Assembly: GCA_018266335.1 (NCBI GenBank)
Contig: JAFEAR010000224.1
Location: forward strand, 1 to 32,748
Direction: 5' to 3'
From: Bdellovibrionales bacterium
GTDB lineage: Bacteria; Bdellovibrionota; UBA2428
DNA: 32,748 bases
Position 1 is the first letter of the stretch, and every line of letters starts with the position of its first letter. Below, piece after piece: positions 1 through 32,748 of this stretch. Below the pieces are notes generated by a model. The model saw only the letters and a list, made by a program, of their open reading frames with translations. It had not been told where the DNA came from and did no database searches. A program made the translations under genes and the position numbers.

Positions 1-170
1 TCGCGAACGGCGTAGTCAAAGAGCGAGGTAAACTGAAACGCATAGAGCTTGCGCCGTTCAATTTCTTGCAGGTGCCGCAAGACTTCCATCGTGACGGCGC
101 GCTCTTTTTGTACGAGCGCTTTGGTCGTCGAGAGCAATTCCGAGTCTTTGAGTGCGCGAATCGTGTTCAT
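1..170 (-). CDS. Partial N-terminus, HNH-endonuclease-family-like protein
   Basis: Only the first 56 codons are inside the window; the gene runs off the left edge. The ATG is at 168-170 and the readable N-terminus begins MNTIRALKDSELL and ends FTSLFDYAVR. An N-terminus with a charged helix, an EIERRKLY-type segment and an SLFDYAVR-type ending is, from memory, typical of the multi-copy HNH endonuclease family of Bdellovibrio-like bacteria, whose catalytic HNH motif lies at the C-terminus, outside this window. The nuclease call is therefore inferred from the N-terminal pattern only. No clear Shine-Dalgarno sequence precedes the ATG. Confidence 0.55.
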   Translation of the reverse strand, partial: MNTIRALKDSELLSTTKALVQKERAVTMEVLRHLQEIERRKLYAFQFTSLFDYAVR

Positions 171-233
171 GCAAAATGCTATACCATAGGTTTTTAAGAG
201 CACTTTTTTGCAACGATTCAGACGGAAATTGCC

Positions 234-252
234 TACGCGTTTAAAACGCGTA
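234..252. repeat. Perfect 9-bp inverted repeat upstream of the HNH-like gene
   Basis: The arms TACGCGTTT and AAACGCGTA are separated by one A. The element lies about 65 bp upstream of the ATG at 170 and has no adjacent T-run, so it looks more like an operator than a terminator. No regulator can be assigned. The rest of 171-437 is AT-rich and holds no gene that I can support, apart from the terminator at 382-409. Confidence 0.4.
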
Positions 253-381
253 CAGGCCTTGCTGCTGAGATTTTCGGATGTAAAAACTTGTTTTTAGAAA
301 ACTAGGGAACGATATGCGCGCAGCGAGAGGCCTGCGATGTACAAAAAGGCGTCAATAAAAATCTAAAAAATCATCGCTCAG

Positions 382-409
382 TAAAAAATCAACTTCGACG
401 TCGGAGTTG
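382..409 (-). terminator. Probable rho-independent terminator of the amidase gene
   Basis: On the minus strand a 20-base near-palindrome (plus-strand 390-409, with CGACGTCG in the centre and CAACT/AGTTG outer arms and one mismatched pair) is followed by ATTTTTTA (plus 382-389). It sits 28 bp past the stop of the amidase gene ending at 438. Confidence 0.55.
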
Positions 410-437
410 GCGATTTATTCAAAAAATAGGGATGAAA

Positions 438-1532
438 CTAAAGCCCCTTGATCAAATCAAAGTAGCCTTTCCAGTTCCAGTACTGGCCGGGATCGTGGTG
501 GGTGTTGCAGTTGCCGATGGCTTGCACCGGGCTACCTTGGAATTCGGGTTTGGACCAAAAGTCGTGGCCAAAAACGTGGTCCCCGTCGAGAGGGATATTG
601 TGGCGTGCGGCAATGGCTTTCACGAGCGTCACGGAACTTTTGTATAGCTCGGGTGTAAGGCCATCGGGCGAATCGGCAAAACCTTCGTGCTCGAGACCAA
701 ACGAGTAAGGGTTCCAGCACTTCACGTGCCAGGCCTTGTCGGTTTCACGGACGAGCTGCTTGGTGTACCCATCGCGGGCGCGCAAAATATAGTGGGAGCT
801 GGACTGGCTCTTCGGATTTTTTAGCCACGACACGGATCCGGCAAAACTTCCCTCCGTGGTATGAATCACAATGAAGCGCGGACGCAGCGCTCCCGGGTTT
901 TGGTTGGGACTGGGGTCCCAATCCACACCCGCTTGATCTGCGCCCGAGGCCGAACGAGCGTTGTGTTTGGAACCCACGGCTTCGTTCAACGTGTGGGATT
1001 GAAGCACGATGCCGCGCGCGGATTGGCCGTCGCGCAGGGCTTGATACACATCTTCGGCGTAAAGATGTGCATCGTCCGCAGCGGGAATGCCGCTATAGGT
1101 GGCGACAACGTTGAACCAGGATTCGAGCGAATTCGAGGTTACGACGCTCGTTGCGCGCAGATGAGCGAGGAATTTAGCAGCGCCCAGGATGTTGAGGGCT
1201 GGATTTTTCAGTAGCTCTTCGGGTGTGCGACCCACCAGGCGCGCAGCCTGGGGCAGACTGTGGCCAAACCAATCGTCGTCGCGCAGGCCCATAAGTCCAT
1301 AGCTGCGTTGGTGAGTGGCGTCGTCATCGCCCTGGGGCAAATGGTGTCGCCAGCGGGTTTCTACCCACGAAATGGCCTTCAGCAGATCTTCCGGTACTCC
1401 GGTGCTCTTGGCTGCGCCCGCAAAGGCGGCTTCGAGTGCCGATCCCGAAAAATCGAGCGATTGGGCAGAAGCATTAACGGTGTAGGTTAGGCAGGCCGCT
1501 ACGGCCATGAGCATGTATGTTTTGGTCCCCAT
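438..1532 (-). CDS. Secreted two-domain murein hydrolase (transglycosylase-like + N-acetylmuramoyl-L-alanine amidase)
   Basis: This 364-residue protein has a signal peptide (residues 1 to about 24, ending ASAQ). Residues about 40-165 resemble a lytic-transglycosylase fold: AISWVETRW with Glu58 as the candidate catalytic acid, then SYGLMGL. Residues about 215-360 form an Amidase_2/PGRP-type domain: FIVIHTTEG (His224 zinc ligand), SSHYIL, AWH, SFGLEHEG and HHDPGQYW. Known members of the second family cleave the amide between MurNAc and L-Ala in peptidoglycan, and the first type cuts the glycan strand, so the protein may cut both bonds. It is exported and probably periplasmic or released. The ATG is very close to a GGGAG; the in-frame ATG at 1514 would also leave a workable signal peptide. 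It is divergent from the helicase gene. The transglycosylase activity is inferred; the amidase call is firm. Confidence 0.85.
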   Translation of the reverse strand: MGTKTYMLMAVAACLTYTVNASAQSLDFSGSALEAAFAGAAKSTGVPEDLLKAISWVETRWRHHLPQGDDDATHQRSYGLMGLRDDDWFGHSLPQAARLVGRTPEELLKNPALNILGAAKFLAHLRATSVVTSNSLESWFNVVATYSGIPAADDAHLYAEDVYQALRDGQSARGIVLQSHTLNEAVGSKHNARSASGADQAGVDWDPSPNQNPGALRPRFIVIHTTEGSFAGSVSWLKNPKSQSSSHYILRARDGYTKQLVRETDKAWHVKCWNPYSFGLEHEGFADSPDGLTPELYKSSVTLVKAIAARHNIPLDGDHVFGHDFWSKPEFQGSPVQAIGNCNTHHDPGQYWNWKGYFDLIKGL

Positions 1533-1578
1533 CTCCCTTAAGGTAGCCGGCAGGAGCTAGGTGACGGTAATCGGTATT

Positions 1579-1606
1579 TTGACACCTCTTTTGCTGCGCG
1601 TAGTCA
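1579..1606 (+). promoter_or_regulatory. Candidate sigma70-type promoter for the PIF1-like helicase
   Basis: A perfect -35 hexamer TTGACA (1579-1584) is followed after 16 bp by TAGTCA (1601-1606), a weak -10. It lies in the divergent gap and would place transcription start just upstream of the GTG at 1645, which argues against a start at 1561. Confidence 0.3.
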
Positions 1607-1644
1607 GTTTGCCCGTTTGGACAACTGAAGCTAGAAGAACGTGC

Positions 1645-2922
1645 GTGTCGTCGTTGCTCAGTAAACTTCTTCCTAGCCTGCATCCCGATTTGGGGAGCGA
1701 TCAAATTCGAGCGATGGAATTACTTGGGGGCGATCAAAATGTTTTTATCACCGGCAATGCGGGAACGGGGAAGAGCTACGTCATTAATAAGTTCCTCTCC
1801 AAATTAGATCGCAATTTGTTTCCCGTGCTTGCGAGCACGGGGGCGGCGGCGGTGCTCATTGGGGGTCGAACTTTTCACAGCTTTTTTGGTCTGGGCATAA
1901 TGGAGGGCGGCATCGAAGCCACCGTGCAGCGCGCCCTCGAAAACAAGCGCGTAGTAAAACGCCTTAACAAGGCACGGGGTGTAGTGATCGACGAAATTTC
2001 TATGATTCCCGGAGCGGCTTTGGAGGCCGCCGAGCGCATTGCGGCCCTGGCGCGCGGCAAGAGTGGCTCCTGGGGTGGGCTGCGCATTGTGGCGGTGGGC
2101 GACTTCGCCCAACTTCCACCTGTCACGCGCACGGGCCAGCGAGATTGGGCCTTTTTATCGCACGCCTGGCAGCGCACCGAGTTCGATTCGATTTTGCTGC
2201 AAGAAATCATGCGCACTAAAAACGAAGAATTTGCGCGGGCGCTCAACGGTGCTCGCGAGGGGCGTGTAAGCTCCGAGCTACGCAACCTCTTAGATTGGCG
2301 CACGATTACGGATGAAGATCCGGACTTTGAGGGTAGCTTGCTCTTCGCTCGCCGCGACGAAGCCGATCGGCTCAATGCGCAAAAATTGGCGGCCCTGGAT
2401 AATAAGGTGCATGCATTCGAAACTCGATTCGTGGGCGACGAGCGCTTCGTTAAGAGTCTTCGGAGCAACTTGCCCATTGCAGACACGATTGAGCTAAAGC
2501 GCGACGCCTTGGTGATGATTCGTCAGAACGATCCCGAGGGAAAATGGGTTAACGGTAGTCTCGGCAAAGTGCAGTACATCGATGAAGGCCAGTTGGACAT
2601 TCGCTTGCTCTCCGGAAAGACGGTGACCGTCGAGAAGGCCGTCTTTCGCATGAACGATGGCGAAGGTAAGGAATTGGCTACGGCGGCTAACTTTCCGGTG
2701 AGTTTGGCTTGGGCCGTCACCATTCACAAGGCGCAGGGAGCAACGCTCGATCAAGTACGTTTAAATCTCATTCGTCTCTGGGAGCCCGGACAGGCTTACG
2801 TGGCGCTGAGTCGTGTGCGCGATCCAGATGATCTGTTTATTGGTAGTTGGGACGAGCGTTCGATCATTGCCGATCCGCTCGTAAAAAAATTTCACGATCA
2901 GTTGCAAGAACCTAGGTTGTAG
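1645..2922 (+). CDS. PIF1-like superfamily 1B helicase
   Basis: From the GTG at 1645 the protein has 425 residues. It shows the SF1 helicase signature: Walker A GNAGTGKS (37-44), ASTGAAA (motif Ia region), FHSFFG, Walker B VIDEISM (114-120), GDFAQLPPV (152-160), and near the C-terminus TIHKAQGATLD and YVALSRVRDPDDLF. Family members are ATP-dependent 5'-3' DNA helicases that resolve structured DNA and act in replication or recombination. A GTG at 1561 is also in frame, but its extra 28 residues look unlike the family and carry a TTGACA box; 1645 is preceded by AGAAG at a sensible spacing. It overlaps the tail of the convergent receiver gene by 11 bp. The cellular role here is unknown. Confidence 0.85.
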   Translation: MSSLLSKLLPSLHPDLGSDQIRAMELLGGDQNVFITGNAGTGKSYVINKFLSKLDRNLFPVLASTGAAAVLIGGRTFHSFFGLGIMEGGIEATVQRALENKRVVKRLNKARGVVIDEISMIPGAALEAAERIAALARGKSGSWGGLRIVAVGDFAQLPPVTRTGQRDWAFLSHAWQRTEFDSILLQEIMRTKNEEFARALNGAREGRVSSELRNLLDWRTITDEDPDFEGSLLFARRDEADRLNAQKLAALDNKVHAFETRFVGDERFVKSLRSNLPIADTIELKRDALVMIRQNDPEGKWVNGSLGKVQYIDEGQLDIRLLSGKTVTVEKAVFRMNDGEGKELATAANFPVSLAWAVTIHKAQGATLDQVRLNLIRLWEPGQAYVALSRVRDPDDLFIGSWDERSIIADPLVKKFHDQLQEPRL

Positions 2923-3292
2923 CGAAACGGCGAATGGCTTCGAGAAGTTCCCGTATTCCGGTGGGCTTCTTGAGATAGGCATGGCCCCCCACACGTTTTA
3001 GTTTTTCTTCCACGCGGCCATCGGCGGACATGACCACCACGGGGATGTGGGCGTAGCGGGGATCCTTGCGTTGCTCCTCGCGAAACTTATAGCCATCCAT
3101 CACGGGCATCATGAGATCGAGCAAAATGATGTCGGGTTTTTTAACGGCCCGGTTCAAAATATCGAGAGCTTCTTGGCCATTGGCAGCCTGGAGCACCGAA
3201 TAGCCGTTCAACGCCAGCACATCGTAAAAGGCCGCGCGTAAGTCTGCATCGTCTTCTACGAGCAAGACCTGAATGGGCGCAACAATACTCAT
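2912..3292 (-). CDS. Single-domain CheY-like response regulator
   Basis: The 126 residues form one receiver domain with no output domain. The acidic pair is VEDD (residues 12-15), the phospho-acceptor Asp59 lies in LLDLMMP, the conserved Ser89 in VVVMSAD, and Lys109 in LKKP. It starts 14 bp after the stop of the upstream histidine kinase, so the two are almost certainly co-transcribed and cognate. With no DNA-binding or enzymatic domain, it probably passes the signal on by protein contact. The partner is not visible in this window. Confidence 0.92.
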   Translation of the reverse strand: MSIVAPIQVLLVEDDADLRAAFYDVLALNGYSVLQAANGQEALDILNRAVKKPDIILLDLMMPVMDGYKFREEQRKDPRYAHIPVVVMSADGRVEEKLKRVGGHAYLKKPTGIRELLEAIRRFATT

Positions 3293-3306
3293 GCTCTGGG
3301 GGCAGT

Positions 3307-4572
3307 CTAACGGCGCCTCGGAAGTCTGACAAGGAAGAGGGCGCCTTGGCCAACATCGCTGCGGAGGGTGATGGTCCCGCGGTGAGCTTCCACAATTTGC
3401 TTAGTGATGAAGAGTCCCAAACCTAATCCGCCAATGTTTCGCGAGGCCTCGGCGCGTTCAAAACGTTCAAAAATTTTTCTTTGCCGATCTAAAGAAATAC
3501 CGTCGCCAGCGTCTTGCACGCTAAATTCAGCCATATCGGAATTCAGAGCATGGATACGAATATGAATGGGTTTGCCCGGTGCATACTTAATGGCATTGGA
3601 GACTAAGTTGACAAAGATTTGGTCAATGCGCGACCGGTCCCACTCGCCCGTGACGCTAGCGTCCCCGGAGAGATCGATGCAGCACTTGGCGTCCGTCATT
3701 TGGCTGTAGAGACGCTCAATCACGTCTTTGGCCACTTCGCGCAGGTCCATTTCTTCGTAATTCGGAGTGAGCTTGCCGGCCCGAATTCGCGATACGTCGA
3801 GCAGTTCTTCCACTAGTGCTGTCATGCGCCCTACCTGCCGCTCGGCCGTGAGGAGCATCTTTTCGAATTTCTGCATGGTTGGGTCTTCGCGGTGCAGCGA
3901 AGTTGCCGTTAGGTTCGCCAGTTCCAATTGTAGTCTTAAGGAGCTGAGGGGAGTTTTAAGTTCGTGCGAGGCAATGGATAAAAATTCGTCGCGCGTTTCG
4001 AGGGCTTCTTCGAGTCTGGCCGATTGCTCGCGCAGGCGTTCCTCGCGCTCGCGGAGGGCATCGTTGCTGCGATTGAGGTCTCGAGTGCGTTGCTCTACGC
4101 GTCTTTCCATTTCTTGGTAAGCGCGTTGGAGTTCCTTTCCGCGTGATTCCGAGAGCTCTACTGTCTTAGCCAGTCCCATAACTTTGGGTGCGATGGGAAA
4201 CATGTAGATGGCCGTTATCACGGATGCAGTGGCCGTGATAACTTTCACCAGGGCGGCCAGCCAATAGTTGGGACTCCACAGAGTGTAGATATCCATGAAG
4301 TGAGTTGCGCCGCAGGCCAAAATGAAGAAGCCGAAGGCAACAAACATGGCGCTGAAGGGCAAGCGAATTTTGCGCACCGGCCAATAAAGGCTGGCCGAAA
4401 TGGAAACGTAGGCCAATCCGATGAGCAGATCGGTTGTCACCATCGTCCAAACTAGGGAGGGTTTCCACAGGTAGCAGTGCCCGTGAGGCATGAAGTCGGA
4501 ATTCGAAAAATATTCGCTGAGCTTTCCAAGCATTGAACTTAAAGATTCAAGTAGATTTTTCTCGCTAGTCAA
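3307..4572 (-). CDS. Membrane histidine kinase with ethylene-receptor (ETR1-type) sensor domain
   Basis: This is a 421-residue protein. Residues about 40-125 hold three hydrophobic helices that match the ethylene-binding domain of plant ETR1. Helix 1 carries Asp48, Tyr55 and Ile58 (ETR1 Asp25, Tyr32, Ile35). Helix 2 ends FILACGATH with Phe80, Phe83, Ile84, Cys87 and His91 (ETR1 Phe58, Phe61, Ile62, Cys65, His69); the last two bind copper(I) in ETR1. ETR1 Pro36 is Ser59 here. A coiled coil (about 135-195) leads to HisKA with SHELKTP (His203) and to an ATPase domain with NLVSNAIKY (N box), DAGDGIS and GGLGLGLFI. There is no attached receiver; a CheY-like gene follows 14 bp downstream. It is divergent from a plasmalogen desaturase homologue (61 bp between starts). 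Ethylene or another small hydrophobic ligand is an inference from the residues. Confidence 0.9.
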   Translation of the reverse strand: MTSEKNLLESLSSMLGKLSEYFSNSDFMPHGHCYLWKPSLVWTMVTTDLLIGLAYVSISASLYWPVRKIRLPFSAMFVAFGFFILACGATHFMDIYTLWSPNYWLAALVKVITATASVITAIYMFPIAPKVMGLAKTVELSESRGKELQRAYQEMERRVEQRTRDLNRSNDALREREERLREQSARLEEALETRDEFLSIASHELKTPLSSLRLQLELANLTATSLHREDPTMQKFEKMLLTAERQVGRMTALVEELLDVSRIRAGKLTPNYEEMDLREVAKDVIERLYSQMTDAKCCIDLSGDASVTGEWDRSRIDQIFVNLVSNAIKYAPGKPIHIRIHALNSDMAEFSVQDAGDGISLDRQRKIFERFERAEASRNIGGLGLGLFITKQIVEAHRGTITLRSDVGQGALFLVRLPRRR

Positions 4573-4633
4573 TTGCTATTGGCGTCAGAGAGTTCTCTTG
4601 AGAAATTGGGGATAGTACGTCATTTTAAAGGAT

Positions 4634-5329
4634 ATGTCGGGAGCATCCAAAACTCGTGAATCGCTCGTAGCTGGGTACACCTCCGGCTACCGGAGAGTTG
4701 AAATTTGTGCTTTCTTTGGAATGCTCTTCCTGCTGGTGGTGAATGCCTTTAGGGTAAGGTTGATGCCGTCCGATCAGCCGCTTGGGGCGTTGGTTTTGGC
4801 AGTGGCGGCCGCCCTTTTGGCCGATCTATTCTCGGGGCTGGTGCATTGGACCTTTGATACCTGGGGATCTACCGACCTGCCAGTGCTGGGCAATACAGTT
4901 TTACGGGGATTCCGGGAGCACCATGTGGATCCACTGAGCATTACTCGCCATGGCCTTATTCAGGTAACTGGGGGAACGAATATCTTGGGTTGTCTTCTGT
5001 TGTTGGCAGCCTTTGCAACGTCAAGTGTGCCGCTCGTTTGGTTCTTAGGGTGCCTATCGATTTGCGTAGCGTACACAAATATCTCGCACAAATGGGCCCA
5101 CCAGAAAAAAAATGTTCTGCCCGTTCGCGTGTTGCAAAAGTTTCGGCTGGCCCTGCCGGCGTCTATGCACGATCTTCACCACCGGGCGCCCTACGTTAGT
5201 CACTACTGCATCACTTTCGGGTGGATGAACGGTGTGCTCGACGGAATTAATTTTTGGCGCGTGAGTGAGCAAATTTTGATTTTGGCCACGGGTGCGATGC
5301 CGCGTTCCGATGAACAAGCTTACTTTTAA
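4634..5329 (+). CDS. Kua/CarF/PEDS1-type membrane lipid desaturase
   Basis: The 231 residues form a polytopic membrane protein with the His-rich metal-binding pattern of the TMEM189/Kua/CarF family: SGLVHW (His71), REHHVDP (His96, His97), ITRH (His106), NISHKWAH (His152, His156), MHDLHHRAP (His179, 182, 183) and SHYCITFGWMN (His190). Characterised members (human PEDS1, Myxococcus CarF) introduce the vinyl-ether bond that turns plasmanyl- into plasmenyl-ethanolamine, making plasmalogens; CarF thereby takes part in the response to singlet oxygen. The usual Asp after ITRH is Gly here. The gene is divergent from the ethylene-receptor-type kinase, so shared control is possible. AAAGGA lies just before the ATG. 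Family placement is firm; the substrate is inferred. Confidence 0.85.
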   Translation: MSGASKTRESLVAGYTSGYRRVEICAFFGMLFLLVVNAFRVRLMPSDQPLGALVLAVAAALLADLFSGLVHWTFDTWGSTDLPVLGNTVLRGFREHHVDPLSITRHGLIQVTGGTNILGCLLLLAAFATSSVPLVWFLGCLSICVAYTNISHKWAHQKKNVLPVRVLQKFRLALPASMHDLHHRAPYVSHYCITFGWMNGVLDGINFWRVSEQILILATGAMPRSDEQAYF

Positions 5330-5447
5330 TTTTGGGATTATTCTGCCCAGCGCATCTATAGATAAAAGCTAAGTTTGAAATAGATGTCATATATTTTATA
5401 TCTGTATGGAGAAGGCCTGTCCTACGCTCAACGGGGCAAGGGGTTGT

Positions 5448-6377
5448 CTATTGTAAGGAATGATCCCAGGCGGTCTTGAAGGCTCGCGAGAGCGCCAGGA
5501 TGAGGGGATCGTCGTGACTTTGGTTGTGACATCCGAGCCAAATACTATATTGCCAATAGCCTTCTTTGGGACCGAGGACGCGCAGAGTTTTTTTGGGCAG
5601 CTCAGTGTCGATGTAAATAAGGGGCAGGAGAGCGTAGCCGATTTCGTCTACGACCGATCGAACCACGGATGCGACGACGTCACTTTCGAAGACGATACGG
5701 CCCTTAATTTTGTTGGCTTCCAGAAAACGATCGATTTGCCAGCGCAGTTTGAAATTTGTCGACGGCATAATCCACAGCGCATCCCCTTCCTTGAATAATT
5801 CGCGGAGGGCTGCCGGCTTCTTGATGTTCTTTAGCTTAGGAATTTTCCATTTGCTGGAGCACACCAGTGCCACCGCGGAGTCGGCCTGCATCAGATTGGT
5901 GAGGTCGGGGTCGCTGAGGGCGCGTTGAGTTACCACGGCATCGAGCTCGCGGAAACGGAGGCGTTCCACGAGTTGTTCGTGGTGACCCGAAATCATGTTG
6001 ACCTTAGGTGGTTGCACGAGGCCGTGCTGCTTAACGAAGTGGCTAATGACTTCCACCACAAATGAAGGTTCGACCTCGTTAGAAATTCCGATATTCAATC
6101 TGCGGGCGGCGGAGGGAAGGCGTTCCACGATGAGTTCGTTGAGTTCTTCGGAGACGTCGAACATTCGGCGGCAGAAGCCGTAGACGAGCGAGCCCGCCTC
6201 GGTAAGTTGGTTTGCGCGACCCACTTTGCGAAAAAGTTTTACATCCAGATTGTTCCCGAGAACTTTAAGTTGGCTGCTGAGCGATGGTTGCGAAATGCGC
6301 AGGTGTGCGGCAGCGGCGGTGGTGCTCCCAGATTTTGCCGTGATGTAGAAGTAGTAGAGGTGGTTAAAGTTCGGCAT
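5448..6377 (-). CDS. LysR-family transcriptional regulator, NhaR-like
   Basis: The 309 residues have the LysR layout: an N-terminal winged helix-turn-helix (about 5-62; FNHLYYFYITAKSGS, then AAHLRISQPSLSSQLK) and a C-terminal periplasmic-binding-protein-like effector domain. The opening NHLYYF and the LFRKVGR segment resemble NhaR, the activator of the Na+/H+ antiporter gene nhaA in enterobacteria. No antiporter gene is nearby, so the target and effector are unknown. LysR proteins usually bind near their own promoter; the AT-rich gap 6378-6525 is the likely site and separates it from the divergent small-protein gene. The 5330-5447 gap on the other side holds no gene that I can support. Confidence 0.88.
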   Translation of the reverse strand: MPNFNHLYYFYITAKSGSTTAAAAHLRISQPSLSSQLKVLGNNLDVKLFRKVGRANQLTEAGSLVYGFCRRMFDVSEELNELIVERLPSAARRLNIGISNEVEPSFVVEVISHFVKQHGLVQPPKVNMISGHHEQLVERLRFRELDAVVTQRALSDPDLTNLMQADSAVALVCSSKWKIPKLKNIKKPAALRELFKEGDALWIMPSTNFKLRWQIDRFLEANKIKGRIVFESDVVASVVRSVVDEIGYALLPLIYIDTELPKKTLRVLGPKEGYWQYSIWLGCHNQSHDDPLILALSRAFKTAWDHSLQ

Positions 6378-6525
6378 GTATAATTAGATACTATACGTAG
6401 AATAGAAATTATATATTTTAAGCGCCCGCGACGCCGAGTTACGATTCTCCCTAGTGATCGTTGAAAAGCGATTCCGGAAAAAAATAAACCACCCGGGGTT
6501 TTTCGAATACAAGGAGTCAATCAAT

Positions 6526-6723
6526 ATGAATTCTGGAAGCAGTAAAAATTATAAGAGTACTAAGGCCGACAAAGCCGACAAGTCGGACAAGCAGTCGGGC
6601 TTTAAGGCGCCCCTCGACAACGACGATGTTGCAGCGAATCGCGGTCGTAATACGAGTACGCGCGGCGACAGCAAGCGCGACAGCTCAATCTCGCAACGTA
6701 ACGGTCAAGCGCGGGGCGTTTGA
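6526..6723 (+). CDS. Small, polar, probably disordered protein (65 aa), unknown
   Basis: The ATG at 6526 is preceded by a strong AAGGAG at 6511-6516 (9-base spacing). The reading frame ends in TGA at 6721-6723, and a strong rho-independent terminator follows 46 bp later, so this is a self-contained small transcription unit. The protein is rich in Lys, Asp, Ser, Arg, Gly and Asn, has a short repeat (KADKADKSDK) and almost no hydrophobic residues; it has no Cys, signal peptide or membrane helix. Such composition suggests an intrinsically disordered protein, possibly nucleic-acid binding or stress related. No family is recognised. It is divergent from the LysR regulator, which may control it. 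Confidence 0.65.
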   Translation: MNSGSSKNYKSTKADKADKSDKQSGFKAPLDNDDVAANRGRNTSTRGDSKRDSSISQRNGQARGV

Positions 6724-6769
6724 TCGACCACCCCTGAATCCCTAAGTCTATCGTCCCCAGACGACAAGG

Positions 6770-6805
6770 TCGGCAAGGAGAGCAATCTCCTTGCCGATTT
6801 TTTTT
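6770..6805 (+). terminator. Strong rho-independent terminator
   Basis: A perfect 11-bp stem (TCGGCAAGGAG / CTCCTTGCCGA) with the 6-base loop AGCAAT is followed by eight Ts. It ends the small-protein transcript. The remainder of 6724-6877 shows nothing else that I can identify. Confidence 0.92.
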
Positions 6806-6877
6806 GTTTCTTCGCTCCCGAGTGCCAATCGCAGTTGGACCTTAATAATTCATTCAAATTAACCGACACGGTAGTCA

Positions 6878-7447
6878 GTGAGCACGTTAAATTTTCTTAT
6901 TATCCTTACTTTTATATCTACCCCGGTCTGGGCTCAGAACGATAAGCCGGTGTGCCCTCCCGAAGTCGCTAATCAGTTGCTAGCGAGACTGATGGGGTAC
7001 GAGGCGCCTGCCGCGCAGGAGGGGACGATAGGTTCCGCGGGTGCTTCCGTGCGAGAAATGTTGGACGAAAATTTTAGACGCATTCGCGCCGAAAAAATTC
7101 AGATGAGTACTCCGGAGCGCGTTGAAGCGGCGGCGCTGAGTGGAAGCATCGATGTGCTCAGTCAGGATCCCGCCTTCTTGCGGCAAGGTTTCAAATATGC
7201 CGATGTCGAGTACATGGCCAAGCGCCTTGGGCTGGACCGGGCCGTCGCGGTTAGTCAGTTAACGGGTGCTCGGTCGCCGATGCAAGATTCTCGGGATGCG
7301 CTCCTGAAGATGATTAGTCATCTAAAGGAAAATCCGGGGAATGTGAATGCCCTTAAGTTAGAGAAATGGACCGGCAATCCAACGGCCGTTCGCCAAATTC
7401 TTCAGAAGAACATTTACGAATATCGTCAAGTTGGCAACGATCAATAA
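6878..7447 (+). CDS. Exported protein of unknown function
   Basis: From the GTG at 6878 the protein has 189 residues. Residues 1-19 form a signal peptide ending at PVWAQ. The mature part is mostly helical and charged, with two Cys-free halves joined by ordinary linker sequence; I recognise no catalytic motif or known domain. No good Shine-Dalgarno sequence precedes the GTG, but an in-frame stop lies directly upstream, so no longer form is possible. It lies 15 bp upstream of another exported unknown protein, and the two are probably co-transcribed. The mature protein is likely periplasmic. Confidence 0.65.
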   Translation: MSTLNFLIILTFISTPVWAQNDKPVCPPEVANQLLARLMGYEAPAAQEGTIGSAGASVREMLDENFRRIRAEKIQMSTPERVEAAALSGSIDVLSQDPAFLRQGFKYADVEYMAKRLGLDRAVAVSQLTGARSPMQDSRDALLKMISHLKENPGNVNALKLEKWTGNPTAVRQILQKNIYEYRQVGNDQ

Positions 7448-7462
7448 ACGGGAGATCCAATA

Positions 7463-8023
7463 ATGAAAAAGATGTCGATGACTGCAGGCCTCATTTTGTC
7501 CGTAGCGGCGCAAGCGAATGCGGTTAAGAAGAAGGAGCATTTTTCTGGCGGCGCGCTGGATGTTTCGGCCGTGCAGTCTTGCCTTTACGATATGAGCAAA
7601 ATGGTTGCAGCGAAGGCGGATCCTCAGTCGCTCAAGCAAAAGCCGATTTTCGTGGGCGATAAGGTCGTGGTTAACGACCACGAAGGGCAGCCGCTTTACT
7701 ATCTAGACGGTCAGCGCTTGTATCGTTCGGCCACCGACCGAGAGGCGATGCAAGTCAGTGGTGACGAGGCCAAGCGTGTAGGGCGAGTGCTGAGTCACGA
7801 GTTGCTCCGTACCTATTGGATGATTGCGGCAAACGCCATTGAGAGAAACGCCACTTACGGAGTCGAAGAGCAATTAAAGGTGCTGGAGTGCGCGAAGGTG
7901 TTCTCGAGTCCCAAAGCTCAGACCTTGGCGATGGCCGCAGCCAACCAAATTGGTAGCCGGCACGGCAACAACGAGACGCTGACGTCCGAAGGCCTCAACG
8001 AGCTCAATCCCGACCATAACTAA
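7463..8023 (+). CDS. Exported protein of unknown function
   Basis: The 186-residue protein starts at an ATG preceded by GGGAGA. A signal peptide covers about residues 1-20 (hydrophobic core MTAGLILSVAAQ, ending ANA). The mature chain contains two Cys (SCLYD and LECAKV) that could form a disulfide, a short beta-like segment (FVGDKVVVNDHEG, LYYLDGQRLYR) and a helical C-terminal half. No family is recognised. It sits 15 bp after the preceding exported protein and converges on the glutathione S-transferase gene with only 11 bp between the two coding ends. Confidence 0.65.
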   Translation: MKKMSMTAGLILSVAAQANAVKKKEHFSGGALDVSAVQSCLYDMSKMVAAKADPQSLKQKPIFVGDKVVVNDHEGQPLYYLDGQRLYRSATDREAMQVSGDEAKRVGRVLSHELLRTYWMIAANAIERNATYGVEEQLKVLECAKVFSSPKAQTLAMAAANQIGSRHGNNETLTSEGLNELNPDHN

Positions 8024-8034
8024 GTTTAGCCGAA

Positions 8035-8649
8035 TTAGCTTAAGTGCTCCGTCTTGAGTGCGCGGAGCACGGCTGGGCGTTCCCGAATTCGTGCTTGGTA
8101 GGTGCCGAGGACGGGCCAGGGCGACAGATCAAGCTGGATGGCTTTCGCCCAGCTAAGCAGCGTAAATAGGTAGGCATCGGCTACGGTGTAATGGTCGCCC
8201 GCAATGTACGGTTGCTGATCGAGCTTTTTTGCGACCACAGTGATGCGCTTCTGCAAATTCGCGGCATAAAAAGTGCGGGCTTCCTGAATTGTCGTCGGAT
8301 TTTGCGACATCCGAGGGAGCGCGAAGAAAACGCCCATCGCCTTGTGCAATTCCGTGGCAAGAAAATTGAGCACTTCAATGAGTTGGTACCGGGCGGGGGT
8401 TCCGTGGGCCGCGGTGAGCTTTAGTTCGGGTTTGCGATCGCCCAAATATTGCAGAATGGCGGCGCCTTCGGTGAAAACTGTATTGTCGTCCGTTACCAGG
8501 GCGGGAACTCCGCCCAGTGGCCGAATGTTTAAATAGCCTTCGGGGAGTTCCCGAAAATTAATGAGTTCCAACTCGAAGGGTATTTGCAACTCTTCGAGCA
8601 CGATGTGAGCAGCGAGGGAGCAGGCGCCGGGCGAGTAGTAGAGTTTCAT
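8035..8649 (-). CDS. Beta-class glutathione S-transferase
   Basis: The ATG at 8647-8649 gives a 204-residue protein, the normal length for the family, starting MKLYYSPGACSLAAH. Cys10 in SPGACS matches the catalytic Cys of bacterial beta-class enzymes. The thioredoxin-like N-domain has the cis-Pro segment GGVPALV and then TEGAAILQYLG for glutathione binding; the helical C-domain has YIAGDHYTVADAYLF, the N-capping/hydrophobic-staple region. Family members conjugate glutathione to electrophiles or reduce peroxides in the cytoplasm. A longer in-frame extension to 8772 is possible, but the family N-terminus fixes the start here. It is divergent from the DUF4010 gene. Confidence 0.92.
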   Translation of the reverse strand: MKLYYSPGACSLAAHIVLEELQIPFELELINFRELPEGYLNIRPLGGVPALVTDDNTVFTEGAAILQYLGDRKPELKLTAAHGTPARYQLIEVLNFLATELHKAMGVFFALPRMSQNPTTIQEARTFYAANLQKRITVVAKKLDQQPYIAGDHYTVADAYLFTLLSWAKAIQLDLSPWPVLGTYQARIRERPAVLRALKTEHLS

Positions 8650-8745
8650 GCTCCTGAATCTATCCTCGGGACAGAGTCCCATCAACACGCGGGCCCTAAC
8701 TTTTCGGAGGAAGGTTCTGGGAGTAGAGTAACGCGTGGAGGTCAA

Positions 8746-10014
8746 TTGGATCCATTTGTTAGCTTTCCGCACACGGAAGTTTCGTTAAAGTTAACCCTTG
8801 CGCTAGGAATTGGTTTGCTCGTGGGGCTCGAGCGAGAGTCCGCATCGAAGGATGTAGGGGTGCGGACCTTTGCAATTACCTCTTTGCTGGGACTCGCTGC
8901 GCAGCTCATTGGTGGCTATTTTTCCTTAGCCGGCTTCGCGGGCATTTTGTTCCTTACTCTTTACATGAATACCCGCTCTATGCTGGTGAATCGCTCGCTC
9001 GAAATCACAACCTCGGGCGCCATGCTGGTTACTTTTTGCATGGGAGTGTTGGTGGGGCAGGGCCACGTATTTACTCCGGTGGCTTCGGCGATTTTGATGA
9101 CCATGTTGTTAGCGTGGAAAGCCGAGCTAGCAGCCTTTGCGCATGGCCTGCGGCTAGAGGAAATTCGCAGCGCCGTGATGCTGGGACTGGTGACCTTTGT
9201 GATTTATCCCATTTTGCCTACCACCTACGTGGATCCTTGGGAGTTAGTGAATCCCAAGGAAGCGTGGATGACCGTCATTGTGCTCGCGGGCATTAGCTTT
9301 GTGAACTACGTCTTGCTTAAAGTCTATAGCACGAAGGGCTTGTACTATGGGGCTCTGTTGGGTGGAGCGGTGAACAGTTCCGCTGCCGTAACCGAAATTT
9401 CGCAGTCGGTGCGGTCGCCGGGAGGTAAAATTCTCCCCCATTCGTTGGCCATTCTGTTGATGGTGACTCTGGCGATGTACGTGCGCAACTTGTTCATCTT
9501 GGGCCTCTTTGAGCCGGGGGCCATTGCCATTGCGTTTACGCCCCTCGTGGGCATGAGTGTGGCCGCCGTTTATTTTATTAATCGCGCGCGCAAACTCCAC
9601 GAGCCGGGTTTAGATCCCACCAAGCCCACGAACGTGTCATCGCCCATCTCCTTGTTCCGTATTCTAAAGATTGGCGTTATTTTTTTACTGCTGCAGGCTG
9701 CCGGTATTTTAGGACAACGTCATTTGGGTGCTGCCGGTGTTCTGGGAATTAGTTTTTTGGGCGGCTTCGCCAGCAGCGCCAGCTCTACGGCGGCGGCGGC
9801 TAAGTTGGCATCGCAGGGAAAAATTACGGACACCGTGGCGGGCATTGCTACTGTGCTTACTTCCATTGCGAGTGCCTTTGTGAATTTGCCGCTCGTTTAC
9901 CAGGTGACGAAGGATCGGGCGCTCACTCGCAATTTAGCTTTTTCTACCTTGGCGTGTATTCTTTCGGGTTTGGCGCTGATGGCCCTCGTAAGCTGGTTTC
10001 AGCATTGGAGCTAG
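8746..10014 (+). CDS. MgtC/SapB-DUF4010 family membrane protein
   Basis: This is a polytopic inner-membrane protein with about eleven or twelve hydrophobic segments. Its N-terminus carries the hallmark GIGLLVGLERE of the MgtC/SapB N-domain; the rest (LLGGAVNSSAAVTEIS, FLGGFASSASSTAAAAKLA) matches the DUF4010 C-domain, including the paired small-residue motifs. The function of the family is not settled; ion or small-molecule transport has been suggested from the fold. The start is uncertain: the TTG at 8746 follows GGAGGT closely, whereas the first in-frame ATG (8584) would overlap the divergent GST gene. From the TTG the protein has 422 residues. It lies 11 bp upstream of the PAP2 gene and is probably co-transcribed. 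Confidence 0.85.
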   Translation: MDPFVSFPHTEVSLKLTLALGIGLLVGLERESASKDVGVRTFAITSLLGLAAQLIGGYFSLAGFAGILFLTLYMNTRSMLVNRSLEITTSGAMLVTFCMGVLVGQGHVFTPVASAILMTMLLAWKAELAAFAHGLRLEEIRSAVMLGLVTFVIYPILPTTYVDPWELVNPKEAWMTVIVLAGISFVNYVLLKVYSTKGLYYGALLGGAVNSSAAVTEISQSVRSPGGKILPHSLAILLMVTLAMYVRNLFILGLFEPGAIAIAFTPLVGMSVAAVYFINRARKLHEPGLDPTKPTNVSSPISLFRILKIGVIFLLLQAAGILGQRHLGAAGVLGISFLGGFASSASSTAAAAKLASQGKITDTVAGIATVLTSIASAFVNLPLVYQVTKDRALTRNLAFSTLACILSGLALMALVSWFQHWS

Positions 10015-10025
10015 GAGAGTAAATC

Positions 10026-10652
10026 ATGAATCGTTACTTGCGGGCGGCTCTCGTCTTTTTTGTGGTCTTCGTGGGACTCGCCGTTTGGGCTAATTCACGT
10101 TCAGGTTTGGAGTCGCTCGATGATTCCATGATTGTGGCCCTTTCGCGCTCGCGGCACGCCGGATTGAGTTCGGCGGCCCGCTTACTTTCGCACTTGTTCG
10201 ACATGGGAGCTTCGGTGCTCCTCTTTATTTTGGGGTTGATGTACGTGGCGCGGCGCCTCGGGGCTGAAGGGGCTTCGCGCTTTTTTGCCCTGGGGGTGAG
10301 TGCGCTGGTGTTGAGCACACTCGAAAAGCAGACTTTCTTTAAAACTCGCCCCACGCTCGTTGCGTGGATGGTTAGCTCGGAGGGAAGTTCTTTTCCGAGT
10401 GGTCATTTGGTGCGGGCAACGGCGCTTTTGCTGGGCCTTTGTTTTTTGATGGAATCCAAGTGGGAGCGTCGCGAGAAGAGTGTGCAGCTCTACGCCTCGG
10501 CGCTGGTGGTGGGACTCTTGGCCTGGGCGCAAGTTTACTTGGGCGTGAACTATCCTTCCGATGTGGTGGCGGGCGCGTGTTTGGGCTTGGCCTGGGTGTT
10601 GGCGCTGCTGGGCCTGTGGTCGCTACGCGATCAGCCTCCGCCCGTGATTTAA
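10026..10652 (+). CDS. PAP2-family membrane protein lacking the catalytic histidine
   Basis: The 208 residues form five or six hydrophobic helices with the PAP2 phosphatase signatures: C1 Lys101-x6-Arg108-Pro109, C2 SFPSGH (His127) and C3 region YLGVNYPSD. In the family, C3 reads SRxxxGxHxxxD, with His as the nucleophile. Here the Arg is Gln169 and the His is Asn175 (codon AAC), while Gly173 and Asp179 remain. PAP2 enzymes usually dephosphorylate lipid phosphates such as undecaprenyl pyrophosphate or phosphatidate at the membrane. This copy may be inactive, or may bind a lipid without hydrolysing it. It follows the DUF4010 gene by 11 bp and overlaps the convergent SNF2 gene by 4 bp. Confidence 0.85.
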   Translation: MNRYLRAALVFFVVFVGLAVWANSRSGLESLDDSMIVALSRSRHAGLSSAARLLSHLFDMGASVLLFILGLMYVARRLGAEGASRFFALGVSALVLSTLEKQTFFKTRPTLVAWMVSSEGSSFPSGHLVRATALLLGLCFLMESKWERREKSVQLYASALVVGLLAWAQVYLGVNYPSDVVAGACLGLAWVLALLGLWSLRDQPPPVI

Positions 10653-13600
10653 TCCCGGAGGAGATCGAGCAAGTCGTTGCGCGTGAGCGAAACGGCGGCG
10701 CCCGAGCCATCGAGCACGGCGGCGGCGAGTTCCATTTTTTTCTTCTGTAGTAGCAGAATTTTTTCTTCCACCGTGTCCTGGGCCACGATGCGGTGAATGA
10801 GCACCGGATTCTGCTGGCCAATACGGTGGGCGCGGTCGGCGGCCTGGTCCTCTACGGCCGGGTTCCACCAGGGGTCCATAATGAACACGTGATCGGCCGC
10901 GGTGAGGGTGAGGCCCGTGCCGCCGGCCTTCAGCGAGATGAGCATGATGGGGGGGCCGTCGGGCGACTGATATTCGTTCACTAAATCCTGACGATTCTGC
11001 GTGCTGCCGTCGATACGCGAATAGCGAATGTTGCGCGTCTTGAGGGCCGCCGCGATGAGATCGAGGAAAGAAGTCCACTGCGAAAAAATCAGACTGCGGT
11101 GTCCCTGTTCCAGGGATTCCTCGAGCGTCTCCATAAGGATTTGTACCTTGGCCGATTCCGAGGCTTCGCGTTGTCCGGGCAGCAGGGCCGGATGGCAACA
11201 GGCTTGGCGAAGGCGCAGTAAAACTTCGAGTGCGGCCATGATGCTGCCGCCCGCTTCGAGCTGCTCCATAACTTCTTTGCGCGTGGCAATGAGCAGGGAG
11301 TCGTAGAGCTCGCGCTCGTTGGTGCTGAGTTCGCAGCGCAGCACCGTTTCGGTGCGCGGCGGAAGCTCGGGCGCCACCGTGCGTTTGAGGCGACGCAGAA
11401 TGAAGGGCTTAATACGGCGGCGTAGGCGCGCAGAGGTGACTTCGTCGCCGCGGCTAATGGGGTTGATGTATTCTTCGCGGAAACTTTCGCGCGTGCCCAA
11501 AAAACCCGGATTCAAAAAGCGGAACTGGCTCCACAAATCATCCAGGCGGTTTTCGATGGGCGTGCCGCTCAGGGCAATCCGGAAAGTGCCGGGTAGCTGG
11601 TGCGCGGCGCGGGCCACCTGGCTATCCGGATTTTTAATGGTTTGCGCTTCGTCGAGCACGAGCGTGTCCCATTCTTGGGCGGAAAGTTTTTCTAAATCCA
11701 TACGCAGCAGAGCGTAGGTGGTGAGAATAACGTCGGCGGTGGAATCGAGCGTGCGTTGGGGGCCGTAGTACACGGAACTCTTGAGTCCCGGACGGAATTT
11801 TTGAATTTCGGCTGCCCAGTTTTGGAGCACGCTCGTGGGCGCAACCACCAGCGTGCGTCCCTGAATGGCGCAAAGGGTTTGGAGCGTTTTACCCAGACCC
11901 ATGTCGTCCGCGAGCAGTGCGCCGAGTTTGGATTCCCGCAGAAAGCTAAGCCAGTTCACGCCCTTCTTTTGGTACGCGCGTAGCTGCGCGGTGAGATCTT
12001 TCGGCAATGGATAATCGGGAATGCCTTCGAAGTTTGTGAGTCCCTGTTTGAGTTGCGTGAGGGCGTCGGGATAGCTCTGGCCCATGTCGTCGCAGAGATC
12101 GGCCAGCTCCGGCGCCAGGTGGGCGGGAATTTTATCGTGCGCATCTTTGGCGGCGAGCAAATCGCTGAGTCGTTTGCCGTAGCGGCGCAGCCAATCCACG
12201 GGGAGCGGAGCCCAGCCACCGTCGATGAGCGGTACGAATTCGGCGCCATCGCGCCAGGCACGGAACATGCGCGCCGGATCTACGCGGCCGGCGAGTGGCG
12301 ATTGCTTACCGTCGAGCGCAGGTCCGAGGGCGTCAAAGCTCACATTGAATTCCGTGTTACCGCGAATGTCGATGCGGGGCTCAATGCGCGCCGTGGGCAT
12401 GAAAGCGGCGTGGCCGTTGCCCATGAGGTCCCAGCCCTTGAGTGCCTTCACCCACTTCACGGCTGCTTGGCCATGAAACTGCACACGTCGACCGGGCTGG
12501 AGATTTAAATCGATGCGAAGTTTTTGCAGGGCTTGCCGCTCGGCATTGGGGTCGCGCAGGACCACGTCGGCCATGCGCTCCGGAGTGTCGCGGCCCAAAC
12601 GAATGAGTTGATTGTTGTCCGTGTTCACCTGGGCCAGGGGAGGATCGCCGTACATGAGCTTGGCCACGATGGAGAGCGTGTCGTTGTCTTCTTTTTCAAG
12701 GTGCAGCACCACGCGCGGGGGGATTTCTACGATGCGCGGCAGGCGCTGCGTGCGAATATCGATGGGGGTCTTTTTTTGCAGCGCGGGCAGAATGTCCGTG
12801 ACGAGTTCGGCGGCGCGTTCGGGCGGATAAAATTGCCCATCGCCCGCAAGGAGTTTGTCCTCTTGCTCGGAAAGTTTAGAGGCTTCGAGCGGACGCATCA
12901 CGCCGTGGTCCAGCATCACGCCGTGGCCCAGGTGCTCGAGTCCTTCGGTGTTCTGGTAACGCTGCAAGCGAAAGCCGCGGCCTTCGTCGACAAGTCGGGT
13001 GCGCATGCCGGCGGGACGTTTAGAAGTTTTTACGGGCTTGCCATCGAGAGTAACGGTGGGACAGTCCTCCAGGCACGAGAGCAAATTGTGGAGGGTGTCT
13101 TTGTCCAAGAGGCCCGAGCTGCGACCGCGTGCCTTGAGCACGTAGTCGGCCGAGAAATCTGCCTTCGTGGCACTCATGCGGGGGCCGGGCAGCCGGCCCG
13201 ATTGACTGCCGGTAACTGCACTCAGGAGCGATCCGGTGATGGGGCTTTCCTGATTGCCCGTTACGAGCACGCGCTCAAAGGTGGGGCCCTGCGGGGAGCG
13301 GCAAAAGCGGTACTCCACGAACTTCGACGTGGGCAGGGCGGCGGCCAGGGCGGCCGGCGAAATTTTATTGCCGAAGGTCGGCGTCGGAGTGGCATTGCGG
13401 GCGGCAGGTGCTTGAAGGTCGCCGCGCTTGGTGGCAATGACGGCCGCTGCCACGTGTGAGCATGGATCGTTGCGATCGCCGCAGTCGCAAAACCAGTCGA
13501 GATCTTTAATGGCGAGCGTGACGCGCGGGCTTACCGGTTTGTTCTTAAGGATAACCCGCAGAATGATTTCTTCGTTGTTGACCGAATCGGCCGCAAAAGT

Positions 13601-13690
13601 GCCCTCGCCGCGAGTCATGGTAACCCCTTGGGCCCAGATCCCGGGTAGGCAAGCTTCCTGAATGGTTTTAAACAGTTCGGCGATATCCAT
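10649..13690 (-). CDS. SWIM zinc finger - SNF2/HepA family helicase
   Basis: This is a 1013-residue protein. A SWIM zinc finger lies near the N-terminus (CDC at 68-70, Cys77 and His79 in CSH: CxCx6CxH). Residues about 100-560 form the variable linker. The SNF2 ATPase core follows: DDMGLGKT (Walker A, 595-602), VVAPTSVLQNW, LDEAQ (679-683), LSGTPIENRLDDLWS, and in the second lobe LIFSQWT, SLKAGGTGLTLT, DPWWNPAVE and DRAHRIGQ. Bacterial relatives such as RapA/HepA use ATP to move along double-stranded DNA or recycle RNA polymerase; the role of SWIM-SNF2 proteins is poorly known. It starts 17 bp after the upstream histidine kinase gene, apparently the third gene of a two-component operon. It overlaps the convergent PAP2 gene by 4 bp. 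Confidence 0.92.
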   Translation of the reverse strand: MDIAELFKTIQEACLPGIWAQGVTMTRGEGTFAADSVNNEEIILRVILKNKPVSPRVTLAIKDLDWFCDCGDRNDPCSHVAAAVIATKRGDLQAPAARNATPTPTFGNKISPAALAAALPTSKFVEYRFCRSPQGPTFERVLVTGNQESPITGSLLSAVTGSQSGRLPGPRMSATKADFSADYVLKARGRSSGLLDKDTLHNLLSCLEDCPTVTLDGKPVKTSKRPAGMRTRLVDEGRGFRLQRYQNTEGLEHLGHGVMLDHGVMRPLEASKLSEQEDKLLAGDGQFYPPERAAELVTDILPALQKKTPIDIRTQRLPRIVEIPPRVVLHLEKEDNDTLSIVAKLMYGDPPLAQVNTDNNQLIRLGRDTPERMADVVLRDPNAERQALQKLRIDLNLQPGRRVQFHGQAAVKWVKALKGWDLMGNGHAAFMPTARIEPRIDIRGNTEFNVSFDALGPALDGKQSPLAGRVDPARMFRAWRDGAEFVPLIDGGWAPLPVDWLRRYGKRLSDLLAAKDAHDKIPAHLAPELADLCDDMGQSYPDALTQLKQGLTNFEGIPDYPLPKDLTAQLRAYQKKGVNWLSFLRESKLGALLADDMGLGKTLQTLCAIQGRTLVVAPTSVLQNWAAEIQKFRPGLKSSVYYGPQRTLDSTADVILTTYALLRMDLEKLSAQEWDTLVLDEAQTIKNPDSQVARAAHQLPGTFRIALSGTPIENRLDDLWSQFRFLNPGFLGTRESFREEYINPISRGDEVTSARLRRRIKPFILRRLKRTVAPELPPRTETVLRCELSTNERELYDSLLIATRKEVMEQLEAGGSIMAALEVLLRLRQACCHPALLPGQREASESAKVQILMETLEESLEQGHRSLIFSQWTSFLDLIAAALKTRNIRYSRIDGSTQNRQDLVNEYQSPDGPPIMLISLKAGGTGLTLTAADHVFIMDPWWNPAVEDQAADRAHRIGQQNPVLIHRIVAQDTVEEKILLLQKKKMELAAAVLDGSGAAVSLTRNDLLDLLRD

Positions 13691-13707
13691 GAAGTGGATA
13701 GCTAGGG

Positions 13708-15168
13708 TTAGCTCAGGGGTAGCTGAATATCAATGCGGGCGCCCGATTGGTCGCTACGATTGCTGGCCTGCAGGCTGCCTCGGTGGGCCGTCACGATGGC
13801 GCGCATGATGACCGACCCCAGTCCGAGCGAAATGCGCTGGCTAGCTTGGGGGTTGATGGAACGCTGCATGCGTTTGTAACCGAAGCTGGAGAGGATTTCG
13901 GCCGGAATGCCGGGACCGTCGTCTTCTACGGACAGGTGGAGTTGATGGTCTTTGACCTGCGCGCGCAGGGTCACCTGGGTGCGGGCAAAGGAAAATGCGT
14001 TATCTAGGGCGTTGCGAATCATGCGACGAAAGAGGTGGGGATCGCCCATAAGGCTCAGGTTTTCTGGCAAGTTAATTTGGTCGCTCACCTTAACCTGGCT
14101 ATCGGTATGGGCGATTTGGAGGCGATCCACTTCGTTCTCCAGCAACATGCGCACGTCGATGGAGCTACGGGTTTCGCGGTACTGCGGGTCGTCGATACAG
14201 GCCAGGAAAAGCAGGTCGTCTACCAGGCGGCCCATGTAAACAACTTCCTTCACCGAAGTGGTAGCAATATCGATTTTCTGCTCGTTCGAAAGAGCATCGA
14301 GTTTGTTGGACAGAGTTTCGAGCATGGTACGTAGCGAGGCGATGGGCGTGCGCAGGTCGTGGCCTAGCTCCTGAACAATTTCGATGCGAACTTTTTCGTT
14401 TTCGCGAATGCGGCCGACGAGGCGTTCGATTTCGTCGGCCATTTCGTTGAACTTCAGCATGACGCGGCCAAATTCATCGAGTTTTTTGACTGGCAGGCGG
14501 GCCTTCAGGTTGCCGGAATGCAATTCCGAGATCACGCCTTCTACGACAATCGAATTCTTGCGTAGGTAGTACATAAGAGTCGCGAAGGAGAGGAGTGCGG
14601 AGAGGAGCGCCGAAACGAGCACGAACACAAAGAGCGTAGGCATGAAGTCGGGGCCTGGGGGGCCGCCGGCGCCGCGCCCGAGAGCGGTGGGGCCGGGAGC
14701 CGGGGGTGGCATGTTGCCTCCGCGGCGAGGCTTTAGCACCAGAAAACGCGCGGGTTCGCCACTGAGGCGAATGAGGGTGCGTTTGGGCGGTGAAAATTGT
14801 GAGCCCTGAATGGGGATGCTGTCGAAGGCTTGCGTGGGAAAGGTGGAGGGGTCGAGTTTGATTTCGTCGAACTCCGGATTGTGGCCGGCGGGGAAAAGGA
14901 GTTTGCCGTGATCGTCGATGACGAAAATAATATTGGGCTCCACCGTGGTGGAGGCCTGCGTGAGGATACGGAAGGCTTCGTCGCGGGGCATTTTCTGGGT
15001 CATTTCTTGGACGAGGTGAGCCAAGAAGAGGGGCGGGCTGGGTGGGGCGGGCTTTTCGGTTTTAGCGCGCATGTACATGAACGATGCGGCAAAGCCTGCG
15101 AGCACCAGAACGATGGTGCCGACGAGAGTGAGAAGTAAGAGTCGCTGAAAAAAGGATGTTCTTTTCAA
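13708..15168 (-). CDS. Sensor histidine kinase
   Basis: The 486-residue protein has TM1 (about 9-31), a periplasmic sensor (about 32-175) that ends in a Pro/Gly-rich stretch (145-172), TM2 (about 178-201), a HAMP linker (about 202-255), HisKA with ELGHDLRTP (His270), and an ATPase domain with DALDNAFSF (N box), DDGPGIP and SLGLGSVI. It is a classical inner-membrane kinase. The sensor region matches no ligand family that I recognise. It overlaps the upstream response-regulator gene by 4 bp, so the pair is cognate and translationally coupled. Downstream is the SWIM-SNF2 gene at 17 bp. The signal sensed is unknown. Confidence 0.93.
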   Translation of the reverse strand: MKRTSFFQRLLLLTLVGTIVLVLAGFAASFMYMRAKTEKPAPPSPPLFLAHLVQEMTQKMPRDEAFRILTQASTTVEPNIIFVIDDHGKLLFPAGHNPEFDEIKLDPSTFPTQAFDSIPIQGSQFSPPKRTLIRLSGEPARFLVLKPRRGGNMPPPAPGPTALGRGAGGPPGPDFMPTLFVFVLVSALLSALLSFATLMYYLRKNSIVVEGVISELHSGNLKARLPVKKLDEFGRVMLKFNEMADEIERLVGRIRENEKVRIEIVQELGHDLRTPIASLRTMLETLSNKLDALSNEQKIDIATTSVKEVVYMGRLVDDLLFLACIDDPQYRETRSSIDVRMLLENEVDRLQIAHTDSQVKVSDQINLPENLSLMGDPHLFRRMIRNALDNAFSFARTQVTLRAQVKDHQLHLSVEDDGPGIPAEILSSFGYKRMQRSINPQASQRISLGLGSVIMRAIVTAHRGSLQASNRSDQSGARIDIQLPLS

Positions 15169-15836
15169 ACCTTCTCCAGCCTATAGCCCACTCCATAGAC
15201 TGAAGAAATTTGAATCGAGCTGACGGCAGCTTTTTTTAGCCGGGCGCGCAAATGACTTAGATGCGAGTCGATCGTGCGATCGTAAAGTTGTCCGCTGTGG
15301 TCGATGAGTTCCAGAAGTTCGTTGCGCGTGACGGTGGTGCCTGCGCGGCGAACAAGAAAAGTGAGAATATCGAATTCGCGGCGGTTCATTTCGACGTCCG
15401 CATCGCGGTAGGTGGCGCGGCGTTGTTTGGGATAAATAACCAAGTCGCCCAAACGAATATGTTCTTCGCGGGTGGTGGGTTCTTTGAGGGCCGTTTTGAT
15501 GCGCGCTAGGAGCTCGGCCTGGCCGACGGGTTTGCGAACGAAGTCGTTGGCGCCCGAAGTAAGGGCCTTAACGGCGGAATCTTCGTCCGTTCGCGCCGTT
15601 AAGAAAATAATGGGCACCGAGGTGTTTTTGGTGCGTAGCTTGTCGCAAAAATCGGCGCCGGTGCCGTCCGGGAGGTTCCAATCGAGAAGGTAAAGATCAT
15701 GCGAGCCTAACGCTTCCATTGACTCTGCCGAACGAATGTCGGTGGCCCACGAGACTTTGTAACCTTCCAGCTCGAGGCTCATTTTTAGCCCGCGGCCTAG
15801 GTTAGCATCGTCTTCTAAGAGCAGAATTTGGCTCAC
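15165..15836 (-). CDS. OmpR/PhoB-type response regulator
   Basis: From the GTG at 15836 (AGGAGG at 15841-15846) the protein has 223 residues: a receiver domain with the acidic pair LLEDD (6-10), Asp52 in LLDWNLPDGTG, Thr86 in FLTA and Lys in FVRKP, then a winged-helix DNA-binding domain with EFDILTFLVRRAGTTVTRNE and SVYGVGYRLE. It is a transcription factor activated by phosphorylation, presumably by the kinase encoded next, whose gene overlaps it by 4 bp. A second start, TTG at 15854, has its own GGGAGG 4 bases upstream and would add 6 residues. The 15855-16023 gap is the promoter region of this operon and holds no other gene. Confidence 0.93.
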   Translation of the reverse strand: MSQILLLEDDANLGRGLKMSLELEGYKVSWATDIRSAESMEALGSHDLYLLDWNLPDGTGADFCDKLRTKNTSVPIIFLTARTDEDSAVKALTSGANDFVRKPVGQAELLARIKTALKEPTTREEHIRLGDLVIYPKQRRATYRDADVEMNRREFDILTFLVRRAGTTVTRNELLELIDHSGQLYDRTIDSHLSHLRARLKKAAVSSIQISSVYGVGYRLEKV

Positions 15837-16023
15837 AAATTCCTCCTGCCCCAATTATCCTCCCGGAATGTGGAAAATGCGTGGAATCCGCGGTGCCTTG
15901 AAGATCTTTTCACGTCACCCTAACGTCCTAGTTACGCCCTAGAATTTGCGACTTATAGACGCTAGGTACGGCAATGTTGTTGCAGGCAAAGTGTCCCCGT
16001 GAGTGCCGAGGAAAAGCCTTATT

Positions 16024-17805
16024 TTAATGCGTGGGGACGGGCGCACCCGCTTCGATCCATTCGCGCACGAGGGCGCTTAGCTTTTGTCCCTCGGTCGCAT
16101 CGGGGAAGCCCATGGGGGGCATTTTTTCCCAGCTGCCCTTGCCCTGGAGGCGCAGCAAAAATTCGCTCTTGTCGGGTTGGCCCGGAATAACGAGGGGGGA
16201 AGAGCCTTCGCGGTGCGCGAGGAGCTTTTCGGCATTACCGATGTCGTCGAATTCCAGGAGGTGAATAACGGCGTAGTGCACGCCAGCGTGGCAATTCAAG
16301 CACGAGGAGTGAATCAGTTCGGATTGAATGCGCGTAAAGAGATTGGCGGGAGTGGGATTTGCGTTGGCTGCGGCGAGGCGGGCTTCGAAGGGCGCTTGCC
16401 GCTGCGTGCGGGCATCGCGCCAGGCTTTCTCGGCGGCGGTGAGTGCGTTCGAGGTGCTAGCGGGCACCGGGAGACCATTGCCTTTAGTTCGATCGTAAAA
16501 CAGGCGCAGAATTTTTTTGTTTTTATCCTCGGTGATGAAAACTGATCCGTCGCTAGCTACGCCTAGACTCGTGGGTGCACCCATGGGTTGCGTGCCTTTT
16601 TCTTCCCAGCCGTAGACGATGTTCATGGGGTCGCCCGTGGGACGCCCGCGCGAATCCGAATCGAAGGCCACAATGCGGTGACCAAATTCGCGGTAGCCGT
16701 GAAAGGCCACGATGAGTTTTCCTTGGTACCACGCGGGCCACTCGTCGTTGTGGCTAAAGTACATGGAGAGCGGCGACGCGTGCGCGGGCCATTGGAGCAG
16801 ACCTTGGCGATAGGACGCGCAGCTCTTGCCGCGGTACTCGGGACTCGTAACGTTTTTGCCGTAGCAGTAGGGCCAGCCATAATGGGCACCCGCCTCAACC
16901 AAGTTGAGTTCTTCGGGCGGTTCCGTGAGATCGCTCAGGTGGGGATCTTTGGAGTTGATAAAATCGCGCGAGTTCTCGCCCTGGTAGAGTTCGTTCGTGT
17001 CCGGATTGTAGGCGAGGGCCATGGAGTTTCGCAGACCGCGCGCTAGAATTTCAAAGTTGGGTAGAAATTTACCCTGAGCATCGAAGGTGTAGCGGCGAAT
17101 AACGCCGCGCGGGTTGCTGCCGTCGGTTTCGAGACACGGCACGGTGGGATTAGGATTTTTGCCCTGCGCATCTTCGCAGTTGTCCGACCAGGTTCCAATG
17201 TTCACGTACAGACGTTTTTGATTGTCGAAGGCGAGCGCCTTGAGGGGATGCCGCCCCGTATTGGGAAGACCATCGATGAGCACTTGCACGGTGGCGAGGG
17301 GATTGGGCGCGAGCGGACGAAAGCGAAAGATGGTGCCAGACGATCCGACGTAGAGAGTTTGTCCGTCGGGGCCGAGGAGCAATGCGTTCGGGCGATCGAG
17401 AATATTTTTGAGATTGGCGGGGAGTGTGGTGGCATCCATGAGTAGCGAGCGTTTGTAGGTGCCGTTGTCCTGGCGGGTGAGGAGGTAGAGTTTGCCCCGG
17501 TTGGGAACCCAGCCACCCATGTCCGCAAAAATCAGGGTGTGATCGTTGAGACTCGTGATGCCCCGGGGAAAGAGCAAGCCGTCGCCATTGTCTACGAGGC
17601 CCACGCAGAATCCCGGAGCCGTGCTGACATCGATGCGGGGGAGTCCGCCGCAAGTGCCTACCGTTTTGTAGGCCTTCGGTGTGGCGGGCTCGCGTGCGTC
17701 CGGTAGTCCGTAGGGCGCCGGAGGCGGCGGATTGTTGAGCAGCACGGGCTGCGATGTGCACGAGAGAAGGACAAGGGGGGCCGCGAGAAAAAAACGTGGC
17801 ATCAT
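16024..17805 (-). CDS. Lipoprotein: PQQ-type sugar dehydrogenase propeller fused to a c-type haem domain
   Basis: This 593-residue protein begins with a lipoprotein signal (lipobox VLLSC, Cys16). Residues about 50-440 resemble the soluble quinoprotein glucose/sorbosone dehydrogenase beta-propeller (repeated LYVGSSGTIFRFRP, LYVNIGTWSDNC, GLRNSMALAYNP, APTSLGVASDGSVFITED). Near residue 502 a single haem-c site CLNCH appears, with Met562 in KMPPM as the likely axial ligand. Family members oxidise sugars or related substrates with PQQ and pass electrons to a cytochrome; here the acceptor is built in. It is the last gene of a five-gene operon, 10 bp after the OmpA gene. Location is likely the outer or inner membrane surface facing the periplasm. 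PQQ binding and the substrate are inferred. Confidence 0.83.
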   Translation of the reverse strand: MMPRFFLAAPLVLLSCTSQPVLLNNPPPPAPYGLPDAREPATPKAYKTVGTCGGLPRIDVSTAPGFCVGLVDNGDGLLFPRGITSLNDHTLIFADMGGWVPNRGKLYLLTRQDNGTYKRSLLMDATTLPANLKNILDRPNALLLGPDGQTLYVGSSGTIFRFRPLAPNPLATVQVLIDGLPNTGRHPLKALAFDNQKRLYVNIGTWSDNCEDAQGKNPNPTVPCLETDGSNPRGVIRRYTFDAQGKFLPNFEILARGLRNSMALAYNPDTNELYQGENSRDFINSKDPHLSDLTEPPEELNLVEAGAHYGWPYCYGKNVTSPEYRGKSCASYRQGLLQWPAHASPLSMYFSHNDEWPAWYQGKLIVAFHGYREFGHRIVAFDSDSRGRPTGDPMNIVYGWEEKGTQPMGAPTSLGVASDGSVFITEDKNKKILRLFYDRTKGNGLPVPASTSNALTAAEKAWRDARTQRQAPFEARLAAANANPTPANLFTRIQSELIHSSCLNCHAGVHYAVIHLLEFDDIGNAEKLLAHREGSSPLVIPGQPDKSEFLLRLQGKGSWEKMPPMGFPDATEGQKLSALVREWIEAGAPVPTH

Positions 17806-17815
17806 GCCACGGATT

Positions 17816-18928
17816 TTACCTTACGGAAGAGTCTCGTCCACGGTCGATCTCGTTTATTCGATCACTGAAAAGATTCGGATTCGTTACGCCGTGGAATTCC
17901 ATTTCGACCCGGCGGTTGACACGCCAGGCTTCTTCGTTGTTTGCGGCGTTAATGGGCAGGCGTGAGCCCATGCCTTTATACGTCATGCGTTCGCCGGGAA
18001 CTTTTTCGTTCACTAGTACATCGAAAACGGTTTTTGCGCGTGCGGCGGATAGTTCGTCGTTCACGCGGTCTGTACCGCGACTGTCCGTGTGACCCGTAAT
18101 GGCCACCGACTCCCATGCGTCGGGATTGTTCGCCAGGAATTGGGCAAAGGACGCCAGGTACTTGCGGCGTTCGGGAGTGAGGTGCGACATTTTATATTGG
18201 AAGAGCAAACGATCTTCGGGAAAACGCACGAGCACGGATTTTAGATCGGTGACCTGGGCGATGGGTTCGGGAGCGGGGGCCGGTGCGGGCGGGGGGGGAG
18301 GTGGCAGTTCAGGTTCGCGCGGCGGCGGCGCCTTGCGGCCGTTGTTGAAGAAATCAAAGCCAATTTGCAGATCCACCATGGCAACCCAAGTGCTGCGGCT
18401 GGAAAGATTGAGGCTGCGGTGAATGAGCAGACCGGCGCGAAAGAGCGGATCGCCACTCGTGGGAATGTCGAAAAGCGCGTGCACGCCCGCCATGAACAAA
18501 TTGCTGCTGCTCCCCACAACTTCCGAGTAGGAGTTATCGGTGCCCGTAAAGAGTGTCAGTGTGGGGCCCAGTTGGAAGAGTGGATTAATGCGATAGCGTG
18601 GCTGAAACTCTAGGGTAAAAGCGTCGGTGCTCGGTGAAATCTTTTGGATCGAGTTGCTTCCCGAAATGCGGCTGAAGTTGTACCCGAGGCCACCGTCGAA
18701 AACCCATTTTTCTTTGTAGTACGAGCCAATTGCGCGGAGCCAGGTATCGGTGCCGGTTTTGTTGACCTCTCCGTCTACGCTCGTCGATAAACTTTGGTAG
18801 CCGAAACCCAGACCAAAAAATGGAAACAGCCCGCGGCGGTCGGCCAAGTCGTTCGCGTGAACGACGAAGGGAGCGTAGGCCAAAAGAGTGAGCGGCAAGA
18901 GCAATTTGTTTCGGCTAGTCATGTTCAT
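17816..18928 (-). CDS. OmpA-family outer-membrane protein
   Basis: The 370-residue protein has a signal peptide (about 1-25, ending VHA), an N-terminal beta-barrel-like region (about 28-215: GLGFGYQSL, then alternating strands), a Pro-rich hinge (about 218-240: a run of prolines followed by APAPAPEP), and a C-terminal OmpA peptidoglycan-binding domain (about 248-355: AITGHTDSRGTD, SAARAKTVFDVL, GMGSRLPI, NRRVEMEF). Known members tether the outer membrane to peptidoglycan; the conserved Asp and Arg of the TDSRG and NRRVE segments bind diaminopimelate. The second Met (18922) is an alternative start. Its start overlaps the stop of the anchored protein upstream by 14 bp, so it is translationally coupled. 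Confidence 0.93.
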   Translation of the reverse strand: MNMTSRNKLLLPLTLLAYAPFVVHANDLADRRGLFPFFGLGFGYQSLSTSVDGEVNKTGTDTWLRAIGSYYKEKWVFDGGLGYNFSRISGSNSIQKISPSTDAFTLEFQPRYRINPLFQLGPTLTLFTGTDNSYSEVVGSSSNLFMAGVHALFDIPTSGDPLFRAGLLIHRSLNLSSRSTWVAMVDLQIGFDFFNNGRKAPPPREPELPPPPPPAPAPAPEPIAQVTDLKSVLVRFPEDRLLFQYKMSHLTPERRKYLASFAQFLANNPDAWESVAITGHTDSRGTDRVNDELSAARAKTVFDVLVNEKVPGERMTYKGMGSRLPINAANNEEAWRVNRRVEMEFHGVTNPNLFSDRINEIDRGRDSSVR

Positions 18929-19565
18929 TTGAGTTTAGGCTCCCTTGGGGGTTTTGGGAAGAGTTCGCGCCTAGCCAAGTGCGCAGCTGCGCTTTGACGT
19001 CGGGGTTTACATGCAGAGCTTGAATCTGCTCGAAGAGTTGAGCGGCGGCCGTGGCGTCGAGTTCGTCGTGCAGCGCGTGAGCCGCCGTTGCGAGGGTCTC
19101 GACGGCGTCGCCCTGGGCCGAATCGGGACTCGGGGTTTCAAGGATGCGCAAGCTAAATTCCGAAACGAGCGGCCTCCACTCGGGACCTCCCCGCGCCAGA
19201 AATCGCAGCACACGTCCGCGGGTGAGCCAGTCGTGTTCGGGGAGGGATTCGAAGTAGTCACGAATCGCGTAGGCGGCGTTGCCTCCGTTCTGAGTCGTCT
19301 GCGCAATGAGCGTTACGAGTTCGGCGGGAGCATCGGCCGGGGGATTGGGGGGGGTGGGCGCCCTATGCAAGCGCGAGGCCTCAAGTAAGTCGGCCGCCGA
19401 ATTGAAAGCTTCGGCGAGTTGAGCATCGGGATGGCCGTGTTCATCCACGAGGACTCGCGACACATCGCCCGTAGCCGGCGCAGTGGGCGTTTGGCGATCG
19501 ATCCAGTGGGACCAGCCCACCGCTCCGGCCACCAACAAGAGTACGAGCCACAGAGGAGATTTCAT
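18915..19565 (-). CDS. Membrane-anchored protein of unknown function
   Basis: The 216-residue protein has one N-terminal hydrophobic helix (about 4-20), which may be an uncleaved anchor or a signal peptide. A Pro/Ala-rich linker (about 28-80) precedes a helical domain (about 80-200) with repeated Ala/Leu-rich helices of the HEAT/TPR-like kind (TAAHALHDELDATAAAQLF). No catalytic motif is visible. It overlaps the upstream HAMP gene by 4 bp (ATGA) and the downstream OmpA gene by 14 bp, so it is the third gene of a tightly coupled envelope operon and probably acts with its partners in the periplasm. No family is recognised. Confidence 0.7.
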   Translation of the reverse strand: MKSPLWLVLLLVAGAVGWSHWIDRQTPTAPATGDVSRVLVDEHGHPDAQLAEAFNSAADLLEASRLHRAPTPPNPPADAPAELVTLIAQTTQNGGNAAYAIRDYFESLPEHDWLTRGRVLRFLARGGPEWRPLVSEFSLRILETPSPDSAQGDAVETLATAAHALHDELDATAAAQLFEQIQALHVNPDVKAQLRTWLGANSSQNPQGSLNSNEHD

Positions 19566-20011
19566 TTTGAGAGGCGATGAAGTGCCTTGTTGATGGACTC
19601 CGCCATCTCGGGAAAGTAGTCGCCCTGCCGAAAGTTGAGCTCGCGCACCCGTCCGTTCGCCGCAATGTCTTCGAGATGTTCGCGCATACGATGAATGGGG
19701 CCCGCAATGCGGTGGGAGAGTAGGAGTCCACCGATGACGATGGCGAGGGCCGCCACGAGGGAGGTGACAATGAAAACCGAATTCAGCATCGCGCGTTGTT
19801 CCGCGATAAAGCGAAAGAAGGGATGGTCGGGAGGCAAGTTAAGCGACTTGCCGATCTCGATGAATTTCCAAATGAAGTAGTGATTCGAAATGTAAAACAC
19901 GGCAATGGCCGCAGCGGCGATGGCCAGCGTGAAGCCGACGAAGCGCAGCTGGAAGCCGGGGTTGATTAAATAGTTGCGGCGACCGCGTGAAGTCGACTCC
20001 GATGTCATCAT
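19562..20011 (-). CDS. Short HAMP-domain membrane protein
   Basis: The ATG at 20009-20011 overlaps the upstream stop by one base (TGATG). The 149 residues contain TM1 (about 22-42), a short periplasmic loop with PPDHPFFRFIAEQ, TM2 (about 77-99), and then a HAMP-like linker starting SHRIAGPIHRMREHLEDI and ending at the C-terminus. There is no kinase, methyl-accepting or cyclase output domain. Stand-alone HAMP proteins of this kind, which begin with a basic RNYLINPGFQL segment, are seen in Bdellovibrio-like bacteria and are often labelled chemotaxis-like. It is probably an inner-membrane adaptor for the operon. It overlaps the next gene by 4 bp. Confidence 0.75.
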   Translation of the reverse strand: MMTSESTSRGRRNYLINPGFQLRFVGFTLAIAAAAIAVFYISNHYFIWKFIEIGKSLNLPPDHPFFRFIAEQRAMLNSVFIVTSLVAALAIVIGGLLLSHRIAGPIHRMREHLEDIAANGRVRELNFRQGDYFPEMAESINKALHRLSK

Positions 20012-22653
20012 CACTCCAAATGCATGGGCATGCCGTAGGCCGTGCAGCTCATGGTGCAGCTCGGCGGGAAGCACACGCCCTGCGCGGCGCACGCTTCGCC
20101 GCAAATGTGGTGGGTGGCGTTGACGTATACGGGGCCGGTAGGCACGGCAACACCGCCGCAGCCAAAGGTGCCGCCATAGCCCCGCATCGCGGGCAGCGTT
20201 TGCGCTCCTTGCACGCAGCCGGTTGCGTCGTAGTAACCGCCGTAAGCGGACTGTGCCCACGAAGGACGACAGGTGGGAGCGGGCGGTGCGGGCGGCGGAG
20301 CGGTCGTGGCCCAGTTGAGCTGCCGCACGGGACCTACGTTGCCGGCGCGATCGGTCGCGCGCATGGACACTGTGTAGTTGTGATTCGAGCTGAGTCCCGA
20401 ATAAGTGAGCGGGCTAGTGCACGCGGCCCACGCGTAGGTGAGTTCCAGTTGGCACTCAACCTTGGCAATGCCGCTGCCGCCCGAGTCGCTCGACGTGAGG
20501 GTGAATTGTCCACTCGTGGTCGAAGGCGTAACGCCGGTGATGGTGACATCGGGGGCGGAGGTGTCCACGTTCCAAACGGTTTGGTCGGAGGGGCCGGGGG
20601 TGCCATTGCCGTCGATGGGGCGCACGTAGAACGTGTGCGGACCGTTACCGGGTGCCGAGACCGTAGTCGGCGAGGTGCAGCTTGCCCAGGCGCCGGAGTC
20701 GAGCTTGCATTCGTAGCCGGCGGGCGGCGTACCGTTGCAAGTAATGCCGATGTTGACGGAGGTTTGATTGGTCCAGCCCGAGTTGAGTGGGGTGGAGATA
20801 ACGGGCGTGCACGTGGAGCCCACGTAAACGGGCGTGGTGCGGAAGGTCGTAGAGCTTTCGGCGCCTACGTTGCCGGCGACGTCGATCGATTTCACGCGGA
20901 AGGTGTAGTTCGTGTTGAGCGTGAGACCATTATAGGTCACGGGATTGGTGCAGGCGGTCCAGGTGGTGACGCCGTCGAGCTGGCACTGACTCTGCGCAAC
21001 GCCGCTGCCACCCGTATCGGTGGCCGTGAATTGAATCGTTGCCGACTGGTTTACGTTGTTAACCGTGTTGATGCTCGTGGTGGGGCCCACCAAATCTACG
21101 CCCCAATTGAGCGCGAGGCTGGGCTGGCCCACGTTGCCCACACTGTCCGTGGCGCGCACGGAGAAAGCGTAGCTCTGACCAGATTGCAGGCCCGTTAAGT
21201 TGTGGGAGCTCGAAGAAGTACAGCTCGTCCAGGGGGCACTCGCATTCGCGCGGCATTCGTAGCTGGTGAGCGGGATGGGCGACGAACACGTGAAGTTAAT
21301 TGTTTCGGAGCTGTTCTTGCGGAAGGCCGGATTGAAGGCCGTGCTGACGGCACACGAGGGCGGTTGCACGTTGGGTGCAGTCCAAGTGTAGGACGCAGGT
21401 ACACTTTCGTTTCCAGCGAAGTCGGTGCCCTTCACGTTGAAGGTGTGCGACTTGGTGGGAACGATGCCCGAGGTGTAGTTCTTCGGCGAGGTGCACGGAG
21501 TCCAATCGATCACAATGGAGCCGTCGCGAATGAGTTGGCACGTAAAGCCTGCGAGGGGATCGCCGACGCTGTCGCGACCCGTAAAGGTGAAGCCGGGGGT
21601 GAGTGAGGTCACCTGCGCGGACGTGATTTCTACGATGGGTGCGATGGAGTTAACTTTCCATGCGACGTTGGCGCTGGGACTGCGATTGCCAAGGTTGTCG
21701 ACGTAGCGCACGTTGAAGATGTGGTTGCCCTCGCTCAAGTTCGTTACCTGGTGCGTGGTGGGAGAGTCGCAAGGAACCCAAGCGTTGTAGTCGAGGCGGC
21801 ATTCTACGGACGCCAAATTGTTCGACGGAGAGTGGCACTGAAAGTTGAAGGCCTGCGTGCGCAGGCGGCTGTTGGGAGCCACGGCGCTCGTAAAGACGCA
21901 TCCGTCGAAGCTGTTCGAGAAGGGCCGAGTCGTGAAGTCCACGCGACTCTCTCCGCTCGCGTTGCCGGCGTTGTCGAAGGCCTTTACGTAGAAGCTGTAG
22001 GGCGTGTTGCTCGTGAGGGCGAAGTAGTTGATGGGGGCGGTGCAATCGCTCCACGCAGAGTAAATGGGGAGGAGGCGACACTGAAATTTTTTCAGATCGC
22101 TGCCGCCGGAATCACTGCCGGCAAAAGTGAGACTCGCGCTCGTGTCCGTGGTGGCGACCAGGCTGGCGGAGGTGATGGTGGGAGCCGTGCGGTCCACGCC
22201 CCAAGTGGCGTAGGGGCTAGTGCCAAGGGTGGCGTCGGCGTCGGTGCCGCGAACGCGAAACCGGTAAATGCCGTTCGTGAGTCCGGTGAGGGTGTGGCTC
22301 GTCATGGACTGGCAGGTGGTCCAGGCGTCGTCGTTGACCTGGCAATCCACGGCTTTGATTTTTTTGCCGGTCGAGTGCACGCAGTTGAAGGCAAAAGTTT
22401 CGCTCGAGTTGTTGCGCCAGAAATTGGGAATGGGCGTGGTGATGGCGCAGTTGATGGAGCTCACGACTACGTAGAAGTTATTATTGTTCGAATCCTGGGG
22501 GCCGGCATTTTGGGTGCTCCCCGCACTGCCAGCGCTCTCGGCGCTGCCGAAATAGCTGCGATCGACAATCTTCTTACATCCGCTCGCAATCAGTGCGAAG
22601 GCGAAGAAGGGCACCCAACGAATAGCTAATTTGCGGAAAGTAAAAGTAGTCAT
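20011..22653 (-). CDS. Large lipoprotein with eight Ig/FnIII-like repeats and a Cys-rich tail
   Basis: The ATG at 22651-22653 (AGGAA upstream) gives an 880-residue lipoprotein: a lipobox ending ASGC (Cys26), a Ser/Asn-rich linker (about 38-62), then eight modules of about 90 residues centred on a pattern of Cys, 6-14 residues, W, two residues, C, and about 25 residues further on a beta hairpin ending D-x-x-GN. The modules lie roughly at 102-140, 190-230, 284-322, 371-415, 466-507, 557-595, 648-684 and 733-772. The two Cys of each module probably form a disulfide. Residues about 795-880 are Cys-rich (ten Cys). The layout resembles Bdellovibrio adhesin-like surface lipoproteins, so a binding or contact role is inferred. 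A start at 22734 is in frame but lacks a signal. It heads the envelope operon. Confidence 0.85.
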   Translation of the reverse strand: MTTFTFRKLAIRWVPFFAFALIASGCKKIVDRSYFGSAESAGSAGSTQNAGPQDSNNNNFYVVVSSINCAITTPIPNFWRNNSSETFAFNCVHSTGKKIKAVDCQVNDDAWTTCQSMTSHTLTGLTNGIYRFRVRGTDADATLGTSPYATWGVDRTAPTITSASLVATTDTSASLTFAGSDSGGSDLKKFQCRLLPIYSAWSDCTAPINYFALTSNTPYSFYVKAFDNAGNASGESRVDFTTRPFSNSFDGCVFTSAVAPNSRLRTQAFNFQCHSPSNNLASVECRLDYNAWVPCDSPTTHQVTNLSEGNHIFNVRYVDNLGNRSPSANVAWKVNSIAPIVEITSAQVTSLTPGFTFTGRDSVGDPLAGFTCQLIRDGSIVIDWTPCTSPKNYTSGIVPTKSHTFNVKGTDFAGNESVPASYTWTAPNVQPPSCAVSTAFNPAFRKNSSETINFTCSSPIPLTSYECRANASAPWTSCTSSSSHNLTGLQSGQSYAFSVRATDSVGNVGQPSLALNWGVDLVGPTTSINTVNNVNQSATIQFTATDTGGSGVAQSQCQLDGVTTWTACTNPVTYNGLTLNTNYTFRVKSIDVAGNVGAESSTTFRTTPVYVGSTCTPVISTPLNSGWTNQTSVNIGITCNGTPPAGYECKLDSGAWASCTSPTTVSAPGNGPHTFYVRPIDGNGTPGPSDQTVWNVDTSAPDVTITGVTPSTTSGQFTLTSSDSGGSGIAKVECQLELTYAWAACTSPLTYSGLSSNHNYTVSMRATDRAGNVGPVRQLNWATTAPPPAPPAPTCRPSWAQSAYGGYYDATGCVQGAQTLPAMRGYGGTFGCGGVAVPTGPVYVNATHHICGEACAAQGVCFPPSCTMSCTAYGMPMHLE

Positions 22654-22749
22654 GCCAGTTCCTATCGGAGTGCGGGGACTTTCGCTGAAGTTGCACGCCA
22701 ATCCTTTGACATCTTTTGTGGCGCAAGGGGTCACGTTACACTGGGGAGA

Positions 22750-23418
22750 ATGAAGTTTACGAACTACGTTGCACTCTCCGGAATGCTCTCGGCCTTGGCG
22801 TCTGTCGCCAGCTACGCGCAGGAGGATTTCGGCAGCTACGGACGTTCGCTGGGCGCCTTCCGCAACACTTGGTACTGCTTGGCGCTGGAGTCTGATTATC
22901 CCAGCTCGCCGAAGGATCAGCGCTTGCTAGATCGCCAGGATAAGGTGCTTGCCACGGTCCACGAGGGATTTCGCAAGGACTTGCGCATTGAAGGTTCCGG
23001 AAAACTGCTGGATGGTCGGGTACTCAATTTTGCTGAACTGCGCGGCAATGAACACCGGTACCGGACCACGACCAATCCCTTTGGCGACGGTGTTGGGACC
23101 TGTGCGCTGGTTCCCTTTCATACGATTGCGGTTGATCCGCAACGCATTCCGCTCGGGTCCGTGGTGCGTATTCCCGAAACGGTCGGCATGAAGCTTCCCG
23201 ATGGCAGTGTGCACAATGGTTTGTGGAAGGCCGAAGATATTGGTTCTGCCATTAAAAACGATCGTATCGATTTATTCGTGGGCGCTGGTGAGCGCAATGG
23301 TCGTTACCTAGAGGCTTACGGCATTAAAAATATGCAGGCCCTCACGGTGGAACTAGTGCAGGAGCCGACGGACGACAGTTGCGTTTATCAGGCTGCGCCC
23401 GTTCAGCCACAATTGTGA
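22750..23418 (+). CDS. Secreted 3D-domain protein, probable peptidoglycan-active
   Basis: The 222-residue protein has a signal peptide (about 1-23, ending SYAQ). Residues about 90-195 form a 3D domain, the double-psi barrel named after three conserved aspartates: Asp129 in AVDPQRIPLGS, Asp163 in AEDIGSAIKN, and Asp174 in RIDLFVG. Related barrels include the catalytic domain of the lytic transglycosylase MltA and Gram-positive resuscitation proteins, so glycan-strand cleavage is likely. It starts a rightward operon and shares GTGA with the next gene. The divergent lipoprotein gene lies 96 bp away; that gap contains a TTGACA box but no convincing -10. Confidence 0.82.
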   Translation: MKFTNYVALSGMLSALASVASYAQEDFGSYGRSLGAFRNTWYCLALESDYPSSPKDQRLLDRQDKVLATVHEGFRKDLRIEGSGKLLDGRVLNFAELRGNEHRYRTTTNPFGDGVGTCALVPFHTIAVDPQRIPLGSVVRIPETVGMKLPDGSVHNGLWKAEDIGSAIKNDRIDLFVGAGERNGRYLEAYGIKNMQALTVELVQEPTDDSCVYQAAPVQPQL

Positions 23419-24038
23419 GCATAGAAATTCGTCGTGCACGTCCGCACGAATGGACGCAAATCCGAGAAATTAATTGTTTGACCGGTAAGGGGGGAGATCC
23501 CATCGATGCCGTGCGCTGGCCCCTCTTTGCGGACTTCTGGATTGCACCCTATCAAGCGCTGGGTAGTGCCTGGGTGGCGAGTGAGGGCGAGCGAGTGCTC
23601 GGTTACTTAACGGGCGTGGTTGATACCCACGAGTTTCGGCGGCACAAACTTTGGCGCGTGGATTTGCCCTTTGTTTCGCGTATTGTGCGCGGTCACTACG
23701 GATGGCGTCCGGATGTGAAGACGGCTCTTTTGCGCACGCTACGGTACCGGCGTTTGCCCGAGGATAGTTTTGGCGCCGAACGCCTGGCGGAGTGGCGCAC
23801 CGAGTACGCCGCCCACTTGCACATTAACTTTCGGAGTGACGTGCGCGGACGAGGGTTGGGGCGCCAATTGATTGAGGCCTTCGTGGCGGATCTTCGTCAA
23901 CAACGTGTGAACGGCGTACATTTGTTCTGTGGCGATTCCGCGACGGCCTTTTATCGGAAGGCAGGCTTTGCGGAATTGGCTCGACACGAGGTGGCGCCGG
24001 GCGCGCACGTCTTTGCTTTCGGTCGACGTCTTCTGTAA
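23415..24038 (+). CDS. GNAT-family N-acetyltransferase
   Basis: The GTG at 23415 overlaps the preceding TGA (GTGA, 4 bp) and gives 207 residues starting VSIEIRRARPHEW. The fold is GNAT: a first strand and helix (IRRARPHEWTQIREIN), then the acetyl-CoA motif A (LHINFRSDVRGRGLGRQLIEAF, whose RGRGLGRQ loop binds the pyrophosphate) and motif B (VHLFCGDSATAFYRKAGFAEL). Such enzymes acetylate amines on small molecules or proteins in the cytoplasm. The substrate cannot be read from sequence; its place between a 3D-domain protein and a polysaccharide deacetylase suggests a cell-wall link, but that is inference. Confidence 0.87.
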   Translation: MSIEIRRARPHEWTQIREINCLTGKGGDPIDAVRWPLFADFWIAPYQALGSAWVASEGERVLGYLTGVVDTHEFRRHKLWRVDLPFVSRIVRGHYGWRPDVKTALLRTLRYRRLPEDSFGAERLAEWRTEYAAHLHINFRSDVRGRGLGRQLIEAFVADLRQQRVNGVHLFCGDSATAFYRKAGFAELARHEVAPGAHVFAFGRRLL

Positions 24039-24048
24039 CATCTTCTCT

Positions 24049-25551
24049 ATGAGAAAAAATTTGCTTAGTTATCTTTCGTTGTCTTTCGTAGTGGCGTGCG
24101 CGAGCTCGGGTCCGCAGAATAGCTCGAAGCCCGTGGCGCAGAGTGCGTCGGCGTGGGGCTGGGGTCGTCGTCCGGCTTCCGCCGTGAGTGCCTTACCTGC
24201 CGATACTACGGCGCTCCTGCGTAACGCACAGATGGATGCCGAGCTTAGCTCCTTGATGAACCAGCTGGAACGCGTGTTCTACGCCTCGCAATCTAATCTG
24301 CAGGCCTTTGATGCACGACTCGATCGCATTGCGAATGGAGCGGAATCGGGCGAGATCTTGAACGACAACTCCTACTCCCAACTTATGGCGGGCCGTCAGC
24401 TGGGCGAAATGCTGCGCGAGCGAATTGCCGATCACTACCGACAGTTGCTCACGATTTCGGCCGATCGTACGCTGAGTGCAGCCGACGGCGTGCGCAAAGC
24501 GGCCATCGACAGCCTCGTTAATTTTCACCGCCAACTCTCACAGGCGGCGGGGGCCGATGTCCTGGCCCTCATGAGTTTGGCGGGCGACCTTCAACAGGCG
24601 CAGTTGCAGTTGGCGGATGCTTTTGCTCAGCTCACCCAATTCTTAACCGTCAATCGTGATCAGGCAGAGTTGCAAAACATTTTGCCGCGTAGCCAGCGTT
24701 TGTTTCAAGATATGGTTGCTAAGGGTGCCGATGATTTGCAGCGGCGGGCGAAAGAGGCTGAAGCTATCCGGGATGATCTGATGGATCAGCTTGTTTCCTG
24801 GACCCAAGCTATTCAGATGCTCCCGTCTTCACTTTCGACGGGGCGTGAGCCGCAGGCCCTCAAAATCTTCCCGAGCACCTCGGCTAGTGGCAACATGTTT
24901 GGCGATGCGTTCCCGACGAACACCTGGGCCCTCACGTATGATGACGGTCCCTCCGGTGTCTACACTCCTTCGGTTCTCGCGAATTTACAAAAGCACGGCG
25001 TGAAAGCGACCTTCTTCTGGCTCGCAGGCAATGTTGCGAGCAATCCGGCCATCGTGGCGAAGGTGAAGGCGGCGGGCATGCCCCTGGAGAATCACTCGTG
25101 GTCGCACGCTAACTTGGCGCAGCTGGGTGAAGCGAGCCTGAACAAAGAAATTAACCAGGCCCAAATCAAAGAGACCGCCATTTATGGCGTGGCCCCCAAG
25201 TTTTTCCGCTGTCCCTACGGGTCCGGATACACGAAGGCTGCGATTCGTTCGCGCTTGGTGGCCCTCAAGATGGTGCACGTTTACTGGAACGTGGATAGTT
25301 TGGACTGGCAAGATAAGAACCCCGCGACGGTATTAGCTCGGGTGCAAAAGCAAATGAAGGTGCTCAAGCGTGGAATTATTCTTTTCCACGACATTCATCC
25401 GCAGTCGGTGGCGGCGTCGAACTCTTTGATGGACGCGGTGCTTGCGGCCAACAAGACGCTCCCGGCCGCGCAGCAAACTCGTTTCGTAACTATCCCCGAT
25501 ATTGTGGGACAACTGAATGGCATTGCCCCCGGACAAGGAATTGGATTCTGA
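24049..25551 (+). CDS. Polysaccharide-deacetylase (NodB-domain) lipoprotein
   Basis: The ATG at 24049, ten bases after the GNAT stop, gives a 500-residue lipoprotein (lipobox VVAC, Cys17). Residues about 50-260 are helical and coiled-coil-like with no known domain. Residues about 290-490 form a carbohydrate esterase family 4 NodB domain: TYDDGPS (Asp298, Asp299), metal ligands HSWSH (His349, His353), FRCPYG (Arg387), VDSLDW (Asp416) and HDIH (His447). Members remove acetyl groups from GlcNAc or MurNAc in peptidoglycan or chitin-like polymers; in Bdellovibrio, such deacetylases alter prey cell wall. The helical half may set location or partner. It is lipid-anchored and faces the periplasm or cell exterior. 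Confidence 0.9.
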   Translation: MRKNLLSYLSLSFVVACASSGPQNSSKPVAQSASAWGWGRRPASAVSALPADTTALLRNAQMDAELSSLMNQLERVFYASQSNLQAFDARLDRIANGAESGEILNDNSYSQLMAGRQLGEMLRERIADHYRQLLTISADRTLSAADGVRKAAIDSLVNFHRQLSQAAGADVLALMSLAGDLQQAQLQLADAFAQLTQFLTVNRDQAELQNILPRSQRLFQDMVAKGADDLQRRAKEAEAIRDDLMDQLVSWTQAIQMLPSSLSTGREPQALKIFPSTSASGNMFGDAFPTNTWALTYDDGPSGVYTPSVLANLQKHGVKATFFWLAGNVASNPAIVAKVKAAGMPLENHSWSHANLAQLGEASLNKEINQAQIKETAIYGVAPKFFRCPYGSGYTKAAIRSRLVALKMVHVYWNVDSLDWQDKNPATVLARVQKQMKVLKRGIILFHDIHPQSVAASNSLMDAVLAANKTLPAAQQTRFVTIPDIVGQLNGIAPGQGIGF

Positions 25552-26138
25552 TGAAAATCTTTACCCTCGCACTGTGTTTGTCCGCGGGCTTCGCTGGATT
25601 TGCGGCCGAAGCGAAGGCTAAGAAAAAGGCCGCAGCTCCGGAGGCCCCCGTGGTGTCGCCCGAGGAACAAGCCGCCGAAACGACGGCGCAGATGGCCGCA
25701 AAGTTCTCGCTCGAGCAGCTCGATGCGGCGGCGAACTACATTCGGGTGGTGGTCGATAACGGCGATAAGCCCGACTACAAGGCGCAGGAATGGTGCGGGA
25801 TTTCGATTGAGCAGGCCTTCGTAATGGTGCACTCGGTGAAGGAGCTTATCGATAAAAAAATGGACGCCGAGGTGGCGAAATATCCTAAGTTCTCCGCCGA
25901 CGAAGTGAAGCGCGGCGAGTGTTGGAAGCGCTGTCACTGCGGCGTGTACGCTTCGCTCTTCGAAAAGGTGGAACCCGAAAACTTGAAGGGCCCGCACCGC
26001 AAAGAAATGAACCGCTTGTCCGGTATTGCGAGTAAAGTGAAGAACAGCGATGCGCTTCGCTGCGCCAAAAAAGAAAGCTGGCTCTGCGGCAGTGACTTAA
26101 TGAAGTACCTCAAGGCCTCCGCGGCTCCGGGGCAATAA
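25551..26138 (+). CDS. Secreted Cys-rich protein of unknown function
   Basis: The ATG shares its first base with the deacetylase stop (TGATG), so translation is coupled. The 195-residue protein has a signal peptide (about 1-20, ending EAKA), a Lys/Ala/Pro-rich linker (22-45), and a helical domain with six Cys: EWCGI, ECWKRCHC (three) and RCAKKESWLCG (two). The CWKRCHCGVYASLFE segment is a striking conserved-looking motif that could hold disulfides or bind a metal. No family name comes to mind. Its fixed place after the deacetylase suggests a partner role in wall modification. Confidence 0.75.
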   Translation: MKIFTLALCLSAGFAGFAAEAKAKKKAAAPEAPVVSPEEQAAETTAQMAAKFSLEQLDAAANYIRVVVDNGDKPDYKAQEWCGISIEQAFVMVHSVKELIDKKMDAEVAKYPKFSADEVKRGECWKRCHCGVYASLFEKVEPENLKGPHRKEMNRLSGIASKVKNSDALRCAKKESWLCGSDLMKYLKASAAPGQ

Positions 26139-26152
26139 GCGGGGAGCTTATT
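26134..26152. terminator. Hairpin spanning two convergent stop codons
   Basis: A perfect 7-bp stem (AATAAGC / GCTTATT) with loop GGGGA covers the TAA of the Cys-rich gene (26136-26138) and the stop of the convergent pseudouridine synthase gene (26148-26150). There is no long T-run on either side, so bidirectional termination is possible but not certain. Confidence 0.4.
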
Positions 26153-26903
26153 CCTCGTCGTCGTTCATGAAATTGTCGACGTAACCTTCGTTTACCATTT
26201 GCTGGGACTGCTTGATTTGACGATCGAGTTCCTGCGTTTCTTTGGGCGTCAGGCGACGCCATTCCCCGCGGGGGAGCGATCCTAATTCAATGTGCATGAT
26301 GCGTACGCGGCGAAGACGACTGACGCGCAGATTTACGCCCTCAATCATGCGCCGGATTTGCCGATTGCGGCCTTCGGTCAGAATAATGCGCACGCGTTTG
26401 GGGCCCAGGCGCTCGACGCCGCAGGGGAGCGTCTTCTTGCCGAGGATCACCATTCCGCGCTGCATTTCTAGAATGGCGCGGTCACTGATGAATTCGTTAA
26501 CGTCCACGATGTATTCTTTTTCGTGACCGTATTTGGAGCGAAGAATTTCGTTCACGATCTCGCCGCGATTCGTAAGCAGAATCAGGCCCTCGGAAAATTG
26601 ATCGAGGCGGCCGATGTTGAAGATTCGCTCGGGGTAGCCCACGGCGTCGACAATATTCTCGGGCACGTTGGGATCCGTAGTACAGATAATGCCGGGGGGT
26701 TTGTGGTAGGCAAGCACGACGGGATGTTTGCGCGGAATGCGCAGAGCTTTGCCGTCGACGGCGACGACATCGTTTTCTTCGGCGCGGTCACCGTGTTTGG
26801 CGACGCGACCGTTGATCGTGACGCGTCCCTGCTCGACGAGCTCGTCGGCTTCGCGCCGCGAGCAGAGCCCATTTTCGGTAAAAAATTTATTGATGCGGAT
26901 CAA
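26148..26903 (-). CDS. RsuA/RluB/RluF-family rRNA pseudouridine synthase
   Basis: The 251 residues start at a TTG whose last two bases overlap the upstream TGA (TTGA, 4 bp); no ATG is available nearby. An S4 RNA-binding domain (about 2-48: RINKFFTENGLCSRREADELV, VTINGRVA) is followed by the catalytic domain with GRLDQFSEGLILLTN (Asp101 nucleophile) and NRQIRRM. The segment order and NRQIRRM loop fit RluF/RluB-type enzymes, which make one pseudouridine in 23S rRNA. The acidic tail (DNFMNDDEE) is extra. It sits last in a leftward operon behind an unrelated small barrel gene. Which 23S position is modified cannot be told. Confidence 0.9.
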   Translation of the reverse strand: MIRINKFFTENGLCSRREADELVEQGRVTINGRVAKHGDRAEENDVVAVDGKALRIPRKHPVVLAYHKPPGIICTTDPNVPENIVDAVGYPERIFNIGRLDQFSEGLILLTNRGEIVNEILRSKYGHEKEYIVDVNEFISDRAILEMQRGMVILGKKTLPCGVERLGPKRVRIILTEGRNRQIRRMIEGVNLRVSRLRRVRIMHIELGSLPRGEWRRLTPKETQELDRQIKQSQQMVNEGYVDNFMNDDEE

Positions 26904-27460
26904 GGTATGCGGATGTTTAGACCGGCCGTGGTTTCGTAGTCATTCTTTTTCATATCGGGCCACTTATTAAATACGGCCACGACTTCGACCGAGACCGACA
27001 TTCGGGCGGAAAGCCCCATGCGCAGGCCGGCGCCGGCGTAGGGCTTGTAGCTAACGGGTTCGTGCTTGTCGACCGTGGTGGTGCCGCCTACGGCTTCCAC
27101 GTGATGGTTCTGTTTGGCTTGTACGCCGCCCCGGCCAATGATCCGGAGCAAACTGCCGCCCAGACCCGATCGTAAGCCGACGCGGGCCTTCTGTGCGGTG
27201 TCCGTGATCACCAAGTCTTGCGAGGTGAAAGTCTCGGTATCGCGACCCTGCGTGTACTCGGCCTCAATGGCGAGCAGGGGAACTCCCAGCGTAAGGCGCG
27301 CGCCATAGGTGAGGCGGTCCGTGCTATGCGGGTCGGGCACAAGCTTTTGCACGCGTTCGTAGCCGATGATGGGCGTGAGGTCGACGCCAGCGAAGGCCGG
27401 AGCGGCCAGGAGCCCGCAGAAAGTAGAAAGGGCCATCATTTTTGCCGTGTACTTACGCAT
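26900..27460 (-). CDS. Small outer-membrane beta-barrel protein, unknown
   Basis: The 186-residue protein has a signal peptide (about 1-24, ending AFA) and then a run of alternating strands (VDLTPIIGYERV, LTYGARLTLGVPLLAIEAEYTQG, KARVGLRSGLGGSLLRIIGRGG, KPYAGAGLRMGLSARMSVSVEV) ending TAGLNIRIP, typical of small eight-strand outer-membrane barrels. There is no Cys or catalytic motif. It overlaps the pseudouridine synthase start by 4 bp. No Shine-Dalgarno sequence is seen; a hairpin sits right before its ATG. The function is unknown. Confidence 0.75.
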   Translation of the reverse strand: MRKYTAKMMALSTFCGLLAAPAFAGVDLTPIIGYERVQKLVPDPHSTDRLTYGARLTLGVPLLAIEAEYTQGRDTETFTSQDLVITDTAQKARVGLRSGLGGSLLRIIGRGGVQAKQNHHVEAVGGTTTVDKHEPVSYKPYAGAGLRMGLSARMSVSVEVVAVFNKWPDMKKNDYETTAGLNIRIP

Positions 27461-27461
27461 G

Positions 27462-27480
27462 CCCCGATTCTAACTCGGGG
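27462..27480 (-). promoter_or_regulatory. Stem-loop immediately upstream of the barrel gene start codon
   Basis: On the minus strand a perfect 6-bp stem CCCCGA / TCGGGG with a 7-base loop ends one base before the ATG at 27458-27460. No ribosome-binding sequence and no T-run accompany it, so it may restrain translation rather than end transcription. Confidence 0.35.
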
Positions 27481-27522
27481 GAGGATGGGGCGAGAGGCAA
27501 AAGATTGACGGTGGGCGATAGT

Positions 27523-28179
27523 TCAGGGAGCCGTGAGGGCCGTGAAGTCGTCGTAATCGCCTTCGGGTTCGGTCTTGGTGCCATCTCCGTCCGTTAGGAC
27601 GCCGATTCCTTCGGCTTCCGCGGGCGGCTTTTTATCGAAGGCCTTTTCGAAATCTTGTCGCACGTTGCGTGTTTCGGTTTGCCAGGTGGCGGTGGCGCCG
27701 CCCGAGCGGATGACCTGCGAAAAAAGACGACCAATGGGATTCCACCGACCTTCGCCGAAGCTAAGGCCCACGGGATCGGATTCGGCCCAAATGTATTTCA
27801 GACTGTAGCCCCGGCCTCCGATTTTCCACACCACATAGATCTGAGCGGCTGCGTCGCGTTTGCCGTCGACCTGCACTTTGGCGCCCTTCGGAAAACGATT
27901 CACGCGCCAGCGCCACTGGAGGTAAGGAAATTTGTCCGTATTCCAGCGGACGGTGCGATGAATAGGCTTGCCGTCGGTGTCGGGTAAAAAATGTCCGCGC
28001 AGGAACGAATTCGTGCCTTCTTTTTCGACATAGTAATCCGTTTTGCCATTTTTGGAATTGCCCGAGCTCCAGTCGAGTTTGGAACCTTCAAAATTTTCGA
28101 GCACCAGAGTTTCTGCGTGCGCCAAGTTTGTGGCGATGATTAGGGCAACGAGGATGACCTGCGTTATCGTGCGGGACAT
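27523..28179 (-). CDS. DUF3047 family exported protein
   Basis: The ATG at 28177-28179 is preceded by AAGGAAG and gives 218 residues with a signal peptide (about 1-23, ending AHA). The mature protein has the DUF3047 pattern: VLENFEG at the start, YLQWRWRVNRFPKGA, then DAAAQIYVVWK and SLKYIWAE, ending in DGDGTKTEPEGDYDDFTAL. The family is predicted to be beta-rich and periplasmic; no activity is known to me. A longer reading frame upstream (to 28308) overlaps the divergent PAP2-type gene and has no signal, so it was not used. It may share a transcript with the barrel gene 62 bp downstream. Confidence 0.85.
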   Translation of the reverse strand: MSRTITQVILVALIIATNLAHAETLVLENFEGSKLDWSSGNSKNGKTDYYVEKEGTNSFLRGHFLPDTDGKPIHRTVRWNTDKFPYLQWRWRVNRFPKGAKVQVDGKRDAAAQIYVVWKIGGRGYSLKYIWAESDPVGLSFGEGRWNPIGRLFSQVIRSGGATATWQTETRNVRQDFEKAFDKKPPAEAEGIGVLTDGDGTKTEPEGDYDDFTALTAP

Positions 28180-28210
28180 ATTCTTCCTTTTTAGCATATA
28201 ATTAAGACAC

Positions 28211-29194
28211 ATGCGGAAACTGCGCGTTCGCAACCCAATATTCTTCTTTGGGCCCGACTTTGTCATGTTGGGGCTCTTTGCATTGTTGCTGATGATTCTC
28301 GTGCACACCTACGACGCGCATTTCACCTTTTTGCAGGGCACCTTTATTCTTCCGATCGTGAGCCTGGTGGCCTTTGCGGCGGTCTCGTACTTGGCGCGCT
28401 TGCGTTACATTGTGCTCAAGGGCCAGGCCCGACCTTTGCCGCGCCCCAAGGAAATTTTGCGGGATTGGTTGCCCTTTATTCTCATCGCCTTCGTGTACGA
28501 AAACTTGCACGAGTTCACGAACGTCATCAATAAGGACACCGTGGACGCGACTCTGCGAGCCTTTGATCGGTCCATCTTTGGTAACGATGTAGGACTTATT
28601 TTGGAGCGCATCACCACGCCGTTGCTGACGGAATACATGACTTTCGCCTACGCGCTGTACTTTGTGTTTCCGACCATTATTCTTGCGATTCTCTATGGTC
28701 GCGAAGAGCGCTTTAAGTTTCGTGAGTTCTCGTGGGCACTTAGCCTGTGCTTGTACTTGGGTTTTGTTGGCTACGTGCTGGTTCCGGCCATTGGACCGCG
28801 TTACTTTATGGCCAATGAATTCAATGTGCCGCTGACGGGCATTTTTATTACGGCGAAAGCGGCTGCGGCGTGGAACTCGATTGAGCGCGTGCAGAAAGAT
28901 TGTTTCCCGAGTTTGCACACGGCCTTCTCCACCATCTGTTTGATTTACTTTTGGCGTTTTCGCTACGAGTGGTCGATTGGGCGTAAGTTGCTCTACGTGT
29001 GCGCTCCGCTCATTGTGAGCCTGCAAATTTCAACTTTGTACCTGCGTTATCACTGGTTCGCCGATTTGATCGGTGGGTGGAGTGTGGCGTACTTCTGCTG
29101 CTGGTTCTCTCCGCGCTTCACCAAGTGGTATTACGGCCACAAACTCGGCATCGCGCCCGAGGTGTCTACGGACGTTGTGCCGCATCTGAAGTGA
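28211..29194 (+). CDS. PAP2-superfamily, Aur1/inositol-phosphoceramide-synthase-like membrane protein
   Basis: The 327 residues form about six hydrophobic helices with the Aur1-like variant of PAP2 motifs: VPAIGPRYFM, CFPSLHTAFS (His236) and LYLRYHWFADLIGG (His281, Asp285). Here, unlike the first PAP2 protein in this window, both catalytic His are present. Relatives transfer a phospho-headgroup between lipids (as inositol phosphorylceramide synthase does in fungi) or hydrolyse lipid phosphates. The bacterial substrate is unknown. It is divergent from the DUF3047 gene with only 31 bp between the start codons, and no Shine-Dalgarno sequence is obvious. Confidence 0.87.
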   Translation: MRKLRVRNPIFFFGPDFVMLGLFALLLMILVHTYDAHFTFLQGTFILPIVSLVAFAAVSYLARLRYIVLKGQARPLPRPKEILRDWLPFILIAFVYENLHEFTNVINKDTVDATLRAFDRSIFGNDVGLILERITTPLLTEYMTFAYALYFVFPTIILAILYGREERFKFREFSWALSLCLYLGFVGYVLVPAIGPRYFMANEFNVPLTGIFITAKAAAAWNSIERVQKDCFPSLHTAFSTICLIYFWRFRYEWSIGRKLLYVCAPLIVSLQISTLYLRYHWFADLIGGWSVAYFCCWFSPRFTKWYYGHKLGIAPEVSTDVVPHLK

Positions 29195-29223
29195 TTGGGT
29201 CTCGGGAACCTTGGTGGTTAAGT

Positions 29224-29330
29224 TCCCACTGTGCATTTGTCTCTATTCTGTGACAGTTCAGGCGAGTGCACTCTCGACGTCGGTAGTCAGAATGAGAGTG
29301 TCACAAATTCGAGACAAATGCACAGCGGGA
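29224..29330. repeat. Nested inverted-repeat element (about 107 bp)
   Basis: Perfect 15-bp outer arms (29229-29243 and 29311-29325; CTGTGCATTTGTCTC and its complement) are extended by TCCC/GGGA after one mismatch. Inside, TGTGACA (29249-29255) pairs with TGTCACA (29299-29305), and the centre holds palindromes GAGTGCACTC and CGACGTCG. It fills the 147-bp gap between two convergent genes. There is no clear T-run and no clear target-site duplication. It could be a MITE- or REP-like element, or a structured RNA. Confidence 0.7.
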
Positions 29331-29341
29331 GAATACTAAGA

Positions 29342-30010
29342 CTAGTTGCTCTCTAGCCAAAATTGCAGGCGCATTTGCAGGCAAGGAATTTCGTCGTCGG
29401 GGTCGATGGTGTGAGCTTTGTTAAATTCGCGCCAGTCAATGGCGAGGCCCATGGCTTGGAGTCGGGCGATGGAGTCGCGGGTGCGGGCAATGTCGAGCAT
29501 GTCGTCTTGGTAGCCGTGCGTGATGAGAAATTTTTGTTGGCGCGCGCAGGCGGCTAGCTGGGCGGGGTATTCCTCTTCGAAGAAAACGTAGCCGCTCACG
29601 CCAATAATTCCGCCTAAGCGCTGCGGGTAGCGGAGGGCGACGTCGATGGACATCAGGCAGCCCTGCGAAAAGCCGAAAAGGAAAATATCCTTCGCTTCCA
29701 CTCCGCATTCGCGCTGAAGCGTGTCGAGTAGGCGATTGAGAATTTGGCGCGAATGCAGAATGCCGGGGCCTTGGCGGGGGGGTGGATCGTACCAAGACTG
29801 ACCCGGTCCGTACGGATAGGGGGCATCGAGAAACAAATAGTTGAGCGAGTTAATGCCCAGAGCTTCGGGCAGCCAGTGAAAGCCCTCGCCGCGATCGCCG
29901 CGACCGTGCAGCACAATCATTATTTTTTGCGAGGGGCCTTCGAGCGCGGGCCAAAACTCGTAATGCAGACCAAGATCGAGTGAGGCCGTGAGGAGCGCGT
30001 TGAACGACAC
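29342..30010 (-). CDS. Alpha/beta-hydrolase, phospholipase/carboxylesterase family
   Basis: The GTG at 30008-30010 comes two bases after the nitroreductase stop and gives 222 residues. The alpha/beta-hydrolase triad is visible: Ser115 in GFSQG, Asp170 in GYQDDMLD, His200 in KAHTID; the oxyanion region is VLHGRGDRG (34-42). The length and the FLDAPYPYGPGQSWYD loop fit the carboxylesterase/acyl-protein-thioesterase-like family, which hydrolyses short-chain or lysophospholipid esters in the cytoplasm. Probably coupled to the nitroreductase. The substrate is unknown. Confidence 0.88.
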   Translation of the reverse strand: MSFNALLTASLDLGLHYEFWPALEGPSQKIMIVLHGRGDRGEGFHWLPEALGINSLNYLFLDAPYPYGPGQSWYDPPPRQGPGILHSRQILNRLLDTLQRECGVEAKDIFLFGFSQGCLMSIDVALRYPQRLGGIIGVSGYVFFEEEYPAQLAACARQQKFLITHGYQDDMLDIARTRDSIARLQAMGLAIDWREFNKAHTIDPDDEIPCLQMRLQFWLESN

Positions 30011-30012
30011 GA

Positions 30013-30627
30013 TTAGGAGAAAAGATCCTTCTGCGGAAAGCGCACTTTCTCGCGCACGGGAACTTTCGGATCGCGATACCCCAGAGTGAGCATGACGCAC
30101 GAGAATTGGTGCGAAGGGTACTGCATAATTTTATCGAGATCGGGTGGAGAGAATCCTTCCATGGGGCAGCTATCGACACCGAGTTCGGCGCAAGCCGCCA
30201 TGGCAAAACCTAGGGCAATGTAGGCTTGGCGATCGGCCCAGGCTTGCAATTCGGTGGGGCTACGCTTTTCGAGGGCTCCGCGCATCATGCCTTCGTAGCC
30301 TTTGAGCTGAGCGCGTCGAGTCGCGTCGCCGCCGCTCATGATGTCTAAATATTCCGTGATGCGCTCGGACACGTGCGTCAGTGAACTGAAAACGAGAATA
30401 TGCGAAGCGGTGGAGTACTGCGGCTGCTTCCAGCCGACCGCAAAAATCTTTTGTTTGGTTTCTTCATCTGAAACCACATCGACATGGAAGGGTTGCAGAC
30501 CAAACGAAGTAGGGGCCATGCGAATGGCAGCCAGAATTTTTTGCAGGTTCTCTGGGGATACGGGCTTAGTGGGATCGAAGGCTTTAGTGGCGTGACGCCA
30601 TTCGAGGCGGTTCAAAAAGGTCGACAT
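30013..30627 (-). CDS. NfsB-like FMN-dependent nitroreductase
   Basis: The 204 residues have the nitroreductase-family layout: an N-terminal WRHATKAFDP segment for FMN phosphate binding, MAPTSFGLQPF for the isoalloxazine/dimer region, QAYIALGFAMAACAELGVDSCPMEGF, and a closing VMLTLGYRDP. Family members are homodimers that use NAD(P)H to reduce nitro compounds or quinones in the cytoplasm. It is probably co-transcribed with the downstream esterase gene (2 bp). The gap 30628-30754 holds a terminator for the next gene and nothing else. Confidence 0.93.
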   Translation of the reverse strand: MSTFLNRLEWRHATKAFDPTKPVSPENLQKILAAIRMAPTSFGLQPFHVDVVSDEETKQKIFAVGWKQPQYSTASHILVFSSLTHVSERITEYLDIMSGGDATRRAQLKGYEGMMRGALEKRSPTELQAWADRQAYIALGFAMAACAELGVDSCPMEGFSPPDLDKIMQYPSHQFSCVMLTLGYRDPKVPVREKVRFPQKDLFS

Positions 30628-30670
30628 ACCTTGAGAATAGGTTCCGCACGCCAGAGGGGCAAGATGGGGG

Positions 30671-30713
30671 CAAAAAAAACACCGGCTCCTTCCCTCAAGG
30701 TGGAAGGAGCCGG
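30671..30713 (-). terminator. Strong rho-independent terminator of the secreted-protein gene
   Basis: On the minus strand, a perfect 12-bp stem (CCGGCTCCTTCC / GGAAGGAGCCGG) with an 8-base loop is followed by eight Ts. It ends 42 bp past the stop of the gene at 30755, just before the next leftward gene begins. Confidence 0.93.
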
Positions 30714-30754
30714 CTCCACTCGACGTCGGATGTGGCCGGCGGCGAGTAAATCAA

Positions 30755-31642
30755 TCAATGACGACCCGGACCGCCGTGACCGGGAAAGCCCCAGCCGCCG
30801 TTCTGGCCCGTGACGCCAGAAATCTCCACGTTCGTGGGGTAGCTCGGACCCATGGGCCGAGTTTCCAAACGAATTTGCGTGAGTGGCATAGCGTAGCCAA
30901 AGTTGCTCAGGAGGTTCACGCGCTGAATTTGGTTCGGCTGCAGGAACAGGCCCGGGAGCACCGTGGACTGGCCGTTAGCAAACACGGCGATGATGCGCAT
31001 GATTTGCACGGGCGCTTGGCGCGAGAGCAAATCAAGGGCCACGATGTTGCCGTTGCGCGGATCCACGTTCAGGTAACCCGAGTACGGACCTGCGTTCACC
31101 GCCACCACGCCAAGAGGAATGGAGTAACCGGGTAATTGTCCGCCGCCGCCAGGTTGTCCGCAGTTGTCGAGCACGAGTTGAATGCTGTCGATGTAAACGG
31201 CGCCCTGCACGCTCACTTGGAGCGTGTTGATTTGCGTGCCAATTTCATTCATGCCAGGTGGCAGCGTCATTGCGTATGGACGCGGCTGCCCTACGCCGAT
31301 GTATTGGAACAGCGAGGCCGCTTGGCCATTCACCAGCAGCACGATTTGCGCCGGGTTACCGTTGGTTGTGGCATTCACGATGACCTGACTAATGCGACGT
31401 CCCTGGCAGTTCATGCCCATTTGAAAAAGTTGGCGCAGCGGCAGCACGGTGTTTTGGTACCAGTTGCGAAGCAGAATTGAGCTTTGTTGATCGACCTGGC
31501 AGTAGCCCGGGTTGTTGCCCATTTGCGGAGGATTGTTGAAGGGCGGGTAAATATTATTTACCGGACCTTGCGGGGCCGCAAAGGCGTTCAGGCTCAGGGC
31601 CGTGGCTAGGGTGATGAGTCGAGATGAAATGAAAGCGCTCAT
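30755..31642 (-). CDS. Secreted Gly/Pro-rich protein of unknown function
   Basis: The ATG at 31640-31642, after AAGGAG, gives 295 residues: a signal peptide (about 1-22, ending AFA), a Pro/Asn-rich N-terminus (INNIYPPFNNPPQ-like), a beta-rich body of repeated strands (VIVNATTNGNPAQIVLLVNGQ, INTLQVSVQGAVYIDSIQLVLDNCG, IAVFANGQSTVL) and a Gly/His-rich tail (GWGFPGHGGPGRH). The body resembles a two-lobed jelly-roll without known motifs. Three Cys are present. It is monocistronic, bounded by its own terminator. The region 31643-31795 is its upstream sequence and holds no gene. No family is recognised. Confidence 0.75.
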   Translation of the reverse strand: MSAFISSRLITLATALSLNAFAAPQGPVNNIYPPFNNPPQMGNNPGYCQVDQQSSILLRNWYQNTVLPLRQLFQMGMNCQGRRISQVIVNATTNGNPAQIVLLVNGQAASLFQYIGVGQPRPYAMTLPPGMNEIGTQINTLQVSVQGAVYIDSIQLVLDNCGQPGGGGQLPGYSIPLGVVAVNAGPYSGYLNVDPRNGNIVALDLLSRQAPVQIMRIIAVFANGQSTVLPGLFLQPNQIQRVNLLSNFGYAMPLTQIRLETRPMGPSYPTNVEISGVTGQNGGWGFPGHGGPGRH

Positions 31643-31795
31643 GGCGCCGCTCCTTCTCCCGTTCCAGAACCATCCACGGCCTATAAACCATAGGCGCCCC
31701 GAGCGAACCAAGGACATTCGCCTTAATTGCCCTTTCGCATGCTAAATCCGCAACGAAACCTGTGGTTTTAGTGCGATCTCTATGCGGACTTTCGT

Positions 31796-32554
31796 TTAGT
31801 GCCGCAGAATTTGGCTAAGAAAAAGTTTGCTGCGCTCGTGCTGGGGGTTGGCGAAGAAGGTTTGCGGCGGCGCAATTTCAACGATTTGCCCCTGATCAAA
31901 AAAGGCCACGCGGTCGGCAACTTCGCGGGCAAATCCCATCTCGTGCGTAACGACAATCATGGTCATTCCGGTGCGGGCCAGTTCCTTCATGACGTCCAAA
32001 ACTTCGGCAATCATTTCGGGATCGAGGGCGCTGGTGGGTTCGTCGAAGAGCATCACTTTGGGTTGCATGGCGAGCGCGCGGGCAATGGCCACGCGTTGTT
32101 GCTGACCGCCCGAAAGCTCGGAAGGAAACTTATCGGCCTGCTCGGGAATGCCCACGCGGGCTAGGAGCTCGCGCGCAACTTTTTCGGTACGGGCTTCGTC
32201 CCAGCCACGCACGAGGCGCGGGGCGAGGCGAATGTTTTCAATCACGCTCAGGTGCGGAAACAAATGAAAACCCTGAAACACCATGCCTACTTCGCGACGA
32301 ATTTGCGCGGTTTCGCGGTGCGATCCCCGTGCCGAAACTCCATCTACGGTGATGGATCCGCTGTCGAAGCGTTCGAGCAGATTGATGGTGCGAATGAACG
32401 AAGATTTTCCTGAACCCGATGGGCCCACAATGACGACGACTTCGCCTTCCTTTACGGTGAGTGAAACGTCGCGCAGGGCGCAGAAGGATCCGTAATGCTT
32501 GGTGACTTTTTGCGCCACGATGATGTCGCGACTAGCGGAGGCGTTTTTCGACAT
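31796..32554 (-). CDS. Polar amino-acid ABC transporter ATPase (GlnQ/HisP type)
   Basis: The 252 residues carry the ABC motifs: Walker A GPSGSGKS (44-51), Q-loop FQGFHLFPH (Gln94), signature LSGGQ (147-151), Walker B MLFDEP (168-173) and switch VTHEM (His204). The size, the Q-loop region and the [13 protein letters not shown] segment fit the polar amino-acid uptake (PAAT) family. It powers the permease encoded just upstream, whose coding end overlaps its start by 23 bp. A solute-binding protein must be encoded elsewhere. The substrate may be glutamine, arginine or a similar residue, but is not decided by sequence. Confidence 0.95.
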
Positions 32555-32748
32555 GGGCGGCTCCGAAGGTAATGAGGGTAGTTAGGGCGAGGTAAACGCC
32601 GGCCACCGTGGTGAGCACGGGCACGGGCTGAAAAGTTTCGCTCGAAATACGGTTCCCCGCCAGCGTGAGGTCGAGCAAGCCAATGGCCGAGGCGAGTGAA
32701 CTATCCTTCAGCAGTGCCACCAAGTTGTTGATGAGTGGCGGAATGACA
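32532..32748 (-). CDS. Partial C-terminus, amino-acid ABC transporter permease
   Basis: The 5' end lies outside the window; about 71 codons are visible, in frame to the edge: [21 protein letters not shown] and then a further helix ([26 protein letters not shown]). The segment [11 protein letters not shown] matches the end of the GlnP/HisM-type permease family, just after the EAA loop that contacts the ATPase. The stop lies within the ATPase gene start, so the two are translationally coupled. Confidence 0.85.

What the first reader, a model, noticed from the sequence alone, without database searches (positions are those of the whole stretch)
3307..4572. Ethylene-receptor-type sensor in a bacterial histidine kinase
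Helix 1 (Asp48, Tyr55, Ile58) and helix 2 (Phe80, Phe83, Ile84, Cys87, His91) match, position by position, the residues that form the copper/ethylene site in plant ETR1 (Asp25, Tyr32, Ile35, Phe58, Phe61, Ile62, Cys65, His69). Such sensors are known in cyanobacteria and some other bacteria; in a Bdellovibrio-like organism this would be unusual. The N-terminal 40 residues, including His32/Cys33 in GHCYLW, precede helix 1 and may add to sensing.
Basis: partly seen in the sequence, partly recalled or inferred. Interest (0 to 1): 0.8.

Follow-up and report, generated by a model that had tools for sequence, protein, structure and literature searches.

The report
Ethylene-receptor-type kinase, atypical bacterial branch
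This bacterial gene encodes a membrane sensor kinase whose sensing part matches the plant ethylene receptor and is predicted to hold copper, but it belongs to a little-studied bacterial branch that lacks one proline reported as needed for ethylene binding in plants, so it likely senses ethylene or a similar small molecule, which remains untested.

Summary
It is not unusual for the group: 59 of 368 genomes of the Bdellovibrionota-type phylum carry it. A related sensor, AzoEtr1 of Azospirillum, binds ethylene and shares the PHGxC signature. A tree with that column masked puts the window in a supported branch of 69 rows (Myxococcota-type, Bdellovibrionota-type, metagenomic) with 0 prolines there, against 66 of 77 in the rest, which includes ETR1 and AzoEtr1. 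So it is a copper-site ETR1-type sensor kinase; ethylene is likely but not established. A receiver gene follows 14 nt downstream. A plasmalogen-desaturase-like gene lies divergently, as in one distant relative.

The parts
3307..4533 (-). sensor histidine kinase with ETR1_N sensor domain (408 aa from ATG 4533; 421 aa from TTG 4572)
   Evidence: ORF; Pfam; start by homologue N-termini
4474..4488 (-). N-terminal signature Pro29-His30-Gly31-His32-Cys33 (PHGxC in the family)
   Evidence: His30 115/135, Cys33 116/135, His32 84/135 in the broader set
4177..4455 (-). ETR1_N domain (PF25487), residues 40-132, three predicted membrane helices (38-69, 75-99, 103 onward)
   Evidence: E 3.3e-29; model
4396..4398 (-). 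Ser59 codon at the position of ETR1 Pro36 (tomato Never-ripe site)
   Evidence: passages in PMC6586836 and PMC6727826
4300..4314 (-). Cys87 to His91, equivalents of the ETR1 Cu(I) ligands Cys65 and His69
   Evidence: sequence
3775..3993 (-). HisKA dimerisation/phospho-acceptor domain (residues 194-266; SHELKTP, His203)
3313..3639 (-). HATPase_c kinase domain (residues 312-420) with N, G1 and G2 box motifs present
2912..3292 (-). stand-alone receiver protein (126 aa), 14 nt downstream, likely phosphorylation partner
   Evidence: EDD, LLDLMMP, MSAD, LKKP motifs present
4634..5329 (+). CarF/PEDS1-type lipid desaturase family gene, divergent; possible regulated neighbour
   Evidence: PF10520 E 8.4e-51; NF045946 169 bits, below its cut-off of 500; same divergent arrangement in G358

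Best explanation
The gene encodes a histidine kinase with an ETR1-type sensor domain that is predicted to sit in the membrane and hold Cu(I) between Cys87 and His91, likely senses ethylene through that copper, and would pass the signal to the receiver protein encoded 14 nt downstream. Shown by sequence: the domain, the copper-site residues (Asp48, Cys87, His91, Lys110), the pocket residues (Tyr55, Ile58, Phe80, Phe83, Ile84), the kinase motifs and the adjacent receiver. Predicted: three membrane helices, the third running unbroken into a long helix that ends in the His203 domain (model helix 103-225); Pfam finds no PAS or GAF domain between. Inferred: binding of ethylene shifts this third helix and changes autophosphorylation of His203, and Asp59 of the receiver takes the phosphoryl group. 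Ser59 in place of ETR1 Pro36 means that affinity, ligand or switch direction may differ from plant and AzoEtr1 receptors.
For: PF25487 hit at 101.5 bits, HisKA and HATPase_c. In 120 listed relatives, one of them the window's own protein, Cys87, His91, Tyr55, Ile58, Phe80, Phe83 and Ile84 are each 120 of 120 and Asp48 is 114 of 120. In a broader set Cys87 is 127 of 135 and His91 130 of 135. It is 38% identical over 150 aa to AzoEtr1 as read from an A. brasilense plasmid record; the first 130 residues of AzoEtr1 bind 14C-ethylene saturably in yeast (PMC11819568, passages). L119 was taken for AzoEtr1 because it starts with the residues coded by that paper's forward primer and holds those of its reverse primer at residues 125-130. 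Model: helices 38-69, 75-99 and 103-225, mean pLDDT 85. Conserved residues cluster on one face of each membrane helix (permutation p 0.0004, 0.015 and 0.0006). Receivers commonly go with this domain in the phylum: 24 of 52 usable sensor ORFs have a same-strand ORF containing a receiver within 300 nt and 10 of 52 a fused one.
Against: Pro36, named among residues essential for ethylene binding (PMC6586836, passage), is Ser59. The window's branch has 0 of 69 Pro there, and I know of no member of that branch tested for ethylene binding; the two tested receptors placed in the tree, ETR1 and AzoEtr1, lie in the other part. No binding or copper data exist for this protein.
Confidence: 0.55

Rival explanations
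1. The branch keeps the copper site but has moved to another ligand of Cu(I), such as carbon monoxide, another small alkene or a lipid-derived volatile, or to sensing copper itself; the loss of Pro36 and a set of smaller helix residues mark that shift.
For: Ser, Ala or Thr at the Pro36 position in 69 of 69 branch rows against 66 of 77 Pro elsewhere, with that column masked when the tree was built. The branch tends to smaller residues at 52, 79, 81, 85 and 116. In the window and in G358 the gene stands divergently beside a lipid desaturase.
Against: All other pocket residues are unchanged. The window itself has Leu, not a small residue, at 85. Five of the 77 other rows also have Ser at 59, one of them cyanobacterial (L120). 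Sites 79, 81 and 85 point away from the conserved face (my arithmetic from the angles).
Confidence: 0.25
2. Ordinary ethylene receptor (a special case of the best explanation, so its odds lie inside it): Ser at the Pro36 position is neutral, and the protein binds and responds to ethylene as AzoEtr1 does.
For: Eight pocket or copper residues plus Lys110 and the PHGxC signature are shared with AzoEtr1. The documented Never-ripe change is Pro to Leu, not to Ser.
Against: Pro36 is listed as essential for binding (passage) and the branch has 0 of 69 Pro.
Confidence: 0.35
3. Degenerate sensor: the domain now serves only as a membrane anchor and dimer module for the kinase.
For: Some family members have lost a copper ligand: 7 of 124 rows with letters at positions 30, 33, 87 and 91.
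Against: Here all copper and pocket residues but Pro36 are kept, and the branch keeps Cys87 in 67 and His91 in 68 of 69 rows (one row has a gap at each).
Confidence: 0.05

Closest known systems
AzoEtr1 of Azospirillum brasilense (EBD-PAS-kinase, demonstrated ethylene receptor; PMC11819568, passages)
   Different: Ser59 where AzoEtr1 has Pro; no PAS domain found here; other part of the tree
Arabidopsis ETR1 (plant ethylene receptor, subfamily 1)
   Same: Asp25, Tyr32, Ile35, Phe58, Phe61, Ile62, Cys65, His69 and Lys91 equivalents; three-helix sensor before a histidine kinase
   Different: No GAF domain and no fused receiver found here; PHGHC in place of the Cys4/Cys6 N-terminus; Ser for Pro36; separate receiver gene
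Cyanobacterial receptors SynEtr1 and GeiEtr1/2 (PMC6682694, passages)
   Same: N-terminal stretch with a single cysteine; ETR1-type domain on a histidine kinase
   Different: SynEtr1 is also a photoreceptor and GeiEtr1 has a GAF domain; Pfam finds only ETR1_N, HisKA and HATPase_c here.
ETR1_N kinases of Myxococcota-type and other Bdellovibrionota-type genomes in the same branch
   Same: Same branch, non-proline at residue 59, copper residues kept
   Different: 25 of the 29 Myxococcota-type matches lie in longer open frames of 821-907 aa; no function found in my searches

Membership tests
ETR1_N sensor domain family (PF25487) | Match above the curated cut-off | tested here: met
   101.5 bits against 27, positions 2-95 of 97
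ETR1_N sensor domain family (PF25487) | Three N-terminal membrane helices ahead of the signalling part | tested here: met
   Predicted helices 38-69, 75-99, 103 onward; prediction only
Ethylene receptor (ETR1 type) | Cu(I) ligands Cys65 and His69, with Asp25 and Lys91 | tested here: met
   Cys87, His91, Asp48, Lys110
Ethylene receptor (ETR1 type) | Pocket residues Tyr32, Ile35, Phe58, Phe61, Ile62 | tested here: met
   Tyr55, Ile58, Phe80, Phe83, Ile84
Ethylene receptor (ETR1 type) | Pro36, named among residues essential for ethylene binding (PMC6586836, passage) | tested here: not met
   Ser59; 0 of 69 Pro in its branch
Ethylene receptor (ETR1 type) | N-terminal cysteine(s) for the disulfide-linked dimer | tested here: inconclusive
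   One cysteine, Cys33, is present and conserved (116 of 135); whether it forms a disulfide or touches copper is unknown
Ethylene receptor (ETR1 type) | Saturable, copper-dependent ethylene binding | not testable with these tools
   Needs expression and radioligand assay
Plant ethylene receptors | GAF domain between sensor and kinase | tested here: not met
   Pfam finds only ETR1_N, HisKA, HATPase_c
Two-component sensor histidine kinase | Phospho-acceptor His, N and G boxes, and a partner receiver | tested here: met
   SHELKTP at 202, NLVSNAIKY at 322, DAGDGI at 354, GLGLGLF at 382; receiver gene 14 nt downstream; the partnership itself is inferred

The most novel reading that the evidence does not exclude
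The window belongs to a second, functionally unexplored branch of the ethylene-receptor sensor family, found in predatory bacterial phyla (Bdellovibrionota and Myxococcota), that kept the copper site but lost the Never-ripe proline and so senses a different copper-binding volatile or switches differently; in this lineage it controls a plasmalogen-type desaturase gene that lies back to back with it.
Probability: 0.2. Interest if true: 0.75.

Novelty: new variant of a known kind. Interest (0 to 1): 0.42.

Why it matters
Bacterial ethylene receptors are known, but the two receptors with demonstrated binding that I could place (ETR1 and AzoEtr1) lie outside this branch. A branch in which the copper site is intact and the plant-essential Pro36 is absent gives a natural test of which residues set ethylene affinity and which set signalling. 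It would also show whether bacteria of these phyla listen to ethylene or to another gas. If the branch binds ethylene, the rule that Pro36 is required is specific to plant-like receptors; if not, a new small-molecule copper sensor is at hand.

Tried and rejected
A MASE-type domain: rejected, because Pfam at E <= 0.001 gives only ETR1_N, HisKA and HATPase_c for this protein; the NCBIfam matches shown lie mainly in the kinase part and under their cut-offs (best 25 of 82 shown). A solved structure of the sensor: no sequence match (E <= 10). An oddity of one genome: rejected, because the domain is in 59 of 368 genomes of the phylum.

CarF pairing as a general rule: rejected. Among the loci held only L111 (genome G358) had a CarF-like gene, though many of those loci reach only about 1.5 kb either side; in the wider stretches fetched again only G358 did (L226). 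In the Myxococcota-type phylum, 20 of the genomes listed also appear; by the printed coordinates the two genes are on different contigs in 13 and over 1 Mb apart on one contig in 7. The 33 metagenomic CarF relatives share with the 120 listed sensor relatives no contig length able to hold both genes, apart from the window itself (one shared length of 1502 is too short); this is weak, since many contigs are short and only 120 of 347 sensor relatives are listed.

Coupling of the N-terminal signature to the copper site: Cys33 is kept in 114 of 117 rows with both copper ligands and 2 of 7 without (Fisher p 5e-6, not corrected for kinship). As a control over 21 well-conserved sites, Cys33 ranks second behind Ile84 and just before Tyr55; Asp48, Lys110 and Ala114 show no link. 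But n is 7, two of the seven are sister rows, and decay of the whole domain explains part of it. It is a lead, not a result. His30 is weaker (p 0.011).

Distances in the model: coordinates are not given by the tool, so none were measured. Two papers that I looked for by id (Azhar 2023, Wang 2006) are not held, so the ETR1 mutant lists come from passages of PMC6586836, PMC8879215, PMC6727826, PMC7285140 and PMC11819568.

Rows dropped or doubtful: identical cores were collapsed; the 135 rows include incomplete or split ORFs (for example L088, L149, L217) and 3 plasmid rows found with the window's own domain; L081 (G002) came from a search whose patterns include the motif and is not listed among the matches. 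Tree rows shorter than 110 aa were left out, and 10 long-branch rows were removed. The Bdellovibrionota-type, Myxococcota-type, Pseudomonadota-type and Bacteroidota-type labels rest on the named locus that seeded each phylum search; the genomes themselves are unnamed.

Full report
What is there. The minus-strand ORF 3307-4572 encodes 421 aa from a TTG. Of the 120 listed relatives, the window's own protein included, 32 start 14-15 residues before the PHG motif, 13 start one residue before it and 11 have no PHG. The database copy of this protein begins at residue 14, so ATG at 4533 is the likelier start. Pfam finds ETR1_N at residues 40-132 (E 3.3e-29, 101.5 bits, cut-off 27), HisKA at 194-266 and HATPase_c at 312-420, and nothing else at E <= 0.001. 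A stand-alone receiver (2912-3292) follows 14 nt downstream. A PF10520 lipid desaturase gene (4634-5329) lies divergently, 100 nt from the ATG or 61 nt from the TTG.

Checking the residues. Aligned with 120 listed relatives (of 347 found), one of which is the window's own protein, Cys87, His91, Tyr55, Ile58, Phe80, Phe83 and Ile84 are each present in 120 of 120, Asp48 in 114 and Lys110 in 113. That list is biased to close relatives, so a broader set was collected by the Pfam profile, whose match begins at about residue 40 and so ignores the N-terminal motif, in four phyla, plus three plasmid rows. In 135 rows: Cys87 127, His91 130, Asp48 120, Tyr55 122, Ile58 122, Phe80 130, Phe83 129, Ile84 120, Lys110 118. 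The ETR1 letters used were recalled; they agree with the residue numbers given in passages of PMC12643061, PMC11819568, PMC6586836 and PMC8879215. Against the record of AzoEtr1 (L119, taken for it because it starts with the residues coded by the published forward primer and holds those of the reverse primer at residues 125-130) the window is 38% identical over 150 aa.

Structure. The AlphaFold2 model (73 sequences, mean pLDDT 85, pTM 0.60) gives helices 38-69, 75-99 and 103-225; the third continues without break to the His203 domain. Cys87 and His91 are i and i+4, 19 and 21 degrees either side of the conserved face of helix 2, and the conservation moment is beyond most shuffles for each helix (permutation p 0.0004, 0.0154, 0.0006). 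So they lie on the same face, as a Cu(I) pair needs. Distances were not measured because no coordinates are given. In the published ETR1 model the Cys65/His69 site is buried in the dimer interface (PMC6586836, passage).

The overlooked residue. A passage of PMC6586836 names I35, P36 and I62 among residues essential for ethylene binding; PMC6727826 and PMC7285140 (passages) say that tomato Never-ripe is Pro36Leu in the ethylene-binding domain. The window has Ser59 there (codon at 4396-4398). A tree of 146 rows, after removal of 10 long-branch rows and with the column of residue 59 masked, places the window among 69 rows (29 metagenomic, 25 Myxococcota-type, 14 Bdellovibrionota-type, and itself) with support 100/95. 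The unmasked tree of the same rows gave the same 69, and the first tree of 156 rows gave 72, the same set plus three rows dropped later as long branches. In that branch residue 59 is Ser 61, Ala 7, Thr 1, Pro 0; in the other 77 rows it is Pro 66, Ser 5, Ala 4, Leu 2. ETR1 and AzoEtr1 are in the other part. The branch keeps the copper site: His91 in 68 of 69 and Cys87 in 67 of 69, with one row a gap at each. Hence the same copper chemistry is likely, but ethylene as the ligand is an inference.

N-terminal motif. The conserved letters are Pro-His-Gly-x-Cys: His30 115, Cys33 116, His32 only 84 of 135, and AzoEtr1 has PHGVC. Four Bacteroidota-type rows have PRWxC and some rows have lost it. PMC6682694 (passage) already suggested that the single N-terminal cysteine of cyanobacterial receptors may stand in for the plant dimer disulfide. 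Cys33 goes with the copper ligands (114 of 117 against 2 of 7) about as strongly as the pocket residues Ile84 and Tyr55 do, but seven losses are too few to separate a copper role from general decay.

How common. Over the cut-off: 59 of 368 genomes of the phylum of G001 (a Bacteriovoracaceae MAG), 28 of 195 of that of G370 (Anaeromyxobacter), 23 of 299 of that of G377 (Legionella), 18 of 296 of that of G371 (Adhaeribacter); 0 of 14 control genomes in each search. So the finding is not unusual for a Bdellovibrio-like organism. For the window's own host, no whole genome is held. Among 21 chosen genomes its SNF2-family protein scores best in G358 (54% over the full length); Myxococcota-type genomes follow by score at 46-47%, and a split copy in G341 has 52% over part. 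Its sugar dehydrogenase scores best in G437 (48%) and has no match in G358. The host is therefore probably a distant relative of G358, but this is unsure.

Neighbours. In the Bdellovibrionota-type loci, 24 of 52 usable sensor ORFs have a same-strand ORF containing a receiver within 300 nt and 10 of 52 a fused receiver, so the receiver next door is the likely partner. CarF-like genes are rare there (11 of 356 genomes, five of them strong). The one genome that appears in both listings, G358, has CarF (39% identical) divergent from its receiver-kinase pair, as in the window; its sensor part is 58% identical over 146 aa. Against a general link: in Myxococcota-type genomes none of 20 with both genes shows them near each other. 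CarF of Myxococcus is the desaturase that makes plasmalogen vinyl ethers and takes part in a photooxidative response (PMC9131029, start of abstract and passages). The window's protein is below the NCBI equivalog cut-off (169 against 500), so its activity is unproven.

Literature. Searches for Bdellovibrio or Bdellovibrionota with ethylene receptor terms (5 and 6 papers, all listed), for myxobacteria with ethylene-binding domain terms (8 of 26 listed) and for predatory bacteria with ethylene perception (none) showed no listed paper whose title or abstract start treats such sensors in these phyla; only open-licence papers are held. Bacterial receptors in proteobacteria and other phyla are reported in general terms (PMC11819568, PMC7700396, passages).

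Verdict. A real ETR1-type, copper-site sensor kinase with a likely partner receiver; a member of the PF25487 domain family. It is not filed as an ethylene receptor, because one residue reported as essential for binding was tested and is absent. In the other residues and domains that I could compare it looks like one. Its main interest is the supported branch without Pro36.

Noticed in passing
window 4634-5329 (+): CarF/PEDS1-type desaturase (PF10520) divergent from the kinase; the same arrangement is found in genome G358 (L226 7000-7764), where several receiver genes also cluster beside it.
   Followed up: partly
(rows L170, L171, L194, L207, L213, L214, L216): Seven family members have lost a copper ligand, yet all seven keep Asp48 and Lys110, which hints at a structural role for that pair independent of copper.
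   Followed up: no
L180, L182, L186, L188 (Bacteroidota-type): A PRWxC variant of the N-terminal signature, keeping the cysteine but not His30.
   Followed up: no
L119 5007 onward: In the A. brasilense MTCC4038 plasmid record the AzoEtr1 frame ends at 207 aa, while the published protein is 525 aa; strain difference or sequencing error, not examined.
   Followed up: no
window 20011-22734 (-): A 907-aa ORF with matches to fibronectin-III and bacterial Ig-like families, likely a surface protein.
   Followed up: no
window 1561-2922 (+): PIF1-like helicase whose 3' end overlaps the 3' end of the receiver gene by 11 nt on the opposite strand.
   Followed up: no
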